Shown: in pieces, positions 1 through 33,721 of the stretch
How positions within the stretch are numbered: position 1 is the first letter of the stretch
Layout of the letters: every line of letters starts with the position of its first letter
Assembly: GCA_001604005.1 (NCBI GenBank)
Contig: LVAM01000024.1
Span: forward strand, 1 to 33,721
Direction: 5' to 3'
Length of the DNA: 33,721 bases
From: Clostridiales bacterium Firm_07
GTDB lineage: Bacteria > Bacillota > Clostridia > Oscillospirales > CAG-272
Notes under the pieces: generated by a model
What the model was told of the DNA's origin: nothing
Databases searched by the model: none
Seen by the model: only the letters and a program-made list of their open reading frames with translations
Position numbers and translations under genes: made by a program

Positions 1-155
1 TGTCAAGGGGTTTTCGTAAACTTTTTTCCCTTTTTTCTCGCTTTTTTTCAGTGGGGCTGTAAGGTGCTTTATGCAAACACTTTCAAGAAGAGGCGCAAAA
101 ACGCCGCCCGAAAAATGTTTTTACCTATATTATATGCGCGAAAGGCGACGAAAAT
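1..155. other. Non-coding edge region
   Basis: This stretch lies downstream of the M23-like gene and I see no gene in it. The first six bases read TTGACA on the minus strand, which suggests a -35 box of a promoter whose remainder lies outside the window. A TATAAT on the minus strand at 131-136 has no convincing -35 partner. The plus strand is pyrimidine-rich between about 25 and 50. No clear hairpin terminator for the M23-like gene is visible. Confidence 0.4.
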
Positions 156-1841
156 TCACTGCGCGGGCAAAACCAGCGCGTTCTCACGCAAAAACGCGGG
201 CGAAACGCTGCTTTTGCCGATGGTGACAAGCAAAATACAGCCGTCGCTGTCGGCAAATCCCGCGCCGCTTCTGCCTGCCAAGCCCAAAATATCGCCGGGC
301 GCGATGAAGTTTCCTTCCCGCACGCGCACCTCGGAAAGATCTCCGTACCAAGTATAGATCCCGCAACCGTGATCCAGCACCACATAGTTCCCGAGCGCCT
401 CGTCGACGCCGACTTTGCGCACGACGCCCGCCGAGAGCGCGGCAACGCTTCCGCTCATTCGGTAATACTCAAACTCGGCGGCAAACGGCACCGAGGCGAT
501 CGTAACAGTGTCGCCGTACCCGACGGTCGCGACGTCCGAGAGCGACGCAAGCGGCGCGACAGGCGTCAGCCGCGCGTAATCGATCTCCGCGCCGTAAGAC
601 GCGATCAAGGCGTCCAAATCGCCGCCAAGCAGTCGTTGCCAGTTTCCGCGCAACGTCTCCGCGTCGGGCGACAGCACCGAAGTGCCGGTCTGTTCGCCGA
701 CCGTAAGGTCAAAGCCCGCGCTGATGGTACCGTACGTCACGGTGAGATGATAATTTCCCGCCGATACCGTCGGGATCGCCGCGAACGCCATACCGTTTCG
801 CTCGAAGACGACCGGCTTGCCGGCAAGCGCGGGGGTAGATTCGATCTGCAATTTCGGAACGTTGCGCACGTTGCGGCAGGAAAGCAGCACATAGTCCCCT
901 GCCGTCGGCGTCAGCGTGCCGAGCGAGAAACTTGCCGCTTCCACCACTTTCATACGGAAAGCGTAAAACGCCGAGCCGTAATAGGCGGAATCGGACGCGA
1001 GGTTATACGACGCGGTGATCTCGAAATCAAGCACCTCGTCCTGCCGCAGTTCCGAGAGCGAAATGCCGTCTTTTTTGCCGCGATACAGTTCATTTTCGCC
1101 GCGCCGGATCACCACTTCGCAATCGCTCGGCTCCACCGAAAAATAAAATTGAATGTCGTTTGCGATGGGATAGACCAACCGCTCCGCCGTCGTCGCGATC
1201 TGCGTGCGGCGGGCAAAAGTTCCCTTTTGCGTGCGATAATGCCACGAAAGGCTGGTGGGGATCACCTCGTCGGTTGCCGCCGTTGTCAGAACAGGAAGCG
1301 TGGAGGCACCGTACAACTCGTACGCATAGGCGCTGTTGAGAAATTCCTGCGCGCTCTCCGCCGGCGTATACCATATCTTTCCCGCCTCGTCCACACAATA
1401 TACGGCGGAAGAAGCGGCGTTGCAATATAGCCGATACCGCTCGCTTGTGCCGGTATTGGTATACAGCACGATGTGATACACGTTGTTTTGATGCGTTTCC
1501 GGCAACGCGGAAGCGGCGGTTTTATGTTCGGTGAGCGCCGTGAAAAGCGTAAGCAAAGCCGCTTTTTCCTCGATGCTCTCGACGTCGTCAAATCGGCAAA
1601 CCGACGCGCCGCCGGGTCCCGTGACATCAAACGCCGTGTAGTAGGTTTCGACCACCGTAACCGAGCGATTTTGGATATAAAAATAACTGCCGATCGCCAA
1701 ATACGTGGGAATGAGAAGCAACAAAACGATGCCGAAGCGCACAAGCCAAACCGTAAATCCGCGCCGCGCGTGATCTTTGCGCTGCACGGCGGAGGCGCGT
1801 CTTGCAACTTTTGAAACATTGTTTTGCGGTTTTACTGCCAT
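156..1841 (-). CDS. Membrane-anchored protein with degenerate LytM/M23 peptidase domain
   Basis: 561 residues from an ATG preceded by AAAGGAG at good spacing; longer upstream readings lack a ribosome binding site. The N-terminus is basic (about residues 1-30), followed by one membrane segment (about 33-52), so the rest should be outside the cell. The middle (about 60-440) is a large extracytoplasmic region that I cannot assign. The last 100 residues have the M23/LytM fold signature: GNYVVLDHG, then YTWYGDL, then VREGNFIAPGDILGLAGRSG. In active M23 enzymes the zinc ligands sit in an N-terminal HxxxD-type motif and in HLH near the end; here the latter reads LLVTI and the Y-x-H-L position reads YGDL. 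I infer a catalytically dead LytM domain, as in the EnvC/SpoIIQ-type regulators or scaffolds of wall hydrolases. The fold call is firm, the cellular role is not. Confidence 0.8.
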   Translation of the reverse strand: MAVKPQNNVSKVARRASAVQRKDHARRGFTVWLVRFGIVLLLLIPTYLAIGSYFYIQNRSVTVVETYYTAFDVTGPGGASVCRFDDVESIEEKAALLTLFTALTEHKTAASALPETHQNNVYHIVLYTNTGTSERYRLYCNAASSAVYCVDEAGKIWYTPAESAQEFLNSAYAYELYGASTLPVLTTAATDEVIPTSLSWHYRTQKGTFARRTQIATTAERLVYPIANDIQFYFSVEPSDCEVVIRRGENELYRGKKDGISLSELRQDEVLDFEITASYNLASDSAYYGSAFYAFRMKVVEAASFSLGTLTPTAGDYVLLSCRNVRNVPKLQIESTPALAGKPVVFERNGMAFAAIPTVSAGNYHLTVTYGTISAGFDLTVGEQTGTSVLSPDAETLRGNWQRLLGGDLDALIASYGAEIDYARLTPVAPLASLSDVATVGYGDTVTIASVPFAAEFEYYRMSGSVAALSAGVVRKVGVDEALGNYVVLDHGCGIYTWYGDLSEVRVREGNFIAPGDILGLAGRSGAGFADSDGCILLVTIGKSSVSPAFLRENALVLPAQ

Positions 1842-1930
1842 AGCGTCTCCTTTCCCGAAAATCAAAATCTGCTTTGCGCAAACCGCGCCGCCCCGACCGC
1901 CGAAACGGCACAAAAGGCATTGTAAGATTT

Positions 1931-1959
1931 ATTATAGCACAAAACCCGAATTTTTGGAA
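1931..1959 (-). promoter_or_regulatory. Probable promoter of the M23-like gene
   Basis: On the minus strand TATAAT lies at 1936-1931, with a weak -35 (TTCCAA) 17 bp upstream. It is about 90 bp before the start codon at 1841. Confidence 0.5.
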
Positions 1960-1984
1960 GAGTTTTTGCCATTTTTATAAAAGA

Positions 1985-2024
1985 GCGGGCGGCAAGACAT
2001 CTGTCTTGCCGCCCGCGATGCGCG
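1985..2024 (-). terminator. Intrinsic terminator of the LRR lipoprotein gene
   Basis: A 15-bp perfect stem (1985-1999 with 2002-2016, loop of 2) is followed on the minus strand by TCTTTT. It begins within 10 bases of the lipoprotein stop codon. Confidence 0.85.
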
Positions 2025-2025
2025 T

Positions 2026-2646
2026 TTAAAGACTGCGCGTGGCGATGCCGTAACTGTGCGCGTATTTTTCGGCGTAAGAATCCGGGGCGCACACCACCAA
2101 AACCGAGGGACACCCCTCGAAAATGCCGTATCCCATCTCCGAAACGCTTGCCGGGATCCGCACGTCAAGCAGTCCCGTACATCCGTAAAAAGCAAACCAC
2201 CCGATCGACCGAACGCTCTCCGGCAACACGACGGAGGAGACGGCCGCCCCCTCAAACGCGCGATCTCCGATCGCCACCACGGGCGCGTCTTCCAAAACAG
2301 ACGGGATCGAAACGAGCGGAGAATTTCCTTCATACCCCGTGATGGTGACGCCGCCGTCCTCTTTTACGTAATGTAATACGACGCTTTCTTCTTCTCCCGA
2401 CGCGCTTGCGGGTTTATTTTCCAGTTCGCTGATGCGCGAACGGTAGGCGCTGTCGCTGATATATTTTTCTTCGCGCTCCCGCGCCAGTTCCGCCTCCAAC
2501 TCCTTGATACGCGCAAGGTACTCCTCGTTTTGCGCCGAAGCGGACACATCCGGCTTGTTTTCTTTCGATTGTTGCGCGCGGCACGCGGAAAGCGATAAAA
2601 CGAGCAAAACAAACGCAAGGCACAGCGATACGATCCGAAACTTCAT
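2026..2646 (-). CDS. Lipoprotein with coiled coil and BspA-type leucine-rich repeats
   Basis: 206 residues; ATG preceded by AAGGAGGTTGAAAAA. The N-terminus is a lipoprotein signal: a hydrophobic core ending in the lipobox LSAC at about residues 19-22, so the mature protein should be lipid-anchored at Cys22. Residues 40-80 are rich in E, K and R with heptad-like spacing, a probable coiled coil. The C-terminal 100 residues carry LRR_5/BspA-like repeats (AIGDRAFEGAAVSSVVLPESVRSIGWFAFYGC region), a domain common on the surface of gut Clostridia. Binding partner unknown. A TATACT about 25 bp upstream on the minus strand could be its -10, but I see no good -35. It is monocistronic, closed by a strong terminator. 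Confidence 0.85.
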   Translation of the reverse strand: MKFRIVSLCLAFVLLVLSLSACRAQQSKENKPDVSASAQNEEYLARIKELEAELAREREEKYISDSAYRSRISELENKPASASGEEESVVLHYVKEDGGVTITGYEGNSPLVSIPSVLEDAPVVAIGDRAFEGAAVSSVVLPESVRSIGWFAFYGCTGLLDVRIPASVSEMGYGIFEGCPSVLVVCAPDSYAEKYAHSYGIATRSL

Positions 2647-2745
2647 TTTTTCAACCTCCTTTTTTCACAGTATAATCCCTCGCGTGCGAAAAAAGCGGCG
2701 AAAACGGGCGATTGCGGAATTTTCTTTTCCGTGCGCCAAAAAGAC

Positions 2746-2774
2746 TTGACTTTTCGCCCCCGTGCGGTTATAAT
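2746..2774 (+). promoter_or_regulatory. Promoter of the CAU tRNA
   Basis: TTGACT at 2746-2751, 17-bp spacer, TATAAT at 2769-2774, 11 bases before the mature tRNA start. A strong sigma-A-type promoter. Confidence 0.85.
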
Positions 2775-2784
2775 GAGCAAGTAA

Positions 2785-2861
2785 GGGCCATTAGCTCAGT
2801 TGGTCAGAGCCACCGGCTCATAACCGGTTGGTCCAAGGTTCGAGCCCTTGATGGCCCACCA
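2785..2861 (+). tRNA. tRNA with CAU anticodon (elongator Met or lysidine-type Ile2)
   Basis: 77 nt including an encoded CCA. All four stems pair: acceptor GGGCCAT/ATGGCCC, D stem GCTC/GAGC, anticodon stem ACCGG/CCGGT around loop CTCATAA, T stem CAAGG/CCTTG. The anticodon is CAU. From sequence alone I cannot separate elongator tRNA-Met from tRNA-Ile2, whose C34 is modified by TilS; the CTCATAA loop and acceptor resemble both in Clostridia. It is not the initiator, because position 1 can pair. Confidence 0.95.
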
Positions 2862-2898
2862 GAAAAGCGGGGTACGCAAACGCGTGCCCCGCTTTTCT
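2861..2898 (+). terminator. Terminator directly after the CAU tRNA
   Basis: A 17-bp stem with an AAAC loop begins at the final A of the CCA; its 3' arm ends in CTTTTCT, which supplies the U-rich tract inside the stem. Confidence 0.8.
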
Positions 2899-2903
2899 GC
2901 CAA

Positions 2904-3021
2904 AAGGGCTCGAAGCCGAGCGGCAGTGAATGACAGCCCGGTGGGCTGTCAGAGCCGCGACGGAGACCGAGCCGTTACGCCGCGCACGGCGTAGGTGAGA
3001 CCGAGCCCTTGATGGCCCACC
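2904..3021 (+). repeat. Structured element ending in a copy of the tRNA 3' end
   Basis: The last 20 bases (3002-3021) are an exact copy of tRNA positions 2841-2860, from the T loop to the CC of CCA. The element starts with AAGGGCTCG (2904-2912), the reverse complement of CGAGCCCTT in that copy, so the ends can pair. Inside are two perfect hairpins (GACAGCCC/GGGCTGTC and ACGCCG/CGGCGT) and GCGGC/GCCGC flanking the first. The motif GAGACCGAGCC occurs twice. There is no ORF with a ribosome binding site. I do not recognise it; it could be a structured RNA read through from the tRNA, or a tiny mobile or att-like remnant. Confidence 0.75.
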
Positions 3022-3085
3022 GCAAACCAAACTACCCGAACACGCCGTTTTCTTTCTCCCAAACGGAATGCCGGGAATTGTCATA

Positions 3086-3114
3086 AGCAGAGGTTGACCA
3101 CCTCTGCTTTTTCT
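3086..3114 (+). terminator. Second terminator downstream of the tRNA-linked element
   Basis: A 9-bp stem AGCAGAGGT/ACCTCTGCT with a 5-base loop is followed by TTTTTCT on the plus strand only. No plus-strand protein gene precedes it, so it fits a transcript that reads through the tRNA and the structured element. Confidence 0.7.
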
Positions 3115-3149
3115 ATTTTCCCCTATGGGGACATTAAACGGACCCTTGA

Positions 3150-3233
3150 CTATACAAGTGTCATTGCCGCAAGGATCATCGCCACACACAGGGCGAGAAC
3201 TTTGATACTCGATTTTGTCAGTTTCATTTTCAT
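3150..3233 (-). CDS. Tiny hydrophobic peptide ORF (27 residues), doubtful
   Basis: ATG with AAGGAAGG just upstream, a short basic start (KLTKSS), then a hydrophobic run ending VAMILAAMTLV before TAG. It looks like a bare signal peptide, a leader peptide or a type I toxin. A second 10-codon ORF with a GAAGGTGA site lies upstream at 3333-3301. I see no minus-strand promoter. It sits in AT-rich DNA unlike its surroundings. Alternatively it is a chance ORF. Confidence 0.35.
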   Translation of the reverse strand: MKMKLTKSSIKVLALCVAMILAAMTLV

Positions 3234-3353
3234 ACCTTCCTTTTCTTATTTTTTTGAATTTTGTTTTGAGTTTTTCAACTTTGCGAAAACGCTTCTTTTC
3301 TCAAAAAATCATCGCCCCGCAACGGGCTTTCATAAAAATCACCTTCTTTTTTT

Positions 3354-3911
3354 TCAAAATGGGGTTGACAAACAGATAAAATCTGTTATACTGAATATAG
3401 GCATACGGCAACAGCCGTCACTGCACCGGCCAGCGTAACACTGGCAGTGCCCCGAGTGGTTTAATCTCGGGGACTTTTTTTGTTTTTGGAACTTCTTCAT
3501 TTTTTGCAAATTTTTCGGAGCGGGCGACGAATGATATAAAACTTTATATCTTATCAGTTCTACATCTTCCGCCGAAACATCTTGATTTTTGTGATTTTCC
3601 CGAAACTTTCTACCCACACGGATCGGCTTGCCCTCATCATCCTCGATCTCCACAAAATGTTTAAAGTACGATCGCCCATCTTGATACTTTTTCAAACGCG
3701 TTCGATGCTTCCCGTTTCGAGAAGACAATGGCACAACCGCCAAATCGTTCCGCTTATTTGTTTCGATTACAACGACCGGGCGCTCTTTGGTTGAACCGGT
3801 TTTACTTCTACCCAAATAGTTATCCTGCGTGGAAAGCGTACGCCCAAGGGGAACGCTTCGCTTCTTCGGTTTCCGTTTCACGGAAGCCGATTTTTTCTTT
3901 TTGCCGAGCAC
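3354..3911 (-). CDS. PemK/MazF-like protein
   Basis: 185 residues from GTG at 3911, which is preceded by AGGGGGTG; an in-frame GTG at 3920 overlaps that site and is less likely. The first 20 residues are Lys/Arg-rich. Residues about 43-70 (KERPVVVIETN...LAVVPLSS) match the beta-strand pattern typical of PemK/MazF growth inhibitors (RPVVV...VVPLTS), followed by a YFKHFVEIEDDEGKP stretch. MazF-type proteins are ribosome-independent mRNA endoribonucleases, but I cannot confirm catalytic residues, and no antitoxin gene is adjacent. The last 35 codons are Cys-rich, unlike the rest, and lie opposite the candidate small RNA, so the natural C-terminus may have been lost or the overlap may be functional. 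The region is AT-richer than its surroundings. Confidence 0.55.
   Translation of the reverse strand: MLGKKKKSASVKRKPKKRSVPLGRTLSTQDNYLGRSKTGSTKERPVVVIETNKRNDLAVVPLSSRNGKHRTRLKKYQDGRSYFKHFVEIEDDEGKPIRVGRKFRENHKNQDVSAEDVELIRYKVLYHSSPAPKNLQKMKKFQKQKKSPRLNHSGHCQCYAGRCSDGCCRMPIFSITDFICLSTPF
3365..3392 (+). promoter_or_regulatory. Promoter with palindrome filling the spacer
   Basis: TTGACA (3365-3370), 16-bp spacer, TATACT (3387-3392). The spacer contains ACAGATAAAATCTGT (3372-3386), an inverted repeat with 6-bp arms placed where a repressor would block polymerase. It points into the small-RNA candidate that follows. Confidence 0.75.
3399..3481 (+). ncRNA. Candidate small RNA, about 83 nt
   Basis: A near-consensus promoter and a clean terminator (stem CCCCGAG/CTCGGGG at 3450-3472, then seven T) are only about 60 bp apart, with no ORF between them. 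The interval folds into small hairpins (CGGC-AACA-GCCG; CCAG/CTGG). It is antisense to the 3' end of the PemK-like ORF and lies upstream of the tiny hydrophobic ORF. The layout resembles antitoxin RNAs of type I systems, but the target is inference. Confidence 0.6.
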
Positions 3912-3931
3912 TGCCTTCACCCCCTTTCAAG

Positions 3932-3967
3932 AAAAAAATACAGCGTGGGAAGTTACACTCCCCACGC
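3932..3967 (-). terminator. Terminator between two minus-strand genes
   Basis: Stem GCGTGGG/CCCACGC with an 11-base loop; on the minus strand it is followed by TGTATTTTTTTC. It separates the unknown gene at 4573-4049 from the PemK-like gene. Confidence 0.65.
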
Positions 3968-4048
3968 CGTTCTAAAACGCCGATGGGTAGCGTTATAGAC
4001 TTGTCTCATTGTGCTCTTCGGCGCCCATCTCGCCGAATTGCACTCGCG

Positions 4049-4573
4049 TTACACCCGCTTTTTAAGCGCCGCAATCTGCAAAAAGCATTGCAGCATTTTC
4101 TTGTCGCTGTCGCGTTCGGGGCGCAGTTTGCAATCATACTGAATACCGAGATGATCCACGTGGCGCACAAGGTACGAGAAGCCCGAAGTCTTCTTCCCGG
4201 TGTTCGCGTCGGTCACCTCATACGGCACAAGCATAAGCGGTTTAACGTTCTCTTCGCCGAAGACCACGCCGAGCATTTTATACCCGCCGAGGTCAGGCGG
4301 CACGAGCGAAACGCGCTGTTCCACGCCACGAAGTTTACCTTGCACCGAATAGCGGAAGTACGATCCCTTGCCGTCCTTGCGCTGACGCTCTTCGCGGAGA
4401 ACATAAAGCCCGCTTTCCTCTGCCGCGTCTTCGGCCGCCTTTTCGGCGATCGCCGCCGCGTCATCTTGTCCCGCCGTGGGAAGCGCGTCGTATAACGCGA
4501 AATCGTCCGTCAGAGCCGCATTCTTCACCGGGGTGGTATCTTTGCCCACCACCTCTTTTTTCTTTTCTTCCAT
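4049..4573 (-). CDS. Protein of unknown function
   Basis: 174 residues; ATG with AAGGAGAAAAACGAAAG upstream. I do not recognise a family. Residues 1-60 are low in complexity, Lys/Glu- then Ala/Asp/Glu-rich and probably disordered. The rest (about 58-174) looks folded, with alternating hydrophobic strands (YFRYSVQGKL, VSLVPPDLGGYKMLGVVFG, PLMLVPYEV) and a C-terminal helix. No signal peptide, membrane segment or cysteine motif is visible. Its 5' leader contains the hairpin GCCCCTT/AAGGGGC. With the PemK-like gene and the small-RNA candidates it forms a block of accessory-looking genes next to a tRNA, which could be an old insertion. Confidence 0.6.
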   Translation of the reverse strand: MEEKKKEVVGKDTTPVKNAALTDDFALYDALPTAGQDDAAAIAEKAAEDAAEESGLYVLREERQRKDGKGSYFRYSVQGKLRGVEQRVSLVPPDLGGYKMLGVVFGEENVKPLMLVPYEVTDANTGKKTSGFSYLVRHVDHLGIQYDCKLRPERDSDKKMLQCFLQIAALKKRV

Positions 4574-4693
4574 CTTTCGTTTTTCTCCTTCCTTGCCCCT
4601 TCAAAAGGGGCGTTTTTTGTTTGCAATTTAAGTAAAGCGCAAATTGCAAAAAAATAAAAGGACATAAACGGTACAAAGCGGACATCTTTTTTG

Positions 4694-4727
4694 AAAAGTA
4701 AAAAGCCCGCAGATTACTCTGCGGGCT
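4694..4727 (-). terminator. Terminator of the antisense RNA
   Basis: 10-bp perfect stem AGCCCGCAGA/TCTGCGGGCT with a 4-base loop, followed on the minus strand by TTTTTACTTTTC. Confidence 0.8.
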
Positions 4728-4788
4728 CCCCCTTTCCTTTGGAGATCGGGCGTGCTATTTTTTGGGTGTCCGAAAGGAGGTGATTACC

Positions 4789-4863
4789 TTGTGCAAATTC
4801 CTCAATACATACGGCAATATGATTATTGATCTCATTTGCAAATTGGTGATTATTTTTCTCTGA
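4789..4863 (+). CDS. Candidate type I toxin peptide (24 residues)
   Basis: TTG start 8 bases after GGAGG. The ribosome binding site is GAAAGGAGGTGAT, a full-length match to the 16S rRNA 3' tail. The peptide is short, has a few polar residues first and ends in the hydrophobic run LICKLVIIFL, typical of small membrane-acting toxins. The competing GTG frame at 4791 gives a polar 12-residue peptide. It lies wholly inside the antisense RNA transcribed from the other strand. I see no clear plus-strand promoter, and the inverted repeat GGTGATTAT/ATAATCACC overlaps its end. Known type I toxins vary too much for a family name. Confidence 0.5.
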   Translation: MCKFLNTYGNMIIDLICKLVIIFL

Positions 4864-4890
4864 CGGATAATCACCGCCTTCCGTCTCCCC

Positions 4891-4919
4891 ATTATAGCAC
4901 ACCGCGCTCTCGTCGTCAA
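4891..4919 (-). promoter_or_regulatory. Promoter of the antisense RNA
   Basis: TTGACG (4919-4914), exactly 17 bp, TATAAT (4896-4891) on the minus strand. Confidence 0.8.
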
Positions 4920-4936
4920 GCCTCGCCGCGATATCG

Positions 4937-4965
4937 TTGATTTATCTCACAAATTGTGTTATACT
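4937..4965 (+). promoter_or_regulatory. Promoter of the DUF3784 gene with palindromic spacer
   Basis: TTGATT (4937-4942), 17 bp, TATACT (4960-4965). The spacer contains the perfect 11-base palindrome CACAAATTGTG (4948-4958), a possible operator. Confidence 0.7.
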
Positions 4966-4998
4966 ATTCTAAACAAGGTGAAAGGAGAGTGTAGAGCG

Positions 4999-5313
4999 AT
5001 GATTTTCGGGGTGATCTTGGAACTGGTCATAGGAACACTGTGCATCATAATGGGACTGCTTATTTGGATCAAAAAGCGCGTTTCGTTGCTGCATACTTAT
5101 CATTATAAAAACGTAAAGGAAAAAGATATTCCGGCATACGCGCGGCAAATGGGCATCGGTTTGATCGTGATCGGCGTCGGGATATGCGCCACGGGTCTGC
5201 TGAACCTCTTTTTCGATTCCGCTCTTGTGATTTTGGCGTTGATCCCGGGATTTGCCGTGGGGCTTGTCGTGATGCACAAAGCCCAAAAGAGATACAACGG
5301 CTCTTGGTTTTGA
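4999..5313 (+). CDS. Small membrane protein, DUF3784 family
   Basis: 104 residues from ATG 4999, preceded by AAAGGAGAGTGTAGAGCG; an earlier in-frame ATG lies in the promoter region and has no binding site. It has three hydrophobic segments (about residues 3-20, 50-67 and 71-88) separated by a polar stretch with KNVKEKDIPAYARQMG. This topology and central motif are typical of DUF3784, a family of small integral membrane proteins of Bacillota with no established function. Monocistronic, between its own promoter and a bidirectional terminator. Confidence 0.75.
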   Translation: MIFGVILELVIGTLCIIMGLLIWIKKRVSLLHTYHYKNVKEKDIPAYARQMGIGLIVIGVGICATGLLNLFFDSALVILALIPGFAVGLVVMHKAQKRYNGSWF

Positions 5314-5336
5314 TGCACTTGATCGCGCCATAAAAA

Positions 5337-5363
5337 AGAACCCGATCTTTCGGGTTCTTTTTC
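5337..5363. terminator. Bidirectional terminator between DUF3784 and the iron regulator
   Basis: Stem AGAACCCGA/TCGGGTTCT with loop TCTT; T-rich on the plus side (TTTTTCTT) and, on the minus side, TTTTTTA. It serves converging genes. Confidence 0.8.
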
Positions 5364-5371
5364 TTGTTGCT

Positions 5372-5758
5372 TTATTTGTCTTCCGCGTCGTTTGTGTGCG
5401 CGCGCAAATGCTCTTTGATGGCGGCAAAAGTCTTGTCACTGATATAGTGCTCCACGCGGCAGGCGTCTTCGCTTGCGGTTTCCTCGTCCACGCCCAGCCT
5501 CAACAGTATGCGGGTGAGCGTGGTGTGACGGTCATATATCTCTTCCGCCTGCGCTCTCCCCTCCTCCGTCAAGGTGATCGCGCCCGCCGAATTGACGGTG
5601 ATCAGCCCGCTCTCTTTCAAAAGCCCGATGGCGCGGCTCACCGAAGGACGTGAAAAGCCCATATATTCCCCGACGTCGACAGAACGTACCAAAGGATTTT
5701 TTTCGGACAAGATCAAAATCGTTTCCAGATACATTTCGCGTGATTCTTGTATTGCCAT
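5372..5758 (-). CDS. Iron-dependent transcriptional repressor, DtxR/MntR family
   Basis: 128 residues. The ATG at 5758 follows the promoter closely; a longer reading would start inside or before the -10 box. The N-terminal winged helix (about 1-65) contains VGEYMGFSRPSVSRAIGLLKESGLI. The dimerisation and metal-binding domain follows. The C-terminal SH3-like domain of DtxR is absent, so the size resembles MntR. The ligand positions are iron-like: Met9 in EMYLETI (Met10 in DtxR, Asp8 in manganese-sensing MntR), His78, and Cys100-Glu103-His104 in DACRVEH, the DtxR pattern. I infer an Fe(II)-dependent repressor acting on the divergent feo genes through the GTTAGC palindromes between them. Confidence 0.85.
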   Translation of the reverse strand: MAIQESREMYLETILILSEKNPLVRSVDVGEYMGFSRPSVSRAIGLLKESGLITVNSAGAITLTEEGRAQAEEIYDRHTTLTRILLRLGVDEETASEDACRVEHYISDKTFAAIKEHLRAHTNDAEDK

Positions 5759-5786
5759 ATCTGCGCCCTCGCTTTCCATTATATAT

Positions 5787-5815
5787 AGAATAGCACACTC
5801 CGGCGCGAAAATCAA
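5787..5815 (-). promoter_or_regulatory. Promoter of the iron regulator gene
   Basis: TTGATT (5815-5810), 17 bp, TATTCT (5792-5787) on the minus strand, about 30 bp before the chosen ATG. Confidence 0.65.
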
Positions 5816-5852
5816 GCGTTTTGATGATTTGGCATTCTGCACAAATACGATT

Positions 5853-5868
5853 GTTAGCAACGACTAAC
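5853..5868. promoter_or_regulatory. GTTAGC palindrome, site 1 (probable iron-regulator operator)
   Basis: GTTAGCAACGACTAAC, half-sites GTTAG/CTAAC around 6 bases, in the divergent region. The half-site matches the GTTAG core of the DtxR/IdeR box. Here the site does not overlap an obvious promoter. Confidence 0.7.
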
Positions 5869-5914
5869 TTCTTGTACAGTATCCACGAACTTTCAAAAAT
5901 GCGCTCGCTCTCTC

Positions 5915-5943
5915 TTGACAAGTTAGCCGCGGCTAACTATAAT
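5915..5943 (+). promoter_or_regulatory. feo promoter with GTTAGC operator (site 2) in the spacer
   Basis: TTGACA (5915-5920), 17 bp, TATAAT (5938-5943): a perfect consensus promoter. The spacer is almost entirely filled by the perfect palindrome GTTAGCCGCGGCTAAC (5922-5937). A bound DtxR-type dimer would block polymerase directly. Confidence 0.9.
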
Positions 5944-5985
5944 GACAGTGTAAACACCGAAACGGTCTTGAAAGGAGTTTTGTTT

Positions 5986-6201
5986 ATGATGCCCCTTGGA
6001 TTCTCCGAGATCGGAGAAGCGCAAATTGTACGACGGATCGGCGGCACGCCCGAAGTGAAAAAGCATTTGGAAAACCTTGGTTTTGTGGCAGGCAGCGAAG
6101 TGTCGATCATCAGCAAACTCGGCAGCAACGTCATCGTAAAGGTGAAAGAATCGCGCGTTGCCATCAGCGACGAACTGGCGCGAAAAATTATGGTCGGATA
6201 A
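5986..6201 (+). CDS. feoA: Ferrous iron transport protein A (first copy)
   Basis: 71 residues; ATG preceded by AAAGGAGTTTTGTTT (a second in-frame ATG follows at once). It is the SH3-like FeoA domain: RRIGGTPEVKKHLENLGFVAGSEVSIISKLGSNVIVKVKESRVAISDELARKIMV matches the family pattern (G...L..LGF..G..V.....G....V......ALs.e.A..I.V). FeoA is a small cytosolic partner of FeoB thought to modulate its activity. First gene of the operon, directly downstream of the iron-regulated promoter, followed by a second feoA after a short gap. Confidence 0.9.
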   Translation: MMPLGFSEIGEAQIVRRIGGTPEVKKHLENLGFVAGSEVSIISKLGSNVIVKVKESRVAISDELARKIMVG

Positions 6202-6211
6202 GGAGGAAATG

Positions 6212-6436
6212 ATGATGAAAACTCTGCGCGATATCCCCGTTGGGGGAAGTGCCACCGTGGTCAAACTGCACGGTGAGGGCGCGGTGAAACGCCGCATTAT
6301 GGATATGGGCATTACGAAAGGCACCGCCGTTTATGTCCGCAAAGTCGCCCCGCTCGGCGATCCGCTGGAAATCACGGTGCGCAACTATGAACTCTCTTTG
6401 CGCAAAGCCGACGCCGAAATGATCGAAGTGGAATAA
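6212..6436 (+). CDS. feoA: Ferrous iron transport protein A (second copy)
   Basis: 74 residues. Three consecutive ATG codons (6209, 6212, 6215) follow AAGGAGGA; 6212 or 6215 gives the best spacing. The FeoA domain is complete: TLRDIPVGGSATVVKLHGEGAVKRRIMDMGITKGTAVYVRKVAPLGDPLEITVRNYELSLRKADAEMIEV, including the MGI..G and the APLGDP-E turn of canonical FeoA. It is closer to typical FeoA than the first copy. Two feoA genes before feoB are common in Clostridia, and they may form a heteromeric complex with FeoB. Confidence 0.92.
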   Translation: MMKTLRDIPVGGSATVVKLHGEGAVKRRIMDMGITKGTAVYVRKVAPLGDPLEITVRNYELSLRKADAEMIEVE

Positions 6437-6469
6437 GGCGCGCCGATCTCCCTATTTTTTTAGACGGTT

Positions 6470-6485
6470 GTTAGCAAAAACTAAC
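6470..6485. promoter_or_regulatory. GTTAGC palindrome, site 3, just before feoB
   Basis: GTTAGCAAAAACTAAC, the same half-sites as sites 1 and 2, in the 78-bp gap between feoA2 and feoB and 30 bp upstream of the feoB start. It suggests separate iron control of feoB, or a roadblock inside the operon. No clear promoter is visible beside it. Confidence 0.75.
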
Positions 6486-6514
6486 AAAAGTACTGCGGTA
6501 CGGAAAGGAAAACT

Positions 6515-8920
6515 ATGAACATTCGCATCGCCCTTGCGGGCAACCCAAACTGCGGAAAAACCACGCTCTTTAACGCTCTGACCGGCTCCAATCAGTTTGT
6601 CGGCAACTGGCCGGGCGTGACGGTGGAGAAAAAAGAGGGCAAACTGAAAAAGCACGACGGCGTGATCGTGACCGACCTGCCCGGTATCTATTCCCTCTCC
6701 CCCTATACGCTTGAGGAAGTGGTGGCGCGCAATTATCTCATCGGCGAACGTCCGGACGCCATTCTCAATCTGGTGGACGGCACGAACTTGGAGCGCAACC
6801 TCTATCTCACCACGCAACTGACCGAACTCGGCATTCCCGTGGTCGTTGCCGTCAACATGATGGATATCGTGCGAAAGAGCGGCGACAAGATCAACACCAA
6901 GCGCCTCTCGGAAGAACTCGGCTGCCCCGTCATTGAGATCTCGGCGCTCAAAGGCACCGGACTTGCCGAAGCCACCGACGCCGCCATTGCGGCGGCAAAA
7001 GGCGGCAAAACCTTGCCGATGCACACGTTCTCCGGCCCCGTGGAACACGCGCTGGCGCACATTGAAGAGGCGGCACTGCACGATCTGCCGGAAGAACAAC
7101 AGCGCTGGTACGCGATCAAAGTTTTTGAGCGCGACGACAAGGCGCTTGCGTCTTTGAATATCCCCGCCGAAAAACTCGCGCACATTGAAGAAGACATCAA
7201 AGCCGCCGAAAAGGAACTGGACGACGACGCCGAGAGCATCATCACCAACGAGCGCTACGTCTACATCGCACAAATTCTGAAATCCTGCTATCAGAAAAAG
7301 AGCGCCGGAAAGCTCTCGACTTCGGACAAGATCGACCGCGTCGTGACGAATCGTTTTCTCGGTTTGCCGATCTTCGCCGTCATCATGTTCCTCGTTTACT
7401 GGATCTCTATGGTCGCCGTGGGCACGCCCGCGACCGACTGGGTGAACGACGGCGTTTTCGGGGACGGTTGGCATCTGCTCGGCATCGGTTCCAAAGGGTA
7501 TAACGAAGCCGCCGAAGAATACGGAGAGGCCGCCGCGATCCGCGATGGATTTGACGCTTATCTCGAAGCAAACGGCGTGGAACCCACCACTTCGTTTACA
7601 TACACCGTTGAAGATGAAGAAACTCTTGAAGTGACCGAAGAAGAGGCTACGCTCGCCGACTACGCGAACGCGCTGGTCACGCTCGGAAAATACGGCGACG
7701 AAGAGCCGGACCCCGCCGATTACGGCGTATGGGTGCCGAGTATTCCGGCACTGCTTGAAAATGGGCTTGACAAAGCGGGCGCCGCTCCCTGGCTCTCCGG
7801 GCTGATCCTTGACGGCATCGTGGCGGGCGTCGGCGCCGTGCTCGGCTTCGTTCCGCAAATGCTGGTGCTCTTCCTGCTTCTCGCGTTCCTTGAAGCCTGC
7901 GGCTATATGGCGCGTATCGCCTTTGTGCTGGATCGCGTCTTCCGCAAATTCGGGCTTTCGGGCAAATCCTTTATCCCGATGCTCATCGGCGTCGGGTGCG
8001 GCGTGCCCGGTATTATGGCAAGCCGTACCATTGAAAATGAGCGCGACCGCCGTATGACCATCATGACCACCACCTTTATCCCCTGCGGCGCGAAAGTTCC
8101 CTTTATCGCGATGATCGCGGGCGCCATTTTCGGCGGCTCCGCCTGGGTGGCGACTTCCGCCTATTTCATCGGTATGGCGGCGATCATCATCTCCGGCATT
8201 ATGCTGAAAAAGACCAAAATGTTCGCCGGCGATCCCGCGCCTTTCGTGATGGAACTCCCCGCCTATCACCTGCCCACCGTGCCGAACGTCCTGCGCTCGA
8301 TGTGGGAGCGCGGTTGGTCCTTCATCAAGAAGGCGGGCACGATCATTTTGCTCTCCACCATCGTGGTGTGGTTTACTTCCTATTTCGGATTCGCCGAGGA
8401 CGGGTTCCGTATGCTTGCCAAGGACGAACTTGACCGTTCGATCCTCGCCAAGATCGGCGGCGGCATCGCGTGGATCTTCGCGCCGCTCGGCTTTGGCACG
8501 TGGCAGGCGGCGGTCGCCTCGATCACGGGGCTTGTCGCCAAAGAAAATATCGTCGGCACGATGGGCATTCTCTACGGCGGCGGCGAGGGCACGGTCTGGC
8601 AGACGCTCGGCTCTGTCTTCAACGGCGTGACGGGCTATTCTTTCCTCGTTTTCAATCTTCTTTGCGCGCCCTGCTTTGCCGCCATCGGCGCGATCAAGCG
8701 CGAAATGAACAACGCCAAATGGACTTGGTTTGCCATCGGCTATCAATGCGGATTTGCTTATCTTGTGGCGCTCGCGATCAATCAGATCGGCGGCATCTTC
8801 ACGCACAATCTCAATGTTTTCGGCCTCATCGTTTCCCTCCTCGCTATCGGTGGCGCCGTCTATATGCTCTTCTTTAAGAAGTACGCCGAGGCAACGAAAC
8901 TGGAAAAGAAAATCGGCTGA
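6515..8920 (+). CDS. feoB: Ferrous iron transporter B
   Basis: 801 residues; ATG preceded by GGAAAGGAAAACT. The N-terminal G domain has G1 GNPNCGKT (9-16), DLPG (54-57) and NMMD (114-117), followed by the helical regulatory domain to about 270. The membrane part has the two FeoB gate motifs, GCGVPGIMASR and PCGAKVPF, and the CGYMAR segment. It imports Fe(II) in the inner membrane, coupled to nucleotide hydrolysis. Unusual: between the first membrane helix (about 285-303) and the next (about 430) there is an acidic insertion of roughly 100 residues (YGEAAAIRDGFDAYL..., EDEETLEVTEEEATL) that ordinary FeoB lacks. It should face outward. It follows two feoA genes and precedes the Cys-rich peptide. 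Confidence 0.95.
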   Translation: MNIRIALAGNPNCGKTTLFNALTGSNQFVGNWPGVTVEKKEGKLKKHDGVIVTDLPGIYSLSPYTLEEVVARNYLIGERPDAILNLVDGTNLERNLYLTTQLTELGIPVVVAVNMMDIVRKSGDKINTKRLSEELGCPVIEISALKGTGLAEATDAAIAAAKGGKTLPMHTFSGPVEHALAHIEEAALHDLPEEQQRWYAIKVFERDDKALASLNIPAEKLAHIEEDIKAAEKELDDDAESIITNERYVYIAQILKSCYQKKSAGKLSTSDKIDRVVTNRFLGLPIFAVIMFLVYWISMVAVGTPATDWVNDGVFGDGWHLLGIGSKGYNEAAEEYGEAAAIRDGFDAYLEANGVEPTTSFTYTVEDEETLEVTEEEATLADYANALVTLGKYGDEEPDPADYGVWVPSIPALLENGLDKAGAAPWLSGLILDGIVAGVGAVLGFVPQMLVLFLLLAFLEACGYMARIAFVLDRVFRKFGLSGKSFIPMLIGVGCGVPGIMASRTIENERDRRMTIMTTTFIPCGAKVPFIAMIAGAIFGGSAWVATSAYFIGMAAIIISGIMLKKTKMFAGDPAPFVMELPAYHLPTVPNVLRSMWERGWSFIKKAGTIILLSTIVVWFTSYFGFAEDGFRMLAKDELDRSILAKIGGGIAWIFAPLGFGTWQAAVASITGLVAKENIVGTMGILYGGGEGTVWQTLGSVFNGVTGYSFLVFNLLCAPCFAAIGAIKREMNNAKWTWFAIGYQCGFAYLVALAINQIGGIFTHNLNVFGLIVSLLAIGGAVYMLFFKKYAEATKLEKKIG

Positions 8921-8932
8921 AAGGAGTTTCTT

Positions 8933-9103
8933 ATGTGGGCGTGGATCATAGCCAACTTGGCGACTATTCTCATTTCTCTTTCGATCGTCGGTATCGTCGC
9001 GGGCATCGTCATTTCGATCGTGCGTGACAAGAAAGCGGGAAACTCCTCCTGCGGGTGCGGGTGCGAGCACTGCGCGATGAAAGATTCTTGCCACAAAAAA
9101 TAA
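8933..9103 (+). CDS. FeoB-associated Cys-rich membrane protein
   Basis: 56 residues; ATG with AAAGGAGTTTCTT upstream, 12 bases after the feoB stop. One N-terminal membrane helix (about 4-30) is followed by RDKK and a tail with five cysteines (40, 42, 44, 47, 53; CGCGCEHC then C). This matches the FeoB_associated family found after feoB in many anaerobes. The cysteines may bind iron on the cytosolic side; this is inference. It is the last gene of the feo operon, followed by a strong terminator. Confidence 0.9.
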   Translation: MWAWIIANLATILISLSIVGIVAGIVISIVRDKKAGNSSCGCGCEHCAMKDSCHKK

Positions 9104-9109
9104 CGCAAA

Positions 9110-9147
9110 GCCCGCCCGAGTTTTCTCGGGCGGGCGTTTTTTATTTT
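9110..9147. terminator. Bidirectional terminator after the feo operon
   Basis: 11-bp stem GCCCGCCCGAG/CTCGGGCGGGC with loop TTTT, then GTTTTTTATTTT on the plus strand. It also lies at the end of the converging glycosyltransferase gene. Confidence 0.85.
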
Positions 9148-10064
9148 GTCGGCGGGACAAAAAGACTGATTTTGAGGAGAAATTTGAAAATATACTTCGT
9201 GTGCTTTTCTTTCAGCATATATTTTTCGTATTGCCGTGCCACCGCGCGCATTTCGGCGATCTCCTTTTTGTATTTGCGGCGGGGGGCGATGGCGGCGTAC
9301 ATACCGCAGGAAAAACTGAGCCACGCGCGGATGGCGTCCCGCGCGGCGGGGTGCTCCTCGCGCTCGGCGTAATTTTCAAGCGCGCGCACGAAGGTCATTT
9401 CCCGCTCCGAAAACTTTTGGTGGATCTCCGAGCCGCCGCGCAACAGATAGTGATAAAGCGGATCGTTGATGAGCACGATCTTTCGGCACTCTTTGAGGTA
9501 TTGCAGGCAAAAGAGAAAATCCTCGCCCGTGCGCACACTCTCGTCAAAGCGCACGCGGCAAAGAAGATCGGTCTTATACATTTTATTCCACAGCATAAAG
9601 CGGGCGTTGAGGACGAGCGTCGGAAAAATATCATCGCCCTCCACCACGCACCGGCGGCTTTTCACGGGCGCTATGGGTGAAAACGGGTGCTTTTGCACCA
9701 AAAATTCGCACATGGAGAGGTCTGCGTCGCTTTCCACGAGCGCCGCGTGCAGTTTTTCAAGATAGCGCGGGAAAAGCACGTCGTCGCTGTCCACGAAAAC
9801 GGCGTATTTCCCTTTCGCGAAAGAAAGCAAGGCGTTGCGGGTCTTGCTGATATTTTTCTCGTTTTCTTTTCTGAAAAGGTGTATGCGCTCGTCGCTCGCG
9901 GCAAGGCGCGCGGCGACATTGTACGTGCCGTCCGTCGAGCCGTCGTCAAGCAAAACAAGATGAAAATTGCGGTAGGTCTGCCGCAAGATCGAGCGCACGG
10001 TGCGCTCGATATAGCGCTCGACGTTGTACATCGGCACGAGAACGCTGATAAGGTCTTCTCCCAT
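9141..10064 (-). CDS. Family 2 glycosyltransferase
   Basis: 307 residues. The GT-A fold is clear: ISVLVPMYNVERYIERTVRSIL at the start, LLDDGSTDGT (about 39-48) for nucleotide binding, and VDSDDVLFPRY (about 91-101) carrying the metal-binding DxD. No membrane segment is obvious, so it is probably a peripheral enzyme that adds a sugar to a surface polysaccharide or lipid; the substrate cannot be read. The start lies 4 bases after the stop of the upstream dehydrogenase gene without a strong site of its own, suggesting translational coupling. Confidence 0.88.
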   Translation of the reverse strand: MGEDLISVLVPMYNVERYIERTVRSILRQTYRNFHLVLLDDGSTDGTYNVAARLAASDERIHLFRKENEKNISKTRNALLSFAKGKYAVFVDSDDVLFPRYLEKLHAALVESDADLSMCEFLVQKHPFSPIAPVKSRRCVVEGDDIFPTLVLNARFMLWNKMYKTDLLCRVRFDESVRTGEDFLFCLQYLKECRKIVLINDPLYHYLLRGGSEIHQKFSEREMTFVRALENYAEREEHPAARDAIRAWLSFSCGMYAAIAPRRKYKKEIAEMRAVARQYEKYMLKEKHTKYIFKFLLKISLFVPPTK

Positions 10065-10068
10065 AGTG

Positions 10069-11016
10069 TTAATCTACGCGGGAGCGGCGCTCACCGCGAA
10101 AGAAGGCGCCGATATTTTCGATGATCTCGGCAAGGCAGCGTTCGCGCGCTTCCACGGCGCCCCACGCCATGTGGGGGGTGAGCAGGACGTTGTCTTTTCC
10201 CAAAAGGGCGTAAAAAGGGTGGTTTTCGGGCATCGGCTCGGTGGTATAGACGTCCGCGCCAAGGCCGCCGAGCCGCCCTTCTTTTACGGCTTTTGCCGCG
10301 GCGGCTTCGTCGATGACGGCGCCGCGCGCCACGTTCACGAGGATCGCGTCTTTTTTCATCAAAGCGAGTTCGCGCTCGCCGATGATGCCGCGCGTAGCGT
10401 CGGTGAGCGGCAGATGCACCGAGATCACGTCGGCGCGGCGGCAAAGTTCGTCAAGCGGCACGACATCAACGCCCGCCGCGGGCGTGCGTTTGACGGCAAG
10501 CACGTGACAGCCAAAGGCACGGGCGACCGCCGCCACCTGCGCGCCGATGCTGCCGTACCCCACGATGCCCCAAATTTTGCCGCGCAACTCTTTGTATGGC
10601 GGCACGAGGCAGTTTGCCACGCCGCCGCGTGTGTACGCGCCGCTCTCGACAAAGCGGGAATAGGCGGGCAACCGGCAGAAAAGCGCGAGCGCAAGCGTCA
10701 CCGTGATCTCGGCGACGCTGTCGGTGGAATATCCCGCCACGTTGCAGACGGCGACGCCATTTTGGCGGCAGAAATCCAAATCCACGTTATCATACCCCGT
10801 CGCCGCCACGCAGATAAGCGCGGGCAAGCGCGCGCCGGCAAGCGTGTCGGCGTTCATTTTGACTTTGTTGAGCACGACGACGTCGGCGCCGTCCACGCGG
10901 CGCGCCACCTCCCCAGCTCCGGTATTTTCAAAAACAGACACTTCGCCGCACGCAAAAAGCGGCGAAAGATCAAGATCCGCGCCGAGCGTTGCGGCGTCCA
11001 AAACCACGATCTTCAT
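10069..11016 (-). CDS. D-2-hydroxyacid dehydrogenase (glycerate dehydrogenase-like)
   Basis: 315 residues from ATG 11016, preceded by a GGAGGGGGGGAG site. The catalytic domain has VAATGYDNVDL and NVAGYSTDSVAE, the pattern of glycerate/hydroxypyruvate dehydrogenases. The Rossmann motif is GYGSIG (153-158). The catalytic triad is visible as Arg231 (VARGAVIDE), Glu260 (YTTEPMP) and His282 (TPHMAWG). It should interconvert a 2-keto acid such as hydroxypyruvate and the D-2-hydroxy acid with NAD(P)H. It lacks the ACT regulatory domain of long SerA proteins. It forms a two-gene operon with the glycosyltransferase; the link is not obvious. Confidence 0.88.
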   Translation of the reverse strand: MKIVVLDAATLGADLDLSPLFACGEVSVFENTGAGEVARRVDGADVVVLNKVKMNADTLAGARLPALICVAATGYDNVDLDFCRQNGVAVCNVAGYSTDSVAEITVTLALALFCRLPAYSRFVESGAYTRGGVANCLVPPYKELRGKIWGIVGYGSIGAQVAAVARAFGCHVLAVKRTPAAGVDVVPLDELCRRADVISVHLPLTDATRGIIGERELALMKKDAILVNVARGAVIDEAAAAKAVKEGRLGGLGADVYTTEPMPENHPFYALLGKDNVLLTPHMAWGAVEARERCLAEIIENIGAFFRGERRSRVD

Positions 11017-11047
11017 CGTTCTCCCCCCCTCCGCTTTCTTTTTGTCT

Positions 11048-11076
11048 ATTATACCCCACTTTGCCGCAAATTTCAA
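11048..11076 (-). promoter_or_regulatory. Promoter of the dehydrogenase-glycosyltransferase operon
   Basis: TTGAAA (11076-11071), 17 bp, TATAAT (11053-11048) on the minus strand. The -35 lies inside the 3' arm of a hairpin (AAGCGCGG/CCGCGCTT, 11075-11103) that follows the MATE gene and may end it. Confidence 0.8.
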
Positions 11077-11112
11077 GCGCGGGCGCAAAATGCGTCCGCG
11101 CTTTTCTGTTTT

Positions 11113-12474
11113 TCACGCATTGCCCGCCTCTTTATGCAAGCGGGGCTTGTCAATCTGCAAAGTCTTGGCGAGTATCAGCGTCAGAGTGCCGCTTGAAAGC
11201 GCCGCCGCGTTCGCCATCAGCCACACGCCGTCAAGCGCCAAAAAGGCAGTCAGGATAAAGAGAAAGGCAACGGGAAAGACGAGCGTGCCGAAAAGCGAAA
11301 CGACGAGCGAGCGCACGGGGCGTTCGAGCGCCGTAAAGAAGGAAGAAAAACACATATCAATCCACCCGACGATATAGGAAAATGAAAAAATCTTGATGGC
11401 GCGAACGCTCACGCCGAGGAGTTCCGTGTCGTCCGGTCTGATAAAGGCCGTCGCAACGTGCGGACCGGCAAACAGCATAAAGAGGAATGCGGCAAATGAA
11501 GTCGCGGCGGCGGCGGCGACTACCCTTTTGAAGATTGCCTTCATTCTTTCCCGCAATCCGGCCCCGTAGCAATAACTGATCGCGGGTTGGAGCGCGTCGC
11601 AGATACCGAAATTGAGCATTCCCATAATGCTGTCCACGTACATCACGATCGAAAACGCCGCCACGGCGGTCGTGCCGCCGTATTTGAGGAGAAACAAATT
11701 CATAACGACGCTCATCACCGAAACAGATACGGTGCTGAAAAACTCGCTGAACCCGTTGGCGACAAGCCGGAAAAAGCGGGAAATCGGAACGCCTTTGCGC
11801 GTATAATAAACGTCCATACGCCGCCCGAGAAACATTGAAAACGTCACGACCGAACCGAGCACGATCGAGGCGCAACTTGCCACGGCTGCCGCCCAAACGC
11901 CCTGACGAAAGACTGCGATCAGCAAAAAATCGAGGATAACGTTCAGTATTTGTGTAACGACGCCAATCGTCATACTGCGCCTTTCTTTTCCGCACACGCG
12001 CAAAAAGTTGTCTGTGGCGAAATAGATCGGCACGAGAGGGCCGAACAAAGCGAAGATTTTGAGATATTCCACGGAGCAGTCGATTGCCTCGGCAGTGGCG
12101 CCCCGCGCGATCAAAAGGACGAAGGGTCTTGCGAGAAAAAAGCCGAGCGCGCTGACGACGAGTGAGAAAGCGAAAATAAACTTAACCGAAAACGAAAACA
12201 CGCGCGACGCTTCTTCCCTCTCCCCTTTTCCAAGCAAGATCGACATATTGACCGACGCGCCCGTGGCGATCATATTGGAGATCGCCGCAACGATCATCAA
12301 GATCGGCATAATGAAATTGATCGCCGCCAGGGCGTCCTCGCCGAGATACCTGCCGACGAAAACGCCGTCGACCACGGAGTACAGCGCGCCGAAAACCGAG
12401 GTAACGACCGCAGGAACGGCGCACTTGAAAAAGAGTTTCGTGGGCGGCAGTTTTGCAAACTGTTCGGAATCCAT
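11113..12474 (-). CDS. MATE family efflux transporter
   Basis: 453 residues from ATG 12474, preceded by GGAGGGCTT; a longer reading runs back into the leader terminator. About 12 hydrophobic segments in two halves. The N-terminal signature is typical: KLFFKCAVPAVVTSVFGALYSVVDGVFVGRYLGEDALAAINFIMPI, with the related A-x-x-F-x-x-Y-x-D pattern in the second half. MATE proteins export cationic drugs or metabolites using Na+ or H+; the substrate is not readable. Expression appears to be controlled by transcription termination in its structured leader, which suggests that the exported compound or a related metabolite is sensed by RNA. Confidence 0.9.
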   Translation of the reverse strand: MDSEQFAKLPPTKLFFKCAVPAVVTSVFGALYSVVDGVFVGRYLGEDALAAINFIMPILMIVAAISNMIATGASVNMSILLGKGEREEASRVFSFSVKFIFAFSLVVSALGFFLARPFVLLIARGATAEAIDCSVEYLKIFALFGPLVPIYFATDNFLRVCGKERRSMTIGVVTQILNVILDFLLIAVFRQGVWAAAVASCASIVLGSVVTFSMFLGRRMDVYYTRKGVPISRFFRLVANGFSEFFSTVSVSVMSVVMNLFLLKYGGTTAVAAFSIVMYVDSIMGMLNFGICDALQPAISYCYGAGLRERMKAIFKRVVAAAAATSFAAFLFMLFAGPHVATAFIRPDDTELLGVSVRAIKIFSFSYIVGWIDMCFSSFFTALERPVRSLVVSLFGTLVFPVAFLFILTAFLALDGVWLMANAAALSSGTLTLILAKTLQIDKPRLHKEAGNA

Positions 12475-12483
12475 AAGCCCTCC

Positions 12484-12613
12484 AAAAAAACAACTCGGTC
12501 TCCACGCAACGACGATTGCGTGAAAACCGAGCGCACTCGGCACCTTATCCGACAGGCGGCCGCGATCAGATCGCTCCCCAGCACTACGGTGCTCTGTCCT
12601 CCGGTGACCATTT
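12484..12613 (-). promoter_or_regulatory. Riboswitch-like leader with terminator upstream of the MATE gene
   Basis: The transcript begins about 12613. First comes a compact fold (12613-12541): GACAG/CTGTC encloses the hairpin AGCAC-CGTA-GTGCT, the block GGGGAGCGAT and CCGCCTG. Then comes an intrinsic terminator (12531-12484): CTCGGT and CACGCAA arms pairing with TTGCGTG and ACCGAG, then TTGTTTTTTT. The 5' arm CTCGG can instead pair with CCGAG just upstream, an antiterminator-like alternative. The ribosome binding site follows immediately. The order hairpin, GGGGAGCG, CCGCCTG recalls the ZTP (pfl) riboswitch, but the GGCGA and CCTGGGC parts of that consensus do not match, so I leave the class open. 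Confidence 0.65.
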
Positions 12614-12619
12614 TTTTAC

Positions 12620-12648
12620 AGTATATACCTTTTTCGCCGATTTGTCAA
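12620..12648 (-). promoter_or_regulatory. Promoter of the MATE leader
   Basis: TTGACA (12648-12643), 17 bp, TATACT (12625-12620) on the minus strand. Transcription would begin just before the structured leader. Confidence 0.85.
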
Positions 12649-12674
12649 TAGGCGGCGCCGCTCTCCCACGAAAT

Positions 12675-12705
12675 GAAAAGCGCGGGCGCCCCTGTGGGCG
12701 CCCGC
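12675..12705 (-). terminator. Terminator after the outermost tRNA-Leu 3' copy
   Basis: 10-bp stem GCGGGCGCCC/GGGCGCCCGC with loop of 4, then GCTTTTC on the minus strand. Confidence 0.75.
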
Positions 12706-12859
12706 ATTTTTTGGTGCCGGAAGCGGGGGTCTGAACCACACGCAAGCGCGGCGCGCTTGCTCACCGAGTTTGCCCTGCGGGCAAACTCACGCGGCCACCG
12801 AAAACAGCAAAATTTCTTTCTCTTTCTTCGCCGCGGCGGGTTCTCCCCGTCGCGTCCGC

Positions 12860-12891
12860 AAAAAAGGCGGGCGCCCCTGTGGGCGCCCGCC
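12860..12891 (-). terminator. Terminator between the two 185-bp units
   Basis: 11-bp stem GGCGGGCGCCC/GGGCGCCCGCC, then TTTTTT on the minus strand; identical to the one after the genuine tRNA. Confidence 0.85.
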
Positions 12892-13044
12892 TTTTTTGGT
12901 GCCGGAAGCGGGGGTCTGAACCACACGCAAGCGCGGCGCGCTTGCTCACCGAGTTTGCCCTGCGGGCAAACTCACGCGGCCACCGAAAATAGCAAAATTT
13001 CTTTCTCTTTCTTCGCCGCGGCGGGTTCTCCCCGTCGCGTCCGC

Positions 13045-13076
13045 AAAAAAGGCGGGCGCCCCTGTGGGCGCCCGCC
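13045..13076 (-). terminator. Terminator of tRNA-Leu
   Basis: 11-bp stem GGCGGGCGCCC/GGGCGCCCGCC with loop of 4, then TTTTTT, starting 5 bases after the CCA of the tRNA. Confidence 0.88.
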
Positions 13077-13081
13077 TTTTT

Positions 13082-13168
13082 TGGTGCCGGAAGCGGGGGT
13101 CGAACCCGCACGGTATCGCTACCACGGGATTTTGAGTCCCGCACGTCTGCCAATTCCATCATTCCGGC
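13082..13168 (-). tRNA. tRNA-Leu (CAA)
   Basis: 87 nt with encoded CCA. The acceptor stem GCCGGAA/TTCCGGC and T stem GCGGG/CCCGC pair. The anticodon loop CTCAAAA gives anticodon CAA (codon UUG). The long variable arm (about 14 nt after the anticodon stem) is as expected for class II tRNA-Leu. Confidence 0.95.
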
Positions 13169-13181
13169 AAGCAACGCGGTT

Positions 13182-13210
13182 ATTATAGCATACCTTGCGC
13201 GAAAAATCAA
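13182..13210 (-). promoter_or_regulatory. Promoter of tRNA-Leu
   Basis: TTGATT (13210-13205), 17 bp, TATAAT (13187-13182) on the minus strand, 14 bases before the mature tRNA. Confidence 0.8.
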
Positions 13211-13312
13211 GTCTTTTCGGCACATTTTTTCAAAGGACGAAAAATGCCCCGCCGCATATACTGCCATTGAGCAATTCCGAAAAATCGCCGCGAAAGCGAA
13301 AAGGAGGTCGCC

Positions 13313-13741
13313 GTGAACGAAAATACCACCATTCCGCCCGTAGAGGGGGTGGGATTTCTTATTGTGCAGGTCGCCACAGCAAACGGCTCGATACCGCTTG
13401 AAAACGCTTCGGTGCGCGTCAGCCGTGTCGAGAGCGACGGGCGCACCGTGCTTTACGAACTCAAAACCGGCGCTGACGGCCGCACGCGCTATCTGCCGCT
13501 CCCCACCCCGCCCCGCGCGCAAAGTCTTTCCTACACCGCGGGCGCTCGCCCTTACGCCATCTACACCATCGAGGTCTCGCACCCGGAGTATTCCCCCATC
13601 AATTTCGAGAGCGTGCCGATTTTTGACGGCATCATCTCAATCCAACAGGCAAACCTCTCCCCCGTGCCCGAAAACGGTATGTCCGGCGCCGCCACCTACC
13701 GCACGCCGAACGTGTTTGAAAGCCCGCAAAACGACCTTTAA
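13313..13741 (+). CDS. Carboxypeptidase-regulatory-like (beta-sandwich) protein
   Basis: 142 residues; GTG start preceded by AAAAGGAGGTCGCC. The core (about 14-110) has the pattern of CarboxypepD_reg/transthyretin-like domains: GFLIVQVATANGSIPLENASVRVSR, YELKTGADGRTRYLPLP, YTIEVSHPEYSPINFESVPIF. Such domains are small beta-sandwiches used for surface adhesion or assembly. No signal peptide is visible. It is first in a three-gene cluster with two peptidoglycan-binding proteins, so a wall or spore-envelope role is likely. Confidence 0.75.
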   Translation: MNENTTIPPVEGVGFLIVQVATANGSIPLENASVRVSRVESDGRTVLYELKTGADGRTRYLPLPTPPRAQSLSYTAGARPYAIYTIEVSHPEYSPINFESVPIFDGIISIQQANLSPVPENGMSGAATYRTPNVFESPQNDL

Positions 13742-13753
13742 GGAGGTGTTCCG

Positions 13754-15169
13754 ATGCCGATAACAGGCGAGCCGTTCATTCCCGATATGATCACCGTACA
13801 TCTCGGTCGCCCCGGCGAAAACGCGAAAAACGTCACGCTCCCGTTTCTCGACTACGTCGCCAACGTGGCGTCCAGCGAGATCTATCCCACCTGGCCCGAG
13901 GCGGCGATCCGCGCCAATATGTACGCGCAGATCTCTTTCGCGCTCAATCGCGTTTATACCGAATACTATCGCTCGCGCGGGTACGATTTCGACATCACGT
14001 CGGTCACGTCGAACGATCAGGCGTTTGTAGAGGGGCGCGAAGTGTACGCCAACGTCCGCGAACTGGCAGGCGAACTTTTCAACGATTATATCAGCCGCCA
14101 AGGAAACGCCGAGCCGTTGCTTGCCGCCTATTGCGACGGCAAGGAAGTGACCTGCCGTGGGCTTTCGCAATGGGGCAGCGTGGATCTGGCGGAAGAAGGC
14201 AAAACGCCATACGAGATTCTTACTTATTATTACGGAGACGACATCGACATCGTGCGCGACGCGCCGATCGCGGGCATCACCCCCTCGGCGCCCACCGTGC
14301 CGCTGAAAATCGGCACGGTCAACGAATACGTGCGCCTGGCGCAACTGCGTCTCAACCGCATTTCCGACAACTACCCTTCGATCCCGAAGATCGTGCTTGT
14401 CGACGGCATCTTTACGAACGACACCGACGCGGCGGTGCGGGAATTTCAACGCATTTTCAATCTCACGCCCGACGGCATCATCGGAAAATCCACCTGGTAT
14501 TATATCCGCCGCGTCTATAACGCCGTCAAGAAACTCAACGAGATCGAATCCGAGGGCGTGCCCTTGGAGGAAGTCTCCCAACAATACCCCGGCGTTTTGC
14601 GTGTGGGCGACCGCGGTCCGCTGGTCAGCAATTTGCAGTTCTTTCTCAACTACCTTTCCTCGTTTTATCAAACCATTCCGCCCGTGGCGGTGGACGGCGT
14701 TTTCGGCGAGGAAACCCGCGCCGCGCTGATCGACGCGCAAAACACTTTCGGGCTTGTGCCGGACGGCATTTTGGGCGAGATCTCCTGGCAAGCGATCTAC
14801 GACGCCTACCTCGGCATCGTTTCTACGATCCCCGTCGAGTACACCGAGGGCTATACCGTTCCCTTTCAGGGCGTCGTTCTGCGGCAGGGCTCGGAATCCG
14901 ACGAGGTGCGGCTTCTTCAAGAATACCTCAATTATATCGCACGCTCGTTTACCGAGATCCCCACGGTCAGCGTGACCGGCTATTTCGGTCCGCGCACCGA
15001 GGAGGCTGTGCTCGCCTTTGAGCGGCTTGCGGGACTTCCCGAAACCGGGCGCGTGAACGCCATCACCTGGAACGCCGTCACAAGTCTTTATAACGACTTA
15101 TACAGCGGCAACAGACTGAACGAGGGACAATATCCCGGCTTTGAGATCGGAGAGGAGGGGTCCGCTTGA
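13754..15169 (+). CDS. SpoIID-like protein with three peptidoglycan-binding domains
   Basis: 471 residues; ATG with AAGGAGGTGTTCCG, 12 bases after the previous stop. Residues about 25-175 resemble the SpoIID/LytB domain (FLDYVANVASSEIYPTWPEAAIRANMYAQISFALNR, then CDGKEVTCRGLSQWGSVDLAEEGKTPYEILTYYYG, matching the G.sQwGa...A..G..y.eIL.~YY pattern). Three PG_binding_1 repeats follow at about 190-255, 288-352 and 375-445 (VDGIFTNDTDAAVREFQ, VDGVFGEETRAALIDAQ, VTGYFGPRTEEAVLAFE). SpoIID proteins cleave or modify glycan during engulfment; whether the active glutamate is kept I cannot be sure. No signal peptide is visible, unusual for a wall enzyme. Confidence 0.82.
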   Translation: MPITGEPFIPDMITVHLGRPGENAKNVTLPFLDYVANVASSEIYPTWPEAAIRANMYAQISFALNRVYTEYYRSRGYDFDITSVTSNDQAFVEGREVYANVRELAGELFNDYISRQGNAEPLLAAYCDGKEVTCRGLSQWGSVDLAEEGKTPYEILTYYYGDDIDIVRDAPIAGITPSAPTVPLKIGTVNEYVRLAQLRLNRISDNYPSIPKIVLVDGIFTNDTDAAVREFQRIFNLTPDGIIGKSTWYYIRRVYNAVKKLNEIESEGVPLEEVSQQYPGVLRVGDRGPLVSNLQFFLNYLSSFYQTIPPVAVDGVFGEETRAALIDAQNTFGLVPDGILGEISWQAIYDAYLGIVSTIPVEYTEGYTVPFQGVVLRQGSESDEVRLLQEYLNYIARSFTEIPTVSVTGYFGPRTEEAVLAFERLAGLPETGRVNAITWNAVTSLYNDLYSGNRLNEGQYPGFEIGEEGSA

Positions 15170-15696
15170 TCTACGACAACCAAACCACGGCGGTGACCAA
15201 CGTACAGCGCTATCTGCGTCAACTCTCCTATTTTAATGAGGATATCCCCGCCCTGCCCGTGGACGGCATTTACGGTCCGATGACACGAGAAGCGGTGCGG
15301 GTGTTCCAAAAAAGCGAGGGACTGCCCGTGACGGGCGTGGTGGACCGCGCAACGTTTGATTTGCTCTATCAGCGCTACCGCGAGTCGGTGCGGGACAACA
15401 CGCCGCCCGTGGGGCTTTCGATCTATCCCCGCATCGCGGGAAACTATACGATCAAAGAGGGCGACAAATCCTTTCTCGTGGAAGTGATACAATACGTGCT
15501 CTCGGAACTGGAACTCGTCTACGACGGCTACGGCGCACTCCCCGTGACCGGCACTTACGGCTGGGAGACCGTCGCCGCCGTGAAAGATTTTCAGAAAAAG
15601 CACGGTCTGCCCGAAACAGGCGAGGTGGGGCGTGCCACCTGGGACGCGCTTGCCGAGACCTATAACCGCGCCTTCGGCGATCCCTCGGAACAATAA
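15166..15696 (+). CDS. Protein with two peptidoglycan-binding domains
   Basis: 176 residues. TTG start overlaps the previous stop by 4 bases and is preceded by GGAGAGGAGGGG, so translation is coupled. Two PG_binding_1 repeats: about 8-65 (AVTNVQRYLRQLSYFNEDIPALPVDGIYGPMTREAVRVFQKSEGL) and about 95-165 (LPVTGTYGWETVAAVKDFQKKHGL). Nothing else is recognisable and there is no signal peptide. The domain order and sequence resemble the repeats of the preceding gene, suggesting a split or duplicated module. Last gene before a terminator. Confidence 0.82.
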   Translation: MIYDNQTTAVTNVQRYLRQLSYFNEDIPALPVDGIYGPMTREAVRVFQKSEGLPVTGVVDRATFDLLYQRYRESVRDNTPPVGLSIYPRIAGNYTIKEGDKSFLVEVIQYVLSELELVYDGYGALPVTGTYGWETVAAVKDFQKKHGLPETGEVGRATWDALAETYNRAFGDPSEQ

Positions 15697-15718
15697 TCCC
15701 CCCTGTTTCCCTTTTGAA

Positions 15719-15751
15719 AACTCCCGTTTGTGCGGGAGTTTTTGATTTTTT
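15719..15751 (+). terminator. Terminator of the wall-protein cluster
   Basis: Stem AACTCCCG/CGGGAGTT with 6-base loop, then TTTGATTTTTTG. Confidence 0.8.
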
Positions 15752-15826
15752 GAAAAAATTTGATTTCGTGAGATAATGTACAGATAAACTGGTGTAATCG
15801 TCCGTAATTGAATTTCTCATTCTAAT

Positions 15827-15900
15827 TTTGACTTTCATTGACTTTGACTTTCTTTGACTTTCGCCGTATAATGACGTCAGAAAGGTCAGGAAAGGTCAAA
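15827..15900 (+). promoter_or_regulatory. CtsR-regulated promoter with three CtsR boxes
   Basis: TTGACT (15844-15849), 17 bp, TATAAT (15867-15872). CtsR boxes follow the known heptad pattern RGTCAAA-NAN-RGTCAAA: two in reverse orientation at 15827-15843 and 15843-15859, the second overlapping the -35, and one forward at 15884-15900 (GGTCAGG-AAA-GGTCAAA) between the -10 and the start of ctsR. This is the autoregulatory heat-shock control of the operon. Confidence 0.9.
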
Positions 15901-15911
15901 GAGGTGATACG

Positions 15912-16361
15912 ATGTTAGCGGATCAAATTGCGAAAATGATCGAAAAAATGCTGGAAGAAGGCGACGGTTCCCTGGAACTGCAACGCAACGAAATGGCGGG
16001 CAAACTGGGGTGCGTGCCGAGTCAGATCAGTTACGTGCTGACCTCCCGCTTCACGCCGGAGCGCGGGTATATCGTGGAATCGCGCCGAGGCGGCGGCGGA
16101 TATATTCGCATCGTGCGCAAGGAAATGACGCGCGACGAATATCTGATGCACTTTTTCTGCGCGATCGGCAACGCGATCGACGAGAGCGAGGCAAACGCCT
16201 ATATCCGCAATCTGCGCGATCACTCTCTTATCACCGAGCGTGAAGCCGCCCTGATCGCCGCTTCGCTTTCGAGCGCGGCGCTCCAAAACGTTTGCCCCGA
16301 AGGGCGCGGCGCGGTGCGGGCGCGGATCTTTCAGCACATTTTGCTTTCTCTGATGCATTAA
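15912..16361 (+). CDS. ctsR: Transcriptional repressor CtsR
   Basis: 149 residues; ATG preceded by AGAGGTGATACG. The N-terminal winged helix-turn-helix (about 1-70) ends in the glycine-rich wing RRGGGGYIRI (58-67), the heat-sensing and DNA-contacting hallmark of CtsR. The C-terminal helical domain (about 75-149) is for dimerisation and McsB contact. CtsR represses clp genes at low temperature and loses DNA binding on heating; McsB phosphorylates its arginines. First gene of the operon, with its own boxes upstream. Confidence 0.95.
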   Translation: MLADQIAKMIEKMLEEGDGSLELQRNEMAGKLGCVPSQISYVLTSRFTPERGYIVESRRGGGGYIRIVRKEMTRDEYLMHFFCAIGNAIDESEANAYIRNLRDHSLITEREAALIAASLSSAALQNVCPEGRGAVRARIFQHILLSLMH

Positions 16362-16374
16362 AGGAGGGATTTTT

Positions 16375-16902
16375 ATGAAATGCCAAAACTGCAAAAACAA
16401 GGAAGCCACTTTCTTCTACGAGGAAAACATCAACGGTAAGAAAAAGAGCGTTTCGCTGTGCGCCGATTGCGCCGCGAAACTGCATATGACCGAAAAATTC
16501 GAAATGCCGGCGCTTGCCTCGCCCTTCTCGGTATTCGGCAACGATCTCGGCAACTTCTTCGACGGATTTTTCTCGCTCTCTCCGCACGTTGCCGCGCCGA
16601 AGGGCAAAGTCTGTCCCGGGTGCGGCGCGACCTTTGAGGACATTGCGGCAAGCGGCAAGGCGTGCTGCCCGCAATGCTACACGACGTTCGCCGACGAACT
16701 TTTGCCCTCGCTCCGTTCGCTCCACGGCGACGTACAACACAAGGGGCGCGTACCGCTTGTTGATCGCGCCGCCAAAGAAAAAGAAAACAAACTCGCCTCT
16801 TTGCGCGAAAATCTGAAAAACGCGATCGAAAGCGAAGATTTTGAGAGCGCCGCGAAACTGCGCGACGAGATTCGCGCGCTCGAAAAAGAAGAAGACAAAT
16901 AA
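16375..16902 (+). CDS. mcsA: McsA, activator of the protein arginine kinase
   Basis: 175 residues; ATG with AAAGGAGGGATTTTT. Zinc-binding CxxC pairs at Cys3/6, Cys29/32, Cys80/83 and Cys98/101. The C-terminal UVR motif (about 135-170, KENKLASLRENLKNAIESEDFESAAKLRDEIRALE) is the segment used to bind partners such as ClpC. McsA activates McsB and senses metal or thiol stress. It sits 13 bases after ctsR and 12 before mcsB, the standard order in Bacillota. Confidence 0.95.
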   Translation: MKCQNCKNKEATFFYEENINGKKKSVSLCADCAAKLHMTEKFEMPALASPFSVFGNDLGNFFDGFFSLSPHVAAPKGKVCPGCGATFEDIAASGKACCPQCYTTFADELLPSLRSLHGDVQHKGRVPLVDRAAKEKENKLASLRENLKNAIESEDFESAAKLRDEIRALEKEEDK

Positions 16903-16914
16903 GGAGGTGTTCCT

Positions 16915-17919
16915 ATGTGGTATCAAGTGAAAGGAAACCAAAACGACGTCGTCGTTTCTTCCCGCGTGCGTCTCGCGCGCAACCTTGCCGGTTTTCCGTT
17001 TGACGGAAAACTCACGGAAAAAGACGCGAACGCCGTGATCGGGAAAATAGAAACCGCGCTTGCGGGCAAGAATTATACCAAGACCGATATGACGACGCTC
17101 TCCCCCGTCGCGGCGGAATCGCTTGTCGAAAAGCATCTCGTCAGCCGCGAATTTGCGGGCAAGAAAGGTCCGCACGCGCTTTTCGTAAACGAAGGCAAAA
17201 GCATTTACCTGATGGCGTGTGAGGAAGACCATATACGGTTGCAATGTATCTTGCCGGGGCTTGCGCTGACCGACGCCCTGCGTCTGGCGCTGGAATGCGA
17301 CGATCAACTGGGAACGCTGGATATTGCCTTTGACGAAAAACTCGGTTATCTCACGCACTGTCCCACCAACCTCGGTACGGGTATGCGCGCGTCGGTGATG
17401 CTCTTTTTGCCCGCCCTGACAGCCGGCGGCGCGATCCCGCCGCTTGCGAGACAACTTGCCAAGATCGGGCTGACGCTGCGCGGGCTTTTCGGAGAGGGTT
17501 CCGAATCGCGCGGCTGTCTGTATCAGGTCTCCAATCAGGTCTCGCTGGGTGTCTCGGAAGAGGAGATCCTTTCGCGCCTGCAAAAAGCGGTGGAAAACAT
17601 CGTGGCGCGGGAACGCGAATTGGAGAGCGCGCCGAAAGGCGAGGATGCCGTGCGCCAAAGCGACCGCTTCGCGCGTGCCGAGGGCACGCTCCGCTACGCG
17701 CAACTGCTTTCTTCCGAGGAACTTTTTGAACTCTTTACCGATATCAAACAAGGCGTCACGAGCGGCAAGATCAAAGGGATTACGCACGAGAAACTGCTCA
17801 CTTTGCTGATCGAAGCAATGCCCGCGACGCTGACGGAGAACGCTCCCGAAAAACCCAAAACCGCACTGGAACGCGACGGTGCGCGCGCGAGGTTCATCAA
17901 ACAAGCATTGGAGGTGTAA
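16915..17919 (+). CDS. mcsB: Protein arginine kinase McsB
   Basis: 334 residues; ATG preceded by AAGGAGGTGTTCCT. The phosphagen-kinase-like catalytic domain is clear: VVSSRVRLARNLAGFPF (13-29), ACEEDHIRLQ (101-110), THCPTNLGTGMRAS (147-160) with the conserved cysteine, and RGLFGEGSESRGCLYQVSNQ (189-208). It phosphorylates arginines on damaged proteins and CtsR; phosphoarginine marks targets for ClpC-ClpP. Slightly shorter than the roughly 355-residue Bacillus proteins. Followed after 3 bases by clpC. Confidence 0.95.
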   Translation: MWYQVKGNQNDVVVSSRVRLARNLAGFPFDGKLTEKDANAVIGKIETALAGKNYTKTDMTTLSPVAAESLVEKHLVSREFAGKKGPHALFVNEGKSIYLMACEEDHIRLQCILPGLALTDALRLALECDDQLGTLDIAFDEKLGYLTHCPTNLGTGMRASVMLFLPALTAGGAIPPLARQLAKIGLTLRGLFGEGSESRGCLYQVSNQVSLGVSEEEILSRLQKAVENIVARERELESAPKGEDAVRQSDRFARAEGTLRYAQLLSSEELFELFTDIKQGVTSGKIKGITHEKLLTLLIEAMPATLTENAPEKPKTALERDGARARFIKQALEV

Positions 17920-17922
17920 ACA

Positions 17923-20367
17923 ATGAATGCACGCTTCACGCAAAAAGCACAAAACACTCTGAAAAACGCACAACTTTTCGCCTCACAAATGGGGCATACC
18001 TATATCGGTTCGGAGCATATCCTCCTTGCCCTTGCCGCCGAGAGCGAGAGCGTTGCCGCCAAAATGCTCGCCGCGCACGACGTGACGGCAAATAAGGTGC
18101 AGGAGGCGATCGCCGGAGAGGTCGGCGTCGGCGCGGCAAGAGAAACTTCCGCGGCGGAGATGACGCCCCGCACCAAACACATCATCGAATCTTCCGCGAT
18201 GGAAGCGATGCGGGCGGGTCAAAACTATATCGGCACCGAACACTTGCTTCTTGCCCTGCTCTCCGAGCGCGACGCGGTTGCCGTAAAACTGCTGCAAGAA
18301 CTGGGCGCGTCCCCCGCCGAACTGAAAAACGAGGTGCAAACGCTCCTGCGCGGCGAAGGCAAAAGCGCCGACGACGGCGCCGAGACAGCGCGCGGACAAC
18401 GCAAAAACATCGAGGGCGCGCCGACGCTCTCCTCTTTCGGCAGAGACCTGACCGCGATGGCGCGGGACGGCAAGATCGACCCCATCATCGGGCGCGATAA
18501 GGAGACCGAGCGCGTCATTCAGATCCTGTCGCGCCGTCAGAAAAACAATCCGTGTCTGATCGGCGAACCGGGCGTCGGCAAGACCGCCGTCGTAGAGGGG
18601 CTTGCGCAAAAGATCGCGGACGGCGCCGTGCCGGAAATTCTCAAAGACAAACGCATCGTGACGCTGGACGTCGCCGCGATGATCGCGGGCGCGAAATACC
18701 GCGGCGAATTTGAGGAACGACTCAAATCCGTGATGGAGGAAGTGGCGAAAAATCCCGACATTATCCTCTTTATTGATGAAATCCACACCATCGTGGGTGC
18801 GGGCGCGGCGGAGGGCGCGGTGGATGCCGCCAACATCATCAAACCCGCGCTCTCGCGCGGCGAAATGCAGGTGATCGGCGCGACCACCATTGCCGAATAC
18901 CGCAAACATATCGAAAAGGACGCGGCGCTTGAACGCCGTTTCCAATCGGTGATGGTGGGAGAACCGACGCCCGAAGAGGCGCTCCTGATTCTCAAAGGTC
19001 TGCGCGACAAATACGAGGCGCACCACAAATTGAAAATCTCCGACGAGGCGCTTGAAGCCGCCGTCAATCTCTCCAAGCGCTATATCCAAGACCGTTATCT
19101 GCCCGACAAAGCCATTGACCTTGTGGACGAGGCGGCGTCGAGATTGCGCATCTCCACGCACACTTCCCCGCCCGAACTGAATAAGATCGGCGAGAAACTT
19201 GCCGCGCTGACGCGCGAAAAGGAAGAAGCGATCTCGGCACAGAACTTTGAGGAAGCGGCGCGGCTGCGCGACGAAGAAAAAACATTGCACGCGGAATATG
19301 ACGAAAAGAAAGCGGCGTGGGAAAAGAGCGTGGCGGGAGAAGATCTCACCGTGCGCGAGGGCGACATTGCCGACGTCGTGACGCAGTGGACGGGGATCCC
19401 CGTCAATCGCCTTCTTGAAGAAGAAAGCGATAAACTGCTACGTCTTGAAGACACCTTAAAATCCCGCGTGATCGGTCAGGACGCGGCGGTGAGCGCCGTG
19501 GCAAAGGCGATCCGCCGCGGCAGAATGGGACTCAAAGACCCGAAACGCCCCATCGGTTCGTTCATCTTCCTCGGTCCCACGGGCGTGGGCAAAACCGAAC
19601 TTTGCCGCTCGCTTGCCGAACTGTTGTTCGGCGATACCAACGCGATGATACGGCTGGATATGTCGGAATATATGGAAAAGCACAGCGTGTCGAAACTGAT
19701 CGGCTCGCCCCCCGGCTACGTGGGCTTTGAGGAAGGCGGACAGCTGACCGAAAAGATCCGCCGCCACCCCTATTCCGTAGTGCTTTTCGACGAGATCGAA
19801 AAGGCGCACCCCGACGTCTTCAACATCCTCTTGCAAGTGCTGGACGACGGCATTTTGACCGACGCGCAAGGTCGGCGCGTGGACTTTAAGAACGCCATCA
19901 TCATTATGACCTCGAACGTCGGCGCGAAGTTCCTGACCGCGCCCGGCAAGGGCGCGCTCGGATTTTCGCAGGAGAGCGCCGAAAAAGACGACAAAAAGGC
20001 CGCCGACGCGCACGTGATGGAGGCGCTGAAAGCCACTTTCCGCCCCGAATTTCTCAACCGTGTGGACGATATCATCATCTTCAATCGTTTGAGCGAAGAA
20101 AACATCCGCGAGATCGCGGGACTTCTTCTCTCCGAGGTTGCGGGGCGTATCGCGGCGCTGGGTATCACCGTCACTTTTGACGAAAGCGTCAAGGCTCTGC
20201 TTGCAAAAGAAGGCTTTGATCCCGTGTACGGCGCGCGTCCGTTGCGTCGCGCGATCGTGCGTATGGTGGAAGATCCCTTCTCCGGCGAGATGCTGGAAGG
20301 CAATATCAAGGCGGGAGATCAGGTAAGCGCCGTAGCGGAAGACGGCAAGATCGTCTTCAAAAAATAA
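17923..20367 (+). CDS. clpC: ATP-dependent Clp protease ATPase subunit ClpC
   Basis: 814 residues; ATG with GGAGGTGTAAACA overlapping the mcsB stop. Two Clp_N repeats (about 1-70 and 78-145) for adaptor and phosphoarginine binding. First AAA+ module has Walker A GEPGVGKT (214-221) and FIDEIHT; a middle domain contains a UVR-like helix ([25 protein letters not shown]); the second AAA+ module has GPTGVGKT (about 551-558) and [18 protein letters not shown]. It unfolds substrates for ClpP. Last gene of the CtsR operon, ended by a strong hairpin. Confidence 0.96.
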
Positions 20368-20371
20368 CCGC

Positions 20372-20409
20372 AAGGGCGGGTGAAACAGCGTTTCACCCGC
20401 CCTTTTTCA
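20372..20409. terminator. Bidirectional terminator between clpC and murA
   Basis: 15-bp perfect stem (20372-20386 with 20390-20404, loop AGC) between convergent genes, with TTTTTC on the plus side. It overlaps the murA stop codon. Confidence 0.85.
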
Positions 20410-21666
20410 GTATATTTGCACGCGCGCGCCGATGCCGCGCAATTTGCTCTCCAAGTGTTCGTACCCGCGCGCCACCGCGCCGGCGTTGTCGATCTCGAAA
20501 ATTCCCCTCGTCGAGAGCGCGGCGATAAGCAGTGCCGCCCCGCCCCGCAGATCGGGGGCTTTGATCTTTGCCGAGGTAAGCGCGGAAGGATAAAAGACGG
20601 CGCGCCGGTCCTCCACGTCGATCCGCGCGCCCATACGCCGCAGTTCCTCGGTATAGCGAAAGCGCGATTCCCACACGTTTTCGGTGACGCTCCCCTTCGA
20701 TCCCGCGCGTCCTCCGAGACAAAAAAGTGCCGCCATCTGCGGGTGCAGATCGGTGGGGAACGCGGGATACGGGCCGGTCTCGACGTCGATCCCGCGGTAT
20801 CCTTCCGGCGCCGATACCGCGATGGTGTCTTTGCCGATCTCCACTCCCACGCCCATTTCGGAAAAAGCGTCCGTCAATGCCGTGAGGTGCGCGGGACAAA
20901 CGCCGCGCACGCGCACTCTCCCTCCACAGGCAACGCCGAGCGCGAGATACGTGCCCGCCTCGATCATATCGGGAATGATCGTCACGCGCGCGCCGTGCAA
21001 ACGCGGAACGCCAATGACCGTCAGCGTGCTTGTTCCCACGCCCTCGATGTGTGCCCCCGCCGCCGAGAGAAAGGCGGCAAGCGCCGCGATGTGCGGCTCG
21101 GCGGCGGCGTTTTCGATGACGGTGCGCCCCGCGGCACGCGAGGCGGCGATCAAAAGATTGGCGCTTGCCCCCACCGAGGGCATCGCAAGGCGTATCCTTG
21201 CGCCGCAAAGCCCTTCTTCCGCCCGCAAACGAAGCACGCCTTCCGCGCGCTCTTCCGTGGCGCCGAGTTTACCGAATCCAAAGAGATGTTGGTCAATGGG
21301 ACGCACGCCGAAATCGCACCCGCCCGCGCCCGCAAGCGCGGCTTCGCCGAATCGCGCGAGCATCGCCCCCAGCAGATACACCGAGCCGCGTATCGACGAG
21401 GTGAGCGCGGCAGGGGGTGTTTTCGGCGTCACGGGCGCATAATCGACCGACACTTCGCCGCTTTTTTCAAACGCGATGCGCGCGCCGAGAAAATGCAGAA
21501 TTTCAAGCGCGCGAAGCACGTCGCTGACGCGGGGTAAATTGTAAAAAACGCATGTTTCCTCTGTCACGATTCCCGCAAACAGGATCGGCAGCGCCGCGTT
21601 TTTACTGCCCCCCACCGCCACTTCTCCCGTGAGTTCCGCGCCGCCCCGCACAACGATCTTTCGCAT
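20407..21666 (-). CDS. murA: UDP-N-acetylglucosamine 1-carboxyvinyltransferase
   Basis: 419 residues; ATG preceded by GGGGGCGGGGT. It transfers enolpyruvate from PEP to UDP-GlcNAc, the first committed step of peptidoglycan synthesis, in the cytosol. Visible hallmarks: GGSKNAALPIL (19-29) with Lys22-Asn23, the catalytic Cys117 in GGCDFGVRPIDQHL, TIIPDMIEAGTYL (catalytic Asp region) and YPAFPTDLHPQ near the end. The fosfomycin-target cysteine is present, so nothing suggests intrinsic resistance. Bacillota often carry two copies (murA and murZ); I cannot tell which this is. Confidence 0.95.
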   Translation of the reverse strand: MRKIVVRGGAELTGEVAVGGSKNAALPILFAGIVTEETCVFYNLPRVSDVLRALEILHFLGARIAFEKSGEVSVDYAPVTPKTPPAALTSSIRGSVYLLGAMLARFGEAALAGAGGCDFGVRPIDQHLFGFGKLGATEERAEGVLRLRAEEGLCGARIRLAMPSVGASANLLIAASRAAGRTVIENAAAEPHIAALAAFLSAAGAHIEGVGTSTLTVIGVPRLHGARVTIIPDMIEAGTYLALGVACGGRVRVRGVCPAHLTALTDAFSEMGVGVEIGKDTIAVSAPEGYRGIDVETGPYPAFPTDLHPQMAALFCLGGRAGSKGSVTENVWESRFRYTEELRRMGARIDVEDRRAVFYPSALTSAKIKAPDLRGGAALLIAALSTRGIFEIDNAGAVARGYEHLESKLRGIGARVQIY

Positions 21667-21705
21667 ACCCCGCCCCCGAAAAAAGAACTTCGGTAGCAGT
21701 ATATG

Positions 21706-21736
21706 AAAAAGGCGCGCGGGAGGTCATTCCCGCGCG
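21706..21736 (-). terminator. Terminator overlapping the stop codon of the DUF3810 gene
   Basis: Stem CGCGCGGGA/TCCCGCGCG (21713-21721 with 21728-21736) followed on the minus strand by CCTTTTTC. The stop codon lies in the loop. Confidence 0.75.
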
Positions 21737-22809
21737 TCCGTCTGATTTTGAAAATATGCCACGGCAAGCCGCACGACAAGTCCGTAAGAGGCGTTTCCCG
21801 CGCGGTTTCCCTGCGATTTGAGAAACACGTCGTTGACGCCGTCCGACACTTTTGCCGCCGCGCTGTCGCGGTATTTCGCGAAAAAGGCGCCGTATGCGCG
21901 CCACTCGCGAAGAACTTCGGGAGAAAGGCGCGACAGCACATCTCTCGCGTGCTCCGCGTTCTCGCGGGCAAGCGCCGAAACAGTATATTCCAGCAACGCA
22001 AAACAGCCGCTGTACAAAAGATAGGCGTCATCGGTCTTTTCCAGCGCCAGAAACGCCACGAAGTTGGCTTCCTCCTCACGCGCCACGCCCCGCTGATGCG
22101 CCATCTCGTGCGCGGCGGTATAGGGGATCGTAAAATCGGGAAAATCCATATTGACGTTCGCCTCGCCCGTGAAAAAGGTATACACGCCCGTGACGTGCAT
22201 ATAAGAAAGCAACTTTCCCGCGACAAGCGGCTTTGCGCCCGCGCCCGACGCGGAAACGAAGGCATACTCCTCGTGCAAAATCCCGTATGCGCGCACCAGT
22301 TTTTCATTCATTTCGCCAAACGAATACGGCATCTTTGAAAAACCGTCTTCCCCGAAAGCAACGCCCAGCGCCGCCTCGTTTGTACGATCCGTCAGATACA
22401 ACGCCGTTTGATACAGTTTTTCCGCGGTCACTTCGTCTCGCGGCAGCGAGAGTTCTTCATCAAGCGGCACGGTGTGATAGCCCGCGCCGAACAAAAACGC
22501 GAACGTGGAAAACAGAAACGCGAAAAGGATCAAAACCGCCGAAAGCACGGTGAAAATACGCTCTTTTTTCGTGCGGTCCGAGGAAAGGACGCTCCAAACG
22601 AAAGAAAAAATCGCAAACGGCAAGAGAAAGAGCGCAAGTTCCGCGACCGAAAACGGGAAAGGCGCCGTCACGCCCGCGAACACGCGACGAAAAAATGCGC
22701 CCGCGCCGCGCCCGTACCACGCGGCGAACGCGGGCGAGAGCGTGGCGGCAAGCAATAACAAAACCGACAGGAAGATCGCTGTACCGAAGAAAAGAGTGCC
22801 GCGCGGCAT
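21724..22809 (-). CDS. DUF3810 family membrane metalloprotease-like protein
   Basis: 361 residues from ATG 22809; a GTG at 22839 inside the upstream gene is possible and would add a basic QSKTSRKRR segment. Three hydrophobic segments (about 7-28, 55-76, 86-108) precede a soluble domain. That domain contains HEMAHQRGVAREEEANF (234-250): the HExxH zinc motif and a downstream glutamate typical of gluzincin peptidases and of DUF3810. No substrate is established for the family. It lies 7 bases after the pseudouridine synthase gene and shares its transcript. Confidence 0.85.
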   Translation of the reverse strand: MPRGTLFFGTAIFLSVLLLLAATLSPAFAAWYGRGAGAFFRRVFAGVTAPFPFSVAELALFLLPFAIFSFVWSVLSSDRTKKERIFTVLSAVLILFAFLFSTFAFLFGAGYHTVPLDEELSLPRDEVTAEKLYQTALYLTDRTNEAALGVAFGEDGFSKMPYSFGEMNEKLVRAYGILHEEYAFVSASGAGAKPLVAGKLLSYMHVTGVYTFFTGEANVNMDFPDFTIPYTAAHEMAHQRGVAREEEANFVAFLALEKTDDAYLLYSGCFALLEYTVSALARENAEHARDVLSRLSPEVLREWRAYGAFFAKYRDSAAAKVSDGVNDVFLKSQGNRAGNASYGLVVRLAVAYFQNQTDARE

Positions 22810-22816
22810 TCTTCTC

Positions 22817-23740
22817 TTACGGCTCGTTTTCGATTGCACGATCCGCAACGCGGCGCGCCTCCTTTCCCCAAACTTCAAGTTCCCGCAAAAAATCTTCCGG
22901 CAACGGCGCGCATACCCGAATGCGCGCGCCCGCGCGATCCGAAAACTCCAACGCGGCGGCGTGAAGCGCGTGACGCGGAAAACCGTCTTCATACCCGTAA
23001 AGCCCGTCGCCAAACAACGGGTGTCCCGTGCCGGCAAGATGTACGCGCAGTTGATGTGTGCGCCCCGTGGCGGGGCAAAGCCGCACAAGGCTCTTTTCCC
23101 CGTCGTTCCAAAGCGGGAAAACTTCGGTTTTGGCGTAGTCTCCCTCTCCCACGGGGACCGTCTCCCGCAAAATCACGCTCTCCCGCACGCGGCGAATGCC
23201 GCTCTCGATCGTCTGCGGGCGCTCGATTTTTCCGTGCACCAACGCGAGATAGCTCTTTTTGATCTCGCGGCGCGCCATCTGCCTCGACAAAAACGAAGCG
23301 GCAAGCGGATTTTTCGCCGCCAGGATCACGCCGCTCGTGTCTTTATCGAGCCGACTGATAAAGCGCGGGCGAAAAACTTCGTCGCGCCCGGCGAAAAGAA
23401 AGGCGAGCGCGTTGGCAAGCGTGTCGTCAAAATGCCCGTGCGAGGGGTGCGTGGGCATTCCGGCGGGCTTGTTGACGACGAGATAATCCGCCGTTTCCGA
23501 CAAAATATCAAGAGGATACGCCGTCGGAACGATGTTGGCGGGGTTCTCTTCGTCTTCCACGGCAAGTTCCAGCACGTCGCCCGCGTGCAGAACGGCGCGC
23601 ACGCTCACGCGCGCGCCGTTCTGGACAATACCGTTTTCTTTTTGTTTCAGGCGTGTAAGGAGCGCGGCGGATATGCCGATTTTTTTCAGATACTCGCGCA
23701 AAATTTTGCCCTCGCACGTCGCGTCTGCCGTGATCTTCAC
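22817..23740 (-). CDS. RluA family pseudouridine synthase
   Basis: 307 residues from GTG 23740, preceded by AAAGGGGGTGCGGC. The N-terminal S4 RNA-binding domain is at about 10-62. The catalytic motif RLDKDTSG (130-137) carries the invariant Asp132 that attacks uridine. LVVNKPAGMPTHPSHGH and the GRTHQLRVHLAGTGHPLFGDGLYG motif are typical of RluC/RluD-type enzymes. It isomerises uridines, probably in 23S rRNA; the exact position cannot be read. Promoter just upstream; DUF3810 follows in the same operon. Confidence 0.93.
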   Translation of the reverse strand: MKITADATCEGKILREYLKKIGISAALLTRLKQKENGIVQNGARVSVRAVLHAGDVLELAVEDEENPANIVPTAYPLDILSETADYLVVNKPAGMPTHPSHGHFDDTLANALAFLFAGRDEVFRPRFISRLDKDTSGVILAAKNPLAASFLSRQMARREIKKSYLALVHGKIERPQTIESGIRRVRESVILRETVPVGEGDYAKTEVFPLWNDGEKSLVRLCPATGRTHQLRVHLAGTGHPLFGDGLYGYEDGFPRHALHAAALEFSDRAGARIRVCAPLPEDFLRELEVWGKEARRVADRAIENEP

Positions 23741-23762
23741 GCCGCACCCCCTTTTTTTATTC

Positions 23763-23791
23763 AGTTTAGCACAGTTTTCGTTGAAAAGCAA
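23763..23791 (-). promoter_or_regulatory. Promoter of the rluA-type operon
   Basis: TTGCTT (23791-23786), 17 bp, TAAACT (23768-23763) on the minus strand, squeezed between the CAP gene stop codon and the GTG start. Confidence 0.6.
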
Positions 23792-23796
23792 GCGCG

Positions 23797-24411
23797 TCAG
23801 CCGATAAACATCTGCGTCCAGTAGTTTCCATCCGCGACGTAGCCGACGCCGATCTCGCTAAAAGAAGCGTTCAGAATATTGGCGCGGTGTCCGGGCGAGT
23901 TCATCCACCCCTCCACCACGGCGGCGGGCGTGCGATAGCCTTTCGCGATATTTTCCCCCGCGGCGCGGTAGGAAATGTTGAAACTTTTGATCATATCGAA
24001 CGGCGAGCCGTACGTGGGGCTTGTGTGTGAAAAATATCCCCTGTCGTGCATGTCCTGCGATTTATAGCGCGCCACGCGCGAGAGCTGCCAGTTTGTTTCC
24101 AGCCTGCCGAGCCCGTTTTCGGCGCGAATATCGTTGACAAGGCGGATCACTTCCGCTTCATAATCGGTCACGGCGCTGTCGGTGAGCGGGATATACAAAA
24201 CGTCACCGGGATAGATCCAGTGCGGATCGCGGATATGCGGATTTGCCGAAATGATCTCGTCAAGCCCCACCTCGTGCCGCACGGCAAGTTTCCACATCGT
24301 GTCCCCCGGCACAACCGTGTGCGTGACGACCTTTCCCGCCGCCGTCATTCCGAGCGAAAGACAAAGGATCAATACAATACAAAAAACGATCGAACAAAAA
24401 ACGCGTTTCAT
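23797..24411 (-). CDS. Secreted LysM-CAP domain protein
   Basis: 204 residues; ATG with AAGGAGTTATAGG. A signal peptide (about 1-25, hydrophobic core VFCIVLILCLSLGMTAAG) is followed by a LysM domain (about 30-76, HTVVPGDTMWKLAVRHEVGLDEIISANP...YPGDVLYIP) and a bacterial CAP/SCP domain (about 84-204) with HTSPTYGSPF, AAGENIA and GWMNSPGHRANIL. Same architecture as SafA/YkwD-type proteins of spore-forming Bacillota, which bind peptidoglycan or the spore cortex. Enzyme activity, if any, is unknown. Confidence 0.9.
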   Translation of the reverse strand: MKRVFCSIVFCIVLILCLSLGMTAAGKVVTHTVVPGDTMWKLAVRHEVGLDEIISANPHIRDPHWIYPGDVLYIPLTDSAVTDYEAEVIRLVNDIRAENGLGRLETNWQLSRVARYKSQDMHDRGYFSHTSPTYGSPFDMIKSFNISYRAAGENIAKGYRTPAAVVEGWMNSPGHRANILNASFSEIGVGYVADGNYWTQMFIG

Positions 24412-24517
24412 CCTATAACTCCTTTCTTTGTTGCTTTTTTAGTTTTCCCGCGCAAAAAGAAAAGAAAACAGTATCTTTTGTCCGCCTTTGCACGCTTTTT
24501 CCGCAAACGCCGAAAAA

Positions 24518-24550
24518 TGCAAAAACCCGCGCCGAACGGCGCGGGTTTTT
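24518..24550 (-). terminator. Terminator after the zinc-ribbon gene
   Basis: 13-bp stem AAAAACCCGCGCC/GGCGCGGGTTTTT with loop GAAC; the T run is part of the stem in both directions. Confidence 0.8.
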
Positions 24551-24564
24551 TGGCAATATATGGA

Positions 24565-24879
24565 TTATTGCGCGTTTTTGCGAGCCTCGAAGCAGGCGCT
24601 GCAATACACAGGTCTGTCGGAGGAAGGCTGGAAGGTAACTTTCGCCTCTCCGCCGCAAGCGGCGCAGGTGGTGATGAAGTATTCTCTTTGTGCCTTGTTC
24701 GCATTTTTCTTTGCATCGCGGCAGGCTTTGCATCTTTGGGGCTTGTTGAGGAAGCCTTTTTCTTTGTAGAACTGCTGTTCGCCGGCGGTCCAAACAAATT
24801 CGTTACCGCAGTCTTTGCAAACAAGAGTTTCGTCCTGGAAGACCTCTTCCGCTCCGGTCATGGTGTTTTCTTCGTTCAT
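24565..24879 (-). CDS. Zinc-ribbon protein
   Basis: 104 residues; ATG preceded by AGAGAGGAAAAAGCA. Two zinc-binding units: CKDCGNEFVWTAGEQQFYKEKGFLNKPQRCKACR (about 21-54), a well-known bacterial zinc-ribbon pattern (CxxCG..F.wt..EQ.Fy..kGf...P.rC..Cr), and CAACGG...VYCSACF (about 72-97). Cytosolic; proteins of this family are common in Clostridia and their role is not established. About 110 bp after the sigma-factor gene, so the two may share a transcript. Confidence 0.85.
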   Translation of the reverse strand: MNEENTMTGAEEVFQDETLVCKDCGNEFVWTAGEQQFYKEKGFLNKPQRCKACRDAKKNANKAQREYFITTCAACGGEAKVTFQPSSDRPVYCSACFEARKNAQ

Positions 24880-24990
24880 TGCTTTTTCCTCTCTTTAATA
24901 GATGGTGTTTTTTTGCCCTTAGACGGATTTCGACCGACACCTTTGAGATCTTCAACGCTCTTTATTAAGCTACCGGGGCATATGAAACCG

Positions 24991-25566
24991 TTACCGATCC
25001 TCCCGCAGCGCACGGCGAAGTTTGCTGTGGATCCGGTATACGGCGTTTTCAATGGAATGGGGTTCTTTTCCGAGCGCCTTTGCGATCTCCTTTGCGGAAA
25101 GACCGGCAACGCGCATCGTCCAGACGGTATTTTCAAACGGGGAAAGTTGCGAACGGACAAAGGCAAAAAGCGCCTCCGCCGATTCCCTTTCCGCCACGAA
25201 GCGCGAAGGATCGCCCGCGCCGTCGTCGCTCTCGCTCACGCCGCTCATCTCGCTTGCCGCCACGGTATAGGATTGCCGCAAAACGCGCAACTCGGAATTC
25301 AGCGCGTTGGCAATGCAGATCTGCGCGTAAAGCCCGAAAGTGACGTCGCTTTGCGTGAGATCGAAACTCTGCGCGGCACGCCACAGGGCAAGCAGGGCGG
25401 TTTGCCGGAGATCGTCGATCTCGGCTTTGAAAACACCCGCGGCGTACTTTTCCACCTGCTTTGCGATCAGCGGTTCATACATAGCGGCAAGATCACCGAA
25501 CGCCGCCGTATCACCGGATTTCAGCGTTTCAAGAAGCGAGAAAATCGCACTTTGATCTTTTTCCAC
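24991..25566 (-). CDS. Sigma-70 family RNA polymerase sigma factor (SigH-like)
   Basis: 191 residues from a GTG preceded by GAGGTTTGAAAA. Region 2 is visible at about 20-90 (FGDLAAMYEPLIAKQVEKYAA, EIDDLRQTALLALWRAAQSFD, the core-binding and -10 recognition segment). Region 4 is at about 140-190 (LSPFENTVWTMRVAGLSAKEIAKALGKEPHSIENAVYRIHSKLRRAL), the -35 helix-turn-helix. The size and the region-2 pattern DDLxQxALLALWxAAxxFD fit SigH/SigI-like alternative factors rather than the housekeeping one. No anti-sigma gene is adjacent. Its targets cannot be read. Confidence 0.88.
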   Translation of the reverse strand: MEKDQSAIFSLLETLKSGDTAAFGDLAAMYEPLIAKQVEKYAAGVFKAEIDDLRQTALLALWRAAQSFDLTQSDVTFGLYAQICIANALNSELRVLRQSYTVAASEMSGVSESDDGAGDPSRFVAERESAEALFAFVRSQLSPFENTVWTMRVAGLSAKEIAKALGKEPHSIENAVYRIHSKLRRALREDR

Positions 25567-25618
25567 TTTTCAAACCTCGCATCGCCCAAACGACGATAGA
25601 AAAATACACCTTATAATT

Positions 25619-25646
25619 ATTGTATCAGGATTTTACATTTTGTCAA
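25619..25646 (-). promoter_or_regulatory. Promoter of the sigma-factor gene
   Basis: TTGACA (25646-25641), 16 bp, TACAAT (25624-25619) on the minus strand. Confidence 0.75.
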
Positions 25647-25720
25647 CACATTTTCTGCGATTTTTACAAAAAGTCAAATGAAAGTTTTTATTTTTGTGCA
25701 AATCGACGAAAATTGGTGCT

Positions 25721-26272
25721 TTAATCGTCAAACAGAAAGTTGATATTGCCCGCCAAAAGCGCGTGCACGCCGCGATAGACGATCTCGGGGCGCGCGTAAA
25801 AATTCTCCTGCAAGCGCTCGGCGCGCGCGCGCGAATCGAGAGCCAGCACGGTGGAAAAGATGTCGACGCCGTTTTCGGAAAGCGAGCAAAGCAAGTCGTA
25901 TTTTCCGTCTTCGCGGGGGCGGATCTCCGCGTGCATCGTGATCCCGCGTTTTTTGAAATCCAGATAGCGGAAAGCCGCTTCAAGACTTTTGTCGAGAATG
26001 GACGTGAGAATATCCTCGTGGAGCGATTCCGCCACGCAGCGTCCTTTTTCGGTGATGAAATACAGCGCTTCCCCGTTCTCCTCGCCGACCTTTTCCACCA
26101 GCGCGTCGTCCAGCATTTTGTGGAACGCTTCCGCAAAATCGAGATACATAATGTAGTTGGTCTGCATCACGATGTCGTTGAGGGTGACGAAATCCAACGG
26201 TCTGCCCACGTTTTCCATCAAATACAGCACAAAAATCTTGACGTTTTTCATCCCGCCGATCTGAGAAGCCAT
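25721..26272 (-). CDS. DUF4364 family winged-helix protein
   Basis: 183 residues from ATG 26272, preceded by GGAGGTGATGAAA; earlier GTG/ATG codons overlap that site. The N-terminal part (about 8-75) reads as a winged helix (KNVKIFVLYLMENVGRPLDFVTLNDIVMQTNYIMYLDFAEAFHKMLDDALV..., then YFITEKGR). The match to DUF4364, a Clostridia-restricted family of putative regulators, is good along the full length. It is divergent from homoserine dehydrogenase. Function unknown. Confidence 0.85.
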   Translation of the reverse strand: MASQIGGMKNVKIFVLYLMENVGRPLDFVTLNDIVMQTNYIMYLDFAEAFHKMLDDALVEKVGEENGEALYFITEKGRCVAESLHEDILTSILDKSLEAAFRYLDFKKRGITMHAEIRPREDGKYDLLCSLSENGVDIFSTVLALDSRARAERLQENFYARPEIVYRGVHALLAGNINFLFDD

Positions 26273-26302
26273 TTTCATCACCTCCGCAACGTCTTTTTTA
26301 TT

Positions 26303-26331
26303 ATTTTAGCACAAAATATCGCTTTTTTCAA
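26303..26331 (-). promoter_or_regulatory. Promoter of the DUF4364 gene
   Basis: TTGAAA (26331-26326), 17 bp, TAAAAT (26308-26303) on the minus strand, back to back with the homoserine dehydrogenase promoter. Confidence 0.75.
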
Positions 26332-26340
26332 GAGTTTTAT

Positions 26341-26369
26341 TTGCATTCCGGAGAAAAGTATGCTATACT
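26341..26369 (+). promoter_or_regulatory. Promoter of homoserine dehydrogenase
   Basis: TTGCAT (26341-26346), 17 bp, TATACT (26364-26369). The roughly 85-nt leader that follows is GC-rich and can form short hairpins, but I see no clear terminator or leader peptide. Confidence 0.75.
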
Positions 26370-26459
26370 GTAAGCAAGTCTCTCTTGCGCGGCGCGCCGC
26401 GCGGCGACACGGCGAAACGCCCGCGCGTTTCGCGGAAACTGAAAAAGGAATGGGAACGA

Positions 26460-27668
26460 ATGATGATACAAATTGCGATCCTCGGGTTCGGCGTGGTAGG
26501 CAGCGGTGTGGCGGAAGTGCTGGAAGGCAACCGCCGCGTGATCGAAAAAAACATCGGAAAGACCGTGGCGGTAAAGCGGATCCTTGATCTGCGGGACTTC
26601 CCCGACAGTCCTTTCGGCTCTCTTGTCACGCACGATTTTGAAGAGATCCTCTCCGATCCCGACATTTCCATCGTGGCGGAGATGATGGGCGGCTCGCACC
26701 CCGCTTACGATTTTACCAAAGCGGCGCTTGAAGCGGGCAAGAGCGTTGTCACCTCCAACAAAGAAGTGGTGGCGAATTTCGGCGCGGAACTCTTAAAGAT
26801 CGCCGCCGCGCACGGCGTACGCTATCTCTTTGAGGCAAGCGTGGGCGGCGGTATTCCGATCATCCGCCCGATGATCAACGACCTTTCCGCCAACGAGATC
26901 CTCACCGTCAACGGGATCTTGAACGGCACGACCAACTACATTCTCACGCAAATGATCGAAAGCGGCACTTCTTTTGCCGACGCGCTTTCCGACGCGCAGA
27001 AGAAAGGATACGCCGAGGCGAATCCCGCCGCCGACGTCGAAGGGCTTGACGCCGCGCGCAAGATCGTCATTCTCGCCGCGCTGTCGTTCGGCAAGCTGCT
27101 GGATCCCAAAAAGATCGCGTGCGAGGGGATCACGAAACTGACGGGCGAAGACGCCGCCGTGGCAAAGGCGCTCGGCTGTTCGGTCAAACTGATCGCCCAC
27201 ACCGAGAAAGCAAACGGCAAAATTTTGGCGACCGTCGCCCCCTGTCTTGTACCGGCGTGCAATCCGCTTTCGGAGGTTGCCGACGTCTTCAACGGCATTT
27301 TGGTGAACGCCAATATGGTGGGCGAAGTGATGTTTTACGGTAAGGGCGCGGGCAAACTGCCCACCGCCAGCGCCGTGGTCGCCGATATTCTCGACATTGT
27401 GACGCACGCGGACAAAAAACCGCGCGATCTTGTCTGGGAGCCGGCGTGCGAAAACGATTATGCCGACGAAGCCGACTACCGCACGGCGTTCTGTTTCTCC
27501 TTTGCCAACACCGCCAACGCCGCGCAACTCGCCGCCCTGCCAAGCGTCCGGACCGCGAAAGCCGCGGGGCGCGTGGCGCTCTTAACGCCTCCGATGACGC
27601 GCAAAGAGGTTGACGCGATCCTCGACGCAAACGGCGCGAAACCGCTCTCGATCCTGCGCGTGCTGTAA
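26460..27668 (+). CDS. hom: Homoserine dehydrogenase
   Basis: 402 residues from ATG 26460 (a second ATG follows), downstream of AAAGGAATGGGAACGA. It reduces aspartate semialdehyde to homoserine with NAD(P)H in threonine and methionine synthesis. Visible features: Rossmann motif GFGVVGSG (about 8-15), SNKEVVANF, EASVGGGIPIIRPM, the family signature NGILNGTTNYILTQM (about 147-161) and the catalytic-lysine segment GLDAARKIVILAALSFG. The C-terminal 75 residues form a short ACT-like regulatory region. No thrB/thrC neighbour is present. Confidence 0.95.
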   Translation: MMIQIAILGFGVVGSGVAEVLEGNRRVIEKNIGKTVAVKRILDLRDFPDSPFGSLVTHDFEEILSDPDISIVAEMMGGSHPAYDFTKAALEAGKSVVTSNKEVVANFGAELLKIAAAHGVRYLFEASVGGGIPIIRPMINDLSANEILTVNGILNGTTNYILTQMIESGTSFADALSDAQKKGYAEANPAADVEGLDAARKIVILAALSFGKLLDPKKIACEGITKLTGEDAAVAKALGCSVKLIAHTEKANGKILATVAPCLVPACNPLSEVADVFNGILVNANMVGEVMFYGKGAGKLPTASAVVADILDIVTHADKKPRDLVWEPACENDYADEADYRTAFCFSFANTANAAQLAALPSVRTAKAAGRVALLTPPMTRKEVDAILDANGAKPLSILRVL

Positions 27669-27678
27669 AAGTACACGA

Positions 27679-27718
27679 AAACGGCCGTCCCCGAAAACGG
27701 GGACGGCCGTTTATTTTT
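27679..27718. terminator. Bidirectional terminator between hom and the AraC gene
   Basis: 15-bp perfect stem (27679-27693 with 27698-27712, loop AAAA) followed by ATTTTTGC on the plus strand; it overlaps the AraC-type gene stop codon. Confidence 0.85.
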
Positions 27719-28508
27719 GCTCCGACGTTTGCACGCGCGCCATATACACGCGGGGCGGGCACCCCACCGTTTTGGTAAAAACTTTGGAAAAATACAACGG
27801 GTCTTCAAAGCCCGAAAGCCACGCCACGTTTTTGACGCTGGCAACACCCTGCTCCATCAAGAACGCGGCGTGCCGCACGCGCAGATCGCGCAGATACTCC
27901 GAAAAAGTGACGCCCCGTTCCCTGCGGAAGACGAAGGAAAGATATTTCGCGTCATAGCCGAGTTGATTTGCCACAGCGGCAAGCGAGAGCGCGGGATCCG
28001 AAAAATGCTCGTCCGCCAATTTCGCCGCCTTTGCGGAAAGCGTGTTTTCCGCGGCGGCCGTAGGCGTCACCCGCGCCAATGACCAAAGAAGCACCGCTTC
28101 TCCCCACAAATCGACGTTCCCCTCGTCGGTTCGGGAAAGTGCCTCCTGCCACAACGGCAACAGATCGCTCCGATCCGCAAACGCCCGTGCCGCGCCGCCG
28201 ATGCGGGCGCGGTCGGTCAGTTCCCTTGCCCGTCGCCCTTCAAACGAAACGTAAAGATACGCGAGGTCTTCCGTGCCAAAGACGGCGTAACTCTCGCCCT
28301 GCAACACGAAAAACAGCGTTCCCACCCCAACGGGAAAACGCGCCGCGCCCGTGACGGCCTCTCCGCTCCCGCGCGACACGAGGATCGCCATATGGGTTTT
28401 GGCGGGACGGGAGATCGTGCCGATCTTGCCGGTCTCATACACAAAGTTGGAACACACCAAGTCACTGGAACGATTGAAATTGAATCTGCAAATCGTTTCG
28501 TTTTCCAT
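27711..28508 (-). CDS. AraC family transcriptional regulator
   Basis: 265 residues from ATG 28508, preceded by CCGGAGGAGAGA; the longer reading starts before that site. The N-terminal cupin-like sensor (about 10-120) ends in YLYVSFEG. The C-terminal double helix-turn-helix (about 165-262) has LSLAAVANQLGYDAKYLSFVFRRERGVTFSEYLRDLRVRHAAFLM and VKNVAWLSGFEDPLYFSKVFTKTVGCPPRVYM, the AraC signature. It is divergent from the DMT transporter and oxidoreductase genes and probably activates them in response to a sugar or its derivative. Confidence 0.92.
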   Translation of the reverse strand: MENETICRFNFNRSSDLVCSNFVYETGKIGTISRPAKTHMAILVSRGSGEAVTGAARFPVGVGTLFFVLQGESYAVFGTEDLAYLYVSFEGRRARELTDRARIGGAARAFADRSDLLPLWQEALSRTDEGNVDLWGEAVLLWSLARVTPTAAAENTLSAKAAKLADEHFSDPALSLAAVANQLGYDAKYLSFVFRRERGVTFSEYLRDLRVRHAAFLMEQGVASVKNVAWLSGFEDPLYFSKVFTKTVGCPPRVYMARVQTSEQK

Positions 28509-28543
28509 TCTCTCCTCCGGACAGTCCACGGGATATTTTCCTT

Positions 28544-28572
28544 ATTTTATCACAATCACATCCAAAATACAA
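28544..28572 (-). promoter_or_regulatory. Promoter of the AraC-type gene
   Basis: TTGTAT (28572-28567), 17 bp, TAAAAT (28549-28544) on the minus strand. Confidence 0.7.
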
Positions 28573-28604
28573 CCTTTTTCCATATTTCAATAGAATTTTT
28601 CTAT

Positions 28605-28632
28605 TTGCAAGCGAGGCGCTTGGCGTTACAAT
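28605..28632 (+). promoter_or_regulatory. Promoter of the transporter-oxidoreductase operon
   Basis: TTGCAA (28605-28610), 16 bp, TACAAT (28627-28632). The -35 is weak, as expected if the divergent AraC-type protein activates it. Confidence 0.65.
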
Positions 28633-28677
28633 GAAAGCAGAAAGAAAAGATCGGGGGCGAGCGTCATCTATTACGGA

Positions 28678-29520
28678 TTGCTTACCGCGTCGGTCACGCT
28701 TTTCGGCGTGGTGTTCCTTTGCAACGACCGTTATGAAAAAACGGGCGGGAGCGGCTCCGCCGCCGCGTTCTTCTTTATGTTCGTATCCAACGCGGCGGGG
28801 CTTTCGGTGATGTTGATCGTCAATCGCTTCCATATCTCCGCCACGGCGTTCACGCTTTGGATGGGCGTCGCCGCGGCGTTGGATTCCGCGCTGTATACCG
28901 TCTGCTCGCTCAAAGCACTGGGGCGCATCAATCTGTCGCTTTACGCGGTGTTTGCGATGCTCGGCGGAATGCTCCTGCCGCTTCTCACCGGCATTCTTTT
29001 CTACCGCGAGCCGATGACGCTTGCCATCGGGATCTGCGTCCTGCTCATCATCGCGGCGCTCGCGTTGACCGTCAAGAAAGACGGCAGACGCGGCGGGTTT
29101 ATCTGGTACGCCGGCGTTTTCGTTTTCAACGGACTTGCGGGCGTGCTCTCAAAAATTTTTACCGAAGCGCCTTTTCCGAAGACCGACGCCGCTTCCTATT
29201 CGATATGGGCGGCGGCTTTCACCGCCCTGATCGGCGGGATCGGGCTTCTGATCGTTTTTCGTTCCCTTTCCCGTCCCGGCATTGCCGCGCTTTTGTGGAG
29301 CGCCGGCGGCGGCGCGGTGAGCCGCGTGGCGAACTACTGGTTGGTGCTGGCTCTGCTTGTCCTGCCCGCCTCGGTGCAATATCCGTTCGTCACGGGCGGC
29401 ACGATGATCGTTTCCACGCTTCTCGCCTTTGCCGTGGGGCAGCGCCCATCAAAGCGGGAATTGCTTGCCGTGGGGCTCTCGTTCCTCGGCATCCTGGCAC
29501 TTGTACTCATAAAAATTTGA
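28678..29520 (+). CDS. EamA/DMT family transporter
   Basis: 280 residues from TTG 28678. About ten hydrophobic segments in two five-helix halves, with FYREPMTLAIGICVLLIIAALALTV and SKRELLAVGLSFLGILALVLIKI at the ends of the halves, as in EamA drug/metabolite transporters. The start is uncertain: the TTG has no binding site, while GGGGGCGAG about 20 bases upstream would suit initiation at an in-frame codon in IYYG, where no ATG, GTG or TTG exists. First gene of an operon with two oxidoreductases; I infer import or export of their substrate. Confidence 0.8.
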   Translation: MLTASVTLFGVVFLCNDRYEKTGGSGSAAAFFFMFVSNAAGLSVMLIVNRFHISATAFTLWMGVAAALDSALYTVCSLKALGRINLSLYAVFAMLGGMLLPLLTGILFYREPMTLAIGICVLLIIAALALTVKKDGRRGGFIWYAGVFVFNGLAGVLSKIFTEAPFPKTDAASYSIWAAAFTALIGGIGLLIVFRSLSRPGIAALLWSAGGGAVSRVANYWLVLALLVLPASVQYPFVTGGTMIVSTLLAFAVGQRPSKRELLAVGLSFLGILALVLIKI

Positions 29521-29537
29521 AAAAAAAGGAGAGAATT

Positions 29538-30785
29538 ATGAGAACCATCAAATTCGGCATTTTCGGCTTGCGCCGCGGCAGCACGTTTTATCGCAACGTG
29601 ATGATGAACAACGGCGAGATCGTCGCCGTGTGCGACCGCGACACGTCGAAACTGGAAGACGCGAAAAAGCAGGTGGGCGAAGGCCTTGCCACCTATACGG
29701 ATTTCGACGCCTTTATCAACCACCCCGGACTTGAAGCCATCTATCTCTGCAACAACTTCAATCAACACGCGCCGTTTGCCATCAAGGCGCTTGAAAAAGG
29801 CATCCACGTGATGAGCGAATGCGCCTCCAACAGCACGATGGCGGAGGGCGTGGCGTTGGTGCGCGCCGTGGAAAAGAGCAAAGCCATCTACACCATCGCG
29901 GAAAACTTCCAATATATGATCTTCAACCGCGAGATGAAGCGCGTAGTCGAGGGCGGCACGCTGGGCAAGATCCTTTATGCCGAGGGCGAATACAACCACC
30001 CCATTGATTTTTACAGCGCCAAAGAGTTGCGCGCCCTTTCCCCTTACGCCAACCACTGGCGCAACTTCCTGCCCCGCGCCTACTATATCACCCACTCCCT
30101 TGCGCCCTTGATGTTCGCCACGGGGGCATCTCCCGTGCGCGTCACGGCGATGCCCGTGTATGATCCCGCGCCGGCGGACAGCGTCGGGGGCATTGTGCGC
30201 GGTCCCGACCGCGCCGCCATCATCACGTGTCTCAACGACGACGACTCGGTCTTCAAAGTGACGGGTTGCGCGGCGTTCGGCGCGCACTCCAACTCCTATC
30301 GCTTCTGCGGCGAGCGCGGACAGATCGAAAACGTCCGCGGCGATCTCAACCGCCTCATTTTGCGCTACAACGCGTGGGATAAGCCCGAGGGCAAAGAAGA
30401 GTTCAACGAATATGCGGCGGACTGGAACGACGCCGACGAGGAAATGATCAAGCAAACGGGACACGACGGCGCCGACTTCTTCCCCGTGCGCGCGTTTTTC
30501 ACCGCTATCCGCGAGAACCGTCCTCCGGTCTTCGACGTGTATTTCGCCACCAAGATGACCTCCACCGCCCTGCTGGCGCACCGCAGTTTGCTGGAACGCG
30601 GCGTGCCCTACGACGTGCCCGACTTCCGACGCGAAGAAGATCGCGTGAAATACGAAAACGACAACCTGACGCCCTTCGTCGCGCCCGATGATCCCAACTA
30701 TATCGAGCGTTGGTCTCACCCCAAATTCTTTACGCCCGAAGAAGCGTCGGAATACGAGCGCATCATCGCGCAGGTGAAAAAATGA
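29538..30785 (+). CDS. Gfo/Idh/MocA family oxidoreductase, copy 1
   Basis: 415 residues; ATG with AAAAAGGAGAGAATT, 17 bases after the transporter stop. The N-terminal Rossmann fold has GIFGLRRG (7-14) and VCDRD (31-35). The usual EKP motif at the end of this domain reads SECASNSTMAEG (from 93): glutamate is kept, Lys-Pro is lost. The C-terminal Gfo/Idh/MocA domain contains GEYNHP and YYITHSLAPLMFATG. Typical members oxidise or rearrange sugars and inositols with NAD(P). Substrate not readable; the altered motif leaves catalysis open. It is closely similar to the next gene. Confidence 0.88.
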   Translation: MRTIKFGIFGLRRGSTFYRNVMMNNGEIVAVCDRDTSKLEDAKKQVGEGLATYTDFDAFINHPGLEAIYLCNNFNQHAPFAIKALEKGIHVMSECASNSTMAEGVALVRAVEKSKAIYTIAENFQYMIFNREMKRVVEGGTLGKILYAEGEYNHPIDFYSAKELRALSPYANHWRNFLPRAYYITHSLAPLMFATGASPVRVTAMPVYDPAPADSVGGIVRGPDRAAIITCLNDDDSVFKVTGCAAFGAHSNSYRFCGERGQIENVRGDLNRLILRYNAWDKPEGKEEFNEYAADWNDADEEMIKQTGHDGADFFPVRAFFTAIRENRPPVFDVYFATKMTSTALLAHRSLLERGVPYDVPDFRREEDRVKYENDNLTPFVAPDDPNYIERWSHPKFFTPEEASEYERIIAQVKK

Positions 30786-30856
30786 TCCAAATCCCGCGTG
30801 CCGCACGGCACGCGGGCATCTCCACTTTATAAAACCACAAAAAACAAAGGAGAAAA

Positions 30857-32104
30857 ATGATGAGAACCATTAAATTCGGCATTTTCGGTTTGCGGCGCGG
30901 CGCCACCTTTTACCGCAACGTGATGATGAACAACGGCGAGGTCGTTGCCGTGTGCGACCGCGACGAAACCAAACTGGAAGAAGCGAAAAAACACTTGGGC
31001 GGAAACGTTGCCGCCTACACGGATTTTGACGCTTTCCTTGCGCACCCGGGGCTTGAAGCGGTCTTCCTTTGCAACAATTTCCAACAGCACACGCCGTTTG
31101 CGATCAAAGCGTTGGAGAAAAACATCCACGTTCTCAGCGAGATCATCGCAAACGCCACCATGGCGGAGGGCGTGGCGCTGGTGCGCGCGGCGGAAAAGAG
31201 CAAAGCCGTCTATATGATCGCGGAAAACTATCCCTTTATGATCTTCAATTTGGAGATGAAACGCGTGGTCGAGGGCGGCACGCTCGGCAAAATCATGTAC
31301 GCCGAGGGCGAATACAACCATCCCTTTAACCCCTATGACGCGGCGGAAATGCGCAAATACGTGCCCTTTGCGCGGCATTGGCGCTATCTTTGCCCCCGCA
31401 CCTATTATATCACCCATTCTCTTGGCCCCTTGATGTTCGTCACCGGCGCCAAACCCGTGCGCGTGACGGCGATGCCGGTTTATGCACCGCTTCCCGACGA
31501 CACCATTTCCGGCAGCGTGCGCGGCGGCGACCGTTCCGCCGTCATCACCTGCCTCAACGACGACGATTCGGTCTTCAAAGTGACGGGCTGGGCGGAATAC
31601 GGCGCGCACTGCAACGCAAGCCGTTTCTGCGGCGAGCGCGGACAGATCGAAAATATCCGCGGCGATTTCAACCGCTTGCTGCTGCGCTACAACGCGTGGG
31701 ATAAGCCCGAGGGCAAAGAAGAAATGACCGAATACGCCGCGGAGTGGAACGATCCCGACGAGGAACTGATCAAACAAGCCGGACACGAGGGCGGCGACTT
31801 CTTCACCATTCGTGAATTTTTCAACGCCATCCGCGAAAACCGCCGCCCGATCTTCGACGTGTATTTCGCCACCACGATGTCCTCGGTCGCCATTCTCGCG
31901 CACCGCAGTTTGCTGGAACGCGGCGTGCCCTACGACGTGCCTGACTTCCGCCGTGAAGAGGACCGCGTGAAATACGAAAACGACAATCTTTCGCCCTTTG
32001 TCGCCCCCGACGCCCCCAACTACATCGAGCGTTGGTCGCGCCCCTTCGTCCCCTCCGACGAAGCCGTTGCCGAATACGAGCGCCGCATCGCGAAACAAGA
32101 CTGA
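30857..32104 (+). CDS. Gfo/Idh/MocA family oxidoreductase, copy 2
   Basis: 415 residues; ATG (30857, or 30860) with AAAGGAGAAAA. Almost collinear with copy 1, with long identical stretches such as NVMMNNGE, GVPYDVPDFRREEDRVKYENDNL and NDDDSVFKVTG. The EKP position reads SEIIANATMAEG, so the lysine is missing here too. It differs mostly around residues 165-190 and at the C-terminus. The 71-bp gap after copy 1 holds a GC-rich hairpin (CCCGCGTGCCG/CGGCACGCGGG) without a T run, perhaps an mRNA stabiliser. Tandem duplication followed by divergence; the pair may act as a hetero-oligomer or on related substrates. Confidence 0.88.
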   Translation: MMRTIKFGIFGLRRGATFYRNVMMNNGEVVAVCDRDETKLEEAKKHLGGNVAAYTDFDAFLAHPGLEAVFLCNNFQQHTPFAIKALEKNIHVLSEIIANATMAEGVALVRAAEKSKAVYMIAENYPFMIFNLEMKRVVEGGTLGKIMYAEGEYNHPFNPYDAAEMRKYVPFARHWRYLCPRTYYITHSLGPLMFVTGAKPVRVTAMPVYAPLPDDTISGSVRGGDRSAVITCLNDDDSVFKVTGWAEYGAHCNASRFCGERGQIENIRGDFNRLLLRYNAWDKPEGKEEMTEYAAEWNDPDEELIKQAGHEGGDFFTIREFFNAIRENRRPIFDVYFATTMSSVAILAHRSLLERGVPYDVPDFRREEDRVKYENDNLSPFVAPDAPNYIERWSRPFVPSDEAVAEYERRIAKQD

Positions 32105-32139
32105 CGTGTCACATTAGATTAAAAACAATCACATTGGAT

Positions 32140-32175
32140 ACAAAAACCCACCCGCAAGCGCGGGTGGGTTTTTGT
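32140..32175. terminator. Bidirectional terminator after the oxidoreductase operon
   Basis: 16-bp perfect stem (32140-32155 with 32160-32175, loop AAGC) with A-rich and T-rich ends, between converging genes. Confidence 0.88.
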
Positions 32176-32187
32176 ATATGCAACGCT

Positions 32188-33042
32188 TCATACCCAAAGG
32201 AGCCCGTAACCGGCGCCCATCGTGTTGCCGCTTTGCAAAAACGCTTTGAGCGCGCGACGAAGCGTCGTGTCCTCGGGCAGTTCCGACACCTTGTCTTTCT
32301 CCCACGGGCGGTCGAAAACCCGCCACAAATTGCCGTTTGTCGGGTCGGGCGCGCTGTCAAGGATCGTGAAACGCTCCGCAAAGCGGCGCAGGTTGGAGCC
32401 CTCGGGAAAGAGCGCGATTTGCGGCGGGTAGAGCATCCACGAGGCGCAATAAACCGGCATCGCGGCGCCGTGCAGTTCCTCCGCGAAAAATTCTTTCGCG
32501 CGGCGAAAGGCGTCGTCCACCAGTTCGGGCGTCAGCGGTCCCGAGGACGGAATGTGGCAGTTATACACGGTCTGCCCTTTCAAAAGCCCCGGAACGTCGT
32601 CGCGCGGGAACGCGTAGCGCTCAAATTGCAATCTGCCGAGCCCGAAACGCTCCAAACGATAAAAGCCGGGATACCAAAACGTGGCAAAAAGCCCCCAAAC
32701 GCCCCGCGTTTTGCAACATTCCGAAAGTTTGAAGCGCAGGTCGCCCATCGTGTTCCAAAAGATCTCCTCGGGGATCGCGCGCTCCCGGTAAAGTTCCGCA
32801 AGACGCGGCAGACAAGAGACCAAAAACACCATATCCGCCGTTTCGCGCCGCACGCCGGAGACGCGGGAGATCTCGGCAAGCGGCACTTCAAAATCCCCTT
32901 TTCCGTCAAAGAAAAGGGCTTCTTGCGCCGCGGCAAGGAGCGGTGACAACGCTTCCGTTTCGATTTTTTGCCGCGCCGCTTCCAGCTCTTCTGCCGCCTC
33001 GGCGGGAAAGCCGAGGCGCGCCATCCATTCGGGTGCCGTCAT
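32188..33042 (-). CDS. Acyltransferase-domain protein, DUF5596-like
   Basis: 284 residues; ATG preceded by AAAAGGGGCACGAC. No signal peptide or membrane segment. An N-terminal helical part (about 1-120) is followed by a region with LERFGLGRLQFERYAFP (about 130-146), YNCHIPSSGPLTPELVDDAFRRAKEFF and a C-terminal DRPWEKDKVSELPEDTTLRRALKAFLQSGNTMGAGYGLLWV. This resembles proteins annotated as acyltransferase domain-containing (DUF5596/GNAT-like C-terminal) in Clostridia. The precise reaction is unknown. Its own promoter overlaps the end of the upstream symporter gene. Confidence 0.7.
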   Translation of the reverse strand: MTAPEWMARLGFPAEAAEELEAARQKIETEALSPLLAAAQEALFFDGKGDFEVPLAEISRVSGVRRETADMVFLVSCLPRLAELYRERAIPEEIFWNTMGDLRFKLSECCKTRGVWGLFATFWYPGFYRLERFGLGRLQFERYAFPRDDVPGLLKGQTVYNCHIPSSGPLTPELVDDAFRRAKEFFAEELHGAAMPVYCASWMLYPPQIALFPEGSNLRRFAERFTILDSAPDPTNGNLWRVFDRPWEKDKVSELPEDTTLRRALKAFLQSGNTMGAGYGLLWV

Positions 33043-33067
33043 GTCGTGCCCCTTTTCGTTTTTCGTA

Positions 33068-33101
33068 AAATTGCCGCGCGGCTCGCGCCCCGCGGCAATT
33101 T
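33068..33101 (-). terminator. Terminator of the symporter gene
   Basis: Stem AAATTGCCGCG/CGCGGCAATTT with a 12-base loop, then TTTAC on the minus strand. Confidence 0.65.
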
Positions 33102-33130
33102 ATCTTACCACACAAAAGTTTCCTTGTCAA
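33102..33130 (-). promoter_or_regulatory. Promoter of the acyltransferase-like gene
   Basis: TTGACA (33130-33125), 17 bp, TAAGAT (33107-33102) on the minus strand. The -35 overlaps the stop codon of the symporter gene, and the start point would fall at the edge of the hairpin at 33068-33101. Confidence 0.65.
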
Positions 33131-33721
33131 TTCTTTTTCGCGGCGCCAAACGCCGCGCGGGTCTCCTTGATAACGCGGCGGCGGCAGGCAAAAAGCGCGG
33201 CGACATTCATCAGCGCCATCAGCGCGATGACAAGGTCGGTCAGCTCCCACAAAAACGCCGGCGCGAACGCCGCGCCGCACACCGACGCGGCAAAAACACC
33301 CGCCGCCACGGGGGGCGCGTTTGGCTCCTTGCCGGTGAGATAGCGCAACCCTTCCGCGCCGTAATGCGACCAACAAAGCAACGTGGCGAAAGCAAAAAAC
33401 AGGATCGAGAGCGAGAGGATCGGCGCGGCGGCTTTTCCGAGCGAGGCGCCGTATGCGCGCACGGCAAGCATCACGCCCTCTTCCCCCGTCGTCCTCACGC
33501 CGCTTGTGAGAATGACGAGCGCCGTCATCGTGCAAAGCAGCATCGTATCCACGAAAACCTCGAAAATCCCCCATATCCCCTGCACCGCCGGGCTTTTGAC
33601 CCTTGCGCCCGCGTGCGCGATGGGCGCGGTGCCGCACCCCGCCTCGTTGGAGATGAGCCCTCTCGTTACGCCGTAGCGCACCGCGCCCGACGTCAGCACC
33701 CCCGCCGCGCCGCCGAGCGCC
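33127..33721 (-). CDS. Alanine/glycine:cation symporter family protein, C-terminal part
   Basis: About 198 residues visible; the 5' part lies beyond the window. The fragment begins in the family's conserved GGAAGVLTSGAVRYGVTRGLISNEAGCGTAPIAHA segment (RGLxSNEAGxGSApxAHA is the AGCS signature) and continues through PAVQGIWGIFEVFVDTMLLCTMTALVIL and several more membrane helices to a basic tail RRRVIKETRAAFGAAKKN. These proteins import alanine or glycine with Na+. The usual length is about 450-500 residues, so roughly the last 40 percent is present. It is intact to its stop codon. Confidence 0.92.
   Translation of the reverse strand, partial: ALGGAAGVLTSGAVRYGVTRGLISNEAGCGTAPIAHAGARVKSPAVQGIWGIFEVFVDTMLLCTMTALVILTSGVRTTGEEGVMLAVRAYGASLGKAAAPILSLSILFFAFATLLCWSHYGAEGLRYLTGKEPNAPPVAAGVFAASVCGAAFAPAFLWELTDLVIALMALMNVAALFACRRRVIKETRAAFGAAKKN

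Follow-up and report, generated by a model that had tools for sequence, protein, structure and literature searches.

Repeat units ending in copies of the host tRNA 3' end behind tRNA genes of the window and its genus

Both tRNA genes of the window are followed by units that end in a copy of the gene's own 3' end, and this feature is real and more extensive than first described. A unit consists of a terminator hairpin, a left arm, inner hairpins and a right arm. The left arm, at the left end of the unit, corresponds imperfectly to the host gene's tail in reverse complement, and the right arm repeats that tail directly, starting near the T loop and running to CCA. The units are about 90–300 bp long, occur singly or in tandem (period about 110–200 bp) and lie behind tRNA and tmRNA genes. 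Both loci are probably tRNA-tail repeat arrays of one family, akin to E. coli tyrT/rtT, in which recombination would spread the units while their folded form is kept.

The two tRNA loci of the window

In the window, the whole stretch of 33,721 nt that was analysed, only tRNA-Met(CAT) and tRNA-Leu(CAA) were found. Their features are as follows.

tRNA-Met(CAT) locus
2746..2774, +, sigma-70-like promoter of tRNA-Met (consensus match only, 11/12 positions)
2785..2861, +, tRNA-Met(CAT) (ARAGORN; Rfam tRNA, 68.1 bits)
2860..2899, +, terminator-like hairpin at the CCA end (arms 2860-2877 and 2882-2899; 18-nt inverted repeat, 94% complementary)
2904..2914, +, left arm, matching part of the T arm in inverted orientation, AAGGGCTCGAA (aligned to the cognate tRNA in reverse complement)
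2918..2958, +, core hairpin with tandem-GA internal loop, GAGCGGC-AGT-GA...GA-GCCGC (predicted fold)
2976..2993, +, second hairpin (predicted fold)
3002..3021, +, direct copy of the tRNA-Met 3' end (1 mismatch in 20)

tRNA-Leu(CAA) locus
13182..13210, -, sigma-70-like promoter of tRNA-Leu (consensus match only, 10/12 positions)
13082..13168, -, tRNA-Leu(CAA) (ARAGORN, Rfam tRNA)
13044..13083, -, terminator hairpin 1 (perfect 18-nt inverted repeat)
13021..13043, -, unit 1 left arm, inverted tail copy with GAGAACC replacing TCGAACC (alignment)
12951..12973, -, unit 1 hairpin A, GAGTTTGCCC/GGGCAAACTC (inverted repeat, predicted fold)
12927..12945, -, unit 1 hairpin B, GCAAGCGC/GCGCTTGC (inverted repeat, predicted fold)
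12897..12922, -, direct copy 1 of the tRNA-Leu tail, with one extra T-loop base (GGTTC-A-GA)
12859..12898, -, terminator hairpin 2 (inverted repeat)
12712..12896, -, unit 2, repeating unit 1 in tandem (98% identical, period 185 bp)
12712..12737, -, direct copy 2 of the tRNA-Leu tail (sequence match)
12676..12711, -, terminator hairpin 3, which closes the array (inverted repeat)

The layout that the first-pass annotation had seen at both loci, a hairpin behind CCA, then hairpin-rich non-coding DNA and a cognate 3' end copy, was confirmed, and at each locus the copy scored higher against its own tRNA than against the 37 others of the genome. Other parts of that description needed correction. A terminator-like hairpin does stand at each CCA, but neither was flagged by a simple terminator scan, the Leu hairpin probably because its T run sits within the stem. 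The second terminator holds for Leu, with its three hairpin copies, but at Met the next terminator-like site (3085-3109) lies about 60 nt past the tail copy and does not repeat the first. Met has one element, as described, but Leu has two, formed by a 185-bp repeat in tandem (12676-12860 and 12861-13045, 98% alike). The elements had been called ORF-free; long ORFs of the raw list cross both, but none was marked as a gene by any feature.

Both Leu tail copies contain a perfect 20-nt match to the tRNA tail. The left arms are weak in local alignment (Met, score 22, rank 2 of 38 tRNAs; Leu, score 20, rank 4 of 38), and the Met left arm pairs with the direct copy in the predicted fold. The first 15 nt of the Met core were found in 3/295 family genomes, own included, and recur in G064 units at tRNA-Trp and tRNA-Leu and in a truncated unit behind tRNA-Trp in G280; we take the core hairpin to resemble a kink-turn. 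Hairpin types A and B stand in the same order behind tRNA-Arg(CCG) of the same genome. Rfam matches at gathering score in the window were to tRNA only, and a lax Rfam scan of six loci gave tRNAs and otherwise matches far below the cut-off. A T-box or other leader RNA was without Rfam support in both scans.

Recurrence of the units behind tRNA genes

The annotation had proposed a lineage-wide feature bound to tRNA tails, and a census of four genomes of one genus bore this out. A direct cognate copy was found at 29/105 testable tRNA genes and in 0/1050 mismatched pairs, and an inverted cognate copy at 21/105 genes and in 5/1050 mismatched pairs; 44/149 gene records, in which the next tRNA or the contig end followed after fewer than 90 nt, were not counted as testable. 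Either copy was present at 40/105 genes, covering 22/33 anticodon types, and neither at 65/105. The pattern is thus neither confined to the two tRNAs of the window nor devoid of covarying structure, which the annotation had named as grounds against its reading: 40 genes carry a copy and the helices of one core type covary (see below).

In a wider set, partly picked by similarity, a copy was present at 50/197 records compared with 1/800 in the control. For 45 of these 50 units another variant was available for comparison, and the tail copy fitted the gene of its own species better in 35, tied in 6 and fitted another better in 4, in agreement with the earlier claim that the copy follows each tRNA; the 35/45 is somewhat generous because a few comparison variants were truncated tRNA calls or other tRNA-Met genes. 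Inverted arms were found at 60 records. Tandem arrays were seen at Leu-CAA (window), Tyr, Leu-TAG and Lys, and two tmRNA genes also carry units. The genus therefore offers many natural replicates in which the tracking of the tRNA by the unit end, the movement of cores and selection on the fold can be followed, since 40 of the testable genes carry tails, mostly matched to their own gene.

Across the wider family the feature is patchy. Among 30 tRNA-Leu(CAA) loci fetched out of a 98-genome search, 3 had a strong direct copy, own included, and about 3 more had a weak or partial one. An order-wide pattern search returned 18 rows in 14 genomes, and the reversed control pattern gave 7 matches in 5 genomes. 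Three of the 18 rows were the window's own genome; of the other 15, 10 loci were examined, of which 7 were genuine and 3 had no tRNA. The extra T-loop base recurs at unrelated tRNAs, also in other families of the order. At 14 loci of MATE-gene relatives, a tRNA was called in one (tRNA-Ser) and tRNA-Leu in none.

Cores, folding and likeness to E. coli rtT

The same inner cores turn up behind different genes. Core type A was found in 12/21 genus genomes among the 40 matches listed and is conserved across species and loci. For 24 of 30 fetched matches the upstream gene on the same strand was a tRNA (22) or tmRNA (2) gene; at the other 6, which include displaced and contig-end cases, no tRNA or tmRNA gene was found. 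In the core A alignment, which includes near-duplicate tandem units and from which the structure was itself predicted, 18 cells were altered on both sides of a pair; 0/500 shuffles reached that number, and slid controls gave at most 1 cell. Units folded better than shuffles (mean z -3.5; z < -2 in 35/49), the set being 49 of the 50 units, with one left out because its end lay beyond 300 nt. There was no significant excess of stability in the sense orientation, neither over all units (30 to 19, p 0.18) nor when counted per gene type (14 to 9, p 0.64); tRNAs did show one, by 166 to 50. Left-arm changes likewise were without wobble asymmetry (25 to 21, p 0.66). Visual inspection of two Lys units had suggested a pseudoknot (CCGAT/ATCGG), but it was rejected because the partner does not track in a 12-unit alignment.

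The distal repeats of E. coli tyrT/tyrV, source of the rtT (RttR) RNA (Rfam RF00391), are likewise tandem non-coding units behind a tRNA gene. Its units too end in a tail copy of about 20 nt from T loop to CCA, have a left arm complementary to that copy, followed by GAGAA, and contain inner hairpins. In E. coli MG1655 the tail copies are spaced 175–178 bp, and the left arm GGGGAAGGAT with GAGAA pairs with the copy. Both sets of traits were found in the genus: tandem units with a tRNA 3' end copy, although some units are not tandem, and a complementary left arm with GAGAA(CC). The GAGAA-type motif was present in the left region of 24/50 units, compared with 14/158 other regions and 22/190 far regions, so that about half of the units are without it; the TC-to-GA change that yields GAGAACC recurs at unrelated tRNAs.

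The two systems also differ. Here E. coli rtT was found only at tRNA-Tyr, whereas the present arrays stand at many tRNAs and tmRNA and exchange cores. The present units begin with a terminator hairpin, but none was evident in the fold at the start of the E. coli units, and the extra T-loop base of the genus units is absent in E. coli rtT. None of the 21 genus genomes reached the 45-bit cut-off of the Rfam RtT model (best 18.2 bits), while the E. coli control was positive, its units scoring 132.9–137.5 bits. The proposed likeness rests on layout and a short motif, and a single unusual tRNA operon, tyrT/rtT of E. coli, was the sole match found for the layout. To our knowledge, the E. coli tyrT repeats have been regarded as an isolated curiosity. 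Arrays of this kind at many tRNAs were not announced in the titles and abstract openings of the open-licence PMC papers that the literature search listed.

Origin and maintenance of the units

Under the preferred reading, slippage or unequal recombination between direct copies would multiply units, and recombination or conversion with the adjacent gene would keep them cognate. The short shared T-loop sequence may let cores move between loci. The fold would be kept for a role on read-through of the terminator, the unit then acting as a structured RNA that mimics the tail, as rtT RNA would; this is the weakest step. Two strand-asymmetry tests for an RNA function of the units were negative. A bolder version, which we put forward tentatively, is that RtT-type elements form an old cross-phylum family of folded cassettes at the tails of tRNA and tmRNA genes, with arms that keep being rewritten after the host gene; their unit RNA, from read-through or processing, may mimic the tRNA tail and affect tRNA maturation or turnover gene by gene.

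It is possible, although we doubt it, that the units are a by-product without function: template switching at the terminator hairpin would copy the tRNA tail in inverted orientation, slippage would duplicate it, and hairpin-templated repair would keep the stems complementary. Together, the tail of the tRNA, the terminator and the inverted arm make up a single long palindrome, and a palindrome-only state exists at tRNA-Lys in G265 and G297. In core A, those pairs of helix 3 that vary, and most of those in helix 4, change from G-C to A-U with G-U nearly absent, strand asymmetry is absent in both tests, and unit types vary at the same tRNA in different species. However, a by-product does not readily account for the GAGAACC change and the extra T-loop base at unrelated tRNAs, the base being found in other families of the order too, nor for GAGAA in E. 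coli as well and the conservation of core A.

We consider it improbable that the copies are scars or decoys of integrative elements, every one an attR that a tRNA-targeting integrase left behind, with a remnant in between. Many att sites start near the T loop, as do the copies here, and the attL/attR elements likewise carry a direct tRNA tail repeat starting there. At two loci the units have a gene between them, in one case a restriction-methylase fusion (G140, L257) and in the other an XRE-TPR gene (G064, L156); at a third (G183, L258) genes separate tRNA-Met from its array, and in L213 the end of a recombinase-like ORF, read by eye, adjoins a unit. PMC9897764 describes fragments of tRNA genes that remain after such insertions. 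Against this, the units are short, often tandem, and cognate at 22 anticodon types; they share cores, and frequently they have an inverted arm, for which an att site has no need. Simple integration scars, unrelated to one another, are unlikely, because the same cores are found at different tRNAs, with ends that are cognate there. Genes inside arrays are limited to a few displaced arrays. The annotation's tRNA-linked element is borne out as to recurrence at many tRNA tails; as to a partner of its own, no integrase-bearing element or remnant was found between the copies in the window, and no gene was recognised over the approximately 140–160 nt from CCA to copy. Tyrosine recombinases are uninformative because they occur in 21/21 genus genomes.

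It is very improbable that the units are mobile cassettes of DNA whose single-stranded hairpins serve as substrate for a transposase (REP/RAYT or attC-like): they are hairpin-rich, short, modular and repeated, as BIME/REP elements are, and G000 has a full-length Y1 transposase, but unit ends are tRNA-specific rather than fixed, core A matches lie behind tRNA or tmRNA genes in 24/30 cases, and Y1 (IS200/RAYT-type) had no match in the unit-bearing G097 (97% complete) and G218 (93%), which rules out a RAYT/IS200 partner as a requirement. PMC2965389 does place rtT-like elements within BIMEs in Enterobacteria. Annotators should be warned of the arrays, because they yield false ORFs and partial tRNA matches.

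The two tRNA loci and the plan of the units

The window contained two tRNA genes:

2785-2861, + strand, tRNA-Met(CAT)
13082-13168, - strand, tRNA-Leu(CAA)

Both CCA ends were followed by a terminator-type hairpin, non-coding DNA with strong hairpins, and a cognate copy of the tRNA tail, which bears out the tRNA-linked layout proposed in the first-pass annotation. The Met tail copy was located at 3002-3021, with one mismatch in 20. The proposed single element per tRNA held for Met; at Leu, a 185-bp unit (terminator, core and tail) was duplicated in tandem, with copies 98% alike. Because the entire unit was present twice, tRNA-Leu was followed by two tail copies, both perfect over 20 nt, and a third terminator closed the array. 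The second terminator also described in that annotation was found at Leu as a repeat of the same terminator, but the next terminator-like site at Met was no repeat of the first. The described layout was incomplete as well, since the units also carry an inverted tail copy at their left end, weak at Met and Leu and clear elsewhere.

The general plan was gene tail, terminator hairpin, left arm, inner hairpins (core) and right arm (direct tail copy), in many cases followed by a repeat of the terminator. A left arm reading as an imperfect reverse complement of the gene tail was observed at 60 records. Tail, terminator and left arm together formed one long palindrome, which stood alone without a core at tRNA-Lys of two species (loci L168 and L171); arrays thus appear to follow the formula palindrome (core palindrome)n. 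Unrelated genes shared two small deviations: TCGAACC to GAGAACC in the left arm and, in the copy, an extra A or T between positions 56 and 57 of the T loop. Of the left regions of units, 24 of 50 had the GAGAA-type motif; the counts were 14 of 158 for other regions and 22 of 190 for far regions. The inserted base was found in 13 of 50 units, and the plain T loop was kept in others, such as most at tRNA-Lys. On the sense strand, the two changes together would produce a defined internal loop with the arms paired on either side of it.

Two further hairpin regions were observed in the window. The gene of a MATE transporter adjoins tRNA-Leu, and 5' of it (region 12500-12650, - strand) a promoter-like site, TTGACA/TATACT at 12648-12620, precedes a hairpin-rich leader that matched no Rfam family even at E up to 1. 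The nearest named relatives of the MATE gene are in MAGs, most of them of ruminant gut origin, with labels that conflict. By eye, 3360-3480 (+ strand), a region without a clear gene, contains a promoter-like stretch, hairpins and a CCCCGAG/CTCGGGG hairpin with a T run; its Rfam matches were weak and all below cut-off.

Frequency and distribution of cognate tail copies

The window's genome gave 39 tRNA matches, and 38 distinct tRNA genes were present in the fetched loci. Eight of the 38 (Ala-GGC, Cys, Gln-CTG, His, Leu-TAG, Leu-CAA, Met and Tyr) had a strong direct copy (scoring at least 30) for which the cognate tRNA was the best of all 38 queries, extending the own-tail copy beyond the two loci where it had been noticed. 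The genus survey added tRNA genes of three further species, giving 149 gene records, of which 105 were testable. Cognate direct copies and cognate inverted copies directly behind the terminator were found at 29 and 21 of these genes, respectively (either at 40, both at 10, neither at 65), and spanned 22 of 33 anticodon types. Regions paired with a wrong tail gave 0/1050 direct and 5/1050 inverted matches. Among the 197 records of a larger set, selected in part by similarity, 50 had a cognate direct copy, versus 1 of 800 mismatched pairs. Where the set included another variant of the same gene, the own-species gene fitted the copy better in 35 of 45 units, with 6 ties and 4 favoring the other variant; the 35 is somewhat generous, as a few compared variants were truncated calls or other tRNA-Met genes.

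With the tRNA-Leu locus as query in 98 wider-family genomes, 30 loci were fetched. Three, including the window's own, had a strong direct tail copy (L039, L046 and L048) and about three more a weak or partial one (L045, L052 and L067); the feature is patchy in the wider family. An order-wide pattern search (295 genomes) gave 18 rows in 14 genomes, and the reversed control pattern gave 7 matches in 5 genomes. Ten of the order-wide loci were examined: three had no nearby tRNA and seven had genuine tail copies. The latter were at tRNA-Gly in another genus of the same family (genome G017); in a second family, at tRNA-Gln and tRNA-Gly of a single genus, one of these cases lying at the start of a contig; and in a third family, at tRNA-Gln of a single genus, where the form was minimal and the core almost absent. 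The tRNA-tail repeat arrays are thus a real class, present in each of the four surveyed genus genomes and patchy in other families of the order.

A different repeat, with hairpins linked by ATATCAT or similar, gathers behind tRNA terminators in several family genomes (L066, downstream of tRNA-Leu(CAA), and L047, L055, L205 and L258). At tRNA-Glu(TTC) of genome G135 (L233), tandem tail copies about 100 bp apart formed a unit of different look, without a clear terminator.

Shared cores and likeness to E. coli rtT

For one recurring inner-hairpin type, core A, the alignment comprised 12 units, 11 from tRNA-Lys loci in seven species and one from tRNA-Ser(GGA). Its model matched in 12 of 21 genus genomes and in 9 of 295 family genomes, three of those nine from one other genus. 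Of 40 genus matches listed, 30 were fetched, and in 24 of them a co-oriented tRNA or tmRNA gene preceded the core (Lys-TTT, Lys-CTT, Ser-GGA, Thr-GGT, Ala-GGC, His and, twice, tmRNA). Each of these gene types, with both tmRNA loci, gave a cognate direct copy above threshold, except for the genus Lys-CTT loci, which stayed below it. At tRNA-Lys of genome G299, identical ends surrounded different cores within one array. By eye, one of three units in a tRNA-Met array (genome G183) carried GAGAACC and a P2 stretch otherwise found at tRNA-Val. The window's Met unit has a first core hairpin whose opening 15 nt were found in 3 of 295 genomes, its own among them; of the other two, each from a further genus, one has them in units behind tRNA-Trp and tRNA-Leu and one in a truncated unit behind tRNA-Trp. 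This hairpin contains a tandem GA internal loop reminiscent of a kink-turn.

That the units are integration scars is unlikely, because identical cores occur at different tRNAs. The earlier suggestion of a tRNA-tail-targeting element or lineage-wide device is partly supported, namely for the lineage-wide, cognate occurrence at many tRNAs.

E. coli MG1655, read directly, had one tail copy behind tyrT and three behind tyrV, 175-178 bp apart (the rtT repeats). The left arm, GGGGAAGGAT (GGGGAAGGGT behind tyrT), is complementary to the copy and is followed by GAGAA in place of the TCGAA expected from the complement of the tRNA T loop. The E. coli repeats and the present genomes thus share their plan, a break point close to the T loop and the TC-to-GA change; the extra T-loop base was not seen in E. 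coli. The Rfam RtT model scored 132.9-137.5 bits on the four E. coli units; none of the 21 genus genomes reached its cut-off (best 18.2 bits versus 45), so the present arrays, although built like rtT, are not assigned to RF00391. They represent a new form of the type of array found at E. coli tyrT; among the open-licence PMC titles and abstracts listed, none dealt with arrays of this sort behind many tRNA genes. A tandem GA is noted in the rtT fold by PMC8250186.

Fold, strand tests and origin

Compared with dinucleotide shuffles, units folded more stably, at a mean z of -3.5 and with 35 of 49 below -2. In core A, 6 of 28 pairs (18 cells) were changed on both sides with pairing kept; 0/500 shuffles had as many cells and 1/500 as many pairs, and slid controls gave at most 1. 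Because some of the aligned units are near-identical tandem copies, and because the alignment also served to predict the structure, this supports a conserved core A fold but not a large number of independent changes.

Sense and antisense folds of units were about equal (30 to 19, p 0.18; p 0.64 when counted by gene type). Control regions gave 83 to 56 (p 0.069), and sense preference was present in tRNAs (166 to 50) and terminators (132 to 73). Left-arm substitutions displayed no wobble asymmetry (25 to 21). Both results count against an RNA role, and the fold may therefore be kept at the DNA level, through selection or hairpin-templated repair.

Architecture, cognate ends, tandem copies, recurrent cores and fold are established. 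As to mechanism, units would duplicate by slippage or unequal exchange between tails, their ends would be kept cognate through recombination with the adjacent gene, and cores could be exchanged via the T-loop sequence common to tRNAs; the folded form might have some use once polymerase passes the terminator. A RAYT/IS200-type transposase is not required, because genomes G097 and G218 carry units and have no Y1 match.

Genes were also found within or beside arrays. In a tRNA-Ser(GGA) array of genome G140, two units are separated by a single-chain restriction-methylase fusion (HSDR_N, N6_Mtase, Methylase_S; L257 1268-3835), and in a tRNA-Trp array of genome G064 an XRE helix-turn-helix/TPR gene (L156 930-2051) stands between units. 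At a third locus, tRNA-Met and its array are separated by a gene whose DUF4234-like match falls short of the family's cut-off. Arrays may therefore double as insertion points.
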